Assembly: GCF_030546755.1 (NCBI RefSeq)
Contig: NZ_JAUOPE010000002.1
Location: forward strand, 310,001 to 374,000
Length of the DNA stretch: 64,000 nt
Reading direction: 5' to 3'
Source of the DNA: Colwellia sp. 1_MG-2023
GTDB lineage: Bacteria > Pseudomonadota > Gammaproteobacteria > Enterobacterales > Alteromonadaceae
Position numbers and translations under genes: made by a program
Notes under the pieces: model-generated
What the model saw: the letters and a program-made list of their open reading frames with translations, nothing else
What the model was told of the DNA's origin: nothing
Databases searched by the model: none
Shown: positions 1 through 64,000 of the stretch, piece by piece
Numbering within the stretch: position 1 is the first letter of the stretch
Layout: the number at the start of each line of letters is the position of its first letter

Positions 1-50
1 AAAGTTGCTGATTTATCTGCTTAGATCATTAATACGATATGCGAGCTAAG

Positions 51-2474
51 TTACTCATACCTGAGCGCTAAACTCGGTTCCATTTTCACGGCTCGTCTGG
101 TCGGCAAATAAGTGGCAAACATCACCACTAATGACAAACCGACAGCCACGACAATTGCTTGCATAAAATAGATGGCTATTGGAAAGATTCCTTCAGTAAA
201 TTTATGAAAGCCAAAGGCAAGTAAATAAAACAGCACCATCGCAAGACCAAGACCAATCAATAATTGTTTAGCGCCCTGCTTTAAAAACATGTTTATAATG
301 CTTTTGTCGGTTGCGCCAACTGCTCTTCTAATACCCACTTCGTGCGTTCGCTGTGCTACCGAGTTAGCCGTTAAACCATAAATGCCGACCATAGCAAGCA
401 GTAAAGCAAAAAATCCGGTACCAAAGGTAATATTAGACATTAATCGCATTGAATCTCGCATCATGTTTCGATTCTTATCTGACGGTTGAACTTCATAGGC
501 TAATTCTATATTTCTATCCGTTTGAAACATGGCTTGGTAAAAAATTTCTGCTCGGTTTTTTGCATTAGGCTGAACACGATAATGTAAAATCTGAAAAGAG
601 TCAGCGAACTGTAGGCCTGACAAGTATATTTCATCAGCGCTATCACGTTTGCCAAACAATTTACTGGCATTCATGCGATTGCTAACCACCCCGACAATCA
701 CTACTTTCTCATCTTTATCATCGACGTTAATCACAAAACTTTTTTCTAATGGCGATTCACCTGACCAATATCGATTCGCCATGGATTGACTAATAATGGC
801 AACTTTTTGCTGGCCTAATTTATCCATATGGGTAAATTGCCGTCCCGCTTTTAGCTCAATACCCACCGTAGCACTATCACCTATCACGCTAATAGTATCA
901 ATTTTTGGCTTATCTTCTTCCGCTTGGTATTCATGCCCATCCAAGCTTATTGCTGAAGGCCCCATCCAATTATGGGTGATAACATCAACTACTTGAGGGT
1001 TAGATTTAAGTCGTTCGATTAACTCGTTCAATAACGCTAATTGTTGTAGCTGATCGGTATATTTTGATTCTGGTATAGTAAAGCGTGCCGTCATTACATT
1101 CTGATAATTATCTCCCATATCCATATTAATAAATTTATGCGCAATAAAGGCCGATATCGAGCCAATAAGCATTAATACTGCGACTAAAAATACTTGTGTG
1201 GTAACTAATATTCGAGACAAACGTCCTGACTTTTTACTTTGTGCGCCTCTAGTGCCATCTCTTAATACCAAATTAATATCTTGATTTGCAGAACGCCAAG
1301 CGGGTAAAAAAGTAGATAATAAAATAGTGACTAAAGTAAATAAAATAGCCATCGACAAGGTTGCGCCGTCCATACCATAATGCCACCAAAACGCTCCACC
1401 ATTAGGTAGCCAAGAACTCAGCACAATTTCAGTATAATCAAGCACGGCGGCAACCAATAACACGGAAAGCAAAGCACCAAGACAAGTAATAATAGTTCCT
1501 TCCCACATTAACTGACTCACTAATCGCTTAGTTTTTGCCCCTAATGCTGCTCTGATGGCGGTTTCTTTTTGACGCTCAATGGTTCGAGCAAACAACAAAT
1601 TACCAACATTAATACAAGCAAGTAACAAAATTAACCAAGAGATAAGCATTAAAAAAGCAAATACAATATTGCCATCATTGCCTGTTTGAGCCATTTGAAA
1701 TGTCAATAATTGCACGGTTTTATTAAGCTCTGGCAAGTCATATAATTTGACGTTTCGTTGATAAATTTGATTTATCGCTTGACCCAGCTCTTGCTCTGCT
1801 TGCGCAATTTCTACGCTTTGCTTTAACCGCGCATAAGCATAATAACTCGCACTTTTTTCAGGATCATCATTAAAGTAACTATTCGTTAAAGGCAGCCAAA
1901 TTTGTGATGAATGCGGAAAGCGGTAAGCCTTTGGCATCACACCAATAATTTCCGTAATTTGGCCATTAAGCACCATAGTTTTTTCTAGAATGTCATTACT
2001 ACCTTGATGGTCCGCTTGCCATAATTCATAACTAATTAATGCGACAGGTGTTGCGCCTTCTTCTAGATCCTTGCTTTGAATAACTCGACCTTGAATCGGT
2101 AGTATACGGCTAAACTCGAAAAAGCCTGGACGGATATAACTCCCCGAATAATTCTTTCCTGACTGCCCCACGGAAACCCTGATATCGGCATTTTCATAAA
2201 TACCAAATTCTTCAAAACTCGATAACGTGTCTTTTACGTTTTCAAATTCATAACCGGTGATATGTCGGAATTTTTCATTATGATAAACCGTAACAGATTT
2301 TGCTGTCTCTCCTTCAGGAATAGGTAAAGGCTTATATATAGTGGAATAGAGGAAAGAAAAGGTAAATAAACTAATGGATAAACCACCAATTAACACACCT
2401 ATGGTCATCGCAGTAAATTTTGGCGATTGAAACAGTAATCGCACGGCGTATTTAATATCTATAAACATTGACAT
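51..2474 (-). CDS. MacB-like ABC transporter permease with two FtsX domains
   Basis: Membrane subunit of an ABC exporter of the MacB/FtsX type, which uses a mechanotransmission mechanism to push substrates out of the periplasm or inner membrane. The 807-residue protein is duplicated. The first half has a TM segment near residues 20-45, a MacB_PCD-like periplasmic domain and FtsX-like helices at about 270-400. The second half repeats this with a TM at about 425-445, a periplasmic part, and final helices at about 690-805 containing the family motif around GIRRAVGA. The short motif ETAIRAALGA is the matching element of the first half. It is the last gene of a three-gene operon, 4 bp after the ATPase stop. 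The substrate cannot be read from sequence; antimicrobial peptide or lipid export is usual for the family. No TolC-like gene is in the window. Confidence 0.88.
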   Translation of the reverse strand: MSMFIDIKYAVRLLFQSPKFTAMTIGVLIGGLSISLFTFSFLYSTIYKPLPIPEGETAKSVTVYHNEKFRHITGYEFENVKDTLSSFEEFGIYENADIRVSVGQSGKNYSGSYIRPGFFEFSRILPIQGRVIQSKDLEEGATPVALISYELWQADHQGSNDILEKTMVLNGQITEIIGVMPKAYRFPHSSQIWLPLTNSYFNDDPEKSASYYAYARLKQSVEIAQAEQELGQAINQIYQRNVKLYDLPELNKTVQLLTFQMAQTGNDGNIVFAFLMLISWLILLLACINVGNLLFARTIERQKETAIRAALGAKTKRLVSQLMWEGTIITCLGALLSVLLVAAVLDYTEIVLSSWLPNGGAFWWHYGMDGATLSMAILFTLVTILLSTFLPAWRSANQDINLVLRDGTRGAQSKKSGRLSRILVTTQVFLVAVLMLIGSISAFIAHKFINMDMGDNYQNVMTARFTIPESKYTDQLQQLALLNELIERLKSNPQVVDVITHNWMGPSAISLDGHEYQAEEDKPKIDTISVIGDSATVGIELKAGRQFTHMDKLGQQKVAIISQSMANRYWSGESPLEKSFVINVDDKDEKVVIVGVVSNRMNASKLFGKRDSADEIYLSGLQFADSFQILHYRVQPNAKNRAEIFYQAMFQTDRNIELAYEVQPSDKNRNMMRDSMRLMSNITFGTGFFALLLAMVGIYGLTANSVAQRTHEVGIRRAVGATDKSIINMFLKQGAKQLLIGLGLAMVLFYLLAFGFHKFTEGIFPIAIYFMQAIVVAVGLSLVVMFATYLPTRRAVKMEPSLALRYE

Positions 2475-2478
2475 TATT

Positions 2479-3210
2479 TTACCCCACAGCTATTTCAGCA
2501 GGATTAACCTGATTTGAGTTCGCACGATTGACGTGATCTCTGATTAACTGACCATCAAACATTTCTAAACAACGACTTGCTCTATTCGCGGACGCTGGAT
2601 CATGCGTTACCATGCAAATCGTAGCGCCATCTTGATGTAAGACATCAAATAACTGTAAGACAGCTTCGGCATTTTTTGAATCCAAGTTACCTGTTGGTTC
2701 ATCAGCAAGTATGATACTCGGATCATTCACTAATGCTCGAGCGACAGCAACTCGTTGTTGCTGACCACCGGATAATTGCGAAGGAAAGTGATTTTTTCGA
2801 TGTCCCATTTCAACTTTAGCTAAAACCTCGTTCACCTTATCCTCCATAAATTGTTTAGATTTATTTGCTTGATACGTCAATGGCAACATGACATTTTCAA
2901 AGACTGTTAAATCTGAAATTAAATTAAACGATTGAAAAACAAATCCTATTTGTTCAGATCGAATAGTTGCACGTTGGTCTCGGGTTAATGATGAAACATC
3001 GTTATCCGCTAATAAATATTGACCACCACTTGGCGAATCAAGCAAACCTAGCAACGACAACAATGTTGATTTACCACAGCCAGATTGACCACTTAACGCA
3101 ATGTACTCACCCTTATTAATCACTAAATTGATATCATTTAGTGCACGAGTTTCTATCTCTTCGGTGAAAAAGGTTTTACTAATATTATTTAAGGTAATTA
3201 ACGCAGTCAT
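2479..3210 (-). CDS. MacB/LolD-type ABC transporter ATP-binding protein
   Basis: Nucleotide-binding subunit that energises the adjacent permease. Visible motifs are Walker A (GQSGCGKS), the Q-loop region FQSFNLI, the signature LSGGQQQR and Walker B (ILADEPTG), in the normal order for the LolD/MacB class. I chose the ATG at 3210 (MTALITLNN, 243 residues). It has an AAAGAG ribosome binding site about 8 nt upstream, whereas the longer frame begins with a GTG at 3231 that lacks one. The gene lies between the adaptor and the permease and is surely cotranscribed with them. Confidence 0.9.
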   Translation of the reverse strand: MTALITLNNISKTFFTEEIETRALNDINLVINKGEYIALSGQSGCGKSTLLSLLGLLDSPSGGQYLLADNDVSSLTRDQRATIRSEQIGFVFQSFNLISDLTVFENVMLPLTYQANKSKQFMEDKVNEVLAKVEMGHRKNHFPSQLSGGQQQRVAVARALVNDPSIILADEPTGNLDSKNAEAVLQLFDVLHQDGATICMVTHDPASANRASRCLEMFDGQLIRDHVNRANSNQVNPAEIAVG

Positions 3211-3283
3211 AATTTTTATCTCTTTATTCACAAGTTATTTTAGTTAGCTAACATTGTTTTCAAATCTGTTTTCAAATCTGGTT

Positions 3284-4546
3284 TTAATTAATCATAATTT
3301 GTTGATGATCTTGCCAAGCCGTTGAGTCTGAAATAATGACTTCATCGCCTACTGATAAACCCGACAATATTTGAATATTATTCACAGAAGTCTGGCCTAA
3401 ATTAACGACTCGCTTATTAGCAAACGCTTTATCGTCACTCAAGGCGTACAGGTTAACCGTGGTATGACTAGGCGCATACACAGGTCGTTTGATATATAAC
3501 GCATCGGCAATATTGCTAATTTCAATTAAGCCATCGACGGTTAAATCAGGTCTGGCTTCATTCGGTAATTCACTCGTTAAGGCAACATCAATTAACACCA
3601 TGCCATTTTTCACCGCAGGATCGATACGAATGACTTTGCCTGAAATTTCACTTCTTCGAGTATCAATACTCACGAATTGCCCTAAAGCGATGTCTCGTGC
3701 TCGCACTTCTTGAACCTGCAACTCAGCAAATAAAGAGTGTTGATCAGCGATTAACGCTACGCTATCACCCACTTGAGTGCGTTCACCTAGCTCAAGGGAT
3801 ACTTGTTGGATAATTCCTTCGGTATTGGCTTTCACTTGCAATGCCGCCACTTGATCGACAACTCGTTGATAATTGTTTTCAACTAAGCCAAGGCGCGCAT
3901 TTTGTGCGATTTTAGTGGCAGCCATATTAGCTTTCATTTTCTCCGCTTTTTGCTGTTGCGCTTGCCAATACTGCATTTGTTGTTTCACCGCTAACTGGCT
4001 TTTTTGATAATCGAGTGCAGAAACCGTCGCGTTTCCTTGCTGCATTAATAAGGTTTCAGCGTCTAATTTTAATTTGGCTGATTGATAACTAAATTCAGCA
4101 GATACGACTGCATTTTGTAAATCTACCATTTGTGATTCAAGGGCTACATAGGCGGCATGACTTTCAGCTTTATTAGCTTCAAGCTCCCAGCGCGCAGTTT
4201 CAAGCTCTCGATGAAGTTCAGGGTTTGATAATTGCACCAGTACATCTCCAACATGCACTTTAGCGCCAGCTTTTACAAAAACTTCTTCAACTCTCCCAGC
4301 CACTTGTGATGATACCCAACGGATATTTAGGGGTTTTAATAACCCCGAAGCGCGAACATTTACCGTGAAGTTTCCTTGCTGAACTTTAGCGGTAACAAAT
4401 GATTTTTTATCGAGAAAATAAGAAGCATCGCCCAAATAGTTTTTTAAAAGATAGATAGTCGTGAGCAAGACAATCGCAGGAAAAATAATCCAATATTTTT
4501 TCCACAATGGTTTAGCGACTATTGTTCTTTGTACATCCATAATCAT
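3284..4546 (-). CDS. HlyD/MacA-like periplasmic adaptor subunit
   Basis: Membrane-fusion adaptor of the ABC exporter encoded by the next two genes. It has an N-terminal TM anchor (about residues 18-35), a lipoyl-like half-motif around VRASGLLKPLN and GAKVHVGDVLVQL, a long alpha-helical hairpin rich in A, Q, K and E (about 110-225), the second lipoyl half (EGIIQQVSLELGERTQVGD), then beta-barrel and membrane-proximal domains. The frame opens at TTG 4549. ATG at 4546 or 4540 (MDVQRT) is more likely, and no clear ribosome binding site decides between them. It is the first gene of the operon, just downstream of a sigma-54-like promoter. Confidence 0.85.
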   Translation of the reverse strand: MIMDVQRTIVAKPLWKKYWIIFPAIVLLTTIYLLKNYLGDASYFLDKKSFVTAKVQQGNFTVNVRASGLLKPLNIRWVSSQVAGRVEEVFVKAGAKVHVGDVLVQLSNPELHRELETARWELEANKAESHAAYVALESQMVDLQNAVVSAEFSYQSAKLKLDAETLLMQQGNATVSALDYQKSQLAVKQQMQYWQAQQQKAEKMKANMAATKIAQNARLGLVENNYQRVVDQVAALQVKANTEGIIQQVSLELGERTQVGDSVALIADQHSLFAELQVQEVRARDIALGQFVSIDTRRSEISGKVIRIDPAVKNGMVLIDVALTSELPNEARPDLTVDGLIEISNIADALYIKRPVYAPSHTTVNLYALSDDKAFANKRVVNLGQTSVNNIQILSGLSVGDEVIISDSTAWQDHQQIMIN

Positions 4547-4577
4547 CAATACTGTTATTTATTGTTGATTGGTTAAG

Positions 4578-4594
4578 TACAAGTCTTATGCCAA
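4578..4594 (-). promoter_or_regulatory. probable sigma-54 (-24/-12) promoter of the ABC export operon
   Basis: On the minus strand the sequence reads TTGGCATAAGACTTGTA, close to the sigma-54 consensus YTGGCAC-N5-TTGCW. The invariant GG at -24 and the TTG are present with correct spacing; the -12 GC is GT. It would place transcription start about 22-28 nt before the adaptor ATG. No good sigma-70 promoter is evident in the same gap. Confidence 0.5.
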
Positions 4595-4667
4595 AAAACT
4601 TAAAGTCACTAAGCCATTAATATAAAAGGACTTTAAAAAAACATTACGCAAAGTGCAATTGCAATTG

Positions 4668-4716
4668 TGTCACTTTCGAGACAGTTTAGTTTATGACAAG
4701 TCGCAATTTTGAGACA
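4668..4716 (-). promoter_or_regulatory. paired upstream activator-like sites for the sigma-54 promoter
   Basis: Two related imperfect inverted repeats occur here. One at 4668-4683 has the form TGTCTC-N4-GTGACA on the minus strand; the other at 4699-4716 begins TGTCTCAAAA. Both share TGTCTC followed by an A-rich core and lie about 80-135 bp upstream of the -12 element, where enhancer-binding proteins bind. No matching regulator gene is in the window. Confidence 0.4.
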
Positions 4717-4732
4717 CACATTAAGGTACTTT

Positions 4733-6472
4733 TTAAAACTCAGCGTCTAGTTGAAAGGCCATCTGCTTTTTGTTCACCGGATGTTCAAAGGCTAAATATT
4801 CAGCATGCAAATGCAGTCGGTTAGCCTTTTGACCATATAAATCATCACCTAAAATTGGCATATTTAAACCATCCACATGCGCACAATGCATACGTAGCTG
4901 ATGTGTTCTGCCGGTTTTAGGGTAAAGATATACTTTGGTCAATTTTTTATCTGAGGTAAATTTTGGTTGAGGATGATATTTTTCAAAACGAGTGAGCGCT
5001 TTTTTACCATGAGTAAAGCACACTAACTGGCGTGGTCTATCATTAATATCCACCGTTAGCGGTAAATCAATACTGCCTGCTTCTTTGATTAACTCTCCTT
5101 CAATAATCGCAACATATCGTTTCTCAATAGTTTTGTTGATAAACTGCTGTTGCAGCTTTTTATGCGCCCTTGGATTTAACGCAAGTATCAAAAGTCCTGA
5201 GGTTGCCATGTCTAAACGATGAACAATGAGTGATCCAGTCGCCTGTGGAAATTGTTCTTTAATACGGCTATAAACAGAATCAGTTATCGTCTTGCCAGGC
5301 ACAGAAAGAAATTCAGCCGGTTTATTCACCACGACAATATCTTGGTCATGATAGACAATCGGTAAAATTTTACCTTCAGCAGGATTCGCCAATAACGGAT
5401 TTTCATCTAGCTCTATTCCTGCAAGCATATGTGCAAGGATCGGTTGGCATTTTCCCTGACACGCCGGATAAAAATTCTTATGTTGACGAATTTCAGAGCT
5501 AGGCGCTGCTCCCCACCAAAATTCTGCCATAGTGATAGGCGTTAAATTATGTCGAAAAGCATAGTGTAATAGTTTTGGCGCAGCACAATCGCCAGCACCC
5601 GCAGGAGGTGTTTGAAAAAGTGAATTTTTAAATAAAGTTAATAAATTTTGTGCATCACCGTTTTTATTAAGAAATTGATATTGCTTAAAAAGGTATTTTT
5701 GTAAGGCATTTGATAGCTTTTTTCGCTGCTTTTTTAAATCAGCAAGCAATTCTGTTAACGGATTTAATGTGGTCTCTATCGCCGTAATTTTTTCTTGCCA
5801 GTGTAGTTTTAAATCCGCTAACGCGTGTTTGTCTTCCACACTTTCACGACTCATTTGAATACTAAACGATTTATAGTCTGTTTCAGTTAATTCACCCTGT
5901 TGTAATGCTTGCGTAGCCGAGGCCCGTTTTTGTTTTCGCGTTTTGCGATTAGCCACCATAGTGTCACGAAAATCAGCTAATTCTTGGTCATACTGCTCAG
6001 TTAATTCAGCAAGCTCTGCGGTTAACTTAGCCAGCAAAGCACTATTTTCTTGAGAGGTTATCTGTTGATTAATGTCATTAATAACCAATTGTTTCTCATT
6101 AAAAAAATCATCTTCTTGCTGCATATCGTAAACAGGCGGAACAAAAGTTGTTAAACAGTCTTGCTTGGCGAGTTTGCCAGAAAATGCCGACAAATATCCT
6201 AATTCACCTTGGGGATTTTTCACCACTAACACCCCAAACATTTTACCATTTACTTCGTCGATATTGGTCGATGTAGCCACTTGCTCGTTCATTGACATGG
6301 CAACATGATAATGCCATTGATGATGACTCAATAAATATTGCTGCAACTCTTGCACGGCAACAAGTGCAAGCGGATGAGGTTGATAATAAAACGGGTAGGT
6401 AAAACGCTGAGGTAATGCGTGATCCGCGATCGATTCTTTAAAGGAGGTAAAGCAAGATTCACCAGGGAGCAT
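4733..6472 (-). CDS. RluA-family pseudouridine synthase with long N-terminal extension
   Basis: Converts uridine to pseudouridine in structured RNA. The catalytic domain is C-terminal (about residues 360-579), with the RluA motif HRLDMATSG containing the catalytic Asp and the downstream motif KTGRTHQLRMH. The N-terminal 350 residues are unusual for the family. They include a charged coiled coil (about 130-260, rich in E, K, Q and L) and a segment with GDCAAPK and a cluster of Cys/His (FYPACQGKC) that could bind a metal. This long architecture is known in marine gammaproteobacteria, but its RNA target cannot be read here. It is a single gene, separated from proBA by a strong terminator. Confidence 0.85.
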   Translation of the reverse strand: MLPGESCFTSFKESIADHALPQRFTYPFYYQPHPLALVAVQELQQYLLSHHQWHYHVAMSMNEQVATSTNIDEVNGKMFGVLVVKNPQGELGYLSAFSGKLAKQDCLTTFVPPVYDMQQEDDFFNEKQLVINDINQQITSQENSALLAKLTAELAELTEQYDQELADFRDTMVANRKTRKQKRASATQALQQGELTETDYKSFSIQMSRESVEDKHALADLKLHWQEKITAIETTLNPLTELLADLKKQRKKLSNALQKYLFKQYQFLNKNGDAQNLLTLFKNSLFQTPPAGAGDCAAPKLLHYAFRHNLTPITMAEFWWGAAPSSEIRQHKNFYPACQGKCQPILAHMLAGIELDENPLLANPAEGKILPIVYHDQDIVVVNKPAEFLSVPGKTITDSVYSRIKEQFPQATGSLIVHRLDMATSGLLILALNPRAHKKLQQQFINKTIEKRYVAIIEGELIKEAGSIDLPLTVDINDRPRQLVCFTHGKKALTRFEKYHPQPKFTSDKKLTKVYLYPKTGRTHQLRMHCAHVDGLNMPILGDDLYGQKANRLHLHAEYLAFEHPVNKKQMAFQLDAEF

Positions 6473-6567
6473 AACAAAGCGAGCATTAAAAAGTTAAGGT
6501 AAGCGCATTATAAGCGAATCGTTAAAAAAGTTCGCATCTCTTAGCCATTTTTATTGCTAATAAAAAT

Positions 6568-6600
6568 AAAAACACTCGCTTTAAATAAGCGAGTGTTTTT
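6568..6600 (-). terminator. rho-independent terminator of proBA
   Basis: A perfect 14-bp inverted repeat (arms 6568-6581 and 6587-6600, core ACTCGCTT) with a 5-nt loop. On the minus strand it ends in a T-run, 33 bp after the proA stop. Confidence 0.9.
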
Positions 6601-6632
6601 AGCGATTAACAGCTATTGTCTGTTTGAGCGAA

Positions 6633-7880
6633 TTAAGCCCTCACTTGCCCTTCACCGTTCACTAAATATTTTTCAGTAGTTAATGACTCAATACCCATAG
6701 GCCCGTAGGCATGTAATTTAGAAGTGGCAATACCAATCTCAGCGCCAAGGCCTAATTGTGAGCCATCAGAAAAACGTGAAGATGCATTTACCATCACCAC
6801 CGACGCATCCACTAAACGTTGAAAGTTCATCGCTTTTTGTTGATCTTCAGTGCATATCACTTCGGTGTGATGACTACCAAATTGATCAATATGCTCAATT
6901 GCTTGACCAAAATCATCGACCACACGAATAGCAATTTCTAAGCTTAAGTATTCTTCTCCAAATTCTGAATCAGTTAACGGCACTATGTTGTTAAAATAAG
7001 GAGCTGTACGAGGGCAACCATTCACTTTCACGTCAAGTTCTTCAAAACGTTTCGCCACTAACGGTAAAAATTTATTGGCAACTTTTTGATGAACAAGTAA
7101 CCCTTCTAAAGCATTACAAACACCGGTACGTTGCGTCTTGCCGTTTAAAAGCAAAGCTAACGCTTTATCAATATCGGCTTTTTCATCAACAAATAAATGA
7201 CATACGCCTTTGTAATGTTGGATCACGGGAATTTGGCTATTTTCACTGACAAAATTAATTAAGCCTTCGCCACCGCGTGGGATCACTAAATCAATGTGAT
7301 CTTTTTGCATTAACAGTTCTGTCATCAATGCTCGATCAGGTTGGTCGATAACTGTGACAATTTCTTTAGGCAATTGGTGTTGTACTAAAACTTTTTGTAA
7401 AACGTTCGCAATAGCTAAGCTACTATTTAATGCTTCTTTGCCACCTCTTAATATGACGGCATTGCCTGACTTAATGCATAATCCTGCGGCATCGGCGGTC
7501 ACATTAGGTCGCGCTTCGTATATCATACATATTACGCCTAATGGCACACGCATTTTGCTAATTTTCAAACCATTAGGCCTAACACCTTGCTCTCTCTGCG
7601 TTCCTACTACATCGGGAATTTCTGCAACCGTTTCTAAACCAATGGCCATATCTTCAATACGAGCTTCATTTAATTGTAAACGGTCGAGCATTGCCTCACT
7701 TAACGACTTTTCTTGCGCAAAATTAATATCAAGCGCATTAGCTTGAAGAATGATTGTACTATTATTACGCAATGCCTTTGCCATATCATTTAACAACAGC
7801 GCTTTGTCTTTACTGGTTTGAATAGCCATAACTTTAGCGGCTTGTGCGGCTTTACTTGCAATTGTAGTAATTAAACTCAT
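6633..7880 (-). CDS. proA: gamma-glutamyl phosphate reductase
   Basis: Second step of proline synthesis: NADPH-dependent reduction of gamma-glutamyl phosphate to glutamate semialdehyde in the cytoplasm. The 415-residue length is standard. The aldehyde-dehydrogenase-like fold shows the catalytic Cys in RTGVCNALEG and the family end motif GAEIGIATSKLHAYGPMG. The start ATG shares its A with the proB stop (TAATG), giving translational coupling to the kinase whose labile product it uses. Confidence 0.97.
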   Translation of the reverse strand: MSLITTIASKAAQAAKVMAIQTSKDKALLLNDMAKALRNNSTIILQANALDINFAQEKSLSEAMLDRLQLNEARIEDMAIGLETVAEIPDVVGTQREQGVRPNGLKISKMRVPLGVICMIYEARPNVTADAAGLCIKSGNAVILRGGKEALNSSLAIANVLQKVLVQHQLPKEIVTVIDQPDRALMTELLMQKDHIDLVIPRGGEGLINFVSENSQIPVIQHYKGVCHLFVDEKADIDKALALLLNGKTQRTGVCNALEGLLVHQKVANKFLPLVAKRFEELDVKVNGCPRTAPYFNNIVPLTDSEFGEEYLSLEIAIRVVDDFGQAIEHIDQFGSHHTEVICTEDQQKAMNFQRLVDASVVMVNASSRFSDGSQLGLGAEIGIATSKLHAYGPMGIESLTTEKYLVNGEGQVRA

Positions 7881-8983
7881 TAAGACTCCATTAAGGCGAT
7901 AAATTGTTTAGATAAAATAGGTTCATCAGTTTTATCTAGTTCTTCAGAAAAATTAGTATTATCACTACAGGCGATAAAGTTGAGTAAGCAACTACTGTAA
8001 TTGGTTTTCACTTTCGCTAGTTTTTCACCACTATGTTTCCTCAGTAGTACAGTATCTCCCGACGAAAAATTACCTTTAACACTGACTAAGTCGTCGATAT
8101 CTAATATATCGTTTGGTTGGTTTTCGCTAATCTGATAATCCTCACTGACAATCAACTCACCTTGTACACGAGTGGTATGACGCATCCAATGAACACCATC
8201 AAGCATGGGATCTTTATGAGGATAAAAATGAGTGCCTGGGTTTTCGTCTTTCAATAATGAATTAAAACTTTGCTCTTTAAAGCCATTCACGATGAAAGTA
8301 TCAATACCATGAGCAATGGCTTTTTCTGCTGCTTGAATTTTAGTTTTCATGCCGCCGGTACCAACACTGCTCGTAGCACCGCCTGCCATAGCATAAATGT
8401 CATCATTAATTTGATAAACGTCTGACAATAACTTTGCGTCGTCATTCAAATGAGGATTAGCATCAAAAAGCCCATCAATATCTGAACAAATAATTAACGA
8501 ATCTGCTTTGGCAGCCGTAGCAACCATCGCCGATAAATTATCATTATCGCCAACTTTCAACTTATCTGTTGTTACCGCATCATTTTCATTAATGATAGGT
8601 AAAATATTATTTACTAATAAAGTATCAATGGTATTTCGGATACTTTCATAACGATCTCTATTTCGTAAATCGCCATGTGTTAATAATAATTGTGCTGTTG
8701 GGAAATCAAAAAGCCTGTCCCAGGTAGCCATCATTTCAGCTTGACCTGCGGCTGCCATGGCTTTTTTTATCACGATATTATCTTCACCTGATTCATCAAA
8801 TAAATGCGCGCCAGCCCCTACAGAGCCGGAAGAAACCAAAACCACTTGTATGCCTGATAAACGGCAACGAACGATAAAATTTGCAATACTAAGTAAGTAT
8901 TGACTGCTACAACCATTTTGATTGGGGGCAAATAACGCACTACCGACTTTAATGACTATTCTTTGCCAAGTTTTAAAACTCAC
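7880..8983 (-). CDS. proB: glutamate 5-kinase
   Basis: First committed step of proline synthesis: phosphorylates glutamate. The 367-residue protein has an amino-acid kinase domain (IVIKVGSALF at the N-terminus, VLVSSGSVGAG, the ENDAV motif, VGTGGMKTKI) and a C-terminal PUA domain from about residue 275. It starts with GTG, preceded by AAGGG about 6 nt upstream. In this family the kinase is feedback-inhibited by proline. First gene of proBA. Confidence 0.96.
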   Translation of the reverse strand: MSFKTWQRIVIKVGSALFAPNQNGCSSQYLLSIANFIVRCRLSGIQVVLVSSGSVGAGAHLFDESGEDNIVIKKAMAAAGQAEMMATWDRLFDFPTAQLLLTHGDLRNRDRYESIRNTIDTLLVNNILPIINENDAVTTDKLKVGDNDNLSAMVATAAKADSLIICSDIDGLFDANPHLNDDAKLLSDVYQINDDIYAMAGGATSSVGTGGMKTKIQAAEKAIAHGIDTFIVNGFKEQSFNSLLKDENPGTHFYPHKDPMLDGVHWMRHTTRVQGELIVSEDYQISENQPNDILDIDDLVSVKGNFSSGDTVLLRKHSGEKLAKVKTNYSSCLLNFIACSDNTNFSEELDKTDEPILSKQFIALMES

Positions 8984-9194
8984 GTGAAACCCTTAATAAG
9001 TTATTTAGTACTTTAATACTGACAGCTTATGTCAATATATGAATGAGTATGAGAATACTCAGAAATTAAAAAAGACTGATATTTAAGTCTTGTTTTCCTG
9101 GATTGTTAAATTTGACTATCTATTTAACTTTTATAAAACAAAGATTGTCTCGCTTCATGTAAAACGAGTATGAAACAAGAAAATACAAATAGTA

Positions 9195-9338
9195 CTAATT
9201 AAAAGTAGGAGGAGGATTGAATAAATTAATATATCGATTGAAATGACGTATTGGAGCAAAGTGATGTTGATAGTGAGTTCTAGCATATAATAAATCTACG
9301 GTACTACTGCCTTTTGAAATATCGCGTATGATATTCAT
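9195..9338 (-). CDS. small 47-residue ORF of unknown function
   Basis: An ORF too short for most gene finders. Its ATG is preceded by AAAAGGAAACAAG, a strong ribosome binding site at ideal spacing, and it ends with TAG at 9195-9197. The predicted product begins MNIIRDISKGSSTVDLLYAR, continues with a His/aromatic-rich middle (HYQHH, RHFNRY) and ends in a proline-rich tail (NPPPTFN). It has no TM segment or signal peptide. I do not recognise the family. Support comes from the ribosome binding site, from a promoter-like pair (TTGATT, 17 bp, TAGAGT) and from two SlyA-like palindromes directly upstream. Conservation is untested, so it could still be a spurious frame. Confidence 0.55.
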   Translation of the reverse strand: MNIIRDISKGSSTVDLLYARTHYQHHFAPIRHFNRYINLFNPPPTFN

Positions 9339-9360
9339 CTTGTTTCCTTTTATTTAATTA

Positions 9361-9387
9361 TTAGCGCTCTAATGATTAGTACTCTAA
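9361..9387 (-). promoter_or_regulatory. tandem SlyA/MarR-like operators upstream of the small ORF
   Basis: Two 12-bp elements of the form TTAG-N4-CTAA (TTAGCGCTCTAA at 9361-9372 and TTAGTACTCTAA at 9376-9387 on the plus strand) lie 15 bp apart. SlyA of the MarR family has the known consensus TTAGCAAGCTAA. The elements overlap the likely -10 hexamer (TAGAGT on the minus strand) of the 47-residue ORF, as expected for repression. Confidence 0.5.
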
Positions 9388-9892
9388 CTAAAAAAGGATG
9401 AAAAATCAACCAGCAGATCTTACAAGATCAAACAGTAAAACCTTACAACGCCATTAAACTCTAATTAACGAACAATGAACAACATTCTCCAAAAGCCCTA
9501 TTAAACAAGAGGTTAATAAGTTTTATCTTGGTATTTTAACAATCAAGCTTCCACTCAATAACGAACAATATAACTTGTTAAAACAATAAAGAATAAGATA
9601 GAAAATGTGACATTAATTAGCTTAGTTCTAGTATGCTCAAATGAAAGATCAGAAAGAAATTAAAGACAGCCGTATAAATTTATCACTTCCTTTTTTGACT
9701 ATTTACCTAACGCTTAAATAGCTAACTTTTGAAACTTAGGGTGTTGATATTCTTGAGCAGAGTTAACAGTGGCATTGATTCAATATGTTCAGATACCTAG
9801 TGAACTACAGCGACTTTTAGGGGACTTAGTATTTCCTATCTTTGCAACTAATTTTCAACCCTCATCGCTAAAATTAGCATTTATCACTTGAA
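9388..9892. other. non-coding stretch with no recognisable gene
   Basis: About 500 bp of AT-rich DNA. I see no ORF with a usable ribosome binding site, no tRNA-like cloverleaf and no strong hairpin. One plus-strand frame through about 9765-9890 stays open but has no start codon and resembles no family I know. The stretch may hold decayed sequence. Confidence 0.5.
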
Positions 9893-9902
9893 ATACAAAT
9901 GA

Positions 9903-9917
9903 AAATGATTATCATTT
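9903..9917 (+). promoter_or_regulatory. Fur box upstream of the 144-residue TPR-like gene
   Basis: The perfect 15-bp palindrome AAATGATTATCATTT matches the core of the Fur consensus GATAATGATTATCATTATC and lies 36 bp before the chosen ATG. This implies iron-dependent repression of the downstream gene. Confidence 0.8.
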
Positions 9918-9952
9918 GGATTATGGTATATTAATTTATAAAAGGATTGATG

Positions 9953-10387
9953 ATGGAAAACGTACAATGGCAGTCACTCTTAACCCAAGGCAATAATTGC
10001 TTTAATGAAAACCAATGGCAAAAAGCTGAATATTTTTATTCAGAAGCTTATGATTTATTAGCTTTTGGTTATAGGAACAACCCGTTATGTATAGAAACTA
10101 TGATGGCATGGATCTGTAGTTGTCATAATTTATCTTCCCTGTATGAAAAAACCAATAAGTTAACGTTATCTTTAAAGTTCTTAACCGTGCCACACGATTA
10201 TTTAAAGAAGGTGAGTGAGTCTGAAAAAGCAGACTCAGACATTAAACTTCTGGCTTTAAAAGGGCTTTCATTAACACTCCCTCCTATACTTGAGTTCAGC
10301 AAAAGCCACCCAATTTGTGATGATTGTATTGAAGAGTTAGCAAACTTAAAAAATGTCATCAGCTTTGCAAAACGTAAAATGCACTAA
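9953..10387 (+). CDS. small all-helical TPR-like protein, iron-regulated, function unknown
   Basis: A 144-residue soluble protein with no signal peptide. It starts with amphipathic helices of tetratricopeptide character: WQSLLTQGNNCFNENQWQKA, then AEYFYSEAYDLL, is a typical TPR helix A/B pair with the expected small and aromatic positions. It carries a CxDC-type pair near the end (PICDDCIEEL) and a Cys in WICSCHNLS. I recall similar small proteins in Vibrionales and Alteromonadales with no assigned function. ATG 9953 was chosen because AAAGGA ends 6 nt before it; TTG 9947 and ATG 9950 are too close to that site. The Fur box upstream suggests a role under iron limitation, which is inference. 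Confidence 0.75.
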   Translation: MENVQWQSLLTQGNNCFNENQWQKAEYFYSEAYDLLAFGYRNNPLCIETMMAWICSCHNLSSLYEKTNKLTLSLKFLTVPHDYLKKVSESEKADSDIKLLALKGLSLTLPPILEFSKSHPICDDCIEELANLKNVISFAKRKMH

Positions 10388-10618
10388 GCATAACCAATTG
10401 ATAATCTGTTAGTTTTATTCACACTTATAGGTAACGATACAATTTGACTCGTGAATTCATGAGGGAAATATTGATTTATTATATTTAATTAACAAGCTCA
10501 AGGAGCTATAAGAATACATATTCAACACTATTTACACATAAATGTGCTGAATTAATTCTTCTGCATTTCTGTTAATAAGAAGATTAATGACTATTTAAGT
10601 GAATGAGTGTATTAATTG

Positions 10619-10680
10619 AACCGCTTATTTACTAAATATAAAACAAGCGGTAACTAAAATTGGTGAATTGACACATAAGC
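10619..10680 (-). repeat. partial copy of the rnpB 3' end and terminator
   Basis: Positions 10645-10680 match 19628-19663 in 34 of 36 bases in the same orientation. The matched part covers the last ~19 nt of RNase P RNA, the short spacer after it, and the first arm of its terminator stem as read on the minus strand. Here the remainder forms a shorter 7-bp hairpin (10620-10626 / 10645-10651). The rest of rnpB is absent. The copy begins 16 bp past the PhoX-like stop and may terminate that transcript. The gap 10388-10618 holds nothing else I can identify apart from weak palindromes. Confidence 0.75.
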
Positions 10681-10695
10681 TAACTTTTATAAAAA

Positions 10696-12054
10696 CTAAC
10701 TATCTGTTTTGATTATTTTATGCCAAGGGCCTCGTATTGCTAGTGTTTTTGTGGGTGAATACACGTTAACAAATAAGGTATTTCCATCAGGAGAAAAACA
10801 GGCGCCTGCTGGCTCAGTTTGAGTGCGTAATCTAGCAAAGTTGTATAATTCGCCATTAGGGGTAACACCTCTTAGGTGATTATCAACAGTGTCTGTATAG
10901 GCATCTTCACATACTAATAAATGCCCTTGTGGTGTTACAGTTAGGTTATCACCAAAATTAAACAGAGAGTCATCTTCACTTTCTAAAAACAATTGAATAC
11001 GACCGCTTTGATTATCTGTTGCATTCGGCTGATAACGAAAAATTTGTCCGAATTTTTTATTTCCGCCGTTAGTACAACAGAAGTACAATTCACCATCAGC
11101 CCAATGTATTCCTTCACCACGAGCAAACAATGCTGCACCTTTGTCAAAACCTTGAATGCGAAGATCATCATTTGGACTTTCTGGATCAGTAATATCAATC
11201 CATTTTGCATCAAGCCAGTTAAATAACTTAGCATTAGTATTCACCCAGTTGCGACTATCAAACTTGGGTTGCTCTTTAATTACCAGCGCTTGTAGCTGAC
11301 CACCTTCAGCAAGTTTTCCATAAGTATTAGGAATAAAGCGATAAAATAACCCATCACCTTTGTCTTCGGTGAGATAAATAATGCCTGTTTTAGGATCAAC
11401 CGCTGCCGCTTCGTGATTAAAACGTCCCATCGCTTTTAAAGGTTTGGCTGTAACCAAGCCTGTTGCATTGGCCGGCACTTCAAAAATATAACCGTGATCT
11501 TTGCTAATTTCGCTGTCTGCTTTTGCAAGCGTTTCTTCACAAGTTAACCAAGTTCCCCAAGGCGTAACGCCTCCTGAACAATTTCGGATTGTGCCAGTAA
11601 GAGTAATAAATTCACGTTCAACCTTTTGAAGTTTGGTATTATAAATAACATTGCTGGTGCCGCCGGGTAATGCAACTCCATTAGCAAAAGTATCATAGGC
11701 TTTTGCTGTTTTATGCTGCTGAATTGATTTAGGTTGTTTAGCTAAATGTTCTGGCTTAAGTTCATGGTTACGAACAAGCACAACACGACTCTCATCAAGT
11801 GGAAAGCACCCCATACCATCAGCCCTATCAGGTACAGCCATACCATCACTCATCAGTTGATTGAATTCTGAGATAATTTTGTAGCTAAATCCTTCTGGCA
11901 AGTCTAATAACCCCTTTGGGTCTTCAATAAGTTTTCCATAACCTTTACTTAGTTTTGTGAAATGCTTGTTTGATTTTGAACCTAAGCTACAGCCGGTTAA
12001 ACCAGTAAAGGCAAGTGCCGTTAACCCTAAGGTAAAATCTCGTCTTGTTACCAT
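10696..12054 (-). CDS. PhoX-family (DUF839) phosphatase-like Tat lipoprotein
   Basis: Likely an extracytoplasmic Ca/Fe-dependent phosphatase of the PhoX superfamily that releases phosphate from organic esters. The N-terminus has both a Tat motif (TRRDFTLGL) and a lipobox (LTGC, Cys22), so it should be exported folded and lipid-anchored; Ser at +2 points to the outer membrane. Family motifs are VRNHE, NCSGGVTPWGTWLTCEE, GRFNHEAAAVDP, TEDKGDGLFYRF and NFGDNLTVTPQGHLLVCED. At 452 residues it is shorter than classical PhoX (about 600) but within the DUF839 group. It is last in line after the TonB-dependent receptor and phytase genes, which suggests a shared role in phosphorus acquisition. A weak hairpin precedes it, so it may have its own promoter. 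Confidence 0.82.
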   Translation of the reverse strand: MVTRRDFTLGLTALAFTGLTGCSLGSKSNKHFTKLSKGYGKLIEDPKGLLDLPEGFSYKIISEFNQLMSDGMAVPDRADGMGCFPLDESRVVLVRNHELKPEHLAKQPKSIQQHKTAKAYDTFANGVALPGGTSNVIYNTKLQKVEREFITLTGTIRNCSGGVTPWGTWLTCEETLAKADSEISKDHGYIFEVPANATGLVTAKPLKAMGRFNHEAAAVDPKTGIIYLTEDKGDGLFYRFIPNTYGKLAEGGQLQALVIKEQPKFDSRNWVNTNAKLFNWLDAKWIDITDPESPNDDLRIQGFDKGAALFARGEGIHWADGELYFCCTNGGNKKFGQIFRYQPNATDNQSGRIQLFLESEDDSLFNFGDNLTVTPQGHLLVCEDAYTDTVDNHLRGVTPNGELYNFARLRTQTEPAGACFSPDGNTLFVNVYSPTKTLAIRGPWHKIIKTDS

Positions 12055-12102
12055 TGTTTATTCTCTCATTTAACTCGATGAGTTTTGAAAATACTTGCAG
12101 AA

Positions 12103-12129
12103 AAAGCAGCTAACTATATTAACTGCTTT
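12103..12129 (-). terminator. weak hairpin between phytase and PhoX-like genes
   Basis: A 7-bp stem (AAAGCAG/CTGCTTT) with a 13-nt loop, followed on the minus strand by TTC. It could be a partial terminator that lowers readthrough from phytase into the PhoX-like gene. Confidence 0.35.
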
Positions 12130-12163
12130 CACATTATTAGCTACAGTTGCTTAATAGCATTAT

Positions 12164-14056
12164 TTATATCGATGGCACTCTTTTAGCAATCCATTCCCTT
12201 AGTAGACTACCACTGACCAATTTAAAATTTTGTGCTGCTTGAGGCATAACATTGTGCCCATCTTGCACTACCAATAATCCGTTCGGTAATTCTGCCCCTA
12301 AAAATTGACTAGTAACGGCTAAACCGTCGGTTTCAGATGCACCGTCAATCATCTCTGGCCAGTTAGCACCAACTTCAAAAACTCCTAGATATTTATATTG
12401 ATTATCAATGGCATAAACAGAATATCGGTTATTGCCTTGGCTTGAGACCACCAAATAATGCTTATCCAAATATTGATATAAGCTCATACCTTCAATATCT
12501 GCAGCAATTTCATTGTGTAAGCCGGCAATGAATTTATCTGGTGTATTGTTATCAATGTGTTTTAGCCATACCCCTTTAGCTTCTTCACCGTAGAATAGTC
12601 GTTGGGTTTCATCATCACTAACACACCCTTCAGGTTGACTAGCAACTGTCCATTCAAGCGTTTTTTCTGCGGTAACTGTGTCACCATTGAACTGAAAATC
12701 GTAACGTTGAAAACGGCCATCAGTATCATTTATCCATGCTGTAATTTGACGTTGATGCTTACTTAAACAAAAACCATAAGGGTCTGTTAAATCTGTTTTT
12801 ATATTCGTAAGGTGTGTCGGTAAGCCGGTTATTTTATCAATAGCAAATACACTGATACTTTTAGAAGTACGATTGCTCGCTGCGGCAATATCAAAACTTT
12901 TGCCATTGACCATAACATCATATCGAATATCGATGTTGTTAATACGACCTACAGGTAAGCTTGTCACTAATTTGCCTGATAAGTCATACACATTTAGACC
13001 ATATTTTTTATCTGTTGTGTATACCAAACTCGCTTCAGGTGTTTGTTTGTTTACCCATATTTCAGGATCATCTGCTGCATCGCCAAAACTTAACACTGAC
13101 TCAGTTTGGCCATAAGGCAATAAACTTTCTACTGGCTCTGCTTGAGGAAAATCGGTATTACCTACTTGCTCAATTTGAACACTCAAAATTCTTTTGCTGT
13201 TGTCATCATAAAGGTTCGTGACAAGCGTATCGCCCATACGAGTAACTTGAACTGTTTTAGGTGCGACATTTTTTGGTAGTTTTTCTTGCGTTAATTGCTT
13301 GTTTGCTTGATCCCATAACCACACAACATTTTTATCTGGAGAAACAATGGCAACATCACCTTGTTCAGTGGTATCTACATATTCAACTTCTAATCCTTTT
13401 TCCAATTGAATAAGCTCGCGAGTACGCTCATGCTCTGGGTTGCTAGAGTATCGCCAGATACCAATATTTTCTTCGACGATATAAAGTGATTCAGCGTTTT
13501 CGCTAACCGCACAAGATTTCACATTTGGTCCAACGGGAAAACGTGTTATTTCAGTTAATTGCCAAACCTGATTTATTGCTTGATACACGTTGTAGTGGAC
13601 AACCTGACCTAAAACATCAACCGTGAATATGTCAATGCCATGTGACGCAGCACTTAAACATAAAGCATCAATCGCACTATTTTTGGGCTTAAATCGCTGC
13701 TTAATATCAAGCTGTTGCTGCTTATGATCAATTTCAATAAATAACAATTCTCCGGTATTCGTGTCTAAAGTAGTGACCACACCTTTATTTAGCGCATTGG
13801 GCAATTGACGGTAATCTAAATGTTCAGCGGGTTGTTGTATCTGTGCAACAACCGCCAAATCTTCATTCAATAGCTTAATACCTTGGGATTCGCTCACAGC
13901 AATTTGCTGACGATTACCCTCAACAGCATTAGGCACTAATTGTAAAAATTCGATATCTATTGGTGTCGCGACTTGTTTAACATTGGCATTACTAAAAAAT
14001 GGCGATATAAGGACTAGAAAATTCACTAGCCAAATTGCCTTAAAATTCATATTCAT
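12164..14056 (-). CDS. dual-domain beta-propeller 3-phytase
   Basis: Hydrolyses phytate (inositol hexakisphosphate) in a calcium-dependent way outside the cytoplasm. The C-terminal half (from about residue 325) carries the beta-propeller phytase signatures: DDPEIWVNK, TTDKKYGLNVYDLSG, PVGRINNIDIRYD, AADIEGMSLYQY and ASETDGLAV. The N-terminal half (about 40-320) looks like a second, diverged propeller with the same blade rhythm but without these Ca/phosphate residues, as in known dual-domain phytases of aquatic bacteria. A signal peptide (FKAIWLVNFLVLISPFFSNA) is clear. I chose ATG 14056 (MNMNF), about 9 nt after AAGAGA; the frame also opens at ATG 14077 without a ribosome binding site. It follows the TonB-dependent receptor. 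Confidence 0.9.
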   Translation of the reverse strand: MNMNFKAIWLVNFLVLISPFFSNANVKQVATPIDIEFLQLVPNAVEGNRQQIAVSESQGIKLLNEDLAVVAQIQQPAEHLDYRQLPNALNKGVVTTLDTNTGELLFIEIDHKQQQLDIKQRFKPKNSAIDALCLSAASHGIDIFTVDVLGQVVHYNVYQAINQVWQLTEITRFPVGPNVKSCAVSENAESLYIVEENIGIWRYSSNPEHERTRELIQLEKGLEVEYVDTTEQGDVAIVSPDKNVVWLWDQANKQLTQEKLPKNVAPKTVQVTRMGDTLVTNLYDDNSKRILSVQIEQVGNTDFPQAEPVESLLPYGQTESVLSFGDAADDPEIWVNKQTPEASLVYTTDKKYGLNVYDLSGKLVTSLPVGRINNIDIRYDVMVNGKSFDIAAASNRTSKSISVFAIDKITGLPTHLTNIKTDLTDPYGFCLSKHQRQITAWINDTDGRFQRYDFQFNGDTVTAEKTLEWTVASQPEGCVSDDETQRLFYGEEAKGVWLKHIDNNTPDKFIAGLHNEIAADIEGMSLYQYLDKHYLVVSSQGNNRYSVYAIDNQYKYLGVFEVGANWPEMIDGASETDGLAVTSQFLGAELPNGLLVVQDGHNVMPQAAQNFKLVSGSLLREWIAKRVPSI

Positions 14057-14082
14057 TACGTTATTTCTCTTACTCATTCAAC

Positions 14083-14111
14083 AGCAAGGCAAACATAACA
14101 TTTGCCTTGCT
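14083..14111 (-). promoter_or_regulatory. intercistronic hairpin between receptor and phytase genes
   Basis: A perfect 11-bp inverted repeat (AGCAAGGCAAA/TTTGCCTTGCT) with a 7-nt loop fills the 67-bp gap. No T-run follows on either strand, so a processing or 3'-stabilising hairpin that uncouples receptor from phytase levels is likelier than a terminator. Confidence 0.6.
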
Positions 14112-14123
14112 AGCCATTACTTA

Positions 14124-16922
14124 TTACAACGAGTTAATGGTAAAACCTAACTCAAACGACGCGCCATATTCTTCATATTGATAGTTGTATGCCCTATCGC
14201 CATGGTAAATATATAAAGGTTCGTCGGTTATATTGACGGCGTTAAAATACACTTGCATGGTGTCGCTAAAGTAATATTTAGCTGTGAAGTCGACTTGAGT
14301 ATGGGTGTCTTCATAAACAGATGAATCATTGTCGACAAACTGGAAGCTTTCACTTTTGTATGAAGTACTTAAGCGGGCGCTGAATTTATTGTTTTCATAC
14401 CCCAACATTAAGTTTGCTAATGTGTCAGCTTGATTTGGTAAATCATCATCAGTATCAACAAAGGTACCGTTTGCACTAATAAATAATCCAAAGTCAAAGT
14501 TTTTTGTCCACGCTAACTCAAGGCCAGTTAATGACGCACCTCCACCATTGATTGGTTGAAAGACCTCTTCATAACCGTCCCACTGACCATTATTTTGCAC
14601 TTCAGCAAGCACAACATAATTACTGATATCTTTATAAAATAGGCCCGCAGACATAACGCCAATATTACCTGGGTAATATTCAATTGAAAAATCAATATTG
14701 TTTGACTCAAAAGCTTCTAAGTTTGGGTTACCTACTTCAGCTTTTCGTTCAGTTTCAATTACACCATCATCTTCAGTCACTTCACTTTCAATTAATTGAT
14801 ATGCAGCTGAATCGCCAAAGGTTGGTCGCGCAATAGTTTGTGTAAAAGCAAAACGAGCAAGCAGCTTTTCTGACGCTTGATATTTAACATTTAAGCTTGG
14901 TAGCAAGTGAGCATAATCTTTGCTGACATGCCATGGCGAAATATTAACGCTTTCATCATCATTAACACCATCTTCGATTAGCTCAACACGATTTCCGGTA
15001 GTTTCAAAACTGGTATCTTCATAACGAAGACCTGTGATAACTCGCCACTTGTCAATATCAAGCGTAATCATTGCGTAAGCAGCAGTAACATCTTCTTCAC
15101 TAAAATAAGAGCCCGCGTTTGAATCGATCATGGTATCAAGTTCGTTGATTTCAAACTGACTCCTATTACTATTAACATAACTCGACAGCCCGCTTTGGCT
15201 AAGACTAGGACCAAAATTTCCTAGTTCATAGCGAGGAGAAGCGGTTTCAAAATTCGCCGCGGTTACCTCGTCAAAGCCACCGTCGTAAATAGTTACATCG
15301 ACGTTATTCGATTTTTCACGTGACTGATGCTTGAAACCAAACTTGAAAACACCGTTGTTGTTATTCCAAACAAAATCACGACTTAGATCGAGCTTGACGC
15401 TAATTTCTTCATCTTCAGCACGGTTATTTTCATAAGCTATCTCATCAATTTCAAAATTAGTGAGATCATGGGCTGCAGCACTTTGAGTTAAACGTGGCAC
15501 ATTGCCTGTTGATTGATAACCAAGAAGCAAATCTTCGCCAGCAAAAGCCACATCAATACGGTTTGGCTCATCTTCCTTTGACTTTGAAAAACCAGCATCG
15601 TATTCAACTAACCATTGATTAAGTTGGTTTGAACCACCTAATACAATTGATAAAATTTCTTGTTTTTCGTAACGATCTTTCGTACCTCGTTCCATTTCAG
15701 CGTCAATAAATTGTGCGCTACTTTGAGTATAAGAGTTAGAATCTAAGGCACCATCAGATAATTTATATTGGTTACTGGTTCTAAACTCATCATCTGAAAA
15801 ATGACTATACAAGGTTCGTAAGTAATATTTATCGGTTAAAGAGGTGTGCAAATCAAAGTTTAAGGCAACTCCTAGACGTTCACGAGTAATAGCATAATGG
15901 CGTTGCTCAATTTCTTCAGCGCCAAAAGTTTCAACATCTTCTCCTGTTACTGCATCTTCGTATTCAAATTCAGCCCAGCCGCCACCTGTTTCAATATTGT
16001 GAGAGCCAAACTCGCGTTCAAACCATGAAATAGCACTAGCTACACCAAGTTGTGAGCCACCAGAGAGTTGAAAAACATCAGTGAAACTACCTGATAATTT
16101 AGGGCTGCTTTCTTCCATCAATTCATTGTAAGAGCCTTGAATTGTTGCGCTATAGCTTTGCTCTTGCTTATCAAAAGCACTTAAGCTTTTAACTTCAACA
16201 GAGCCACCCACTGCATTAGCATCCATATCAGGTGTAACCGTTTTACTCACTTCTAAACTTTGAATCAGCTCAGACGGAATAACATCCATGGCAACACTTC
16301 GAACCCCTGATTCTGGCGAAGGCACATTAACCCCATTGATGGTGACGTTATTTAAATTGGGGTCGATACCACGAATAGCAACAAAACGCCCTTCACCTTG
16401 ATCACGTTGAATTGACATACCCGGTAGGCGTTGCAACGCTTCTGCTGCATTTTGATCAGGCGACTGTCCTATTATGTCTGCACTAACCACTGACATTAAA
16501 TTGTCGGCATTACGCTGACGGTTAATTGAACCTGCTTGGCCTGCACGTTGACCATATACGATAACATTTTCGATACTACGAATGTCAGAACCTATAACAA
16601 AGCTTTGCTGAATCTCGCCATCAGTACCAACAGTAATACTTTTAGTTACTTTTTCAGCGCCTAAATAGTTTATTTCTAACGTATATGTCCCTTGAGGCAC
16701 ATTACTGAAACGGAAAGAACCGTCTCGAGCAGTGATCGTTGTAATGTCTAATTCTATCAAGCGCACTTTCGCACCTTCAAAATATACCGAATTTGACGCG
16801 TCAGTTACACGGCCAGAAAAATTAGATTCAGCCGCTAGCACTGTAGTGTTGAATAGAGCAGCACCACAAGTTATCGCTAGTGCAGAGTATTTAAACTGCT
16901 TCCACGGAGTTAATTTGGTCAT
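14124..16922 (-). CDS. TonB-dependent receptor, probably for phytate-derived substrate
   Basis: Outer-membrane active transporter. The 932-residue protein has a signal peptide ending around VLAAES. It then has a carboxypeptidase-regulatory-like beta-sandwich (about 33-110), a plug domain (VVSADIIGQSPDQNAAEALQ, followed by the LPGMSIQRDQGEGRFVAIRG region) and a C-terminal beta-barrel. This is the Caulobacter/Xanthomonas-type TonB receptor subclass. Its position as first gene of the run receptor, phytase, PhoX-like protein suggests it binds or imports phytate or a product of it; the specificity is inferred from context only. TonB/ExbBD are not in the window. It is divergent from the GGDEF-AraC pair across a 337-bp gap. 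Confidence 0.88.
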   Translation of the reverse strand: MTKLTPWKQFKYSALAITCGAALFNTTVLAAESNFSGRVTDASNSVYFEGAKVRLIELDITTITARDGSFRFSNVPQGTYTLEINYLGAEKVTKSITVGTDGEIQQSFVIGSDIRSIENVIVYGQRAGQAGSINRQRNADNLMSVVSADIIGQSPDQNAAEALQRLPGMSIQRDQGEGRFVAIRGIDPNLNNVTINGVNVPSPESGVRSVAMDVIPSELIQSLEVSKTVTPDMDANAVGGSVEVKSLSAFDKQEQSYSATIQGSYNELMEESSPKLSGSFTDVFQLSGGSQLGVASAISWFEREFGSHNIETGGGWAEFEYEDAVTGEDVETFGAEEIEQRHYAITRERLGVALNFDLHTSLTDKYYLRTLYSHFSDDEFRTSNQYKLSDGALDSNSYTQSSAQFIDAEMERGTKDRYEKQEILSIVLGGSNQLNQWLVEYDAGFSKSKEDEPNRIDVAFAGEDLLLGYQSTGNVPRLTQSAAAHDLTNFEIDEIAYENNRAEDEEISVKLDLSRDFVWNNNNGVFKFGFKHQSREKSNNVDVTIYDGGFDEVTAANFETASPRYELGNFGPSLSQSGLSSYVNSNRSQFEINELDTMIDSNAGSYFSEEDVTAAYAMITLDIDKWRVITGLRYEDTSFETTGNRVELIEDGVNDDESVNISPWHVSKDYAHLLPSLNVKYQASEKLLARFAFTQTIARPTFGDSAAYQLIESEVTEDDGVIETERKAEVGNPNLEAFESNNIDFSIEYYPGNIGVMSAGLFYKDISNYVVLAEVQNNGQWDGYEEVFQPINGGGASLTGLELAWTKNFDFGLFISANGTFVDTDDDLPNQADTLANLMLGYENNKFSARLSTSYKSESFQFVDNDSSVYEDTHTQVDFTAKYYFSDTMQVYFNAVNITDEPLYIYHGDRAYNYQYEEYGASFELGFTINSL

Positions 16923-17259
16923 TCTCGTATCTCATCATTTTGTAGTTGACGACAATTTTTATTGTCGCGGGTTTAAGAAACGTGAAGACGCTAACCAATA
17001 AAAATGACAGTAATATTTCACTCACTTCACCAACGGGCGAATTTGAATCAAATATCACTCAAATATCATTATTTTTAAGATGAATGAGCTAATTCAACCT
17101 TGCATTTTCTCACGGTTATTCAAGGAGTATTGCTGAATATATTTAACTTTATCGCTTTGCTGTAAAAAAGTTGTAACTCTTGTGAGCTAATATGACCCTT
17201 CCGCTGAGCCCTACATATTTTTATGCTAATCAGCACTAATTACTTGAATAGTTATTTTT
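16923..17259. promoter_or_regulatory. divergent promoter region of receptor and GGDEF-AraC operons
   Basis: Contains an 18-bp perfect inverted repeat (CGACAAT-N4-ATTGTCG, 16950-16967) 28-45 bp upstream of the receptor ATG, which could be an operator or a 5'UTR hairpin. A single PhoB-like half-site (CTGTCAT on the minus strand, 17004-17010) has no convincing partner at 11-bp spacing. The TATTT-rich remainder shows no ORF. The AraC-family regulator encoded on the right is a candidate to bind here. Confidence 0.45.
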
Positions 17260-18183
17260 ATGAACTTTGCTTTTCTACCTTTTCACAAAACTCTTATTAA
17301 TAGTTTATTGATGACTATTGCCATCGTTTGCTTGGGTGCATATTCCTTTGGCCAATTAAAGCAGACCAGTGAAATCGATTTTATTGATATAGCTGGCGAA
17401 GGGGGCATTACATTAATGACACTGATATGGATATTTTTCACACTGGTTAGCCGCCCATCGGGTCGGGTGACAAATTTATTATTTATCGGTTTGTTATTTA
17501 CCCATGTGTCGGTATTACTCGACTTTCTCGATGAGTTTTTCATTTATCCCGACGATCACTGGCTAACCGCCATTGAAGCACTACCTGCTCCATTAGGTAT
17601 GGTATTAATGAGTATCGCTTTATATCAATGGCACCAAGAGCAAACAGCTATTAATCATCAACTTAGCCGAACAGAGCGCTTTTATCGAGAACATAGTTTG
17701 GTTGATTTTACTACGGGCTTATACAGTGCCGAATACATGAAACAGCAAATAAAGCTTGAAATTAATCAGGCAAAGAAACAACAAACATCATTCTCGTTAA
17801 TGATGTTCGATCTTCGCCATTTCGCTCAATTTAATCATGATTATGGTTATCAACATGGTGATTTAATGCTCAGAGAAGTCGCGCAATTAATTCAAATGAA
17901 TATTCGTGATGGTGATATTGCCTGTCGATATGCTAGTGATCGTTTTATTGTATTAATGCCCAATACCCTAGAAGTGACAACCAAGGAAATTGAACAGCAA
18001 ACAAAACGTGCCATTGAACACCTCGCTTTTAAACATGGCCAAACAAGTGAGGCAATTTACCCTAAAGTGATCACCTGTAATCATCAGTATCGAGGCTGGC
18101 ACAGTTACGAGGAAGTGTTGTATGACATCAATAATCATTTAAGCGCTGCAAAGCAATTAGCTAAAAAACCGTACAGTGCCTAA
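17260..18183 (+). CDS. membrane protein with degenerate GGDEF domain
   Basis: A 307-residue protein with four predicted hydrophobic segments in residues 12-130 followed by a GGDEF-like domain (about 140-300). Domain landmarks persist: DFTTGLYSAEYM for DxLTGLxNR, and FSLMMFDLRHFAQFN for the metal-binding Asp region. The active-site motif itself is ASDRF at 17932-17946 instead of GGDEF, which removes the Gly pair and the catalytic Glu. It is therefore probably inactive as a diguanylate cyclase and may act as a sensor or binding partner. Its stop overlaps the start of the AraC-family gene (TAATG), so the two are translated together. Confidence 0.8.
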   Translation: MNFAFLPFHKTLINSLLMTIAIVCLGAYSFGQLKQTSEIDFIDIAGEGGITLMTLIWIFFTLVSRPSGRVTNLLFIGLLFTHVSVLLDFLDEFFIYPDDHWLTAIEALPAPLGMVLMSIALYQWHQEQTAINHQLSRTERFYREHSLVDFTTGLYSAEYMKQQIKLEINQAKKQQTSFSLMMFDLRHFAQFNHDYGYQHGDLMLREVAQLIQMNIRDGDIACRYASDRFIVLMPNTLEVTTKEIEQQTKRAIEHLAFKHGQTSEAIYPKVITCNHQYRGWHSYEEVLYDINNHLSAAKQLAKKPYSA

Positions 18184-19256
18184 TGCCATTTTTTGAACAA
18201 CATAAAAAATCGCTAGCAATACCCCTTTGGGTGATATTATTAGTTGATATGGCTAAGCAACGTCATATTGCGCCAGATAAATTACTCAAAGGCAGTAAGT
18301 TATTTTTAAGTGATTTATCCAACCCGAAGTTAAAAATTTCTCATCAGCAATTTTCTCGGGTTATAGAAAATGTCAGTAAATACTTACCTCATAGTGATAG
18401 TGCATTTTTATTAGGTAGTCGGCTATATCCAAATCATTTAGAATCGGCTGGTCAGACAATCGCTCATGCTGAAAACTTAAGCGATATAATCGCCGCTGCT
18501 CGTCATTTTCATTATCAAATTTTTCCTTTTCTATTTATGCGTAATGAGAGTACGGAGCAATATCAATATTTCATTTTTAATCAAGCAATTAGCATAGAAA
18601 ACATTAACCATTATCAATTTATTTGTGAGTTATTCTCCAGTTTAATCATCTCGATAGCTAAACAAAAACAACTTCCACTCAGTCGGTTAACCATAAGATT
18701 TCCTTACTCGGCACCTCGGCATATAGAACAATATCAAGCGTATTTACCCTGTAAGTTTGAGTTTTCACCAAGCGCTAATGCCGTATCAACCTTTAACACT
18801 CAACAAGTTTATCACTTACCGCTACAGATAAAGTTTGATAATGGATTATTAATGTTTCCACTTGCAAACGGAAACGCAGACTTGACTAAACATTACCAAC
18901 AAAAAGTGCCTTCAATCACACTTAAGATAGGATTTATCCATTATGTGATGCAACAAATGATCAAAAGAGTGCGAAATAAACAAGAAATTAATGCTGACTG
19001 GTTAGCAAACCATTTATCAATCAGTAATGCCACGTTAAAAAGAAAGCTCAGCCAGCACAATGTGACTTATCAACAATTATTCGACATGGTCAGGCAACAA
19101 CAAGCAGTGTTCTTATTAACAGAACAAAATTATAATAACGAAAAGATCGCTGAAAACCTCAATTTTTCTGATATCACCAATTTTCGCCGCTCTTTTAAAC
19201 GTTGGACGGGTTTTACACCACAAGCTTTAAAAAATTTAAATCAACACCCAAGTTAA
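18183..19256 (+). CDS. AraC-family transcriptional regulator
   Basis: A 357-residue regulator with the N-terminal ligand-sensing domain of the OruR/ArgR-like AraC group (about 20-210) and a C-terminal AraC helix-turn-helix pair (about 250-350). Landmarks are WLANHLSISNATLKRKL for the first HTH and IAENLNFSDITNFRRSFKRW for the second, followed by TGFTPQAL. It is translationally coupled to the degenerate GGDEF membrane protein upstream. Divergence from the receptor-phytase genes makes those its likely target. The effector is unknown. Confidence 0.88.
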   Translation: MPFFEQHKKSLAIPLWVILLVDMAKQRHIAPDKLLKGSKLFLSDLSNPKLKISHQQFSRVIENVSKYLPHSDSAFLLGSRLYPNHLESAGQTIAHAENLSDIIAAARHFHYQIFPFLFMRNESTEQYQYFIFNQAISIENINHYQFICELFSSLIISIAKQKQLPLSRLTIRFPYSAPRHIEQYQAYLPCKFEFSPSANAVSTFNTQQVYHLPLQIKFDNGLLMFPLANGNADLTKHYQQKVPSITLKIGFIHYVMQQMIKRVRNKQEINADWLANHLSISNATLKRKLSQHNVTYQQLFDMVRQQQAVFLLTEQNYNNEKIAENLNFSDITNFRRSFKRWTGFTPQALKNLNQHPS

Positions 19257-19600
19257 CTTCTTCACCAAAGATAAATATTTGCTCATTTATTACTTCAACA
19301 AAAACCGACTTAAGCGGAGCTGGTAAACTATTTTATAGATCTCATTCTCATATGGCTGATACTGCAAAAGCACATAAAAGGTATTAAAATTTAGAGAGGT
19401 AGTTATATCTCACGAATATATCTACCCAAACAATACGGCACTTACTATCAAGAATCGTTAAAAAACAGTACTATAAATTGGTTCTATAGAATATTTTCAA
19501 CGTTACATAAAACTCACTGTCTTTAAAGTTTTATTTTCCTTACACCTGACCGTGCAGCACTTTGTGATTGAAACGATAAGAATATGAAAAGATTTTAGAA
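19257..19600. other. intergenic stretch without recognisable gene
   Basis: About 340 bp between the AraC-family stop and the rnpB terminator. I see no ORF with a ribosome binding site, no tRNA and no integrase remnant. A short open frame at 19202-19387 overlaps the regulator and looks spurious. There is no obvious terminator for the AraC-family gene. Confidence 0.5.
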
Positions 19601-19635
19601 AACCGCTTAAACCATTATCAATAGCTTAAGCGGTT
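19601..19635 (-). terminator. rnpB terminator
   Basis: A perfect 10-bp stem (AACCGCTTAA/TTAAGCGGTT, arms 19601-19610 and 19626-19635) with a 15-nt loop. On the minus strand it is followed by TTCT and an A/T-rich tail, about 10 nt after the 3' end of RNase P RNA. Confidence 0.75.
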
Positions 19636-19663
19636 ACTAAAATTGGTGAGTTGACACATAAGC
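19628..19663 (-). repeat. rnpB 3'-end direct repeat, intact-gene copy
   Basis: This 36-bp stretch recurs at 10645-10680 with two mismatches and the same orientation. It contains the 3' end of RNase P RNA and the adjacent terminator arm. The two copies bracket about 8.95 kb holding the phytate cassette. Confidence 0.8.
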
Positions 19664-20035
19664 CGGGTTTTGTATCTCTTTCGAAAAAGAGTGACAATCA
19701 TTCGTCTAGGCTATAAATCGCTTTATAGCTCAAGCAACCTACCCGGTTTCCACGCGAGCCACGCGTATACTATTTAAAGTAATGAAACCCTATTTGGTCT
19801 TGCTCCGGGTGGAGTTTACCCTGCAATTACTGTTACCAGCAATCCGGTGCGCTCTTACCGCACCCTTTCAGCCTTACCTGTTCTTCCGAGGAAGTCATCG
19901 GCGGTCTTCTCTCTGCTGCACTTGTCGTCGGTTTGCACCGCCCAGGCGTTACCTGGCACCCTGCTCATTGGAGCCCGGACTTTCCTCCCCCTAATAATAT
20001 CGAAATAAATTAGGCAGCGATTGTCTCGTCAACTC
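19645..20035 (-). ncRNA. rnpB: RNase P RNA, bacterial class A
   Basis: Catalytic RNA of the tRNA 5'-processing ribonuclease. On the minus strand the 5' end GAGTTGAC pairs perfectly with GTCAACTC at the 3' end (helix P1), which sets the ends to about 20035 and 19645, roughly 390 nt against 377 in E. coli. Conserved elements are AGGAAAGTCCGGGCTCC, the GGTGCCAGGTAACGCC stem, ACAGAGAG, GGTAAGGCTGAAAGGGTGCG, GGTAAACTCCACCCGGAGCA and the near-3' AACCCGGCTTAT. A good sigma-70 promoter and a terminator flank it. Confidence 0.97.
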
Positions 20036-20042
20036 GAGGCGC

Positions 20043-20071
20043 ATTCTACCTGATGAAATCATCATCTCCAA
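20043..20071 (-). promoter_or_regulatory. rnpB promoter
   Basis: On the minus strand TTGGAG and TAGAAT are separated by exactly 17 bp, with a GC-rich discriminator (GCGCCT) before the RNA start, as in stringently controlled stable-RNA promoters. Confidence 0.75.
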
Positions 20072-20090
20072 CAGGAAAAACAACTATATT

Positions 20091-20786
20091 TTAGGGCTCG
20101 TCTTTAAACGCTTCTTTAATCACTTCTTTTAGTTGTGTCACAATGGCTTGATGTCTTTTTCGTATGTAATGATAAAGCGGCACGGCTTCAATTACCTTCA
20201 TACAATGCAAAGCACTATTTTGTAAACGTGCTTTTAATGTATCGGTTAATAAAAACTCAGGAGTAATAATCGCATCAACGCGATTTGCTTTTAACATCGC
20301 TACCGCTTGAGCATTAGAAGTAACTTCTAAGTATTTAATATTATGTTCAACTAATCGTGCTTTTATCGATAAAAAACCTCGTAAAATGGCAACTTGAGAA
20401 GATTTTAATGACTTCCAATTAGGAAAACATTGATTGGCTTTTTGGCTATAGCTATTCACTGAAAGGGTTAATAGTGGCGTAGGGATTCTAATATAATCGA
20501 CAAGTATGCTACCAAGCTGTTCAGATCGAGCAAGTTCTGCATCAACCCAATCACTTTCCTTCGCTGTTTCCAAAGATCTTCTTGCCGGTAAGCGAATGAG
20601 TTCTGCCTTGATACCTACTTTTTGGTACGATTTAAGTAATTTATTTTCTACCCTAGGGACGACAGTGATAATATCTGGTGTGGTAATTTTAAATGTGTTG
20701 GCGATAGTGGTAGCTGGCAATATAGCTCCCTGTAAAAACAGCATAATCATGCATAGTTGCCATGTGCTTATTCCTTTTAATGCCAT
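20091..20786 (-). CDS. periplasmic solute-binding-like protein (SBP family 3)
   Basis: A 231-residue exported protein with a hydrophobic signal (CMIMLFLQGAILPATTIANT). Its two-lobe fold resembles extracellular solute-binding proteins of family 3: ELIRLPARRSLETAK in lobe 1, a VAILRG hinge-like strand, and a lobe 2 segment VDAIITPEFLLTDTL. It is small and stands alone, without ABC permease or ATPase genes, so it may be a sensor-like or orphan binding protein. The start is probably ATG 20786; the longer frame uses TTG 20801. It lies between rsmI and rnpB on the same strand. Confidence 0.7.
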   Translation of the reverse strand: MALKGISTWQLCMIMLFLQGAILPATTIANTFKITTPDIITVVPRVENKLLKSYQKVGIKAELIRLPARRSLETAKESDWVDAELARSEQLGSILVDYIRIPTPLLTLSVNSYSQKANQCFPNWKSLKSSQVAILRGFLSIKARLVEHNIKYLEVTSNAQAVAMLKANRVDAIITPEFLLTDTLKARLQNSALHCMKVIEAVPLYHYIRKRHQAIVTQLKEVIKEAFKDEP

Positions 20787-20841
20787 GCTTAGAAAATCCA
20801 ATGTAATATCTATAAAGTCCCTACATACCTATGATAATAAA

Positions 20842-21690
20842 TTATTTTAACGATAAAGCTATATCATAAAGGGCATTTTTCTTGACGCCATGAATTTCAG
20901 CGGCAATGGCACATGCTCTTTTAGGCTTCATCTCTGTTAATAATAATTTTAACGTCGCGATAGCTTGTGGAGATATTTCATTAACATCGGCTTTATAACC
21001 TTCAATAATTAATACCATTTCCCCTTTTAATTGATTAGAGTCTTGCTCTAACCAAGCAAGTAAATTTTCTGCCATGTCAGAATATATAGTTTCAAAGGTT
21101 TTAGTGAGTTCTCTTGCAATAACAACATAACGTTCTCCTCCTAAGGTTTCGACAATATCCTTAACAGTATCAATCGCTCTGCGTGGTGCGTCATAAAAAA
21201 CCATGGTTCTCGCTTCATGCTCTAGCGATTGTAACACGGCTTTTCTTGCACCAGATTTAGCCGGTAAAAAGCCTTCAAAACTAAATCTGTCAGTTGGTAA
21301 ACCGGCAACCGACAAGGCTGAAATAGCAGCACAAGCGCCTGGTACTGGCGACACCTTTATCCCTAAACTACGACAATATCTAACAAGGTGAAATCCTGGG
21401 TCACTAATTAAAGGTGTACCAGCATCAGATACTAAAGCAATATTTTTACCTGCTTGTAATAAGCTAGCAACATACTCTTGTTTTTGTCTCTCATTATGAT
21501 CGTGCAGTGATAAGGTTTTATTGGAAATAGAAAAAGCAGACAATAATTTTTTGGTATGTCGGGTATCTTCACAGGCAATGATATCGACACTTGCGAGAGT
21601 ATCTAACGCCCGCTGACTGATATCGGCTAAATTACCTATCGGAGTAGCAACAATATATAAGGTACCTAAAATTTCTGCTTTATCTGTCAT
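20842..21690 (-). CDS. rsmI: 16S rRNA (cytidine1402-2'-O)-methyltransferase
   Basis: Uses S-adenosylmethionine to methylate the ribose of C1402 in the ribosomal P site. The 282-residue tetrapyrrole-methylase fold has the opening [17 protein letters not shown], the motif CEDTRHT, and [13 protein letters not shown] with VPGACAA. The gene is divergent from lpoA, the arrangement seen in many gammaproteobacteria. Confidence 0.96.
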
Positions 21691-21766
21691 TTATCTATAC
21701 TTGTGTTGAGCCAATCGAAGATGACGTTTATTATACAGTAACTAGATACATTACGGGCTTTTCTTT

Positions 21767-23620
21767 GTGAACAAAAATTTAATATCACAACACACTTTTT
21801 CCCTGTTGATCACCATGTTGTTAGCAAGTGTTTTATTTAGCTGTTCGACCCCAAAAGTCAGTCAAAAAAAAGCAAAACAACCAGATAGTACCATTGCTGT
21901 TGATATAGATGCAGCAATTAGCGCCGATGAATATTTAAACCAAGCGGCAAATGCTGAACCTCACCAGGCGATTAATTTAATTATTTCAGCAAGCCAAAAG
22001 TTTATTGATGAAAATAATTTAGCGAAAGCTTTATGGCTTAGCGAACAAACGCTACCACTTGCCGAAGATCAATTACAACGAGATCAACTTGTATTAATTA
22101 AAGCCCAAGGTTTATTACAAATTGGGAATATAGAACTCGCTTTGAAAACGCTTCAACAAATTAAAGCGGCGGATTTGCTTTCTCCCCCTCTTCAATTTCA
22201 ATATTATCAAACACTCGCAGAGGTTCAACACCAACGTGGCTTGAACTTAGCAGCAGTGGATGCACGTTTAAGAGCGTTTGAATTAAATCCCAACACCACT
22301 AAAATTGATGTTGACACGCTTTGGCTGACGTTAAATCAATTATCTCAATGGGAAATTGAACAACTGGTTTCAAACAAGCCTCCACAGATACAAGGCTGGC
22401 AACAGTTATTAAATTTTGCTCATCGATTTGGTTATGATTCCAGTAGTTTTCAACGCTATTTATCACAATGGCAAAGAGAGTTTTCACAACATCCTGCTAA
22501 CCTTTTAATTCCACAATTGATGAATGAAGAGGTAACTTTTGTTCAAAATCAGCAAAATATCGCTATTATACTGCCGTTATCTGGCAGACAAAAAGCGGCG
22601 GGTGAATCTTCACAACAAGGTATATTGTCAGCATATAATAATGCCGAGAACAAAAAACTCCATTTTATTGACTCCAATAAAGTGGATATGACAACGCTTA
22701 GTCAAACCTTTACCGAATTAGGTATTAATTATGTTATTGGGCCATTATTAAAAGAAAATGTTGATCAATACCTCGCTCAAACTGCACTTACGCTACCAAC
22801 ACTTTTATTAAATTCGCCAACAAGAGAAACTTTAAAAGAACAACATATCGTACTTTCAATGAACCCTGCTGATGAAGCAATTCAAGCAGCCACAACATTA
22901 AGTCAAAGAAACTTTCGTCATCCCATTATATTTAGCCAGAAAGATAATGTCAGTAAACGCATTGCTGAAACTTTCGCATCGCAATGGCATAAAATTACCG
23001 GAAAAACACCGGAGACAGTTTATATAAATGGTGGCGCAACCATGCAAAATGAGCTCAAAGACAGCTTAGGTGTGTCGGCAAGCCAAGCGCGTATAAATAA
23101 TATTGATAAGCGAATTCGACAAAAAATTAAAACCGAAGCGAGAAATAGACGTGACTTAGATATGATTTATGTAGTGGGTTCTCCTAATGAAACTCGTTTA
23201 TTAAAACCTTATATTGATGTCAATATCAGTCCTTTTTCTAATCAAATTCCTATCTTTGCAAGTTCGCGTAGTCACAGCGATAACGCCGATAAAAGTGATA
23301 GTCGTGACCTAACAGGTTTAGAGTTTACTGAAATGCCATGGATTCTACCCAGTAAACAGCAGAATCAACCGTTAAAACAATTGATAGAAACAATTTGGCC
23401 AAACAGAAGTGACAGCTTACAACGAATTTTTGCGATGGGTTACGACAGCTTATCGCTTATTGATAAATTTCATATGTTTAAACTATATCCCTATATCAGG
23501 CACTATGGTCAAACAGGCATCCTAAAACTGAACAATAATACGGTATTAACGAGAAGTTTATTATGGGGTCGTTACCAAAAGGATAAGGTACAAGAAGTTG
23601 CTATGGCACAAACTGAATAA
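21767..23620 (+). CDS. lpoA: LpoA-type outer-membrane lipoprotein activator of penicillin-binding protein
   Basis: Outer-membrane lipoprotein that reaches through the periplasm to stimulate class A penicillin-binding protein 1a in the family model. The 617-residue protein has a signal peptide with lipobox LFSC. A helical TPR-like N-terminal domain (about 50-240) follows, then a periplasmic-binding-like C-terminal domain (from about 260; IAIILPLSGRQKAAGESSQQG, then LTGLEFTEMPW near the end). It starts at GTG 21767 with only a weak ribosome binding site; no better start keeps the signal peptide. First gene of lpoA-yraN-diaA-dolP. Confidence 0.93.
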   Translation: MNKNLISQHTFSLLITMLLASVLFSCSTPKVSQKKAKQPDSTIAVDIDAAISADEYLNQAANAEPHQAINLIISASQKFIDENNLAKALWLSEQTLPLAEDQLQRDQLVLIKAQGLLQIGNIELALKTLQQIKAADLLSPPLQFQYYQTLAEVQHQRGLNLAAVDARLRAFELNPNTTKIDVDTLWLTLNQLSQWEIEQLVSNKPPQIQGWQQLLNFAHRFGYDSSSFQRYLSQWQREFSQHPANLLIPQLMNEEVTFVQNQQNIAIILPLSGRQKAAGESSQQGILSAYNNAENKKLHFIDSNKVDMTTLSQTFTELGINYVIGPLLKENVDQYLAQTALTLPTLLLNSPTRETLKEQHIVLSMNPADEAIQAATTLSQRNFRHPIIFSQKDNVSKRIAETFASQWHKITGKTPETVYINGGATMQNELKDSLGVSASQARINNIDKRIRQKIKTEARNRRDLDMIYVVGSPNETRLLKPYIDVNISPFSNQIPIFASSRSHSDNADKSDSRDLTGLEFTEMPWILPSKQQNQPLKQLIETIWPNRSDSLQRIFAMGYDSLSLIDKFHMFKLYPYIRHYGQTGILKLNNNTVLTRSLLWGRYQKDKVQEVAMAQTE

Positions 23621-24008
23621 ATTCGCGCAAACTACTGAGACAACTAAACGCTCGACTAAAACCCTAGGCGATTCTTGGGAGCTATATGCCGAGCATTATT
23701 TAATAGACAATGGTTTGTCATTATTAACAAAAAACTTTCATAGTCGCCAAGGTGAAATAGACTTGATCATGAAAGACGACGATTGTCTTGTATTTGTTGA
23801 AGTAAAATATCGTAAAAATAATCATTTTGGTGGCGCTATTTCTGCCGTTACCCAGCAAAAACAACAAAAAATTATCAAAACAGCAATATTTTACTTACAA
23901 CAGCAAAACTTAAATGAATATAATACCGCCTGTCGATTTGATATTGTCGCTATTGAAGGCGATACCAACAATCCAACGATTCACTGGCTAAAAAATGCTT
24001 TTAGCTAA
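23598..24008 (+). CDS. yraN: YraN/UPF0102 nuclease-fold protein
   Basis: A 136-residue protein of the UPF0102 family with a PD-(D/E)XK-like core. Landmarks are GDSWELYAEHYLIDNG, QGEIDLIMKDD and VFVEVKYRKN, where GEIDLI and EVK carry the presumed metal ligands. Biochemical function is not established. The frame begins with TTG at 23598, which lies inside lpoA and overlaps its end by 23 nt; no ATG is available before the conserved part. The order lpoA-yraN-diaA-dolP is conserved. Confidence 0.88.
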   Translation: MLWHKLNKFAQTTETTKRSTKTLGDSWELYAEHYLIDNGLSLLTKNFHSRQGEIDLIMKDDDCLVFVEVKYRKNNHFGGAISAVTQQKQQKIIKTAIFYLQQQNLNEYNTACRFDIVAIEGDTNNPTIHWLKNAFS

Positions 24009-24039
24009 AGTCTATTATAGAATTAAACACCCAGCATAA

Positions 24040-24648
<609 letters not shown>

Positions 24649-24653
24649 ATAGC

Positions 24654-25226
24654 ATGAAATTAACACAATTTATTTTTATCGCTTCTACAGCCGCAATTTT
24701 ACAAGGTTGTGTTGCCGCAGCCGTTGTTGGAGTGATCGGCGGGGCAACCGTTGTTAACGATAATCGCAGTTTTGGTAATCAAGTAGACGATCAAAAAATT
24801 GAACTTGTCGCACATAATAACTTAGCGAAAGTTAACGGACTTTCGGATAACACTAATCTACAAGTGATTAGTGTGAACGGTAAAGTATTAGTCGTTGGTC
24901 AAGCTCCGAATAGCTATTTAAAAGATTTGGCGATTAAAACCATTAACCAAGTCGATGGTATTGAACATATTTATGACCAAATACGCATCGGTAATACGGT
25001 CTCTGTTACCACGAAAAGTAATGACATTTGGTTAACTTCAAAAGTGAAAACTGCCTTATTTGGTAGTGACAGACTTGACGCTACAAATATTAAAGTGGTT
25101 ACCGAAAACGGCGAAGTATTTTTAATGGGCTTAATTAAAAACAGTGAAGCAAATGCAGCTGTTGAAGTGGCTCGTAATATTAGTGGTGTGAATAAAGTCT
25201 TTAAGATGTTTGAATATTTAGATTGA
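24654..25226 (+). CDS. dolP: BON-domain outer-membrane lipoprotein DolP (YraP)
   Basis: Lipoprotein that supports outer-membrane integrity and BAM function. The signal peptide ends in a lipobox (LQGC), followed by a glycine/valine stretch and two BON domains (about 50-115 and 120-190). Typical motifs are LQVISVNGKVLVVGQAPN and NIKVVTENGEVFLMGLIKN. The length of 190 residues matches the family. It starts 5 bp after the diaA stop and is last in the operon, ending at a terminator shared with sspB. Confidence 0.94.
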   Translation: MKLTQFIFIASTAAILQGCVAAAVVGVIGGATVVNDNRSFGNQVDDQKIELVAHNNLAKVNGLSDNTNLQVISVNGKVLVVGQAPNSYLKDLAIKTINQVDGIEHIYDQIRIGNTVSVTTKSNDIWLTSKVKTALFGSDRLDATNIKVVTENGEVFLMGLIKNSEANAAVEVARNISGVNKVFKMFEYLD

Positions 25227-25285
25227 GTTCGCACTTCAGCTTAGTGATTAAGTTGATCATTATTCATGATGAAAACCGACGAAGT

Positions 25286-25349
25286 AAAATCCACCTAATA
25301 CAAAATCCACCTAATACAAAATCCACCTAATACCTAGGTGGATTTTTTT
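25286..25349. repeat. three 16-bp tandem repeats forming a terminator arm
   Basis: The unit AAAATCCACCTAATAC is repeated exactly three times (25286-25301, 25302-25317, 25318-25333). It is followed by TAGGTGGATTT (25335-25345) and a run of seven T. The third unit pairs with that arm as an 11-bp terminator stem for dolP on the plus strand. Units one and two could pair with the same arm instead. The T-run overlaps the sspB stop codon on the other strand. Confidence 0.85.
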
Positions 25350-25803
25350 ATTTGACGACTTTTAAACTTGCTCGCCCTTTGCCATTACTTTTCGGCTTTT
25401 CACTTGTGGAATCACTTGGATCTGAAGCAACCGTTGATAACGTTGCAGGGCTTGTTTCTTCAGGTAATTCTTCAATATCTGGGTGTTCAATTGCTAAAGA
25501 GGTACCTGCACCATTTTCTTTCGCATAGATTGCAGCAACGGCACCATACGGCACAACGATATTTTCTAATTTGCCACCAAACCGAGCACTGAATTCTATT
25601 TGCTCTCCAGCCATGGAAATAGCACCAATCGCTGATGAAGAAATATTTAAAGTGATTTGACCATCACTGACATACGACATAGGCACTAAAACGCCATATA
25701 CGCTCACATCAACAACAATATAAGGAGTGAGTTGATTATCTGAAATCCAGTCATAAAAAGCCCTAACAATGTAGGGCTTTGATGAAGTCATTGAGTCAGA
25801 CAT
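25348..25803 (-). CDS. sspB: ClpXP protease specificity-enhancing factor SspB
   Basis: Adaptor that binds ssrA-tagged peptides from stalled ribosomes and delivers them to ClpX. The N-terminal SspB fold shows KPYIVRAFYDWISDNQLTPY and LNISSSAIGAISM, with an ENIVVPYGAVAAIYAKENG strand. The acidic, flexible linker ends in a conserved basic/hydrophobic ClpX-docking tail (GRASLKVVK). ATG 25803 was chosen; the longer frame has TTG just before. It starts 5 bp after the sspA stop, the usual sspA-sspB operon. Confidence 0.95.
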   Translation of the reverse strand: MSDSMTSSKPYIVRAFYDWISDNQLTPYIVVDVSVYGVLVPMSYVSDGQITLNISSSAIGAISMAGEQIEFSARFGGKLENIVVPYGAVAAIYAKENGAGTSLAIEHPDIEELPEETSPATLSTVASDPSDSTSEKPKSNGKGRASLKVVK

Positions 25804-25808
25804 CAAGA

Positions 25809-26450
25809 CTAAACCGGATTTCCAAAACGTAATTCACGTTCTGCTTCAGTTAAAGAGGCTTGGAAAGACTCACGTTCAAATAATTTAAGCATATAAGTTT
25901 TTAGCTCTTTAGAGCCTTGGCCATCTAGTTCAATACCTAGTACAGGTAAACGCCATAATAGCGGTGCTAAATAACAATCCACTAAACTAAACTCTTCACT
26001 CATAAAGTAAGGCGCTTCATTTAAAATAGGCGCAACACTTAATAAGCTTTCTTTTAATTCTTGTCTTGCTTTATCAGCTTCATCTGCCGGACCATTTAAA
26101 ATGATCTTAGCTAAGCTATACCAATCTTGCTCAACACGATGCATCATTAAACGACTACGACCACGTGATACAGGATAAACAGGCATCAATGGCGGATGAG
26201 GAAAACGCTCATCCAAATATTCAATAATAATTGATGCTTCATATAGTGCTAATTCACGATCAATTAATGTTGGTACTGTTCCATAAGGATTTAAATCAAT
26301 TAAATCTTCTGGCAAATTCGCCATATCAACCAAGTGAATATCTACACCAACGCCTTTTTCCGCCAACACTATACGTGTTTGGTGGCTATACATATCATCT
26401 GCATGTGAATATAAATTCATCACTGAGCGTTTGTTTGCAGCTACGGCCAT
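25809..26450 (-). CDS. sspA: stringent starvation protein A (GST-fold RNA polymerase-associated)
   Basis: RNA-polymerase-associated regulator important in stationary phase and acid stress. The 213-residue protein has an N-terminal thioredoxin-like domain (NLYSHADDMYSHQTRIVLAEKG, NPYGTVPTLIDRELALYEAS) and a helical GST C-domain (about 90-205; FSLVDCYLAPLLWRLPVLG). In this subfamily the glutathione-binding activity is lost. It sits directly downstream of petABC, a common gammaproteobacterial order, and ahead of sspB. Confidence 0.95.
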   Translation of the reverse strand: MAVAANKRSVMNLYSHADDMYSHQTRIVLAEKGVGVDIHLVDMANLPEDLIDLNPYGTVPTLIDRELALYEASIIIEYLDERFPHPPLMPVYPVSRGRSRLMMHRVEQDWYSLAKIILNGPADEADKARQELKESLLSVAPILNEAPYFMSEEFSLVDCYLAPLLWRLPVLGIELDGQGSKELKTYMLKLFERESFQASLTEAERELRFGNPV

Positions 26451-26486
26451 TTTGCCTCCAAAATTCTACTATTAAAAAATTAACAA

Positions 26487-26504
26487 TGGGGGCAAATGCC
26501 CCCA
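26487..26504 (-). terminator. terminator of petABC
   Basis: A GC-rich hairpin TGGGGGC-N4-GCCCCCA 27 bp after the petC stop, followed on the minus strand by TTGTTAATTTTTT. It lies just before the sspA ATG, so it may also limit readthrough into sspAB. Confidence 0.7.
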
Positions 26505-26530
26505 GAAAAAATTACGACACTAATTTTAAC

Positions 26531-27229
26531 TTAGTGTACATCTCTCCAATATTCTTTTTTCAGTAAATAAGAAAGAATAAATAAGATCAATAAGAAACCA
26601 ATAACCCAGTAACCTAATGCTTTACGTTCAAGCTTATTTGGCTCACCGACATATTCAAGGAAGTTAACAAGGTCACGTACAAAAGCGTCATATTCTTCAG
26701 CCGTCATACTACCGCCTTTCGCTGAAGATAATTCGCCATGCTCATCTATTGTTCTTACCCCTTGAAGGTCTTGTAATACATGCGGCATACCTACATCTTT
26801 GAAGACTTTATTATTTACACCAAAAGGACGTTTACTATCTTCGTAAAACGTACGTAAATAAGTATAAATATAATCAGGACTTCTAAAACGTGCTTCTAAG
26901 GTTAAATCTGGTGGCGCAGTACCAAACCATGCTGCAGCTTCTTTCTTTGGCATAGTATTAGTAATATGATCACCAGGTTTTTCTCCTGTTGGCATCCATT
27001 TTTCAACACCTTCTTTTTCATCGATACCTAAATCGGCAAAAGTACGGTTGTAACGTTGATATTGTAGCTGGTGACAGCCTAAACAATAATTTAAGTAAGA
27101 CTCAAAACCACGCTTTAGTGATTCTTTATCAGATAAATCATTATTTGCTTTGCCCAAAGCCATGCTAGGACCAGCAGCAGAAGCCATTAAAGGAACTAAA
27201 GCTAAAATTGTTATAAGTAACTTTTTCAT
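26531..27229 (-). CDS. petC: cytochrome c1 of the cytochrome bc1 complex
   Basis: Membrane-anchored c-type cytochrome that takes electrons from the Rieske centre and passes them to soluble cytochrome c. It has a signal peptide (LLITILALVPLMASAAG), one haem motif CLGCH, an axial-ligand region around DVGMPHVL and a C-terminal TM anchor (YWVIGFLLILFILSYLLKK). At 232 residues it is a short bacterial form. Its ATG overlaps the petB stop (TAATG). Confidence 0.95.
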   Translation of the reverse strand: MKKLLITILALVPLMASAAGPSMALGKANNDLSDKESLKRGFESYLNYCLGCHQLQYQRYNRTFADLGIDEKEGVEKWMPTGEKPGDHITNTMPKKEAAAWFGTAPPDLTLEARFRSPDYIYTYLRTFYEDSKRPFGVNNKVFKDVGMPHVLQDLQGVRTIDEHGELSSAKGGSMTAEEYDAFVRDLVNFLEYVGEPNKLERKALGYWVIGFLLILFILSYLLKKEYWRDVH

Positions 27230-28494
27230 TATCCTGAAACCCTCTCTGGTACTGGCTTAGTTTTTTCATTTTTACTATAGAACCAAAGCGCTACGAAAAA
27301 TCCAAAATATCCAAATGTAGCAACTCGACCAATTAAATTAGCTAAATCAGTTGCCGGCATAGTACCTAAAATACCTAACACGATAAAACAAATAGCAAAC
27401 TGAGTTAGGTTTAAGAAATGTGTTCTACTACGGAATTTAAGTGCTTTAACCACGCCGCGATCAAACCATGGTAAAGCGAATAACATACCGATAGCCGCGA
27501 ACATAGTGATCATCCCTAATAATTTATCCGGAATAACACGTAAAATGGTAAAGAATGGTCCAAAATACCATACAGGTACAATATGCTCAGGCGTTTTCAA
27601 ACCGTTCGCAGGTTCAAAGTTTGGCGCCTCAATAAAGTAACCGCCACCCTCTGGAGCAAAAAACATCACCCAGCAGAATAAAATTAAGAAACCAACCACA
27701 CCCATAATATCTTTTACTGAATAATACGGATGGAACGGTATAGCATCGACAATATCGTACTTATCTGAATAATGCTTATGGAACTTAAACTTACTTAATT
27801 CTTCAGGTTTAACACTACCTTTTGGCTTTTTAATATCTGTCCCTTCAGGGTTATTAGAGCCTACTTCATGCAAGGCTAAAATATGTAAAAATACTAAGAC
27901 AACCAAGACTAATGGTAACGCCACAACGTGTAAGGCAAAGAAACGATTAAGTGTAGCACCAGAGATAACGTAGTCACCTTTAATCCAAATCGTTAATTCT
28001 TCACCAATAACGGGGATAGCACCAAAGAGCGAGATAATAACTTGTGCTCCCCAATAACTCATATTACCCCAAGGTAATAAGTACCCCATAAAGGCTTCAG
28101 CCATTAATACTAAGAAGATTAACATGCCGAAAATCCACAATAATTCACGTGGTTTTTGGTAAGAGCCGTACATCATACCGCGGAACATATGCATATAAAC
28201 AACAATAAAGAATGCCGAAGCACCTGTTGAATGCATATAACGTAGCAACCAACCATAATCAACATCACGCATGATGTATTCAATTGAAGCAAATGCCCCT
28301 TCCCCTGAAGGTTCATAGTTCATGGTCAACCAGATACCCGTTAAAATTTGGTTCACTAAAACCAACATAGCTAACGAGCCAAAGAAATACCAAAAGTTAA
28401 AGTTTTTAGGTGCTGGATATTGGGCTAAATGCTTATTCCAACAATCTGTCACCGGTAAACGCTTGTCAATCCAAGCCATAAAATTTGCAAACAT
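27229..28494 (-). CDS. petB: cytochrome b of the cytochrome bc1 complex
   Basis: Core membrane subunit carrying the two b haems and the quinol oxidation and reduction sites. The 421-residue protein has about eight or nine TM helices. The haem-ligand His pairs lie in RYMHSTGASAFFIVVYMHM and in FFALHVVALPLVLVVLVFLH. The Qo-site motif PEWY appears as PVWYFGPF, so the usual Glu is Val in this copy as read. Overlaps petA and petC by TAATG junctions, so translation is coupled. Confidence 0.95.
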   Translation of the reverse strand: MFANFMAWIDKRLPVTDCWNKHLAQYPAPKNFNFWYFFGSLAMLVLVNQILTGIWLTMNYEPSGEGAFASIEYIMRDVDYGWLLRYMHSTGASAFFIVVYMHMFRGMMYGSYQKPRELLWIFGMLIFLVLMAEAFMGYLLPWGNMSYWGAQVIISLFGAIPVIGEELTIWIKGDYVISGATLNRFFALHVVALPLVLVVLVFLHILALHEVGSNNPEGTDIKKPKGSVKPEELSKFKFHKHYSDKYDIVDAIPFHPYYSVKDIMGVVGFLILFCWVMFFAPEGGGYFIEAPNFEPANGLKTPEHIVPVWYFGPFFTILRVIPDKLLGMITMFAAIGMLFALPWFDRGVVKALKFRSRTHFLNLTQFAICFIVLGILGTMPATDLANLIGRVATFGYFGFFVALWFYSKNEKTKPVPERVSG

Positions 28495-29084
28495 TACGCT
28501 TCTCCTTGACCAACACCAATTAAGACGGTGGTTTCAGTTGGGAATGAATGCTCTGGTACTACTAAGTTAGTAGGAGCAGGAACACCTTGGAATACACGGC
28601 CAGCCATATCAAACTTAGAACCATGACATGGACAGAAGAAACCGTCTTTCACGCCTTCAACTTGCTCTTCAAAATTACCCTGATGATACGTAGGAGCACA
28701 ACCTAAGTGCGTACAAACACCTAATGCCACCATATATTCAGGTTTGATAGAACGATATGCATTGGCTGCATATTCAGGCTGTTGAGGTTCAGCAGATTGT
28801 GGATCACGTAACTGATCTTCATGATTAGCTAAAGCTTTTAACGTTTCTTCAGTACGACGTATCACATAGACAGGTTTACCGCGCCATTCTGCACGAATTA
28901 ATTGACCAGGCTGTAATTTACCTACATTGATTTCAACTGGAGCACCGGCAGCTTTCGCACGCGCACTTGGGTTCCAGGATCCAATGAAAGGCACTGCCAC
29001 ACCGACAACACCAACACCACCAACTACCGAAGTAGCCGCAGTTAAAAAGCGTCGACGGCCGTTATTCACGGGCGTATTGCTCAT
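28494..29084 (-). CDS. petA: Rieske iron-sulfur subunit of the cytochrome bc1 complex
   Basis: Carries the [2Fe-2S] cluster that accepts the first electron from quinol. The cluster motifs CTHLGC and CPCHGS are intact. The N-terminus has a twin-arginine motif (GRRRFLTAATS) followed by a hydrophobic helix, as expected for a Tat-inserted, uncleaved Rieske anchor. 196 residues. First gene of petABC. In many relatives rplM-rpsI precede petA; here the upstream gene is mrcB across a 268-bp gap. Confidence 0.95.
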   Translation of the reverse strand: MSNTPVNNGRRRFLTAATSVVGGVGVVGVAVPFIGSWNPSARAKAAGAPVEINVGKLQPGQLIRAEWRGKPVYVIRRTEETLKALANHEDQLRDPQSAEPQQPEYAANAYRSIKPEYMVALGVCTHLGCAPTYHQGNFEEQVEGVKDGFFCPCHGSKFDMAGRVFQGVPAPTNLVVPEHSFPTETTVLIGVGQGEA

Positions 29085-29216
29085 CCAACATCTCCAATTA
29101 TTATTCTATTTAAACAAGTTTGATTTTTATGATTACTACATCAGTGCCGAACACTCACCGATACTTTTTGTTCAAATGAAACTAACGACAAAAAATTTTT
29201 CTGATCATAAAGAAAA

Positions 29217-29244
29217 GCCCTATTTTTTACAAGGTAAATAAGGC
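29217..29244 (-). terminator. probable terminator downstream of mrcB
   Basis: Arms GCCCTATTT (29217-29225) and AAATAAGGC (29236-29244) form a 9-bp stem with one wobble. On the minus strand the stem is followed by TTTTCTTT. It lies about 110 bp past the mrcB stop and ahead of petA. Confidence 0.5.
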
Positions 29245-29352
29245 AGTTACCCTAGCAAATAACTATTTTTTTTGAAGATGTTGTGTTCTTAAGGTATTAA
29301 ATACAAATGATTGTTATTTACTACGAGGTTTTCATCATATTTAGCAGATAAT

Positions 29353-31683
29353 TTATCCGCCAAATAGCTTTTCAAACCAAGTTAACTCTTTAGCTTGTTC
29401 ATTTTTTTTCTGCTTACATGAATCGTTTAATATTAAGCCATCATAAATAACCGGATAAACAATTGAATTGTTACAAGCACCTGATAACGCTTGTCCGGTT
29501 TCTTGGTCAAATGGCACAAGTTTAATACCGGTAGGTTCGATCGCTGTTTTATCTGTTACTCCAATTTTCTTTATGTATTCGGCAAATAAAGTCAGTGCGC
29601 CACTACTACCAGTAAAATCGGTCGCTTTATTATCATCTCGTCCCAACCACGTTGTGACCATATGTTTACCATCATATCCAACAAACCAACTATCTCGTTG
29701 GTCATTAGTGGTTCCCGTTTTACCAGCAACCACTTTATTTTTGAGTCGCCAGGTTAATGATTTTGCGGTGCCCTGTTGTGTCACTTGCGTTAACATATAA
29801 TCGGTTAAATAACTGGCTTGCGCAGAAAAATACGGCGTTTCTTCAACGATATGTTGATAAATAGTTTCCCCTTGCGCAGAAATCACCGACTCAACCACAT
29901 GGCTTTGCACATGATTTCCTTGGTTAGCGATAGGTAAATAAAACTGATTTACTTGATAAGGCGACATATTTATCGACCCTAGTAATAACGATGGTCTTAG
30001 GGTGATATCATCGTTATATCCCAATAAATGAATAATATCAGCAACATTATCTAGGCCTAATGCCATCCCCAAATTAATCGTAGGTATATTTAATGATTTT
30101 ACTAAACTCGTAAAAATAGAGGCTTGCCCTCGGTATTCACCATCATAATTTTTAGGACGCCATATTTCACCGTCGTTTAAATCAAAACTTAGCGCTTTGT
30201 CATCAAGTAATGTCCCTAATTGATATTGTTGATAACGCTCTAATGCAGCGAGATAAATTGCCGGTTTAATTAAAGATCCTATGGGACGTTTGGCATTAAG
30301 CGCACGGTTAAAACCGGCATAACCACTTTTTTTATCTCCAACGAGTGCTTTAATTTCTCCGCTATCAATGTCGGTTAAAATCATCGCGACTTGTAGATCA
30401 TGTTCATTTTTTTTCGCCAACTCAATAAGTTGTTTATTAACCGTTTTTTCTAAATCAATTTGTTCAGACACTGAAAAAGTGGTGAAAACTCGTATTCCAG
30501 ACTGTTGCAAAGCCGGTGAAAGTAGATCAGATAATTCTTTTTTAACTAATTGTAAGTAAGCAGGAAATTTCTGTTTTGTCGGCGCTAATCGACGAGACTT
30601 TCTAATATCAAGGGGGGTTTTTAACGCTAATAAATAGTCGTCTTTGGAGATGTATTCTTCGTTAAACATCAATTTAAGTACTAAATCTCGACGCTTTTTA
30701 GTGCGTTCAGGGTAGCGCCAAGGATCATAATAACTCGGTCCTTTGATCACCCCAATCAACGTCGCCATTTGTGCATTACTTAGTTGTGCAATGTTTTCAC
30801 CAAAATAAAACTCAGCAGCTAAGCCAAAGCCATAAATACCATTGGCAAAATGTTGCCCTAAATACACTTCATTAATATAGGCTTCGAGTAATTGATCTTT
30901 ACTGTATCGATACTCTAACAACAACGACATAATGGCTTCATTTACTTTGCGCCATAAGGTTTTATCGCGTGTTAGGTACATATTTTTAACTAACTGCTGC
31001 GTTAAAGTGCTACCACCTTGAACTGTTCTACCTGCTTTTAGGTTGTTATAAAGTGCCCGCAAAATACCTAATGGAGAAATGCCCGCATGAAAATAAAAAT
31101 CTCTGTCTTCGACGATTAATAACGTATCGAGTAATTTTTCAGGCACCGACTGCAAAGGGATCAACACGCGATCCTCTTTATTTTCTGGAATAATTCGCCC
31201 CATTAAGTAAGGCTCAATTTCCACATAATCAGTCACTTGGTTATCAAGATATAATTGACTTACTACGGGAGTTTGGCCTTTTGATTTAACATCAATGGTG
31301 ACGATATCAGGTGCTTCAACACCTGCGCCAAAATCAAAAGCACGGCGATAAATAATGATACGTTTTTTAGAAATGGCAAAATCGCCAGGTTGTTTAACGG
31401 CGCTAGTACGACGATATCCGGTGAGTAACAAGTTATCTTTCAGTCGAGATAAATTAATTTCATCGCCTATATGAAAGCGTTCCACTTTACCAAACACTTG
31501 GACAGGCACTTGCCAACGTTGCCCTTCAAACTTTTCGACCACTTTGGCATCAAGGTACAAAGTATAAAATGCTAATAAGATCAATAAAATGAAAGAGAGT
31601 TTCGCGAACAATACCAGCACCTTTTTTAATTTTGACACTGGTTTTGTATTATCGTCTGCAGATGCTTGTTGTTTTTCTGACAC
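29353..31683 (-). CDS. mrcB: penicillin-binding protein 1B, bifunctional peptidoglycan synthase
   Basis: Polymerises glycan strands and cross-links peptides in the periplasm. The 776-residue protein has a short cytoplasmic tail, one TM (about 25-45), a UB2H-like domain (about 60-140), a glycosyltransferase-51 domain (LLIVEDRDFYFHAGISPLG with the catalytic Glu, and GGSTLTQQLVKNMYL) and a transpeptidase domain. The transpeptidase has the active-site SxxK motif in GSLIKPAIY, SLN, and KTGT in VAGKTGTTNDQRDSWFVG. It lies 10 bp after the CNNM-type gene, so the two are probably cotranscribed. LpoA is present in this window; LpoB is not. Confidence 0.95.
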   Translation of the reverse strand: MSEKQQASADDNTKPVSKLKKVLVLFAKLSFILLILLAFYTLYLDAKVVEKFEGQRWQVPVQVFGKVERFHIGDEINLSRLKDNLLLTGYRRTSAVKQPGDFAISKKRIIIYRRAFDFGAGVEAPDIVTIDVKSKGQTPVVSQLYLDNQVTDYVEIEPYLMGRIIPENKEDRVLIPLQSVPEKLLDTLLIVEDRDFYFHAGISPLGILRALYNNLKAGRTVQGGSTLTQQLVKNMYLTRDKTLWRKVNEAIMSLLLEYRYSKDQLLEAYINEVYLGQHFANGIYGFGLAAEFYFGENIAQLSNAQMATLIGVIKGPSYYDPWRYPERTKKRRDLVLKLMFNEEYISKDDYLLALKTPLDIRKSRRLAPTKQKFPAYLQLVKKELSDLLSPALQQSGIRVFTTFSVSEQIDLEKTVNKQLIELAKKNEHDLQVAMILTDIDSGEIKALVGDKKSGYAGFNRALNAKRPIGSLIKPAIYLAALERYQQYQLGTLLDDKALSFDLNDGEIWRPKNYDGEYRGQASIFTSLVKSLNIPTINLGMALGLDNVADIIHLLGYNDDITLRPSLLLGSINMSPYQVNQFYLPIANQGNHVQSHVVESVISAQGETIYQHIVEETPYFSAQASYLTDYMLTQVTQQGTAKSLTWRLKNKVVAGKTGTTNDQRDSWFVGYDGKHMVTTWLGRDDNKATDFTGSSGALTLFAEYIKKIGVTDKTAIEPTGIKLVPFDQETGQALSGACNNSIVYPVIYDGLILNDSCKQKKNEQAKELTWFEKLFGG

Positions 31684-31693
31684 TAATGCCTCG

Positions 31694-32761
31694 TTATTCT
31701 TTTTCTGATGAATGCTCTTCAGACACTTTTACATTGTTAGATTTTAAACGCTGTCTAAATTGTGCTTTTGCCAATTTTTGCATATCAACGACCTGGTCAC
31801 TTTCATCAACAATTTCACGTCCAAGTAGGGTTTCTATGGCATCTTCAAGTGTCACTAGTCCAGCCGTTTGACCAAATTGGTCTTCAACAAGAAAAATATG
31901 ATCATTACGTTTAATGAATAAATCGAGTAATAATAACACGGGTAAATTCTCTGAAACCCGATGAATTGGCAACATAATCGTTTGTAAGGATTGCTCCCCT
32001 TTTCCTTGCAATTCGATTTGAAATAAATGGGCTTTTAACACGACACCAACAATATTATCAACGGTCTGATCAAAAACAGGAATGCGAGTAAAGTTAGCGG
32101 TTTTTTCAGCTGCTAACGCATCAGACACTGATGTTTGTTGATCAAGCGCATGCACGACACTTCGGGGCGTTAAAATATTAACAACTTTCAACTCCCTTAA
32201 GGTTAAAATATTTTCAACTAGTTGATTTTCTTGGTGATATAAAGAACCATCTTTATGACCTAAAGCAGCAAAAGCTCTAATTTCATCACGACTAACAACA
32301 TCAGATTTACCATTATTAAACAAGCGAGTGACCAACGAAGAGAACCATACCAACGGATAAACGACTTTCACTAAAAAGCTGATGATATAAGCAGAAGGAA
32401 TAGCTAATTTACGCCAGAATTTAGCACCAATAGTTTTAGGAATGATTTCAGATAAATATAAAATAGCTAAAGTTAATAAAAAGGCAATTAAGGTTTCTTT
32501 TTCTTCGCCAAACACTCGGATAGCTTGCGCACCAACGCCGGCAGCTCCCATAGTGTGTGCAAAAGTGTTTAAAATCAAAATACTTGAAATAGACTTATCA
32601 ATATTTTTTTTAACCGTTTTGAGAACCTTCCCTCCCAATGGTCGCTGTTTTATTGTTTTTTCAACAAAACTCGGCGTAACCGATAATAATACCGCTTCTA
32701 AAATAGAACATAAAAATGAGACACCAATGGCAATCGCTAAATAGGTGATAAGTAAAGTCAT
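31694..32761 (-). CDS. CNNM/DUF21 membrane protein with CBS pair
   Basis: A 355-residue membrane protein of the CNNM family, often linked to Mg/Co transport. The N-terminal DUF21 domain has about four hydrophobic helices (about 1-150; VSFLCSILEAVLLSVTPSF, ILYLSEIIPKTIGAKF). A CBS pair (about 195-330; VVNILTPRSVVHALD, DNIVGVVLKAHL) follows. The C-terminal CorC_HlyC domain of longer homologues is absent, so this is the short form. Substrate is not readable. It sits between hrpB and mrcB, an insertion relative to E. coli where those two genes are neighbours. Confidence 0.87.
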   Translation of the reverse strand: MTLLITYLAIAIGVSFLCSILEAVLLSVTPSFVEKTIKQRPLGGKVLKTVKKNIDKSISSILILNTFAHTMGAAGVGAQAIRVFGEEKETLIAFLLTLAILYLSEIIPKTIGAKFWRKLAIPSAYIISFLVKVVYPLVWFSSLVTRLFNNGKSDVVSRDEIRAFAALGHKDGSLYHQENQLVENILTLRELKVVNILTPRSVVHALDQQTSVSDALAAEKTANFTRIPVFDQTVDNIVGVVLKAHLFQIELQGKGEQSLQTIMLPIHRVSENLPVLLLLDLFIKRNDHIFLVEDQFGQTAGLVTLEDAIETLLGREIVDESDQVVDMQKLAKAQFRQRLKSNNVKVSEEHSSEKE

Positions 32762-32808
32762 AAAATTTTTATACGTTAACTAAGTAAAAAAAAACATTGT
32801 AAACCACG

Positions 32809-35382
32809 TTAAGGCGCTTTCATATGCCTTTTAGTTTTGTTTGTTGGTTGAGCGCTAGCAGGATCATCCGGCCAGTAATGTTTAGGGTATTGAGCCTTCA
32901 TGTCTTTTTGTACCGCTTTATAACTGCCTTGCCAAAATCCTGCTATATCAGCAGTCACTTGAATGGGCCTTTGTGCAGGCGAAAGCAATTCAAAAGTTAA
33001 ATTTACTTTGGAGTTATTTCCGCCTACCGTTGGCGAAATTTTTAAACCATAAATCTCTTGCATAGGTAAAGAAACAATTGGTGCTTGATCAAGGCTATAG
33101 CGAATCGCACATTTTCTTCCGGTTGGGCCAATATAATAATTCGGGGCATCTTTTTTCAATTGTTGCTGTTGTTGATAATCGAGTAGGGTTAATAACATTT
33201 CTGAGACGTTCAGTTTTGCTATTTGGGCACGTGTTGTAACGTTAGTCACAAATGGTTGTAGCCATAGCGAAGCATTCTTTATAAGTGACTGCTCACTTAC
33301 ATCAGGTAAATTCTTTTCACTGGACGTTGAATTAAGCCATTGCCAGCGTAACAATAAGCTTTTATCTTCCTTTTGCCAATTTAGCAACGACAGGCCATTT
33401 TTTTGTAATTGCGCATGCCATAATGCAAAAATTTTCTCTTCATTGATAAGCGATTTATTGGGTTTTTCTTCCAGTAAAATGGCACCTATTTTCTTTTGAT
33501 TTACGGCCAAAATACGCCCTGACGTTTCATCAAAAGAGAGGTGCTCGTGTAAATTGATTTTTACTAAAGACCATGCCTGCAATTGCTTTATATCAACAAT
33601 AGCCGCTATACGTACTTGCAGTTGTTGTTGATATTGAGTGACATGAGCAGCCACCAAGTATTCTTCATTATTTAATGCATCGGCAAATGCTAATGTAATG
33701 CCTTTACCATTACTGGCTAAGTAATCACCGTTTTGGTTTCTTCTTTTTAATAACCTTTCTGGATAAGCTAAATAAACGAGTACGCCGAGCTTATCAATTG
33801 GCATGCTATCAAGCATTATATTATCAACCGAGCGATATACTATTTGCTTAGAACTGCCCGTTAACCCCTGAATTTTTTCAGCCAGTTTCTTGGCTTGTTG
33901 CATAATTTGTCGAGCTTTAAAGTTTTGAGCCTTCGAGAGAATAAAGCGTACCCGTTGCACAATATCGCTATTGTCTCGCGCTTGTTCTATTGAAAAAACA
34001 TCTCGTTCTTCCAAAAGTGCCGCAACAATACAGGCAAGAAAAGCCAGCCCTTGGCAGTGATATTGTTTTTCAAACGATGTTGCTTGAATAATCATATGCG
34101 CAAAACGTGCATGACAAGGTAATTTAACCACCTGCTGGCCATGACTGGTTAATTGCCTTTTATCATTAACAACCTCGATATCTTGCAATGTTTGCCATGC
34201 TTGCTCCTCAATAGCCGCATTGGGCAAATCTAAAAATGGCATATCCGCTAATCGGCTCACTTGCCAACGCGCTGCTTCAATCACAACAGGTAAAATATCT
34301 GCTTGATGAATAGCAAGACCATTTTGCATTGCTCGCCGATGAAATTCTTCTTCGTTATATAATCGAATACAATGCCCTTTAGACATTCGCCCTGCTCTGC
34401 CCATTCGTTGTATAGCAGAAGATTTAGCGATATTTCGTTGCATTAATTTATTCGTTAATGTGCTTTCATCATAAATGGCGACTTTTTCAAGTCCTGAATC
34501 AATAACAATATTAATACCTTCTATGGTTAAACTTGTTTCAGCAATATTGGTTGTTAAGACAATTTTCCTTTCATTGGCTTTGCATGGTTTAATCGCTTGC
34601 TGCTGTTCAACAAGGCTGAGATCACCATAAAGTGGACAAATTATTACCTCTTTATTCACGATATTCTCTAGTGCCGAGGCAAGGAAACGAATATCAGCAC
34701 TACCCGGTAAGAAAACTAACATGGAGCCAACATGCGTTTTCAGTGTTTGCTGGATCACGGCAACTATTTGCTCTCGCCAAGCGTGATTATGTTTAATGGG
34801 TTGATATTCAAGCGTGACAGGAAAGCTTCGACCTTGGGTATGTAAACAAACCGCATCAGGTAAAGCATGGGCTAATTCATCACTGGCTAAAGTAGCCGAC
34901 ATCAACAATAAGGTTAAATCTTCTCGCAAACCTTGTTGAATATCACGAGCAAGAGCAAATGCTAAATCCGCTTGTAGTGATCGTTCATGAAATTCATCAA
35001 AAATCACTAATGAGGTGTGAGATAGTTCGGGATCTGCTTGCATAATTTGCACGAAAACGCCTTCAGTGACCACTTCTAAACGAGTATTCTCTGAAACTTT
35101 ACTTTCGTTGCGAAGTCGATAACCGACACGTTGGCCAACAGTTTCTCCTAATTGACTAGCCAAATAAGTCGCTATATTTTTAGCCGCAACACGTCTTGGT
35201 TGTAATAAATATATTTTATTTTGGCTGCGATTTGGAACATAAGCTTGCTCTTCTAATAACCACAATGGCAGTCGAGTCGATTTTCCCGCCCCAGGTTCGG
35301 CGGATAAAATCAAGGTTCGATGTAATTTCAAACAGCGAAGAAATTCAACATTGAGGCTATCAATAGGTAAAGGCGTTTGCAT
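32809..35382 (-). CDS. hrpB: ATP-dependent RNA helicase HrpB
   Basis: DExH-box helicase, 857 residues, of the HrpB family whose cellular role is poorly defined. Motifs are I SAEPGAGKSTRLP, II DEFHERS, III LLMSATLA, motif V TNIAETSLTIEG and VI QRMGRAGR. The HA2/helical region and the HrpB-specific C-terminal domain follow (LTFELLSPAQRPIQVTADIAGFW is split here: see around residues 800-825). Transcribed leftward and divergent from the Pho-box-controlled lipoprotein gene. Confidence 0.95.
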   Translation of the reverse strand: MQTPLPIDSLNVEFLRCLKLHRTLILSAEPGAGKSTRLPLWLLEEQAYVPNRSQNKIYLLQPRRVAAKNIATYLASQLGETVGQRVGYRLRNESKVSENTRLEVVTEGVFVQIMQADPELSHTSLVIFDEFHERSLQADLAFALARDIQQGLREDLTLLLMSATLASDELAHALPDAVCLHTQGRSFPVTLEYQPIKHNHAWREQIVAVIQQTLKTHVGSMLVFLPGSADIRFLASALENIVNKEVIICPLYGDLSLVEQQQAIKPCKANERKIVLTTNIAETSLTIEGINIVIDSGLEKVAIYDESTLTNKLMQRNIAKSSAIQRMGRAGRMSKGHCIRLYNEEEFHRRAMQNGLAIHQADILPVVIEAARWQVSRLADMPFLDLPNAAIEEQAWQTLQDIEVVNDKRQLTSHGQQVVKLPCHARFAHMIIQATSFEKQYHCQGLAFLACIVAALLEERDVFSIEQARDNSDIVQRVRFILSKAQNFKARQIMQQAKKLAEKIQGLTGSSKQIVYRSVDNIMLDSMPIDKLGVLVYLAYPERLLKRRNQNGDYLASNGKGITLAFADALNNEEYLVAAHVTQYQQQLQVRIAAIVDIKQLQAWSLVKINLHEHLSFDETSGRILAVNQKKIGAILLEEKPNKSLINEEKIFALWHAQLQKNGLSLLNWQKEDKSLLLRWQWLNSTSSEKNLPDVSEQSLIKNASLWLQPFVTNVTTRAQIAKLNVSEMLLTLLDYQQQQQLKKDAPNYYIGPTGRKCAIRYSLDQAPIVSLPMQEIYGLKISPTVGGNNSKVNLTFELLSPAQRPIQVTADIAGFWQGSYKAVQKDMKAQYPKHYWPDDPASAQPTNKTKRHMKAP

Positions 35383-35534
35383 GTAAATTAACTTTAAGTT
35401 TTCAATGGCATTATTTTAAGTGTTTAAAATAGAAGTACCATACATTTAACCAACAATGAACGCCGTTCCATTGAGTTAAGTTGTTATTAGTCAGTAAAGT
35501 ATCAGACTACGGTAGTCATCGAAACGTAATTATA

Positions 35535-35578
35535 CTGTCATCTATGCGCAAAATTTTTGTCATAAACATGCCATAAAG
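35535..35578 (+). promoter_or_regulatory. tandem Pho box (PhoB binding sites)
   Basis: CTGTCAT at 35535 and TTGTCAT at 35557 are exactly 22 bp apart. The second is followed at 11 bp by ATGCCAT (35568-35574), giving TTGTCATAAACATGCCATAA, close to the PhoB consensus CTGTCATAAA-CTGTCAT. The box ends about 38 bp before the ATG of the downstream lipoprotein gene, a normal position for PhoB activation. Confidence 0.7.
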
Positions 35579-35615
35579 TAGCTCAAAATAACTCTACTCA
35601 CTTAATGGTAATATA

Positions 35616-37427
35616 ATGATAACACTTAAAAATATATCTTTAGCAGGTTTATTACTTGCTTCTCTCACCGCATGTAATGGTGATGACGGTAAAGACGGTT
35701 CAGCAGGCGTAACTGGCGAACAAGGAGTGCAAGGAGAACAGGGAGAGCAAGGTGTTGCTGGTGAAGACGGTAAAAGCGCCACTAAATCTTTAACAACGTC
35801 ACTTATTGCACGTGCCGTATTAAATGCAGAGTCTCCTGAAGGAGCTGCTGAAATAGTACAATATCAACAATCAACAGGTTGGATTTATGCCATTAATAGT
35901 TCTGGCGAAAAAGCAACGGTTGATATTTTAGACTTAAATAATATTGATCCTGCTGCCTTAACTAAAGACAGTGAAGGTATAGTCACCAATACCAACATGT
36001 CTACTGTCATGCAAATTGATTTATCACTGAATACCGCCGGAGATGCAAACAGTGTAAGTGTTTCAAATACTTTAAATATTTTAGCCGTTGCAATGGCGGC
36101 AAATAATACTGGTGAACGAGGTTTTATTGCCTTTTATGATATTTCTGGTCCATCACCAAGCTTTATCAAAAATGTACAAGTAGGTTATTTACCAGATATG
36201 GTAGCAATTTCAAAAGATGGCACTAAAGTTGTGGTTGCCAATGAAGGTGAGCCGAATGGCGATTATTCAATTGATCCTGAAGGTAGTATTTCGATTATCG
36301 ATATTAATGCTGGTGTTATTTCAGACACTGCGATCAATCTTGACTTCACTGCATTAAACGACAAAAAAACTGAATTAATGGCACAAGGGGTAATGTTTGC
36401 TAACCCTTCAGGTCGAACAATCAATGGCAACTTAATCAATACTACCGTCGCGATGGATCTTGAACCGGAATACGTCGCTATTTCATCAGATAATCAAACA
36501 GCGTTTGTTTCTATTCAAGAAAACAATGCGATGGCAGTGGTAAATTTAGCCACCAATACTTTGGTAGAAGTAAAAGGCTTAGGTTTTAAAGATTGGTCAA
36601 ACTATCAGATTGATGCCTCTGATAAAGATGATGGCATCAATTTCCAAACTTACCAAAACTTATATGGCATGTATCAACCAGACACCATTGCAACCTTTAC
36701 ATGGCAAAATGCTAATTTTATTATCAGTGCCAATGAAGGAGATGGCAGAGAATATTTCTTTGACGCCAGTTCTGAAACTGATTGTATGTCGAAAGGTGGC
36801 TTAGATTATGATGAAGATGATGGCTGTCTAGCGTATATCGATGAGAGCCGCGTGGAAGATTTACCTTTAGACCCTGCTGCTTTTGCTCAAGTGAATAATG
36901 ACGACAATGATATTGGTAGACTTAAAGTATCAAAAGTAAAAGGTGATATTGACGGCGATGGTGATTATGACCAGCTGTACACATACGGAGCCCGCTCTTT
37001 TTCTATTTGGGATCAAAATGGCAATATCATTTTTGATTCTGGCGATGACGTTGGCAAAATAACGGCAGCTATTCATGGTCAAGCCTTTAATAATGATGAA
37101 GATACTAACGAAGGCGATACACGTTCAGATGCCAAAGGTGCTGAGCCTGAAGCGCTAACCGTAGGAAAAATTGGAGAAAACACCTACGCATTTATCGGTT
37201 TAGAAAGAATGTCAGGCATCATGATTTATGACATCACCAACCCATTTAACGTAAGTTTTGTTGATTACTTTATCAACCGAGGCACCACTGAAGATGCCGA
37301 TATTACTGGCGATTTAGCCCCAGAAGGCATGGCTTTTATTCCCGCTACGGCAACGTCAAGTGCGATGCTAATTGTTGGTAATGAAATTTCTGGCTCCGTC
37401 AGTGTATGGGAAATAAGCCAACCATAA
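35616..37427 (+). CDS. choice-of-anchor I type beta-propeller lipoprotein with collagen-like linker
   Basis: A 603-residue lipoprotein. The signal peptide ends in the lipobox LTAC (Cys20). Residues 22-50 form a run of Gly-X-Y triplets (GDDGKDGSAGVTGEQG, continuing GVQGEQGEQGVAGEDG), a collagen-like stalk. The rest is a beta-propeller-like domain of the choice-of-anchor I family: LPDMVAISKDGTKVVVANEG with EPNGDY, EPEYVAISSDNQTAFVSIQE, and the end LAPEGMAFIPA. Acidic Ca-site-like loops such as DIDGDGDYDQ occur at about 447-456. Homologues are often labelled alkaline-phosphatase-like, but activity is unproven. The Pho box upstream supports a role in phosphate starvation. Own terminator downstream. 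Confidence 0.82.
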   Translation: MITLKNISLAGLLLASLTACNGDDGKDGSAGVTGEQGVQGEQGEQGVAGEDGKSATKSLTTSLIARAVLNAESPEGAAEIVQYQQSTGWIYAINSSGEKATVDILDLNNIDPAALTKDSEGIVTNTNMSTVMQIDLSLNTAGDANSVSVSNTLNILAVAMAANNTGERGFIAFYDISGPSPSFIKNVQVGYLPDMVAISKDGTKVVVANEGEPNGDYSIDPEGSISIIDINAGVISDTAINLDFTALNDKKTELMAQGVMFANPSGRTINGNLINTTVAMDLEPEYVAISSDNQTAFVSIQENNAMAVVNLATNTLVEVKGLGFKDWSNYQIDASDKDDGINFQTYQNLYGMYQPDTIATFTWQNANFIISANEGDGREYFFDASSETDCMSKGGLDYDEDDGCLAYIDESRVEDLPLDPAAFAQVNNDDNDIGRLKVSKVKGDIDGDGDYDQLYTYGARSFSIWDQNGNIIFDSGDDVGKITAAIHGQAFNNDEDTNEGDTRSDAKGAEPEALTVGKIGENTYAFIGLERMSGIMIYDITNPFNVSFVDYFINRGTTEDADITGDLAPEGMAFIPATATSSAMLIVGNEISGSVSVWEISQP

Positions 37428-37453
37428 TAATTAAGCAAGTGTACTCAACCACC

Positions 37454-37479
37454 AAGGCTTCATGTATTGAAGCCTTTTT
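37454..37479 (+). terminator. terminator of the lipoprotein gene
   Basis: A 9-bp stem AAGGCTTCA/TGAAGCCTT with a 5-nt loop, followed by TTT, 26 bp after the stop. Confidence 0.8.
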
Positions 37480-37647
37480 GCTTTTCAATCTTGCTAACCA
37501 CCAAAATTTTTGTTCGATAGTACAAAAATAACCACTTGATTATAAACAGTTTAAAAACTTGCTTCTTTTGATAAATCTGCTTACTTGGCAGGCCTTAAAA
37601 AAATTGCTTCAATGTTATCCCTTAAACGAAACGGCAGGAGATATCAC

Positions 37648-38061
37648 ATGCAATTTGCAGAACATGGCAACTACACCATTCATCCTCAAGGTAACATATT
37701 AGTAGTTGATGCCCATGGACCTTTCAATGAGCTAACTGCTGATCTATACATTCAAGATATGTACGATGCATGTGAAAAATTTTCAGGAAAAACTTGGGGG
37801 TTATTAGTAACTTTTTATGGTAATAGTGTTTTCTCGCCCGAAGCAGAACAAGCCTTAATTGAAGTTACAAAATATCGAATGAAAAAAGGCATGATTGCAA
37901 ACGCAACCGTTATTTTAGAAAGTAGTTCTGCCGATCTTCAACAAATGCAATTACGTCGCATATACCAAGGATGTAATCTCACGTTTCATGTTTTTAGTGA
38001 TGTATACAGTGCCCGCAATTGGTTAGAAAGCTTTGTTGTGAAACAATCAAATGCAATGTAA
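37648..38061 (+). CDS. small STAS/SpoIIAA-like cytoplasmic protein, function unknown
   Basis: A 137-residue soluble protein. ATG 37648 was chosen because AGGAG lies 7 nt upstream; the frame stays open upstream to 37585 without a ribosome binding site. The beginning (YTIHPQGNILVVDAHGPFNE) and alternating strand/helix pattern resemble STAS or SpoIIAA-like folds. This is weak, shape-based reasoning. A mid-helix (FSPEAEQALIEVTKYRMKKG) and the segment ATVILESSSADLQQMQLRRI follow. No TM or signal peptide. Convergent with pepB across a strong bidirectional terminator. Confidence 0.7.
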   Translation: MQFAEHGNYTIHPQGNILVVDAHGPFNELTADLYIQDMYDACEKFSGKTWGLLVTFYGNSVFSPEAEQALIEVTKYRMKKGMIANATVILESSSADLQQMQLRRIYQGCNLTFHVFSDVYSARNWLESFVVKQSNAM

Positions 38062-38086
38062 ACACCAGAACAATAATAATTTAAAC

Positions 38087-38119
38087 CCAAAAAAGAGCGC
38101 AATACGCGCTCTTTTTTGG
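38087..38119. terminator. bidirectional terminator between convergent genes
   Basis: A perfect 14-bp stem (CCAAAAAAGAGCGC/GCGCTCTTTTTTGG) with a 5-nt loop, U-rich in both directions, serving the STAS-like gene and pepB. Confidence 0.9.
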
Positions 38120-38135
38120 TTGAGATAACGAACGC

Positions 38136-39440
38136 TTATTCCAACGGCGCAGCGGTTAATAATTTAGCTATTGTCGCAATACCTAATCCGGTAGCACCAG
38201 CTGCCCAAAGTCCATTGCTGTTGCCGTTATAGGCAGCTGATAAATCAAAGTGTAACCAACCTTTCCCTTCATTAGGGACAAAACGCGATAAAAACCCTGC
38301 AGCATTACTTGCACCACCTGGTCCACCGCCTGGAATAGGTCGACTATTAGCGGTATCTGCGAATTCTGATGGACACTTTTCTTGATGCCAAGGCTCTAAT
38401 GGCAATTGCCATAAAGGTTCATTCACCGATTTTGCCGTAAGTTTGGCTTGCTCAGCTAAATTTTGGTCGAGTGAAAATAGCGCAGAATAATCACCACCTG
38501 TTGCCATTACAGATGCACCAGTCAAAGTTGCGGCATCAATAATCATGTTTGGCTCACTCTCAGACGCGAGTAATAAACCATCGGCTAAAACTATTCGGCC
38601 TTCGGCGTCGGTGTTAGCCACTTCACACGTTACGCCATTTTTATAGGTTAAAATATCACTTAATTTATAAGCGTGGCTTGAAATCATATTTTCCGCACAG
38701 CACAAAATTAATTTCACTCGTTGGTTAAGCCCTTGACGAATCGCTAACGCCAAAGCACCAGCAACAACCGCAGCACCGCCCATATCCGCTTTCATATTAA
38801 ACATGCCCGCATTCGACTTTATGCTGTAGCCACCACTATCAAAGGTAATGCCTTTACCCACTAAACAAGTTGAAACAGGAGTATTTCCATCCTGACTAGG
38901 ATTAAAGTCTAATTCAAGCAAACAAGGTGGATGGACACTCCCCTTACCGACATTATAAATACCAACCCACCCTGCTTTTTCTAATGCTTCTCCTGCTATC
39001 ACCTTGGCAGTAATGCTATCAGGAGCTTGCGCGGTAATATAATCTATTGCCGATTGCGCTAGACCTTCTGGGGGGAGTTGCGTTGGAGTTTGGTTGGTTA
39101 AATCACGCGCCCAAGCAAAGACAGCCAATTTATCATTTAAAGAATCAACAGACGATTTCTCACCGGTAAATTCAACCGAGGTTAATTTTTCAACGCATGT
39201 AAAACCTAATGCAAATGCCCATTGAGCTTCATCGCTCCACATATCACCGGTTAATTTCGCAAACTTCACGCCCATTTTTTCAATACTACGAGCAGCTTTT
39301 TGAATGCTTTGTAATGGAAAAGAATCGGCTAAATGAACATAAATATAAAAATTCCCCTCGTCCATTTGGACTAATTTTTCACGTTGCCAATCTGCAAGTA
39401 TCGGTTGATTAATGAGTGATATCTGACAAGTTGAATTCAT
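38136..39440 (-). CDS. pepB: M17 leucyl aminopeptidase, peptidase B
   Basis: Cytoplasmic two-metal aminopeptidase that trims peptides. The 434-residue protein has the M17 signature NTDAEGRIVLADGL and the metal/bicarbonate-site region GKGITFDSGGYSIKSNAGM, with KADMGGAA. Overall length and N-terminal domain fit PepB (427 in E. coli) rather than PepA (about 500). Stands alone between a terminator and a solute-binding gene. Confidence 0.92.
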   Translation of the reverse strand: MNSTCQISLINQPILADWQREKLVQMDEGNFYIYVHLADSFPLQSIQKAARSIEKMGVKFAKLTGDMWSDEAQWAFALGFTCVEKLTSVEFTGEKSSVDSLNDKLAVFAWARDLTNQTPTQLPPEGLAQSAIDYITAQAPDSITAKVIAGEALEKAGWVGIYNVGKGSVHPPCLLELDFNPSQDGNTPVSTCLVGKGITFDSGGYSIKSNAGMFNMKADMGGAAVVAGALALAIRQGLNQRVKLILCCAENMISSHAYKLSDILTYKNGVTCEVANTDAEGRIVLADGLLLASESEPNMIIDAATLTGASVMATGGDYSALFSLDQNLAEQAKLTAKSVNEPLWQLPLEPWHQEKCPSEFADTANSRPIPGGGPGGASNAAGFLSRFVPNEGKGWLHFDLSAAYNGNSNGLWAAGATGLGIATIAKLLTAAPLE

Positions 39441-39578
39441 AACTTTAATTTCTCTTAATTAGGCTTCACTTAATTCTACACCAAATAGCCCAACTATAAT
39501 TAACCAATTCAATGTTCTTGTAATTGAAAACAAAAGATTTTTCTGACGAAATTAGTAATATTCGGCTATTTATAGCGT

Positions 39579-40367
39579 TTATTTAAAATTAATCTGATAT
39601 TTTTTTAATAACTCTTGGTAGTAAGGGGTATTTTTTAATTGTTTGGTAAGGGCACCAAGTTTGTCTTTTATTTCCTTTGAATCAGCTCTTTTGTTTGTTA
39701 TGGCCATATATACAGGTGTTATCGATATATGAGGCTCTAATGGCTTTACTAATTCACTGACACTTTCCCTTACTAATATTTCTTTAAAAACCAATGGATT
39801 ACTGATTAACAAATCAATTCGTTTGCCCAATAATAATTTCAGTAAAACATCTTCGGTTAAAGCTGGTAACTTATTTAAATAACTTGCTTGATCGAAGTAT
39901 TGTCCATAGGAATATTCCCTAACGGTACCAATGGAATATGAAATTAACGAGGCTAACTTGCCATCAAATTCAATAGTATTATTTGCAAGAGTAAACAACT
40001 GATTTATTTCATCTCCATAGGCAGGTTCAACAAAATAATACGCTTGTTCTCGCGCGTTAGTCTTAAAAAGAGTCAAAATAAGATCGATTTTGCCTTCTTC
40101 GACAAAATGTAAAGCTCTTGGCCATGGTAGAATAATATATTCAAAGTCATAGTGTGAGTTTGCTTCGATATAATTCAACACATCAATAGAAAAACCTTTA
40201 GTTTTTTCATCTTCGATAGAATAAAACGGAGAATAACCTACCTTTTCAATTGCAACAGTTAGTATTGTTTTGTCTTGATTAATGGGAGAATCTGAAAAAG
40301 GCATAGTATTCGCGGTAACAGAAATAATAAAAAGGATAAGTATTAATATGCTATGCGCGAATCTCAT
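39579..40367 (-). CDS. periplasmic amino-acid-type solute-binding protein (SBP family 3)
   Basis: A 262-residue exported protein with a signal peptide (ILILILFIISVTANTMPF) and a full family-3 solute-binding fold. Typical pieces are ILTVAIEKVGYSPFYSIED, GFSIDVLNYIE, WPRALHFVEEGKIDLILTL, the hinge YSIGTVREYSYG and LLKLLLGKRIDLLISN. No permease or ATPase accompanies it, as with many orphan binding proteins of marine gammaproteobacteria. The ATG at 40367 was preferred to TTG 40391. It lies between pepB and sfsA, in the segment inserted between hrpB and sfsA. Confidence 0.8.
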   Translation of the reverse strand: MRFAHSILILILFIISVTANTMPFSDSPINQDKTILTVAIEKVGYSPFYSIEDEKTKGFSIDVLNYIEANSHYDFEYIILPWPRALHFVEEGKIDLILTLFKTNAREQAYYFVEPAYGDEINQLFTLANNTIEFDGKLASLISYSIGTVREYSYGQYFDQASYLNKLPALTEDVLLKLLLGKRIDLLISNPLVFKEILVRESVSELVKPLEPHISITPVYMAITNKRADSKEIKDKLGALTKQLKNTPYYQELLKKYQINFK

Positions 40368-40527
40368 TACAGTAACTTCGATTTTTAACAAGGGTGATTA
40401 AAACTTTAGCTCATTTATGTTTTTAAATCAGATAAAATTTTACTCTTCCTTCTTTATAATCATTAATATATTGAAGCTACCCTTTTATATCGCATAAAAT
40501 GGCAACAAAAACATATAACCTTCCAAA

Positions 40528-41235
40528 ATGAAAATAAACGTACAGCAAGCAACACTTATCAAACGCTACAAACGCTTTCTTGCTGATGTCATAGTAGAAA
40601 ATGGCACAACGACTACCATTCATGTTGCTAACACAGGGGCAATGAGCGGTTGTGCTACTCCTAATGACACCGTTTTTTATAGTATTTCTGAGAATAAAAA
40701 AAGGAAATACCCGTTTAGTTGGGAAGTATCACAAACCGCTGAACAACATTGGATTTGCGTCAATACCATTAGAGCTAATCAACTCGTTGAAGAAGCACTG
40801 AATAATCAAAAAATTATCGAGTTGCAAAATTATACGGCTTTAAAACGTGAGGTTACATATGGCAATGAAGGCAGTAAGGTAGATTTTTATTTAATTGATG
40901 AGCAAAACAACGAAACTTTTATTGAAGTAAAAAGTGTCACACTACTTGAAGAGCAACAAGGTTATTTTCCTGACGCAAAAACCGAACGTGGACAAAAGCA
41001 TTTACGAGAATTAATGGAAGTAGTCGAGCAAGGTAAGCGAGCCGTATTATTATTTGCCGTTTTACATTCCGGTATAAACTCTGTGAAAGCAGCGGCACAT
41101 ATCGATAGTAAGTATGCAACATTATTATCCTTAGCCAAAGAAAAAGGCGTAGAAGTTATCGCTTACCAAGCAAACTTTGAAAAGAAGCTAGATAGCATAT
41201 ATATAACGCTTGAAAACCCTTTAAGCGTGAAATAA
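40528..41235 (+). CDS. sfsA: SfsA family DNA-binding/nuclease-fold protein
   Basis: A 235-residue member of SfsA, named for suppression of a maltose defect in E. coli. It has an N-terminal OB-like domain (about 1-85; [15 protein letters not shown]) and a PD-(D/E)XK-like C-domain ([27 protein letters not shown]). Molecular role is not settled. Precedes dksA, as in E. coli. Confidence 0.93.
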
Positions 41236-41423
41236 TCTCAGTAAAACATTGACGCGGTATAGCAAAACTTGATAAAAAAGTGGGCTTGCGGGTAAGGTAG
41301 ACATAATCACAGGATAAGCGTACAGGCTAACTCTTTGATTTAATTTAATTAATATTTATTTTTTAATTTTTTCTTGAATTTTAAACACCGCAACACAATA
41401 TAGTTCTGATAATTAAGATCTAT

Positions 41424-41429
41424 TATAAT
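41424..41429 (+). promoter_or_regulatory. probable -10 element of dksA
   Basis: A perfect TATAAT, 67 bp before the dksA ATG. The -35 at the expected spacing (41401-41406) is poor, so the element is plausible but unproven. The rest of the 260-bp gap after sfsA shows no other feature. Confidence 0.4.
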
Positions 41430-41495
41430 TGGCACATGCAATCAGATAATAGAATTTACGCGTTATTTGATGTACGCAGCATTAGGAGAATAAGC

Positions 41496-41939
41496 ATGCC
41501 AAACAACAAAAAAGCATTAGGCATATTAGCTTTAGCAGGTGTAGAGCCTTACGTAGAAAAAGCTGATGAAGAATACATGAACGCTGAGCAATCAGAGCAT
41601 TTTAAGAAAATACTTGATGCTTGGCGTGTACAACTTCGTGAGGAAGTTGATCGTACTGTAACTCATATGCAAGACGAAGCAGCAAATTTCCCCGATCCCG
41701 TTGATCGCGCTGCACAAGAAGAAGAGTTCAGTCTTGAACTACGTACACGAGACCGTGAGCGTAAACTCATCAAGAAAATTGAAAAAACGTTACAGTTAAT
41801 CGAAGAAGATGATTTTGGTTTTTGTAAAACGTGCGGTATTGAAATAGGTATCCGCCGTTTAGAAGCAAGACCAACAGCAGACTTATGTATTGAATGTAAA
41901 ACCTTAGCTGAAATTAAAGAACGTCAGTTAGCTGGCTAA
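41496..41939 (+). CDS. dksA: RNA polymerase-binding transcription factor DksA
   Basis: Inserts into the secondary channel of RNA polymerase and works with ppGpp in the stringent response. The 147-residue protein from ATG 41496 has AGGAGA 6-7 nt upstream; the longer frame to 41436 lacks support. It has the coiled coil (about 30-105) with the tip motif [12 protein letters not shown] and a four-Cys zinc finger (CKTCG and CIECK). First of dksA-gluQ, then pcnB-folK. Confidence 0.96.
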
Positions 41940-41951
41940 TCATCATTATTG

Positions 41952-42911
41952 ATGACTGCTAGTGACATAATGCGACCACAGTCTACTTATCGTGGTCGCT
42001 TTGCTCCTTCCCCTTCTGGTTACCTTCATTTTGGTTCGTTAATTACTGCTCTTGCGAGTTTTTTAGATGCCAAAAAAAATAATGGCACTTGGCTCGTTCG
42101 CCTTGAAGATATAGATCCGCCAAGAGAAAAAAAAGGCGCCAGTGCGCATATATTAAAAACATTAGCAGCTTTCGGTTTACATTGGGATGAAAACATCCTG
42201 TATCAAAGCAAACAAACAGATTATTACCAGCACATTATTGAGCAGCTTTTTAAAGAGCAGTATTGTTATTATTGTCAATGTACTCGTGCACAAATCAAAG
42301 CGATTGGCGGTATTTATCAAGGACACTGTCGTCATTTAAACCTAGATAAAAACCACAGTGCAATTAGAGTTATCAATCAGATTCAAATTGATCAGTATTC
42401 AGATCTCATCCAGGGAAAAATACAGTGTGATAAAGCTCTAGCAAGAGAAGACTTTATTATCCGAAGGAAAGATGGTTTATTTGCTTATCAACTGGCAGTA
42501 GTCGCCGATGATATTTACCAAAATATTAGTCACGTCATTCGCGGTTGTGACCTGCTTGAACCGACAACTCGCCAATTAAGCTTTTATCAACTATTAAGCG
42601 ATAAAGCATTTCGTCATGTTTTATGGTCTGCCCAAGATGAAAGTCACGTTAGTAAGCATTTACAAGCGCCAGTTTTCGGTCATATCCCATTGGCGATTAC
42701 AGAGCAAGGTTATAAACTCAGTAAACAAAATAAAGCGCCAGCAATTGATATTCAAAAACCACAACCAGCCCTTTTTGCTGCGCTACAATTTTTAGGTCAA
42801 CAACCCCCTATCGATTTGAAACATTTAAATGTCGACGAAATCATCCAATGGGCAATTGCTCATTGGCAACTCGAATCCGTCCCCAAAAAGCAAGAAATCC
42901 AATTAACTTAA
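41952..42911 (+). CDS. gluQ: glutamyl-Q tRNA(Asp) synthetase
   Basis: Truncated GluRS paralogue that attaches glutamate to queuosine at the wobble base of tRNA-Asp. It has the HIGH-like motif APSPSGYLHFGSL, zinc-site cysteines in YCYYCQCT and GHCRH, and the KMSKS-like KLSKQNKA. No anticodon-binding domain, as expected. 319 residues from ATG 41952; an alternative ATG lies at 41970. Follows dksA by 12 bp, the conserved pairing. Confidence 0.93.
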   Translation: MTASDIMRPQSTYRGRFAPSPSGYLHFGSLITALASFLDAKKNNGTWLVRLEDIDPPREKKGASAHILKTLAAFGLHWDENILYQSKQTDYYQHIIEQLFKEQYCYYCQCTRAQIKAIGGIYQGHCRHLNLDKNHSAIRVINQIQIDQYSDLIQGKIQCDKALAREDFIIRRKDGLFAYQLAVVADDIYQNISHVIRGCDLLEPTTRQLSFYQLLSDKAFRHVLWSAQDESHVSKHLQAPVFGHIPLAITEQGYKLSKQNKAPAIDIQKPQPALFAALQFLGQQPPIDLKHLNVDEIIQWAIAHWQLESVPKKQEIQLT

Positions 42912-43015
42912 GTAATAAAATGGCTAAGATGCCGTTTTTTCATTCTCTTTTTAGCTACACTGTTATATTATTGCGCCGTTATTCTTCATTTCTATAGGCA
43001 GTTACCATTAAAAGC

Positions 43016-44428
43016 GTGATCAATTTGTGCAAAAAAGTTTTAGGCAAGAAAAAAAATAAAAAATCACCTAAAAATATCAACCACTCCCCACAAATTTATA
43101 CTCGAGATCAACACCCCGTTTCTCGTAGTTTGATCAGCGCCAGCGCCTTAAAGGTTTTACACCGTTTAAACAAAAGCGGATACGAAGCTTACCTTGTTGG
43201 TGGTGGCGTACGAGACATTTTACTGGGGTTAGCCCCAAAAGATTTTGATATCGCAACCAATGCCACACCTGAGCAAATAAAAGCCTTGTTCAGAAACTGT
43301 CGTTTAATTGGTCGACGTTTTCGTTTAGCGCATATTGTATTTGGCCGAGAGATAATCGAAGTTGCCACTTTTAGAGGACACCATGAAAGCGCTCCTCAAA
43401 AACAACAAAATTGCCAAAAAACCTCTAAACAAAGCGAACATGGCATGTTGTTGCGTGACAATATTTATGGTTCTATCGATGAAGATGCTGAACGCCGAGA
43501 TTTCACTATCAACGCATTGTATTATTCATCAGCCGACTTCAAAATTTACGATTTTGCTGACGGGATCAGTGATATAAACGCTAAAAAAATTCGACTAATT
43601 GGGGATCCAGAAACACGCTACCGTGAAGATCCGGTAAGAATGTTGCGTGCGATTCGCTTTGCCACCAAGCTTGACATGGATATTAGCGAGGAAACTCGCA
43701 GCCCTATAAAATCCCTGGCGCCATTACTTGAAAACATACCGCCAGCGCGAATGTTTGAAGAGTTTTTAAAGTTATTTCTTTCTGGCAAAGCATTGAGTAA
43801 CTTTCACTTATTACGTGAGTACCAACTTTTTCGTTATTTTTTCCCGATTGTTGATCAAGCGCTTAATAATAATGATGACCCTTATATCTTGCCATTTATT
43901 GAACAAGCTTTAAAAAATACTGATGACCGAATTAATAATGATAAACGTGTCACTCCTGCTTTTTTATTTGCTGTTTTTTTATGGTATCCCTTACAAAAAC
44001 AGATTTCTCAACTACGAGCACAAACGCAATTAACGCCGCAAGATGCATTTTTTAATGCCTTAGGTGAAATAATGTCGGAGCAACAACGTAGTATTGCGAT
44101 TCCTAAGCGTTTTCAAGCGGTGATGAAAGACATTTGGATATTACAAGATAAACTCAATAAGCGAGTCGGTAAACAAGCCTATAAAGCTTTCGAACACCCC
44201 AAATTTAGAGCAGGATACGATTTCTTATTGTTGCGCAGTGACATTGAAACAACCGCTGAAAATACTCACCTTGCTGAATTAGCTAAATGGTGGACTGACT
44301 TTCAACAAAACAATCATGATACGCAACAGCTAATGATAAAAAGTATTGTAAAGTCAGGCACAACACAACGACGAACGCCACGTAAACGTCGTAAGCCTAA
44401 AAGCCAAGCGCCAAAAAGCAGTGAATAA
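43016..44428 (+). CDS. pcnB: poly(A) polymerase I
   Basis: Adds poly(A) tails to RNA and so promotes decay. The 470-residue nucleotidyltransferase has YLVGGGVRDILLG, the catalytic carboxylates in PKDFDIATNA, RRDFTINALYY and the RNA-binding motif RFATKLDMDIS region. The lysine/arginine-rich tails at both ends (GKKKNKKSPK at the start, RRTPRKRRKPKS at the end) likely bind RNA. It begins with GTG 43016 without a good ribosome binding site, consistent with low expression. Confidence 0.95.
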   Translation: MINLCKKVLGKKKNKKSPKNINHSPQIYTRDQHPVSRSLISASALKVLHRLNKSGYEAYLVGGGVRDILLGLAPKDFDIATNATPEQIKALFRNCRLIGRRFRLAHIVFGREIIEVATFRGHHESAPQKQQNCQKTSKQSEHGMLLRDNIYGSIDEDAERRDFTINALYYSSADFKIYDFADGISDINAKKIRLIGDPETRYREDPVRMLRAIRFATKLDMDISEETRSPIKSLAPLLENIPPARMFEEFLKLFLSGKALSNFHLLREYQLFRYFFPIVDQALNNNDDPYILPFIEQALKNTDDRINNDKRVTPAFLFAVFLWYPLQKQISQLRAQTQLTPQDAFFNALGEIMSEQQRSIAIPKRFQAVMKDIWILQDKLNKRVGKQAYKAFEHPKFRAGYDFLLLRSDIETTAENTHLAELAKWWTDFQQNNHDTQQLMIKSIVKSGTTQRRTPRKRRKPKSQAPKSSE

Positions 44429-44919
44429 TGACTTTAGCGTACATTGGACTTGGCAGTAATTTATCTGATCCCAAAGCTCAAATTCATCAAGCAATTGAGC
44501 AAGTAAAAGCGATCCCAAATACTCGTAGCACCAGCATATCTTCATTGTATTTTAGTCGTCCTATGGGACCACAAGATCAACCCGATTATATGAATGCTGT
44601 AATGGCAGTAGAAACCAACTTGCCTGCTCTTGCCTTACTAGATCATTTACAAGCAATAGAAAATAAAGCTGGGCGAGTTCGAAAAGAAAACCGTTGGGGC
44701 GCGCGTATTTTAGACCTTGATATTCTTCTTTTTGGTAATGAAGTTATCAATAACGAACGGTTAACAGTTCCTCATTATGGTATGAAGGTACGTGAATTTG
44801 TGCTTATTCCCTTGGCCGAAATTGCTGAAACACTAATCATGCCTGATGGTACTAGCATTTCAACACTTGCTAGAAACATCGCCACGAATGATTTAAAAAT
44901 TCATAGCCAATTAGACTAA
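44428..44919 (+). CDS. folK: 6-hydroxymethyl-7,8-dihydropterin pyrophosphokinase
   Basis: Transfers pyrophosphate from ATP to the pterin in folate synthesis. A 163-residue protein with the family opening YIGLGSNLSDP, LYFSRPMGPQDQPDYMNAV and the signature RWGARILDLDILLFG containing the metal-binding DLD. Its ATG overlaps the pcnB stop (TAATG), so translation is coupled. Confidence 0.96.
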   Translation: MTLAYIGLGSNLSDPKAQIHQAIEQVKAIPNTRSTSISSLYFSRPMGPQDQPDYMNAVMAVETNLPALALLDHLQAIENKAGRVRKENRWGARILDLDILLFGNEVINNERLTVPHYGMKVREFVLIPLAEIAETLIMPDGTSISTLARNIATNDLKIHSQLD

Positions 44920-44977
44920 ATACGTTAAAATAAAACTCAATTAAACATAATCTAACGTTTACAACTCTGGAAATATC

Positions 44978-45772
44978 ATGGCAAAAATTACCACAGCAAC
45001 CTTACAGAAAATGAAGCAAAATGGTGAAAAAATATCCACCATTACCGCTTATGATGCAAGTTTCGCTAAATTATTTGACCAAGCGGGTATTCATGCCATT
45101 TTAATTGGCGATTCTTTAGGAATGGTATTACAAGGGCAAGACGATACCTTACCTGTTGACATTGAGCATATGGCATATCATACACAGAGTGTTAAACGCG
45201 GTGTCGAAGAAACGCTTATTATTAGCGATATGCCTTTTATGAGCTATGCCACTAAAGAGCAAGCTTTTATTAATGCTGCCAAGCTCATGCAAGCAGGCGC
45301 AAGCATGGTAAAAATAGAAGGTGGCTTATGGTTAGCGGAAACCATTCAAGGCTTAGTTGAGCGTGGTATCCCTGTTTGTGCCCATTTAGGGTTAACGCCT
45401 CAATCAGTGAATGTATTTGGCGGTTTTAAGGTGCAAGGTCGTGACGAAGATAAAGCACTTGAAATGATCGAGCATGCTAAAGCTTTAGAAGCGGCCGGCG
45501 CACAACTCTTAGTACTTGAATGTATTCCTGCAGGTCTAGGTAAAGCGATTTCACAGGCGATATCAATTCCCACCATTGGTATTGGTGCGGGTAAAGATAC
45601 TGACGGTCAAATTCTTGTTATGCATGATGCATTAGGCATCTCGTGTAGCTATATGCCTAAATTTTCACGTAATTTTTTAATCGATACTGGCGATATTAAA
45701 AAGGCAATCGAACTTTATATTTCAGAAGTCAGTAAAGGCAACTTCCCTGGCGACGAACATGTTTTTAAATAA
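44978..45772 (+). CDS. panB: 3-methyl-2-oxobutanoate hydroxymethyltransferase
   Basis: First step of pantothenate synthesis: adds a hydroxymethyl group from methylenetetrahydrofolate to alpha-ketoisovalerate. 264 residues with [28 protein letters not shown], the [20 protein letters not shown] region and [14 protein letters not shown]. Preceded by folK (58 bp gap) and followed by panC. Confidence 0.97.
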
Positions 45773-45835
45773 ACACCAGTCTGAATCACCACTTCTAGCA
45801 ACTTCGATTCTGCTAAATCGTAAAGGTAATACATT

Positions 45836-46687
45836 ATGAAAACAGTCAGTGAAATCAGTGAACTTCGCGAAACCATCAAAGCCTGGCATCAACAAGGCCT
45901 TACCGTCGCATTTGTCCCTACCATGGGCAACCTCCATGCTGGCCATATTTCGCTTATCACTGAAGCACATAAACATGCAGATAAAGTCGTTGCGAGTATT
46001 TTTGTTAATCCTATGCAGTTTGGTGCTAATGAAGATATTGATAGTTACCCAAGAACAATGGCCGACGATCAACAAAAGCTGATTGCTGCAAAGACCGATT
46101 TACTTTTCACGCCAACTCCCGAGATTATTTACCCGAAAGGGCTAGATAAGCAAAGCTATGTTGAGGTTCCTAATGTCTCCGAAGGTTATTGTGGTGAAAG
46201 TAGACCAGGACATTTTCGTGGTGTTGCCACTATTGTTTGTAAATTATTTAATCTAGTGCAGCCTGATGTTGCTTGTTTTGGTTTAAAAGATTATCAACAA
46301 GTACAAGTGATTCAAACCATGGTAGAAGACCTATCAATGCCGATAAAAATTGTACCGGTGGAAACTATGCGTGAAGCGAGCGGTCTTGCCTTGAGTTCTC
46401 GAAATGGTTATTTAACGGAAGAAGAGCTAAAAGTAGCACCGGCATTAAGTCAAAATATTCAATGGTTAGCTGAGCAAATTAAGCAAAATAATGATTTTAT
46501 CGGCTTAGCTAAAAAAGCAGCCAGTTATATTGATAATGCCGGCTTACAAACTGACTATATTCATATTTGCCATGCTCGCACCCTACAGCCTGCCAGTGAA
46601 GACGATCATGAATTAGTGATATTGGCAGCGGCACATTGCGGCAAAGCAAGGTTAATTGATAATTTACAAGTCACATTAACTCGTTAA
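45836..46687 (+). CDS. panC: pantothenate synthetase
   Basis: ATP-dependent ligation of pantoate and beta-alanine. The 283-residue nucleotidyltransferase-fold protein has [15 protein letters not shown] (HIGH motif), [24 protein letters not shown] and SSRNGYL. Forms panBC with the upstream gene (63-bp gap). No panD is in the window. Confidence 0.97.
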
Positions 46688-46727
46688 GACTGCGATAATT
46701 TGCTTTGAACATACAGTAGTAGACATA

Positions 46728-46753
46728 AAAAAAGCGCCCGTCGGCGCTTTTTT
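46728..46753. terminator. bidirectional terminator between panC and rpmE
   Basis: A perfect 11-bp stem (AAAAAAGCGCC/GGCGCTTTTTT) with loop CGTC, A/T-rich on both sides, between the convergent genes. Confidence 0.9.
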
Positions 46754-46778
46754 CAAACATTTTGCTAACTGACTAAGA

Positions 46779-46991
46779 TTACTTCTTAGACAATGCACCA
46801 AAACGTTTATTGAATTTATCAACACGACCACCAGTCTCAGCAGCTTTTTGCTTACCAGTGTAGAATGGGTGACATTCTGAACATACATCTAAATGTAAAT
46901 CTTTACCTACTGTAGAACGAGTAGTAATAACGTGTCCACAAGAACAAGTTGCCTTGAACTCTTCGTATTTTGGGTGGATGCCTTCTTTCAT
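46779..46991 (-). CDS. rpmE: 50S ribosomal protein L31, zinc-binding form
   Basis: Small protein of the large ribosomal subunit forming an intersubunit bridge. The 70-residue form starts at ATG 46991 ([12 protein letters not shown]); the frame extends 10 codons upstream without support. It keeps the four cysteines (CSC and CSEC) of the zinc-containing type, rather than the cysteine-free paralogue used under zinc limitation. Divergent from priA, as in E. coli. Confidence 0.96.
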
Positions 46992-47240
46992 GGGTAACCT
47001 CTGTATAGGCCGTATCGCCACTTAGTCAGTATTTATTGACTGCTAAGCACCATACGAGTTAAAAATAATGGTGGCGAATAATAAAGGATCGCCTTAACCA
47101 CTGCAAGAGAAACTGATAAAAAATTAACCATTGTCTGATTTTTCGCTAATTATCGATGATAACGACACTCTTTGCTTGGCAAGCCAGTACTAAACATTCA
47201 AAATAACCTCAACGTAATTGACAGAAAGAAGACGAATATT

Positions 47241-49451
47241 TTGCTGCAGGATATTTATATACAAGTTGCCATTCCCGTCCCTATGCGTCAGTTATTCACT
47301 TATCTTGTGCCAAAAACGTTACTCAACGAAAAAAGCTTAGTGGGTGAGCGTGTTATTGTGCCTTTTGGCCATCGTCAGGTAATTGGCATTGTCATTTCAG
47401 TTGACGAAGATCCCCCCTTAGAAAAAGAAAAATTAAAGGCAATTATTAGTCGCATCGACTCTAACACTCACTTACCCGAGCCTTTACTAAAATTACTCAC
47501 CCTTGCAGCTCGCTACTATCACCACCCAATTGGTGATGTCTTTCAGCAAGCTTTGCCAGTTTTACTGAGAAAAACCGAACCTCCGAAATCCCCCGTTTGT
47601 CATTATTGGCAGTTCAATGAAAAGTGCGAACAAGCTCAAGTAGACAAATTTAAGCAGGGCCGCGCTAAAAAACAAATTCAGTTACTGCTCCTAATTGAGA
47701 ATCATCATAAATTGACCTGGCCTGAAATTCGAACGTTAGGTTACACCAAAGCGCAATTGAACAGCTTAGAAGAAAAAGAATTTATCACTACAATAGAAAA
47801 ACCGATCGAGGTTTATCATTGGCAAAAGGAATATTTAAATAAAAGTGACAAACTGGCTTTATCTGCTGAACAAGCAGTCATTGTTTCGGCTATTGATCAA
47901 TCCACTGAGCAATACAGTTGTCATTTAGTTGATGGCGTAACTGGCAGCGGTAAAACTGAAGTGTATCTGCAAGCCATGGAAAAAATACTCGCCAACAATC
48001 AGCAAGTACTCGTGCTTGTTCCTGAAATCGGTTTAACGCCACAAACATTAAACCGATTTGAACAACGCTTTAATGTGCCTATTTTTTTGCACCATTCAGG
48101 TTTAAATGACAAAGAACGCTTTGATACGTGGCAAAGTGCCTTACAAAACTGCGCAGCAATTGTTATTGGTACCCGTTCAGCGGTTTTTAGTCCGTTAGCA
48201 AAACTAGGATTGATTATTGTTGATGAAGAGCATGACGGATCATTTAAACAACAAGACAGCTTTCGTTATCATGGCAGAGACATCGCTATTTTACGTGCCA
48301 AGCAATTAAACATTCCTATTGTTTTAGGTAGTGCGACTCCGAGTTTTGAGTCTTTACAAAATGCTTTAACTAACAAATATCATTATCATCAATTAACCAA
48401 ACGTGCAGGTAAAAGTGTTGAAGCGAAAATATCGTTAATTGATGTAGCAAATCAACCCTTAGAATTTGGCCTTTCAAAACCACTTAAACAATTAATTAGC
48501 ACCACACTTAACAAAGGTGAACAAGTGTTGGTGTTTTTAAATCGCCGAGGGTTTGCGCCGGCTATCAATTGTAATGAATGTCACTGGGTTGCAGAATGTC
48601 ATCGATGCAATAAACCTTATACCTTGCATCGCTCACAAGGTTTATTAATTTGTCATCATTGTACTAGCCAAAAACGTATTCCACATCAATGCCCAGATTG
48701 TGGCAGTGTGCGTATTAAGCCTGTTGGCCAAGGTACCGAGCAAATAGAAGAATACTTAGCAGAAACCTTTAATCAATACAGTACGGTGCGTATCGACCGA
48801 GACAGCACCCGAAAAAAGGGAGAATTAGCAAAACGCCTGCAAGCTATTACCGATAAAGAGCATCAAATTTTAATTGGCACACAAATGTTGGCCAAAGGCC
48901 ATCATTTTCCTGATGTCACCTTAGTTGCCATGTTAGATATTGATGGCGCATTATTTAGTTTTGATTATCGAGCCAGTGAACACATGGCGCAATTATTAGT
49001 ACAAGTTGCTGGACGTGCTGGGCGTGCCAGTAAACCTGGAAAAGTGATTGTACAAACTCAATACCCACAACACCCCTTACTACAAGACTTAGTGAATAAT
49101 GGCTATCGTCATTTTGCCCAACAAAGTTTAACAGAACGAAAAATGGCGTATTTACCCCCTTTTGGCTATCAAGCCCTTTTTAGAGCCGAAGCAAATTATC
49201 CTTCCTACCCTGAAAAGTTTTTACGTCAACTCGCTCAAACCCCAATTTCATCCTGTGAAATAGCGGGTCCTATGCCTGCAGCGATGGAAAAGAAAGCAGG
49301 AAAATATCGTTATCACTTGATTTTACAAGCAAAATCTCGACCGGAATTACACGCAGCAATTCGTCAAATAATAGCGCAAAGTCAACAAAACGAATGGCTT
49401 AATAAAGTACGTTGGACCATTGATATCGATCCAATAGATCTCAGTTGGTAA
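47241..49451 (+). CDS. priA: primosomal protein N', replication restart helicase
   Basis: 3'-5' DNA helicase that reloads the replisome at stalled forks. It has a 3'-BD domain (VAIPVPMRQLFTYLVP), Walker A GVTGSGKTEVYLQ, Walker B VDEEHDGS, a Cys-rich zinc region (CNECHWVAECHRC, then CHHC, CPDC), and helicase motifs QVAGRAGRA. I set the start at TTG 47241, which puts conserved residues next to the N-terminus as in E. coli (736 residues). The frame is open from TTG 47172, and no ATG lies near either. Confidence 0.93.
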   Translation: MLQDIYIQVAIPVPMRQLFTYLVPKTLLNEKSLVGERVIVPFGHRQVIGIVISVDEDPPLEKEKLKAIISRIDSNTHLPEPLLKLLTLAARYYHHPIGDVFQQALPVLLRKTEPPKSPVCHYWQFNEKCEQAQVDKFKQGRAKKQIQLLLLIENHHKLTWPEIRTLGYTKAQLNSLEEKEFITTIEKPIEVYHWQKEYLNKSDKLALSAEQAVIVSAIDQSTEQYSCHLVDGVTGSGKTEVYLQAMEKILANNQQVLVLVPEIGLTPQTLNRFEQRFNVPIFLHHSGLNDKERFDTWQSALQNCAAIVIGTRSAVFSPLAKLGLIIVDEEHDGSFKQQDSFRYHGRDIAILRAKQLNIPIVLGSATPSFESLQNALTNKYHYHQLTKRAGKSVEAKISLIDVANQPLEFGLSKPLKQLISTTLNKGEQVLVFLNRRGFAPAINCNECHWVAECHRCNKPYTLHRSQGLLICHHCTSQKRIPHQCPDCGSVRIKPVGQGTEQIEEYLAETFNQYSTVRIDRDSTRKKGELAKRLQAITDKEHQILIGTQMLAKGHHFPDVTLVAMLDIDGALFSFDYRASEHMAQLLVQVAGRAGRASKPGKVIVQTQYPQHPLLQDLVNNGYRHFAQQSLTERKMAYLPPFGYQALFRAEANYPSYPEKFLRQLAQTPISSCEIAGPMPAAMEKKAGKYRYHLILQAKSRPELHAAIRQIIAQSQQNEWLNKVRWTIDIDPIDLSW

Positions 49452-49592
49452 GCGATAAAAAAATAAGAAAATGTAGATATTAAAGACGGTTATGCTCTTT
49501 TCACGAATAAAGGCGAATATTCCCTGTTAATTTCAAAACAATTAGCTAAAATAACCGAAGTTTTTAGCATTCACATAGATAAATAAGCACTA

Positions 49593-50153
49593 ATGGCTCA
49601 TCAAGATTACGTATCGCGCCCGCGCACTCCCAAAAAAAAGAGTAATCCTTATAAAGAAAAACAAGCAGAAACTCCAGCAGGTGTTCCATTAAAAACTAAA
49701 CTTATTGCTTTAGTATTATTGATTGCATTATCGGCATTTGGCTATTTATTGTGGTCAATTAAAGATATTGAAACACCAACCGTTGAACAACAAATTCAAG
49801 AGTCAAAAGAGGAAAGCAACGCCAGTCAATTACCTACGCCGCCAAAAGAAAAATGGCAATATATGGAGCAACTTAAATCGAAAGAAGTTGAAGTAGGCGA
49901 ATATGCGGTTGAAGAAAAAGGTCCGTATAAAATGCAATGTGGTTCATTTCGAACCCGAAAACAAGCAGAAGTGATGAAAGCTAAAATAGCTTTCTCAGGT
50001 TTATCCGCGCAAATTAGTGCTGCAAAAGGATCAAGCGGTACATGGCATAAAGTATTTTTAGGCCCATATGAGAAAAAACGTAATGCGGAAAAAGATAAGC
50101 ACAAATTAAATAGCAACAATATCAGCACTTGCCAAATATGGTTATGGAAATAA
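49593..50153 (+). CDS. ftsN: FtsN-like cell-division protein with SPOR domain
   Basis: Divisome protein that triggers septal peptidoglycan synthesis and binds denuded glycan. A 186-residue bitopic protein: basic cytoplasmic tail (PRTPKKKSNPYKEK), one TM (LIALVLLIALSAFGYLLWS), an acidic linker and a C-terminal SPOR domain (about 110-186; MQCGSFRTRKQAEVMKAKI, WHKVFLGPYEKKRNAEK). It is much shorter than E. coli FtsN (319) because the linker is reduced. The order priA-ftsN-hslV-hslU supports the call. Confidence 0.88.
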   Translation: MAHQDYVSRPRTPKKKSNPYKEKQAETPAGVPLKTKLIALVLLIALSAFGYLLWSIKDIETPTVEQQIQESKEESNASQLPTPPKEKWQYMEQLKSKEVEVGEYAVEEKGPYKMQCGSFRTRKQAEVMKAKIAFSGLSAQISAAKGSSGTWHKVFLGPYEKKRNAEKDKHKLNSNNISTCQIWLWK

Positions 50154-50250
50154 TTTCCACTCATCCTTGAAAAGTTCACGACAGACCCTTATTTAATTTA
50201 CATTGATATAGCTGATGCGTCCGTATCAGCCTAAATTTTTGAGGTTTGTT

Positions 50251-50769
50251 GTGACTACTATTGTATCTGTAAGACGTAATGGCAAAGTAGCTATTGGTGG
50301 CGATGGCCAAGTTTCCCTTGGTAACACGGTAATGAAAGGTAATGCCAAAAAAGTGCGTCGTTTATATAACGACAAAGTACTAGCGGGTTTTGCTGGCGGT
50401 ACCGCCGATGCTTTTACCCTTTTTGAGCGCTTTGAAAGTAAACTTGAACAACATCAAGGACATTTAACCAAAGCCGCCGTTGAATTAGCAAAAGACTGGC
50501 GCAGTGATCGCGCATTACGAAAATTAGAAGCTTTATTAGCCGTAGCTGACGAGACAGCTTCGTTGATCATTACCGGTAATGGCGACGTAGTTCAGCCAGA
50601 GCACGACTTAATCGCCATTGGTAGTGGCGGAAATTTCGCACAATCCGCGGCTACGGCATTATTAGAAAACACCGAGCTTTCCGCCAGAGAAATTGTCGAA
50701 AAATCATTAAAAATTGCTGGTGACATTTGCGTGTTTACCAACCATTCTCAAACAATCGATGAACTTTAA
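50251..50769 (+). CDS. hslV: ATP-dependent protease catalytic subunit HslV
   Basis: Threonine protease of the HslUV (ClpQY) complex. Start GTG 50251, preceded by GAGG, leaves the mature N-terminus [10 protein letters not shown] after Met removal, so Thr1 is the nucleophile. The longer frame to 50215 would bury it. 172 residues, as in the family, with GGDGQVSLG and [11 protein letters not shown]. Followed by hslU. Confidence 0.97.
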
Positions 50770-50845
50770 CCAAACATTATATTTTATTGCTTTAATTTCA
50801 ACACGATAAAGCAACAGTATTACTCCCAGCAGTAAGGAAATAAAT

Positions 50846-52174
50846 ATGTCGAACATGACACCGCGTGAAATTGTTCACGAACTCGATAGCCACATTGTAG
50901 GTCAAGCGGATGCAAAACGTGCTGTTGCTATAGCACTGCGTAATCGCTGGCGTCGCATGCAATTAAATGAAGAATTGCGCAGCGAAGTTACCCCGAAAAA
51001 TATATTAATGATAGGCCCTACTGGTGTCGGTAAAACAGAGATTGCTCGTCGATTAGCAAAACTGGCAAACGCACCGTTTATCAAAGTAGAAGCCACTAAA
51101 TTTACCGAAGTGGGTTATGTTGGTAAAGAAGTAGAAACGATTATTCGTGACCTTGCAGATATGGCATTTAAAATGACCAAAGAGCAAGAAATGGCTCGCG
51201 TAAAACATCTTGCTGAAGAAGCCGCTGAAGAACGTATTTTAGATGTATTAATTCCTAATCCACGTGATAATTTTGGCAATGAAGAAAGTTCAGATAACAG
51301 TAGTACACGTCAGATTTTCCGTAAAAAATTACGAGAAGGAACATTAGATGATAAAGAAATTGAGTTAGACCTTGCCGCGCCACAAGTTGGCGTAGAAATC
51401 ATGGCGCCTCCTGGCATGGAAGACATGACCTCGCAATTGCAAAATATGTTTCAAAGCATGTCGAGTGAAAAAACCAATAAACGTAAACTGAAAATAAAAG
51501 ATGCCTTTAAAGCATTGCAAGAAGAAGAAGCTGCCAAAATTGTCAACCCAGAAGACATAAAAGCGAAAGCGCTTGAAGCGGTTGAACAAAATGGCATTGT
51601 TTTCGTTGATGAAATAGACAAAATTTGTAAACGCGGTGACACCTCAGGACCTGATGTTTCTCGTGAAGGTGTACAACGTGACTTATTGCCATTAGTTGAA
51701 GGCTCAACCGTTAGTACAAAACACGGTATGGTAAAAACGGATCATATTTTATTTATTGCTTCTGGTGCCTTTCAAATGGCAAAACCATCTGATTTAATTC
51801 CAGAGTTGCAAGGACGTTTACCGATTCGCGTTGAACTTCAAGCATTAACGAGCGATGATTTTGTTCGAATTCTTACCGAACCTAATGCATCGTTAACCGA
51901 ACAATATATTGCCTTGATGGCTACAGAAGGTGTTGATATTTCTTTTAGTGAAGATGGCATTAAAGCAATCGCAAAAGCTGCATGGCAAGTCAACGAAACA
52001 ACCGAAAATATCGGTGCTCGTCGATTACATACTATGATGGAAAAGCTAACCGAAGAAATCTCTTATACTGCGAATGATCGTAGTGGTGAGGTGATTGTCA
52101 TTGATGAAAAACACGTGCAAGATACACTCAATGATGTTGTGAAAAACGAAGACTTAAGTCGTTTTATTCTTTAA
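50846..52174 (+). CDS. hslU: HslU unfoldase, ATPase subunit of HslUV
   Basis: AAA+ unfoldase that feeds substrates to HslV. 442 residues with N-terminal [20 protein letters not shown], Walker [14 protein letters not shown], the I domain (about 110-245), Walker [11 protein letters not shown], sensor motifs and the C-terminal [12 protein letters not shown] and docking tail SRFIL. Clear AAGGA ribosome binding site. Confidence 0.98.
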
Positions 52175-52233
52175 TAGACTTATTCAAAATTATTGGCGAA
52201 TACAAGCTATGCATGTTTAGCCAAAAAACTTTT

Positions 52234-52261
52234 AAAAAAGGCGCTTTTAAGCGCCTTTTTT
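52234..52261 (+). terminator. hslVU terminator
   Basis: A perfect A-rich/GC stem AAAAAAGGCGCTT/AAGCGCCTTTTTT ending in a T-run 60 bp after hslU. It also works on the minus strand for the chemoreceptor gene. Confidence 0.9.
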
Positions 52262-52334
52262 CTTGAAAATTTATCAAAAAAACAAGCTAACAATTATCTC
52301 AAATAGATAGCCTAAAATAGATAGCTAGATTTAC

Positions 52335-54194
52335 TTAAACTTTAAACTGATTCACTTCGTTATTTAATACATCAGCTTGCTGTGAAAGCTCTTCACTCAT
52401 TTGACCATTTTGAGCCGCTGATTCACCTGAACTTTCAGCTACATCTCGAATCATTACAACATGTTGATTCACTTCAGACGCTACGGTGCTTTGCTCTTGA
52501 ATAGCTGTGGCAATCGCAGTATTCATTTCCATGATGGTTGAAACATCTTGTGTTATTTCTTCTAACATTTCACCCGCAGAACTAGCTTGATCAGCACTCT
52601 CTTGACCTTGGGTACGGCAAGCAGCCATATGAGAGACAATATCTTTCGTTCTTGATTGTAATGAACTAATTATGCTTTCAATTTCTTGCGTTGAATCTTG
52701 TGTTCTACTGGCTAATGTTCTTACCTCATCAGCTACAACAGCAAAACCTCGCCCTTGTTCACCGGCTCGTGCCGCTTCAATAGCCGCGTTGAGCGCCAGC
52801 AAGTTTGTTTGTTCTGCAATACCTCGAATAACATCTAAGACTGAGCCTATAGTGTCGCTGTCTTTCGCTAATTCTTGGACAATATTTTCTGATTCTAATA
52901 AAGTATTCGACAACTGATCAATTTGAGAAATAGTACTTTCAACACCCGATTTACCCTTTTCAGCATTAAGGTGAGTCGTTTCAGCTTTATTTGCAGCCTC
53001 ATGAGTATTGCTCGCTATTTCATCCACCGTAGCGACCATTTCAGTCACGGCAGTAGCCACTAAATCTGTTTGTTGTATTTGTGAATCAACACCTTCGTTC
53101 GCCTTGTGAATATTTTCTGAAAGGTTACGCGTTGCAATATTTACTGTATCAACCGATTGGTTTACTTGTACGATTAAGTTTCTAAAACTACCAATCATCT
53201 GATTAAACACGCCTGCCATTTCTGCGAGTTCATCATTTCCTTCCGTTGAAATAGCAATCGATAAGTCTTTCTTATTCGAGATGTCGATCATAGTATCTTT
53301 AAGTTTATTGATGCTATTTAAAATATCTCTACTCGTCCAAACTGCGGCACTAATCGCTAAGACTAGAATAATAAATGATGTACTGTATGAAATAGTATCG
53401 ATATAAGCTATATGATCTTTCACATCTTGTTTCGTTCTCGCAACCAGCTGAGTAGTAAGATCATCTACTTGATGAATGGTATTCCTCATTTCTCCTAATA
53501 AGCCTTCAGATGCTGTTAAGCCTAGTTTGACTTGACCGGTAACTAAATCTTCAAAGGCACTTTGGTAAATATTGATACTATCAATTAAGGTATTTTTAGT
53601 GGCAGCATCAAAGTCACTCGCGTTTATATTACTAATAAAAGCTTGCGCATTATTTTGCCATCGAGTGACGTACTTTTCATCGAGACGTAACATAAAATCT
53701 TTTTCATTTCGACGTAATTGCAACATATCACTGAGTAATTGAAAGTCACTACTACCAATTAGTGCTTCAGCGTCTGCAACAGCACTTCTTAAGTTACCAT
53801 ATAAACCATCGGTAGGAGTTAAGCCTATTTCCTTTTGTATATCAGCGATTTCAAGAAACTTTGTTTCATAGTCACTCACCACTTTTAAAAGGCTATTAAC
53901 TTGGCTAGTATCTGAAGAATTACTCTTAAACACATCTGCTAGATGGTTTAAATCAGTTTTTAATACTCTCACCTCCTTTTTAAAAGATTCTACGTATTTC
54001 AGTTCTTTTCGCGCAAGAAAGTCCTTCTCGTAACGCCTAAGGTTTAATACATCGCTATTAATTGCTCCAATGGTACGAGCAATATCCAAGTCTTTTTGTA
54101 GTGATCCAGAAGAATAGTTTAATATCATTAATAATAAGACTATCGCAACCACCAATATCGACGTATTTAAAGTAAGTTTGTGTTTAATTAACAT
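52335..54194 (-). CDS. methyl-accepting chemotaxis protein with HBM-type sensor
   Basis: Transmembrane chemoreceptor, 619 residues. TM1 (about 12-28) and TM2 (about 275-292) flank a long helical periplasmic domain containing two related modules: [19 protein letters not shown] (about 50) and [19 protein letters not shown] (about 165). This is the hallmark of helical bimodular (HBM) sensors, which bind small organic acids in the known cases. A HAMP domain (about 295-350) and a signalling domain follow with the hairpin tip motif [20 protein letters not shown]. The ligand is unknown. It occupies the gap between hslU and rraA with two other signalling genes. Confidence 0.92.
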
Positions 54195-54319
54195 AAATAG
54201 ATTCCAAGCGAAAAATAAAAAATAATGCAGACTTTAGAAAGTATAGACACATTTTAAAAAATAAAGGAACTTTATAAGGTATTATAAGTTATTAATTATT
54301 AGTTAGTATTTTAGTGAGG

Positions 54320-56326
54320 TTACTTTTTTCGAGTTAAGTAATCTTCAATTTTTTCAGCTGGAAGTGGTGGGTTAATAAAATAACCTTGTACGGCGTCACA
54401 ACCAAGCTTCCTTAAAAGGTTTAATTGCTCTAAAGTTTCGACCCCTTCTGCTAGCACTCGCTTACCTAAACCATGTGATAACTTGATCATTGAAGTAACA
54501 ATGGTTAAATCAGAATCATTGGTTGAAAATTCAGTAATAAAACTGCGATCAATCTTTATTTTATCGATAGGTAATTGACGTAAATACGCTAAAGAAGAAT
54601 AACCAGTACCAAAGTCATCAATCGATACTTTAATACCCATATTTTGCAAAACAACAATGGTATCCATTGCAACACTAATATCGGTGATAACAACATTTTC
54701 AGTGATTTCAAGCTCTAGATAGCTTGATGGAATATCGTATTTAAACAAAAGCATTTGAATTTTAGAGACTAATTTAGGATCTTGAAATTCAACTGCCGTC
54801 ATATTAACCGCAATAGCAACACGACGTTTGTATTTCTTATACCAGTGAGCATTGGTTTTACAGGCAAGATCTAATACATAGTTATCAAGCTCACCATTTA
54901 AACCTAAAGCATCAAAATCAGGTAAAAATTTATCAGGTGATAAAAATCCTTTTTCAGGATGCTGCCATCGAACTAGCGCTTCAACGCCTTCAATTCTGTT
55001 AGTTAATAAATTTAGTTGGGGCTGATAATACAAAATAAATTCTTGATTCAATAATCCTTTGCGAATTTCTTTTTCGACCGCTAATAAATGACGGCCATGT
55101 GATTGCATGCCGCTTTCATACTTAACACTTGGAATTTTTTGGCTTTCTGCATGAAAAAGCGCTGAGTTAGCTTTTTTCAATAAGTCTTCCGCTTCATTAC
55201 TGTCTTGTGGTGATAAACAATAACCAACACTACATTGTAGAGGAACCTCTTGATTATTCACCAGATAAGGACGGGAAATTAAATCATGTAAGTGCTGAGC
55301 AGCTTTTTCCTGCTGGCTATCATCAATAATTTCTATTGCAAAAACAAACGAATCTCCACTTAGTCGACCAACCACTAGCGGTAATAAAATACTTTCAGAT
55401 AACCGAACCGCAATTTGTCCTAAAATTAAATCACCTACTTTTAAACCGTAGGTATCATTGATGAACTTAAATCTTTTTATATCAATAAGATAAACAGCCA
55501 GTTTTTGATTGTTGGCAACCGCTTGTTCAATCGCAAGAGGCAGTTTTTCAATGACTTGTTCGCGATTTAGCGCTCCCGTTAGTAAATCATGTTTATCTAA
55601 GTATTGGGCTCGATTTATTGCCACTTCGGCCACACTTCTCTCTGCTCCTTGCATCCAGACCAGCAACAAAAACCCTAAAGTAACTTTGGCACCAAAATCA
55701 AAATACACCAATATAGCGGCAAACTCTTGCAGCCAAGGCTCAGTTAAGAAACCAACAGATAAGAATGAAAACAATAAGTATCGAAAACACATCAAAGCAC
55801 TATAGAAAAGTAAAATAGTGCCTGAGAAATGAAGCTTTTTAAGATTAAAAACAAAGAAGAAAATAAACATAAATATACCTGCAAAGATAAAGTCAGCTAA
55901 ACTTTCTCGCAGATAAAATCGATTAAAGACCGCTTGCTCATCAAAAGCAAAAAGTAATGAGACAAAAATTCCCAGAAGAATAGGAACAAAGATGGTTTTT
56001 TTCACAAAGCGATTTGAATATTTTAAGTGTTTATTGGTGTAATACAAACCAATAAAGAACAACCAAATAAACAAGTATTGATTCACTTGAATAATACAAG
56101 TTAATAAAATTTGACCCGGTGATAAATCATCATATTGAGGTAATAAATGTTGTATTGAAATAGCCAAGTGTTGCACACTTAAGCAAGCTAAACTAAGCGT
56201 CCAATATTTGACATATCGGCGACCGAAGCCTTGATAAAACGAATAAAGTAAATAGGTAAGAAAGCTATAAACTACTGTTTCAATAGAAAATAAGAAGCCT
56301 AAGGCAAAGTTATTATCCACACCCAT
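54320..56326 (-). CDS. 7TM-GGDEF-EAL protein with intact EAL and degenerate GGDEF
   Basis: Membrane cyclic-di-GMP enzyme, 668 residues. The N-terminal ~235 residues hold about seven hydrophobic helices (sensor). In the GGDEF domain the active motif reads LSGDSF, so cyclase activity is doubtful. The EAL domain is intact: EALVRWQHPEKGFLSP, the metal-site ELEITENVVI, IDDFGTGYSSLAYLRQLPID and AEGVETLEQL. It is therefore probably a phosphodiesterase that hydrolyses c-di-GMP, with the GGDEF domain perhaps a regulatory site. Divergent from rraA. Confidence 0.88.
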   Translation of the reverse strand: MGVDNNFALGFLFSIETVVYSFLTYLLYSFYQGFGRRYVKYWTLSLACLSVQHLAISIQHLLPQYDDLSPGQILLTCIIQVNQYLFIWLFFIGLYYTNKHLKYSNRFVKKTIFVPILLGIFVSLLFAFDEQAVFNRFYLRESLADFIFAGIFMFIFFFVFNLKKLHFSGTILLFYSALMCFRYLLFSFLSVGFLTEPWLQEFAAILVYFDFGAKVTLGFLLLVWMQGAERSVAEVAINRAQYLDKHDLLTGALNREQVIEKLPLAIEQAVANNQKLAVYLIDIKRFKFINDTYGLKVGDLILGQIAVRLSESILLPLVVGRLSGDSFVFAIEIIDDSQQEKAAQHLHDLISRPYLVNNQEVPLQCSVGYCLSPQDSNEAEDLLKKANSALFHAESQKIPSVKYESGMQSHGRHLLAVEKEIRKGLLNQEFILYYQPQLNLLTNRIEGVEALVRWQHPEKGFLSPDKFLPDFDALGLNGELDNYVLDLACKTNAHWYKKYKRRVAIAVNMTAVEFQDPKLVSKIQMLLFKYDIPSSYLELEITENVVITDISVAMDTIVVLQNMGIKVSIDDFGTGYSSLAYLRQLPIDKIKIDRSFITEFSTNDSDLTIVTSMIKLSHGLGKRVLAEGVETLEQLNLLRKLGCDAVQGYFINPPLPAEKIEDYLTRKK

Positions 56327-56491
56327 TAATTATGTTTCCCATGAAGATGATACCAACATTTAATAGTCTTTTTTTATAGATTACAAGTACAAAGGTTAAA
56401 ATTAACACAGCTTGCTCTTGTACCTAACTATAGGCGTTGTATACTCTTATTGAAAAATAATTCGCAAAACAATTAAATTAGGAAAACTACA

Positions 56492-56977
56492 ATGGAATAT
56501 AATACTTCAGAGTTATGTAATATTTACGCTGATTTAGTTGACGTGTTAGAACCTATTTTTTGCAACTATGGCGGTCGTAGTTCATTTGGTGGTACTGTTG
56601 TTACCATTAAGTGTTTTGAAAGCAACGGAATTATTGAGCAATTAGCGCAAACTGACGGAACAGGTAAAGTACTTGTGATTGACGGCGGTGGTTCAACACG
56701 ACGTGCCTTAATCGACGTTAACATAGCAGAAACCGCAGCGAGCAATAATTGGGAAGGCATTATTTGCTACGGTAGTGTCAGGGATGTTGACGCACTTGAA
56801 GAGATTGATCTTGGTATTCAGGGGTTAGTGTCTATTCCTGTTGGTGCAACCGATACAGATCATGGTGAAAGCGACTTAGCAGTAAATTTTGCTGGCGTTA
56901 CTTTCTTACCTGATGATCATGTATACGCAGATAATACCGGCATTATACTTTCTCCTGAGCCGTTAGATATTGAATAG
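56492..56977 (+). CDS. rraA: regulator of ribonuclease E activity A
   Basis: Binds RNase E and inhibits its activity, changing RNA decay. 161 residues, collinear with E. coli Rra[46 protein letters not shown] and [19 protein letters not shown]. The fold derives from a methyltransferase-like aldolase barrel without that activity. Its stop is 5 bp from the stop of the convergent degenerate GGDEF-EAL gene. Confidence 0.96.
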
Positions 56978-56982
56978 AAATG

Positions 56983-59091
56983 TTAAGCTGTTTGGTCAGC
57001 GTTACTTTGCCATTTTACAAGCCAGGTTGATACATCATTAATATTAAGCCCTTGATGAATCGAATTCCCTTGCGCAATATCGCCACCTATTCCTAGGTAT
57101 GATGTTTCAATATCTCGATTATTAATACCCACGGCAACAATAGGTATATCCATTTTACGAATTAAGTTGATTAAGGCATTCACTATCGTTTTTTCCGATT
57201 GCGCGTGTTGTTCATTATTTAACAAAGCACAATCAATTTTTACTTGCTGAATTGACGTTCTTCTTAGATATCTTAAAGACTCGTAACTACCCGAAAAATT
57301 ATCTATGGATATTTTAACGCCTATCGCTTTTAATTGATCAACCATCATTCGAGCTCTAAATGCTGAATCAAGTAATACTTGTTCACTTAATTCAATAATT
57401 AAATATTCTACTGATATAGCCGCTTTTTTCGCACATTGTTCAATAAAATCGGTTAGCTCGGTTTCTAACAGATCTTTACTAGACAAATTAATTGCCACAG
57501 ATTCTTTGATGCCCATTTGATGCATCGTAGATAACAATTGAAAGGCTTGCGTTATCATTTGCTTAGTCAGCTGATATATCTCGCCACTAAATTCTGCTAT
57601 TTCATTAAATTCATGAGGCGATAAACGAACGCCATTATTGTCTTGCCATTCTAGCGACAGCTCAAAACCTTTTAATTGTTTAGTTATTAAGGAGACTTGC
57701 GGTTGAGCACGCCAAGTAATACGTTGATGAATAATATCTTGTTTTAGCTTTTCCATTTTCGCCAATTGGCGTTCAGTATAAATAGCCGTTTGCGGATTAA
57801 AATAGCTAAGCATTTCATGCTGACTTTCGCTTGATAATAACGCGTCACTTGCTTGAGCAATTAATTGTTCAATATCTTGCTTACTACCCTCTGAAATAGC
57901 GACACCAAAAGCTAATTCAAAGTTCAAAGAAAAACTTTTAAAACTCATAGCCTGAGGTACTGCTGTCACTAGTTTTTGACAAATATCTTCAACGACAATT
58001 TTTACCGGATGGTTCGATAAACTGGCATCAAGTACAATAAGAAAATCCAGCCCTTGTAAGCGTGAAATACGTACTGGTGAGGTATCATCATTGAAGTTCA
58101 TTAATAATGATTCATTGCTAACACATTTTTGTAAATTAAACGCCAATTGCAATAACAAAATATCAGAATTTTGATGACCAAGGACTTTATTTACTTGATA
58201 AAAATTGAGCGGTTTAAAAACAATGGCAACAAAATTACGCTCAGTTTTTTTGCTAATCGCCCGCTTTAAACAAAATAAACTCTGCTGGTAACTCGGTAAA
58301 TTCGTTATAGGATCAAGGGTAATAGCCGAAAAATTAGCATTAGAATGTTCGCGCTCATTATCACGAGTAAAGTCGTTTAATTTGCCTTGTATAACATCAA
58401 CTATCCCCCAGCAGCCATTTATAATCGCAAAAAGATAACTTAAAACACTTAAGGTGATCACTAAGGTAATAGAGGCTTGAACATTCAGCCAGAAATATAA
58501 TGCCACTCCGTAGCAAACAAACGCAATACATAAAGCAGAAATTCGGATTTTACTTGCTTTATTCGCTTGAGATTTTAAAGCAGTCATTACCGTTGCACCA
58601 GTAAATAGCGCTAAAAACACTAACCACAACTGAAAAACATCTATCTCTCGTAAGAAGAAAATTGCGCTAATAAAAGAGCAGCATACGCCAACCATCAACC
58701 AAATTAATGGGTGTGTTAAACGATGTTTAGTAAGGTTTGTTTGTAGCCATAAAAATGCCGACAACACAAAAATAGCAGCAGAAATCAATAACGCTGAATG
58801 TTGCCACTGGGTTAAATAGGAAAAGCTATAAAATTGAAATAATAAAGCCAGGGTAAGTAGCGAAAGTAAGCGCCACTTTACCAACAAAAGAGGCTTTAAT
58901 AACGCCATAATAATCAATAAAGGTAAGCTCAACCCCAAAATAAAAGCAATACTAAACTCAGCAAAACTATATGTAGGTAAACTTTCAATTTGAGCCGATG
59001 CAGACACAGGAAGTTGCACAAAGAAAAAGCTAGAAACAGCTAGCCAAAATTGTTTTAAAACAACACGAAAGCGAAATGTACTATTGTGCAT
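56983..59091 (-). CDS. 7TM protein with degenerate GGDEF and EAL domains
   Basis: A 702-residue membrane protein with a signal-like start, about seven hydrophobic helices in residues 40-235, then GGDEF-like (about 255-415) and EAL-like (about 430-695) domains. Both active sites are lost: the GGDEF position reads RLQGLDF, the EAL motif is ELSLEW, DDFGTGYSS is DNFSGSYES, and the EGVET motif is absent. The ELSE motif and spacing survive. It is probably a binding or scaffold protein rather than an enzyme. CsrD of E. coli is a known degenerate GGDEF-EAL protein acting with RNase E. This gene lies tail-to-tail with rraA, but homology to CsrD is not shown (different N-terminus). Confidence 0.82.
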   Translation of the reverse strand: MHNSTFRFRVVLKQFWLAVSSFFFVQLPVSASAQIESLPTYSFAEFSIAFILGLSLPLLIIMALLKPLLLVKWRLLSLLTLALLFQFYSFSYLTQWQHSALLISAAIFVLSAFLWLQTNLTKHRLTHPLIWLMVGVCCSFISAIFFLREIDVFQLWLVFLALFTGATVMTALKSQANKASKIRISALCIAFVCYGVALYFWLNVQASITLVITLSVLSYLFAIINGCWGIVDVIQGKLNDFTRDNEREHSNANFSAITLDPITNLPSYQQSLFCLKRAISKKTERNFVAIVFKPLNFYQVNKVLGHQNSDILLLQLAFNLQKCVSNESLLMNFNDDTSPVRISRLQGLDFLIVLDASLSNHPVKIVVEDICQKLVTAVPQAMSFKSFSLNFELAFGVAISEGSKQDIEQLIAQASDALLSSESQHEMLSYFNPQTAIYTERQLAKMEKLKQDIIHQRITWRAQPQVSLITKQLKGFELSLEWQDNNGVRLSPHEFNEIAEFSGEIYQLTKQMITQAFQLLSTMHQMGIKESVAINLSSKDLLETELTDFIEQCAKKAAISVEYLIIELSEQVLLDSAFRARMMVDQLKAIGVKISIDNFSGSYESLRYLRRTSIQQVKIDCALLNNEQHAQSEKTIVNALINLIRKMDIPIVAVGINNRDIETSYLGIGGDIAQGNSIHQGLNINDVSTWLVKWQSNADQTA

Positions 59092-59187
59092 GATTAACCT
59101 TAAAGCATTTATACCGCAATACTATCTGTGTTTAGACTAATCAATACGAAGACTTTTGTACAGCGATCTGCATGAATCAAGTGTTAG

Positions 59188-60432
59188 TTAAAGCACTCTC
59201 TTACCCGCTTTAAATAAAGTTACTAAAGGATTTACGCCAAATTGATAACATAGTTCTGCGGGCTGTTTTATATCCCAACAAGCAATATCGGCATCAAAGC
59301 CCACGGCTAATTGTCCTTTAGCGCTAGACAGACCAAGTGCTTTTGCGCCATGACAAGTAACCCCCGCTAGTGCTTCAACCGGCGTTAATCTAAAGAAAGT
59401 ACACGCCATATTTAACATTAATTGCAAATTATTTATCGGTGACGAACCAGGGTTAGCATCTGTGGCAATTGCCATAGGCACTTGGTGCTGTCTTAATAAA
59501 TCAACGGGTGGTAATTGAGTTTCTCTCAGAAAATAAAAGGCGCCCGGTAATAGCACGGCCGTCATATCTGCCTGTTTCATAGCAGATATCCCCACTTCAT
59601 CGATAAACTCAATATGATCGGATGAAAGCGCGTTATATTTGGCCGCTAATTCACTGCCACCTAAATTTGATAATTGCTCGGCATGTATTTTTACTGGTAA
59701 GCCTAACGCTTGCGCACACATAAAAACTCGTTCGGTTTGAGCGAGATTAAATCCTATTCCTTCACAAAAAATATCGACAGCATCGGCTAATTGCTCTTGC
59801 GCAACCTTAGGGAGCATTTCATTACAAACCAAATCAATGTATTCGTCAGGTTTGTCTTTATATTCTAATGGTAGAGCATGAGCCCCTAAAAAGGTACGTT
59901 TAATGGTAACGGGTAATGTTTTGCCAAGCATACCTGCAACTTTTAACATTTTGATTTCGTTATCTACATCAAGTCCATAGCCTGATTTAATTTCTACCGT
60001 GGTAACGCCTTGCTGATGAAGTGCCGTTAAACGTTTTAGCGCGGTTTCAAATAAAGATTGCTCACTGGCTTTTCGAGTGGCAGACACCGTTGAAACTATG
60101 CCACCGCCTGCATTAGCGATTTCTTCATAGCTTTTACCTTCTAGGCGCATTTCAAATTCATTGGCACGATCACCACCGTAAACTAAATGAGTATGGCAAT
60201 CGACCAAACCAGGCGTTAACCATTGATTATCGCCATCAATAACCGCAACAGAATCTTTATCATAAGGGGGTAAATCAGTTGCTTTTCCTAGCCAAGCAAT
60301 TTTGCCATCACTTACCGCTAGAGCAGCGTTTTCAACAACACCGTAACCGGCAGAACCTTCAGACATAGTGGCTAAATTCACATTAACAAAAAGGGTTTGC
60401 CAGTTTACAGATGAGAACAAAGGGGAAGTCAT
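59188..60432 (-). CDS. hutI: imidazolonepropionase
   Basis: Hydrolyses imidazolone propionate to formiminoglutamate in histidine degradation. 414 residues from ATG 60432; the longer frame uses TTG 60486. The amidohydrolase metal motif is [16 protein letters not shown]. Further motifs are [51 protein letters not shown] and [19 protein letters not shown]. Transcribed leftward, divergent from hutC-hutH-hutU across two HutC palindromes. Confidence 0.95.
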
Positions 60433-60540
60433 GATAAATAATCCAAAGTTTAATTGTTGAAAAAAGGGTCTAGGCTTTATGAACAATCAGTAAATTTTAA
60501 TGTAATGAGTATCACTTTACTCGATAGTGAAAACATTCGC

Positions 60541-60562
60541 AATAGTTGTATATACAACTATT
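60541..60562. promoter_or_regulatory. HutC operator 1
   Basis: A 22-bp perfect palindrome centred on TTGTATATACAA (core 60546-60557), which matches the known HutC operator type. It abuts a TTGACA (60561-60566) pointing toward hutC and lies near the likely -35 of the hutI promoter, so HutC could repress both directions. Confidence 0.85.
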
Positions 60563-60585
60563 GACATAACGAAACAACCATGAGA

Positions 60586-60597
60586 TTGTATATACAA
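60586..60597. promoter_or_regulatory. HutC operator 2
   Basis: The same 12-bp core TTGTATATACAA, 40 bp from the first core (about four helical turns). It overlaps the probable -10 region of the hutCHU promoter, consistent with direct occlusion and possible looping. Confidence 0.85.
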
Positions 60598-60645
60598 GAA
60601 TACAGCAATATCACCATTATATATTAAATATTGGAAATCTTATCG

Positions 60646-61356
60646 ATGACGCAAGTAAAAACAGCAAAATTTACCATCATTAAAGATCACATTTGCAAAA
60701 TGATCGAATCAGGTGAATGGCTTCAGCACAGTAAAGTCCCTTCTGAAAATGTACTGGCTGAACAATTTTCAGTCAGTAGAATGACTGCTCGCCGTGCCTT
60801 GCAAGAATTAACTGAGCAAGGCTTACTTGTACGAACCCAAGGAGCTGGCACCTTTGTCGCTACCTTTAAATCGCAATCATCATTATTAGAAATCCGCAAC
60901 ATTGCTGATGAAATTCAAGACCGAGGTCATCAACATCACGCCCAACAAATCGAATTAATCGCCGTTGATGTCAATCATGAATTAGCTATTTTGTTAGGTT
61001 TAAAAGAAGGTGAGAATGTTTATTATTCTGAAGTTTTACACTTTGAAAATAATGAGCCGATTCAACTAGAGCAACGCTACGTTAACCCTAAATTAGTTCC
61101 TGATTATTTACAGCAAAATTTTGCTGACATTACCCCTCATGAATATTTATCGAGTGAAGCGCCTTTAACCGAGGCAACCAATGAAGTTGAAGCCGTTTTA
61201 GCAAATCATGAAACCTGTTCACATTTGCTAATAGATTCAACAACCCCTTGTTTACAAGTTAAGCGTCGCACCTGGTCTAGTAAAGGTGTTGTCAGTTTAG
61301 CAATATTAACGGCACCCGGTGATAAATACCGTTTAGGTAGCCATTTAGTTTTTTAA
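60646..61356 (+). CDS. hutC: histidine utilisation repressor HutC, GntR family
   Basis: Urocanate-responsive repressor of the hut genes. 236 residues from ATG 60646; an upstream TTG at 60631 is possible. The winged-helix DNA-binding domain is N-terminal (KVPSENVLAEQFSVSRMTAR, ALQELTEQGLLVRTQGAGTFV) and a UTRA ligand-binding domain follows (about 95-236; YYSEVLHFENNEPIQLEQRY). It is autoregulated by the two operators just upstream. 15 bp before hutH. Confidence 0.93.
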   Translation: MTQVKTAKFTIIKDHICKMIESGEWLQHSKVPSENVLAEQFSVSRMTARRALQELTEQGLLVRTQGAGTFVATFKSQSSLLEIRNIADEIQDRGHQHHAQQIELIAVDVNHELAILLGLKEGENVYYSEVLHFENNEPIQLEQRYVNPKLVPDYLQQNFADITPHEYLSSEAPLTEATNEVEAVLANHETCSHLLIDSTTPCLQVKRRTWSSKGVVSLAILTAPGDKYRLGSHLVF

Positions 61357-61371
61357 TTTTGGAGCAATAAT

Positions 61372-62889
61372 ATGACGTTTAAATATGGTGTAGACCGTTT
61401 AAATCTTGATATTGTTAATGATATTGCTAACGGCAATATCAAGGCTGAACTTTGCCAAGAAGCATTAGATAAAATTAACACAAGTAGACAACGTGTAGAA
61501 AAAATGGCCGCTTCAGACAAAGCGGTATATGGCATTAACACTGGATTTGGCCCTTTATGCGATACGCAAATATCACCTGAAGACACAAATTTATTACAGA
61601 AAAACTTACTAATAACTCATGCTGTTGGTGTAGGCGAACCAATAGCTAAAGAAATATCTAAGTTAATGTTAATTACTAAAGTACACGCATTAAGCCAAGG
61701 CTTTTCAGGCATTCGATTAGAGACAGTTGAAAGAATGTTGGCTTTTATCGAACTTGATTTAATACCTGTAGTACCTGAACAAGGCTCCGTAGGTGCATCG
61801 GGAGATTTAGCGCCCTTATCTCACTTATTTTTACCTTTGTTGGGTGAAGGTGAGTTTTGGGATAATAAGTCGGGACAAACTGGTAAAACAGTTCCTGCAG
61901 CTCAAGTATTAAAAGAGCACGGACTCGCGCCAATAGAATTACATGCGAAAGAAGGCTTAGCGTTAATTAACGGTACTCAGTTTATTTTATCGCATGGCAT
62001 CACGGCCTTAACTAAAATGCGTTACTTATTAGATCTCGCCGATTTAACAGGTGCGATGAGTATTGAAGGTATGCAAGGTAGCGAATCTCCCTTCAGAGAT
62101 GAACTTCACCAAACTCGTGCATTTAAAGGTAATTTAGTAGTTGCTGCCCGTATGAGAAGTTTTTTTAAAGACTCGCAAAACATGTCTGCTCATGAAGAGT
62201 GTGATCGCGTACAAGACCCATACTCTCTACGTTGTATTCCACAAGTGCATGGCGCATCTCGAAATGCCTATTATCATTTGGAAGAATTAGTTGAAATTGA
62301 AATGAACTCAGTGACTGATAACCCAATAGTTATTAGTAGTGAAGAAGCTATCTCAGGTGGTAGTTTCCACGGACAACCACTTGCTATGGTTCTTGATTAC
62401 GTTTCTATTGCTGCTGCAGAGCTGGGTAATATTTCTGATCGTCGCTGTTATTTATTATTAGAAGGTTTACACGGTTTACCGAGGTTATTAACTACTGCTG
62501 GCGGTTTAAACTCAGGAATGATGATCCCACAATATGCAACCGCTGCTTTAGTGACAGAAAACAAGTCACTGTGTTTTCCACCATCCGCCGATAGTGTGCC
62601 TACTTCAATGGGTCAAGAAGACCATGTTTCTATGGGCAGTATTTCAGGTAGAAAGCTCAATCAAATATTAGGCAACTTAGAAAAAATTCTCGCCATCGAA
62701 TTAATGTATGCAGCACAGGCTATTGAGTTCAGACGCCCGAATAAATGTTCAGACATTATTGAACAGAACCACCAATTGATTCGAGAAAAAGTGAGTAAGC
62801 TAGAAGAAGATAGACTGTTAAAGCCAGATATTGATGCCATGATCACCTTAGTAAAATCTCAAGCACTTATCGTTAATTTTAACCAATAA
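61372..62889 (+). CDS. hutH: histidine ammonia-lyase
   Basis: Deaminates histidine to urocanate using the autocatalytic MIO group formed from Ala-Ser-Gly, here in GSVGASGDLAPLSH. 505 residues with YGINTGFGPL, the active-site Tyr region, SVTDNPIV, SFHGQPLAMVLDY and QEDHVSMGS. Several parts (GLHGLPRLL, GLNSGMMIPQYATAALV) resemble, in my reading, Bacteroidota enzymes more than the usual gammaproteobacterial HutH. GGAG ribosome binding site. Cotranscribed with hutC and hutU. Confidence 0.95.
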   Translation: MTFKYGVDRLNLDIVNDIANGNIKAELCQEALDKINTSRQRVEKMAASDKAVYGINTGFGPLCDTQISPEDTNLLQKNLLITHAVGVGEPIAKEISKLMLITKVHALSQGFSGIRLETVERMLAFIELDLIPVVPEQGSVGASGDLAPLSHLFLPLLGEGEFWDNKSGQTGKTVPAAQVLKEHGLAPIELHAKEGLALINGTQFILSHGITALTKMRYLLDLADLTGAMSIEGMQGSESPFRDELHQTRAFKGNLVVAARMRSFFKDSQNMSAHEECDRVQDPYSLRCIPQVHGASRNAYYHLEELVEIEMNSVTDNPIVISSEEAISGGSFHGQPLAMVLDYVSIAAAELGNISDRRCYLLLEGLHGLPRLLTTAGGLNSGMMIPQYATAALVTENKSLCFPPSADSVPTSMGQEDHVSMGSISGRKLNQILGNLEKILAIELMYAAQAIEFRRPNKCSDIIEQNHQLIREKVSKLEEDRLLKPDIDAMITLVKSQALIVNFNQ

Positions 62890-62905
62890 TAAAGGGGATA
62901 TGACT

Positions 62906-64000
62906 ATGACTGATCCAATGACTTTCAAAGAAGAAATTAAGCAAGGTATCCCAAGTGATTTACCGCCAGCAAAGCCTTACCCTGTAAATGCGAACCGTGC
63001 ACCTAAACGTAAAGACATTTTAACGGTTGAGGAAAAACAGTTAGCGGTACGAAATGCATTACGTTACTTCCCAAAAGCATGGCATCAAGAATTAGCCACT
63101 GAATTTGCGCAAGAATTAAAAGATTTTGGCCGTATTTATATGTACCGCTTTAAGCCTAGCTATCATTTACAAGCGCGCTCAGTAACAGATTATCCGGCTA
63201 AATGTCAGCAAGCGGCAGCCATTATGTTAATGGTTGATAACAACTTAGATCCTGCCGTTGCTCAGCATCCTGAAGAATTAATTACCTATGGTGGTAACGG
63301 TGCTGTTTTCCAAAACTGGGCACAATACTTATTAGCGATGAAGTATTTAAGTGAAATGGAAAGCGATCAAACACTGCATATTTATTCTGGTCACCCTATG
63401 GGGTTATTTCCATCCAGTGAAGATGCACCACGTGTTGTTGTGACCAATGGCATGATGATACCTAACTACTCTCAACCTGATGACTGGGAAAAATTTAATG
63501 CTTTAGGGGTTACTCAATACGGTCAAATGACTGCGGGTTCATTTATGTACATTGGTCCACAAGGCATAGTACATGGCACAACCATCACGGTGATGAACGC
63601 GTTTCGTAAAGTCCTAAATAAAGGTGAAAAACCACAAGGTAAAATTTTCCTGACTGCCGGTTTAGGCGGCATGAGTGGCGCACAACCTAAAGCGGGTAAC
63701 ATTGCTAACTGTATAACGGTTTGTGCTGAAGTGAATGCTAATGCTGCCACTAAACGCCATCAACAAGGTTGGGTGGATGAATTAATTGACAATATGGATG
63801 AGCTCATCAGCCGAGTTAAAAAAGCGCAAGCCAATGGTGAAGTGGTATCTATTGCCTATATAGGTAACATTGTAAATGTCTGGGAAAGCTTTTATGAGCA
63901 AGACATTTACGTACACTTAGGCTCAGATCAAACTTCACTTCATAACCCGTGGTCTGGCGGCTACTACCCAGTAGATATTAGCTATGAAGAATCAAACCGT
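62906..64000 (+). CDS. hutU: urocanate hydratase, long type, truncated by window edge
   Basis: Hydrates urocanate to imidazolone propionate using tightly bound NAD. The first 365 codons are present and open to the right edge. ATG 62906 was chosen, 8 nt after GGGG; another ATG lies two codons upstream. The sequence is the long urocanase type: KQLAVRNALRYFPKAWHQEL, FAQELKDFGRIYMYRFKP, LDPAVAQHPEELITYGGNG, YSGHPMGLFPSSEDAPR, TNGMMIPNYSQPDDWEKF, YGQMTAGSFMYIGPQGIVHG, TAGLGGMSGAQPKAG, HLGSDQTSLHNPWSGGYYP. These match animal-type (UROC1-like, about 676 residues) enzymes rather than the ~556-residue form common in proteobacteria. The N-terminal ~80-residue extension supports this. Confidence 0.95.
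   Translation, partial: MTDPMTFKEEIKQGIPSDLPPAKPYPVNANRAPKRKDILTVEEKQLAVRNALRYFPKAWHQELATEFAQELKDFGRIYMYRFKPSYHLQARSVTDYPAKCQQAAAIMLMVDNNLDPAVAQHPEELITYGGNGAVFQNWAQYLLAMKYLSEMESDQTLHIYSGHPMGLFPSSEDAPRVVVTNGMMIPNYSQPDDWEKFNALGVTQYGQMTAGSFMYIGPQGIVHGTTITVMNAFRKVLNKGEKPQGKIFLTAGLGGMSGAQPKAGNIANCITVCAEVNANAATKRHQQGWVDELIDNMDELISRVKKAQANGEVVSIAYIGNIVNVWESFYEQDIYVHLGSDQTSLHNPWSGGYYPVDISYEESNR

Follow-up and report, generated by a model that had tools for sequence, protein, structure and literature searches.

The gene at positions 35616–37427 of the window (the whole 64,000-nucleotide stretch of Colwellia DNA analysed here) encodes a stalked lipoprotein of the choice-of-anchor I family and is preceded by a predicted PhoB-binding array. 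Judged from the sequence, regulation of this gene by PhoB is close to certain, because phased boxes are conserved ahead of its orthologues and the PhoX genes used as controls behave as expected of a Pho box. The best reading of the product is a phosphate-starvation-induced, probably calcium-dependent phosphoesterase. The family and its connection to the atypical alkaline phosphatase PhoA(aty) are already known in pieces; the new part appears to be the conserved PhoB control ahead of stand-alone gammaproteobacterial choice-of-anchor I genes.

Architecture of the lipoprotein

The gene, the domains of its product and the downstream hairpin are listed below.

35616–37427, + strand: choice-of-anchor I family lipoprotein, 603 aa (PF22494, 3.6e-87; NF038117, 477 bits, cut-off 300)
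35616–35675, + strand: predicted signal peptide and lipobox LTAC, with acylated Cys20 and Asn at +2 (translation; lipoprotein rules)
35679–35777, + strand: collagen-like Gly-X-Y stalk, residues 22–54, 11 perfect triplets (triplet count; PF01391, 24.1 bits)
35838–37415, + strand: predicted beta-propeller, choice-of-anchor I domain, residues 75–600 (profile match; invariant acidic motifs)
Invariant motifs, first half: LPD 192–194; NEGEP 209–213; DxEPEY 281–286; QPD 354–356; NEGD 373–376
Invariant motifs, second half: R460; KGxEPE 507–512; LER 529–531; PEG 569–571; NE 589–590
37454–37480, + strand: likely intrinsic terminator AAGGCTTCA...TGAAGCCTTTTT (inspection by eye)

Both choice-of-anchor I models, NF038117 and PF22494, were matched over their full length and well above the curated cut-offs. 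Only sequence defines this family, to which no function has been assigned. Its members differ in how they are anchored: the protein described here has a lipid anchor and a Gly-X-Y stalk, whereas cyanobacterial relatives have, for example, PEP-CTERM. Because a likely terminator hairpin follows the gene after 37454, the gene is probably monocistronic. Choice-of-anchor I genes were also seen on small mobilizable plasmids of Acinetobacter baumannii (CP061707.1, 19.7 kb) and Azotobacter chroococcum (NZ_CP066312.1, 76 kb), which suggests horizontal spread.

The lipid anchor and the Gly-X-Y stalk had been proposed from the sequence-only reading of this DNA, and both were borne out by the sequence, the anchor as a prediction from the LTAC lipobox at Cys20 and the stalk by the 11 perfect triplets; the bit score of the collagen match lies just below the PF01391 cut-off of 27.2. 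In most orthologues the stalk is 8–20 triplets long. Of the 64 orthologues whose N-terminus is complete, 8 have no stalk, and it is therefore regarded as a useful spacer that is dispensable. Sorting to the outer membrane is predicted from the Asn at +2 by the E. coli rule, and several orthologues have Asp at this position.

The acidic, metal-like loops described in the same reading also held up. Across 20 diverse homologues, gammaproteobacterial and cyanobacterial, the invariant residues comprise 13 Glu and 11 Asp (24 acidic residues in total) as well as 8 Asn, 5 Arg and 2 Lys, and two of the invariant motifs are Pro-Asp. A single-sequence AlphaFold model was useless (pLDDT 33). No close solved structure was found, the nearest being a YVTN propeller of the Methanosarcina surface layer. 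Single-protein and alignment queries of viral contigs found no homologues.

A Pho-box array ahead of the gene

Heptamer pairs were scored with an E. coli-style Pho matrix, and genome-wide matches were sought by pattern only. The array consists of the following elements.

35513–35574, + strand: predicted PhoB-binding array, six units in 11-bp phase (sequence, matrix score and orthologue phasing)
Units of the array, + strand: TAGTCAT 35513; ACGTAAT 35524; CTGTCAT 35535; GCGCAAA 35546 (degenerate); TTGTCAT 35557; ATGCCAT 35568
35557–35574, + strand: core Pho box TTGTCAT-AAAC-ATGCCAT (score 15.1 against a background maximum of 12.1)

The three heptamers that were reported first are present as described: CTGTCAT at 35535–35541, TTGTCAT exactly 22 bp further on at 35557–35563, and ATGCCAT another 11 bp on at 35568–35574. 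The array extends beyond them, with TAGTCAT at 35513 and ACGTAAT at 35524 sharing the 11-bp phase. The distance to the start codon, which had been given as 38 bp, was corrected to 41 bp from the end of ATGCCAT to the ATG at 35616. With the matrix, the pair at 35557 had the top Pho score of the 64-kb window; the background maximum was taken from 1418 tiles of 180 bp. The exact pattern CTGTCAT-N15-TTGTCAT occurs a single time in the 4.03-Mb genome by pattern search.

Conservation of the boxes in orthologues

Matches to the lipoprotein were found in 66 of the 118 genomes of its GTDB family and in 33 of the 369 genomes sampled across the class. The family set for the analysis of the boxes comprised 63 orthologue upstream regions. 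In this set the mean best pair score was 10.9 at a period of 11 bp and 11.2 at a period of 22 bp, and every remaining period between 8 and 24 bp gave 4.4–6.6. Compared with dinucleotide shuffles, z was about 24 at periods 11 and 22 and 3–9 at the others. The same phase was obtained independently of the matrix: TCAY pairs numbered 46, 40, 31 and 18 at spacings of 11, 22, 33 and 44 bp and 0–7 at any other spacing between 5 and 60 bp. The TCAY motif was also biased in strand, with 220 occurrences on the coding strand versus 64 on the opposite strand.

The best pair was above the 95% background tile in 46 of the 63 upstream regions and above the 99% tile in 38, while 17 regions held no pair above the 95% tile. 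On the reverse strand, used as a control, the corresponding counts were 8 and 4, and among tiles of flanking DNA from these genomes 5% lay above the 95% level and 1.3% above the 99% level. Among other families of the class, 10 of 20 orthologue upstream regions exceeded the 95% level and the spacings of 11, 22 and 33 bp recurred. Canonical PhoX genes of the same bacterial family (positive control) mostly carry boxes of identical type; the short PhoX-like genes of relatives (negative control) do not have them.

That the TGTCAT-like repeats arose by chance and have no regulatory meaning is an idea to which we give practically no credence. Heptamer pairs are frequent genome-wide, with 450 matches when up to two mismatches are allowed and 301 when the pattern is reversed as a control, but the orthologues are only 40–70% identical as proteins and their intergenic DNA has otherwise diverged around the phased boxes, so that the conservation test refutes this explanation. 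Conservation of the repeats upstream of orthologues had been named beforehand as a check on the sequence-only reading; the 11-bp phasing and the strand specificity gave it a strongly positive outcome and lend strong support to the predicted PhoB control and phosphate-starvation induction.

The Pho system elsewhere in the genome

A Pho island is located at C1:395000–412000. It encodes PhoB, PhoR, a PstS-family protein, a porin, a lipoprotein, a TonB-dependent receptor and a DUF3450/ExbB operon, and its boxes score 12–20. The PhoB of the island matched TIGR02154 above the cut-off. Several OmpR-family regulators bind direct repeats of 10–11 bp, and the boxes ahead of the choice-of-anchor I gene are consensus matches, so a winged-helix protein of the OmpR/PhoB family other than PhoB might recognise these repeats. 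We consider this very unlikely, since the TGTCAT unit and the 11-bp phase also precede phoB, pstS and the porin gene of the island and, in relatives, the majority of canonical phoX genes, and since the genome has a PhoB equivalog.

The lipoprotein of the Pho island (533 aa) had no family match; its gene lies some 200 bp downstream of the island's highest-scoring box (20.5). Next to it are the TonB-dependent receptor and then the DUF3450-ExbB operon with a box of its own (ORFs in the span 5018–9381). Together these genes may form a Pho-controlled TonB uptake system.

Three classical PhoA-family genes are present in the genome, and their best upstream pairs score only 0.6–8.5. No PhoD was found in the genome. 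Because the PhoA-family genes have no strong Pho boxes and PhoD was not found, the choice-of-anchor I lipoprotein is a leading candidate for the inducible phosphatase of this genome.

The window also contains a phytate cassette.

10696–16922: TonB receptor, phytase (PF02333) and short PhoX-like protein, operon-like
17004–17021, − strand: half-site Pho box GTGAAATATTACTGTCAT, ahead of the phytate cassette

The sequence-only reading had placed the lipoprotein and this cassette under one organic-phosphate theme. The theme as such is compatible with what was found; the link between the two loci is weak, as the cassette has one good heptamer only, CTGTCAT at 81 bp before the TonB receptor gene, with GTGAAAT as its partner. 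The short PhoX-like protein of the cassette is of the type that is without Pho boxes in relatives. Shared PhoB control of the cassette was rejected as unproven on the basis of its half-site box.

Relation to PhoA(aty) and other families

The S. elongatus control genome contains a PF22494 match. Within the domain, the lipoprotein shows 41% identity to residues 681–1175 of a 1376-aa cyanobacterial protein, of which the N-terminal half is a 5′-nucleotidase (5_nucleotid_C) and the C-terminal half is choice_anch_I. The genome of this cyanobacterial protein encodes a KaiC that is 97% identical to Synechococcus elongatus KaiC. By its size and distribution, the 1376-aa protein is very probably PhoA(aty), reportedly described by Ray et al. 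in 1991. Cyanobacterial fusions of 5′-nucleotidase and choice_anch_I are about 1360–1380 aa in length and are likely atypical PhoA.

PhoA(aty) is reported to have conserved D/E residues and a Pro-Asp calcium motif and to have relatives in marine bacteria; Ca, Mg or Mn supports activity of the purified recombinant enzyme of a dinoflagellate, and PhoA(aty) is strongly up-regulated without phosphate (PMC4548154, PMC6723241). Cyanobacteria, dinoflagellates and haptophytes all have a PhoA(aty). The lipoprotein resembles the cyanobacterial proteins in the shared domain (41–44% identity to their C-terminal half), and it may resemble PhoA(aty) in the conserved Asp/Glu and Pro-Asp motifs and in phosphate-starvation control, which is here predicted from the boxes. 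In contrast to PhoA(aty), it has no 5′-nucleotidase domain by profile search, and it has a lipid anchor, a collagen-like stalk and gammaproteobacterial PhoB boxes.

A 760-aa protein with a degenerate choice_anch_I domain and a Phytase-like domain was found in a genome of 1,657,990 bp, probably that of Prochlorococcus MED4. It aligns to the choice_anch_I half of the 1376-aa protein, which is consistent with the report that MED4 ‘phoA’ is a distant, Pi-responsive homologue of PhoA-aty (PMC11098088). MED4 ‘phoA’ and the lipoprotein are alike in the choice-of-anchor I domain, degenerate in the former; they are only 27–33% identical over pieces, and MED4 ‘phoA’ has an extra phytase-like domain and no lipobox or stalk. 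Two relatives from the same family as our genome have a 1082-aa fusion of a Phytase-like domain and choice_anch_I, and the Prochlorococcus-type proteins have the reverse domain order.

PhoX, a calcium/iron alkaline phosphatase, is similar to the lipoprotein in its predicted propeller, its acidic metal-like loops and the presence of Pho boxes within the same bacterial family, but belongs to a Pfam family separate from choice_anch_I. PF05787 (PhoX) had no match in the lipoprotein, and hhalign comparisons with the full and short PhoX sets showed no significant similarity (probability 2–6%). A local hhalign match between the EPEY...ENN stretch of the lipoprotein and the RPE...NN stretch of PhoX is suggestive at most.

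MSP130 may belong to the choice-of-anchor I family, which is a lead only. MSP130 is an animal protein with another anchor and is located in the skeleton, in which it differs from the lipoprotein. Bacterial and green-algal homologues of this sea-urchin biomineralisation protein have been reported, according to PMC4536745, which cites Ettensohn 2014. Literature searches combining choice-of-anchor I or MSP130 with phosphate starvation found nothing useful.

Proposed function and mechanism

As a whole, the observations are best explained by a PhoB-regulon, outer-membrane, stalked, calcium-binding propeller phosphoesterase, an explanation that we regard as reasonably probable. A calcium-dependent phosphoesterase is the best guess because the domain is shared with PhoA(aty), for which the motifs, the activity and the induction are published. 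By analogy, the propeller most likely binds calcium and hydrolyses phosphate esters. We only infer the catalysis, because bacterial PhoA(aty) also has a 5′-nucleotidase domain; in cyanobacterial PhoA-aty the fused 5′-nucleotidase alone could be the source of the phosphatase activity, which is a serious caveat. The earlier proposal of a phosphatase held by the stalk is thus kept as plausible, given the occurrence of the domain in the probable PhoA(aty) and the 5′-nucleotidase or phytase-like domains carried by relatives, and the domain itself is a candidate for the catalyst.

At low phosphate, PhoR would phosphorylate PhoB, which would bind the phased heptamer array and activate transcription. 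After export, the lipoprotein would receive its lipid at Cys20 and would probably go to the outer membrane, and the collagen-like linker of 33 residues would hold the propeller off the membrane. The linker would be about 9 nm long if it forms a triple helix, and a triple helix would make the protein a trimer. The propeller would bind calcium via its invariant Asp/Glu loops and hydrolyse phosphate esters like PhoA-aty and PhoX, and the phosphate freed from organic esters would be taken up by the Pst system.

Among the rival explanations most weight is given to a PhoB-regulated protein that is not an enzyme, although we think it unlikely. Such a protein would act at the surface as a scaffold that binds calcium or phosphate, as in the non-enzymatic view of animal MSP130, and might capture phosphorylated or mineral-bound ligands or be a matrix protein. 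A scaffold would agree with the repeated fusion of the domain to distinct catalytic domains (5′-nucleotidase, phytase-like), as expected of an accessory domain, with a surface-layer propeller as the closest solved structure and with the unsettled function of MSP130 (PMC4536745). However, dozens of invariant Asp, Glu, Arg, Lys and Asn residues across phyla resemble an active site, and the stand-alone versions of the domain predominate in this bacterial family with the Pho box kept. We therefore prefer the phosphoesterase.

Significance

Marine bacteria, cyanobacteria and some archaea commonly encode choice-of-anchor I proteins, which are annotated by their anchoring only. The conserved PhoB control gives this large family without an assigned function a role in phosphorus stress that is open to testing in Gammaproteobacteria that can be grown in culture. 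It is possible, if doubtful, that choice-of-anchor I proteins in general are widespread phosphate-starvation-induced calcium phosphatases, in which case MSP130, for which a bacterial origin has been reported, would descend from a phosphate-scavenging enzyme. The finding may explain some of the marine alkaline phosphatase activity that PhoA, PhoD and PhoX leave over. It also provides a simple model, in bacteria, of the ancestor that has been reported for MSP130.
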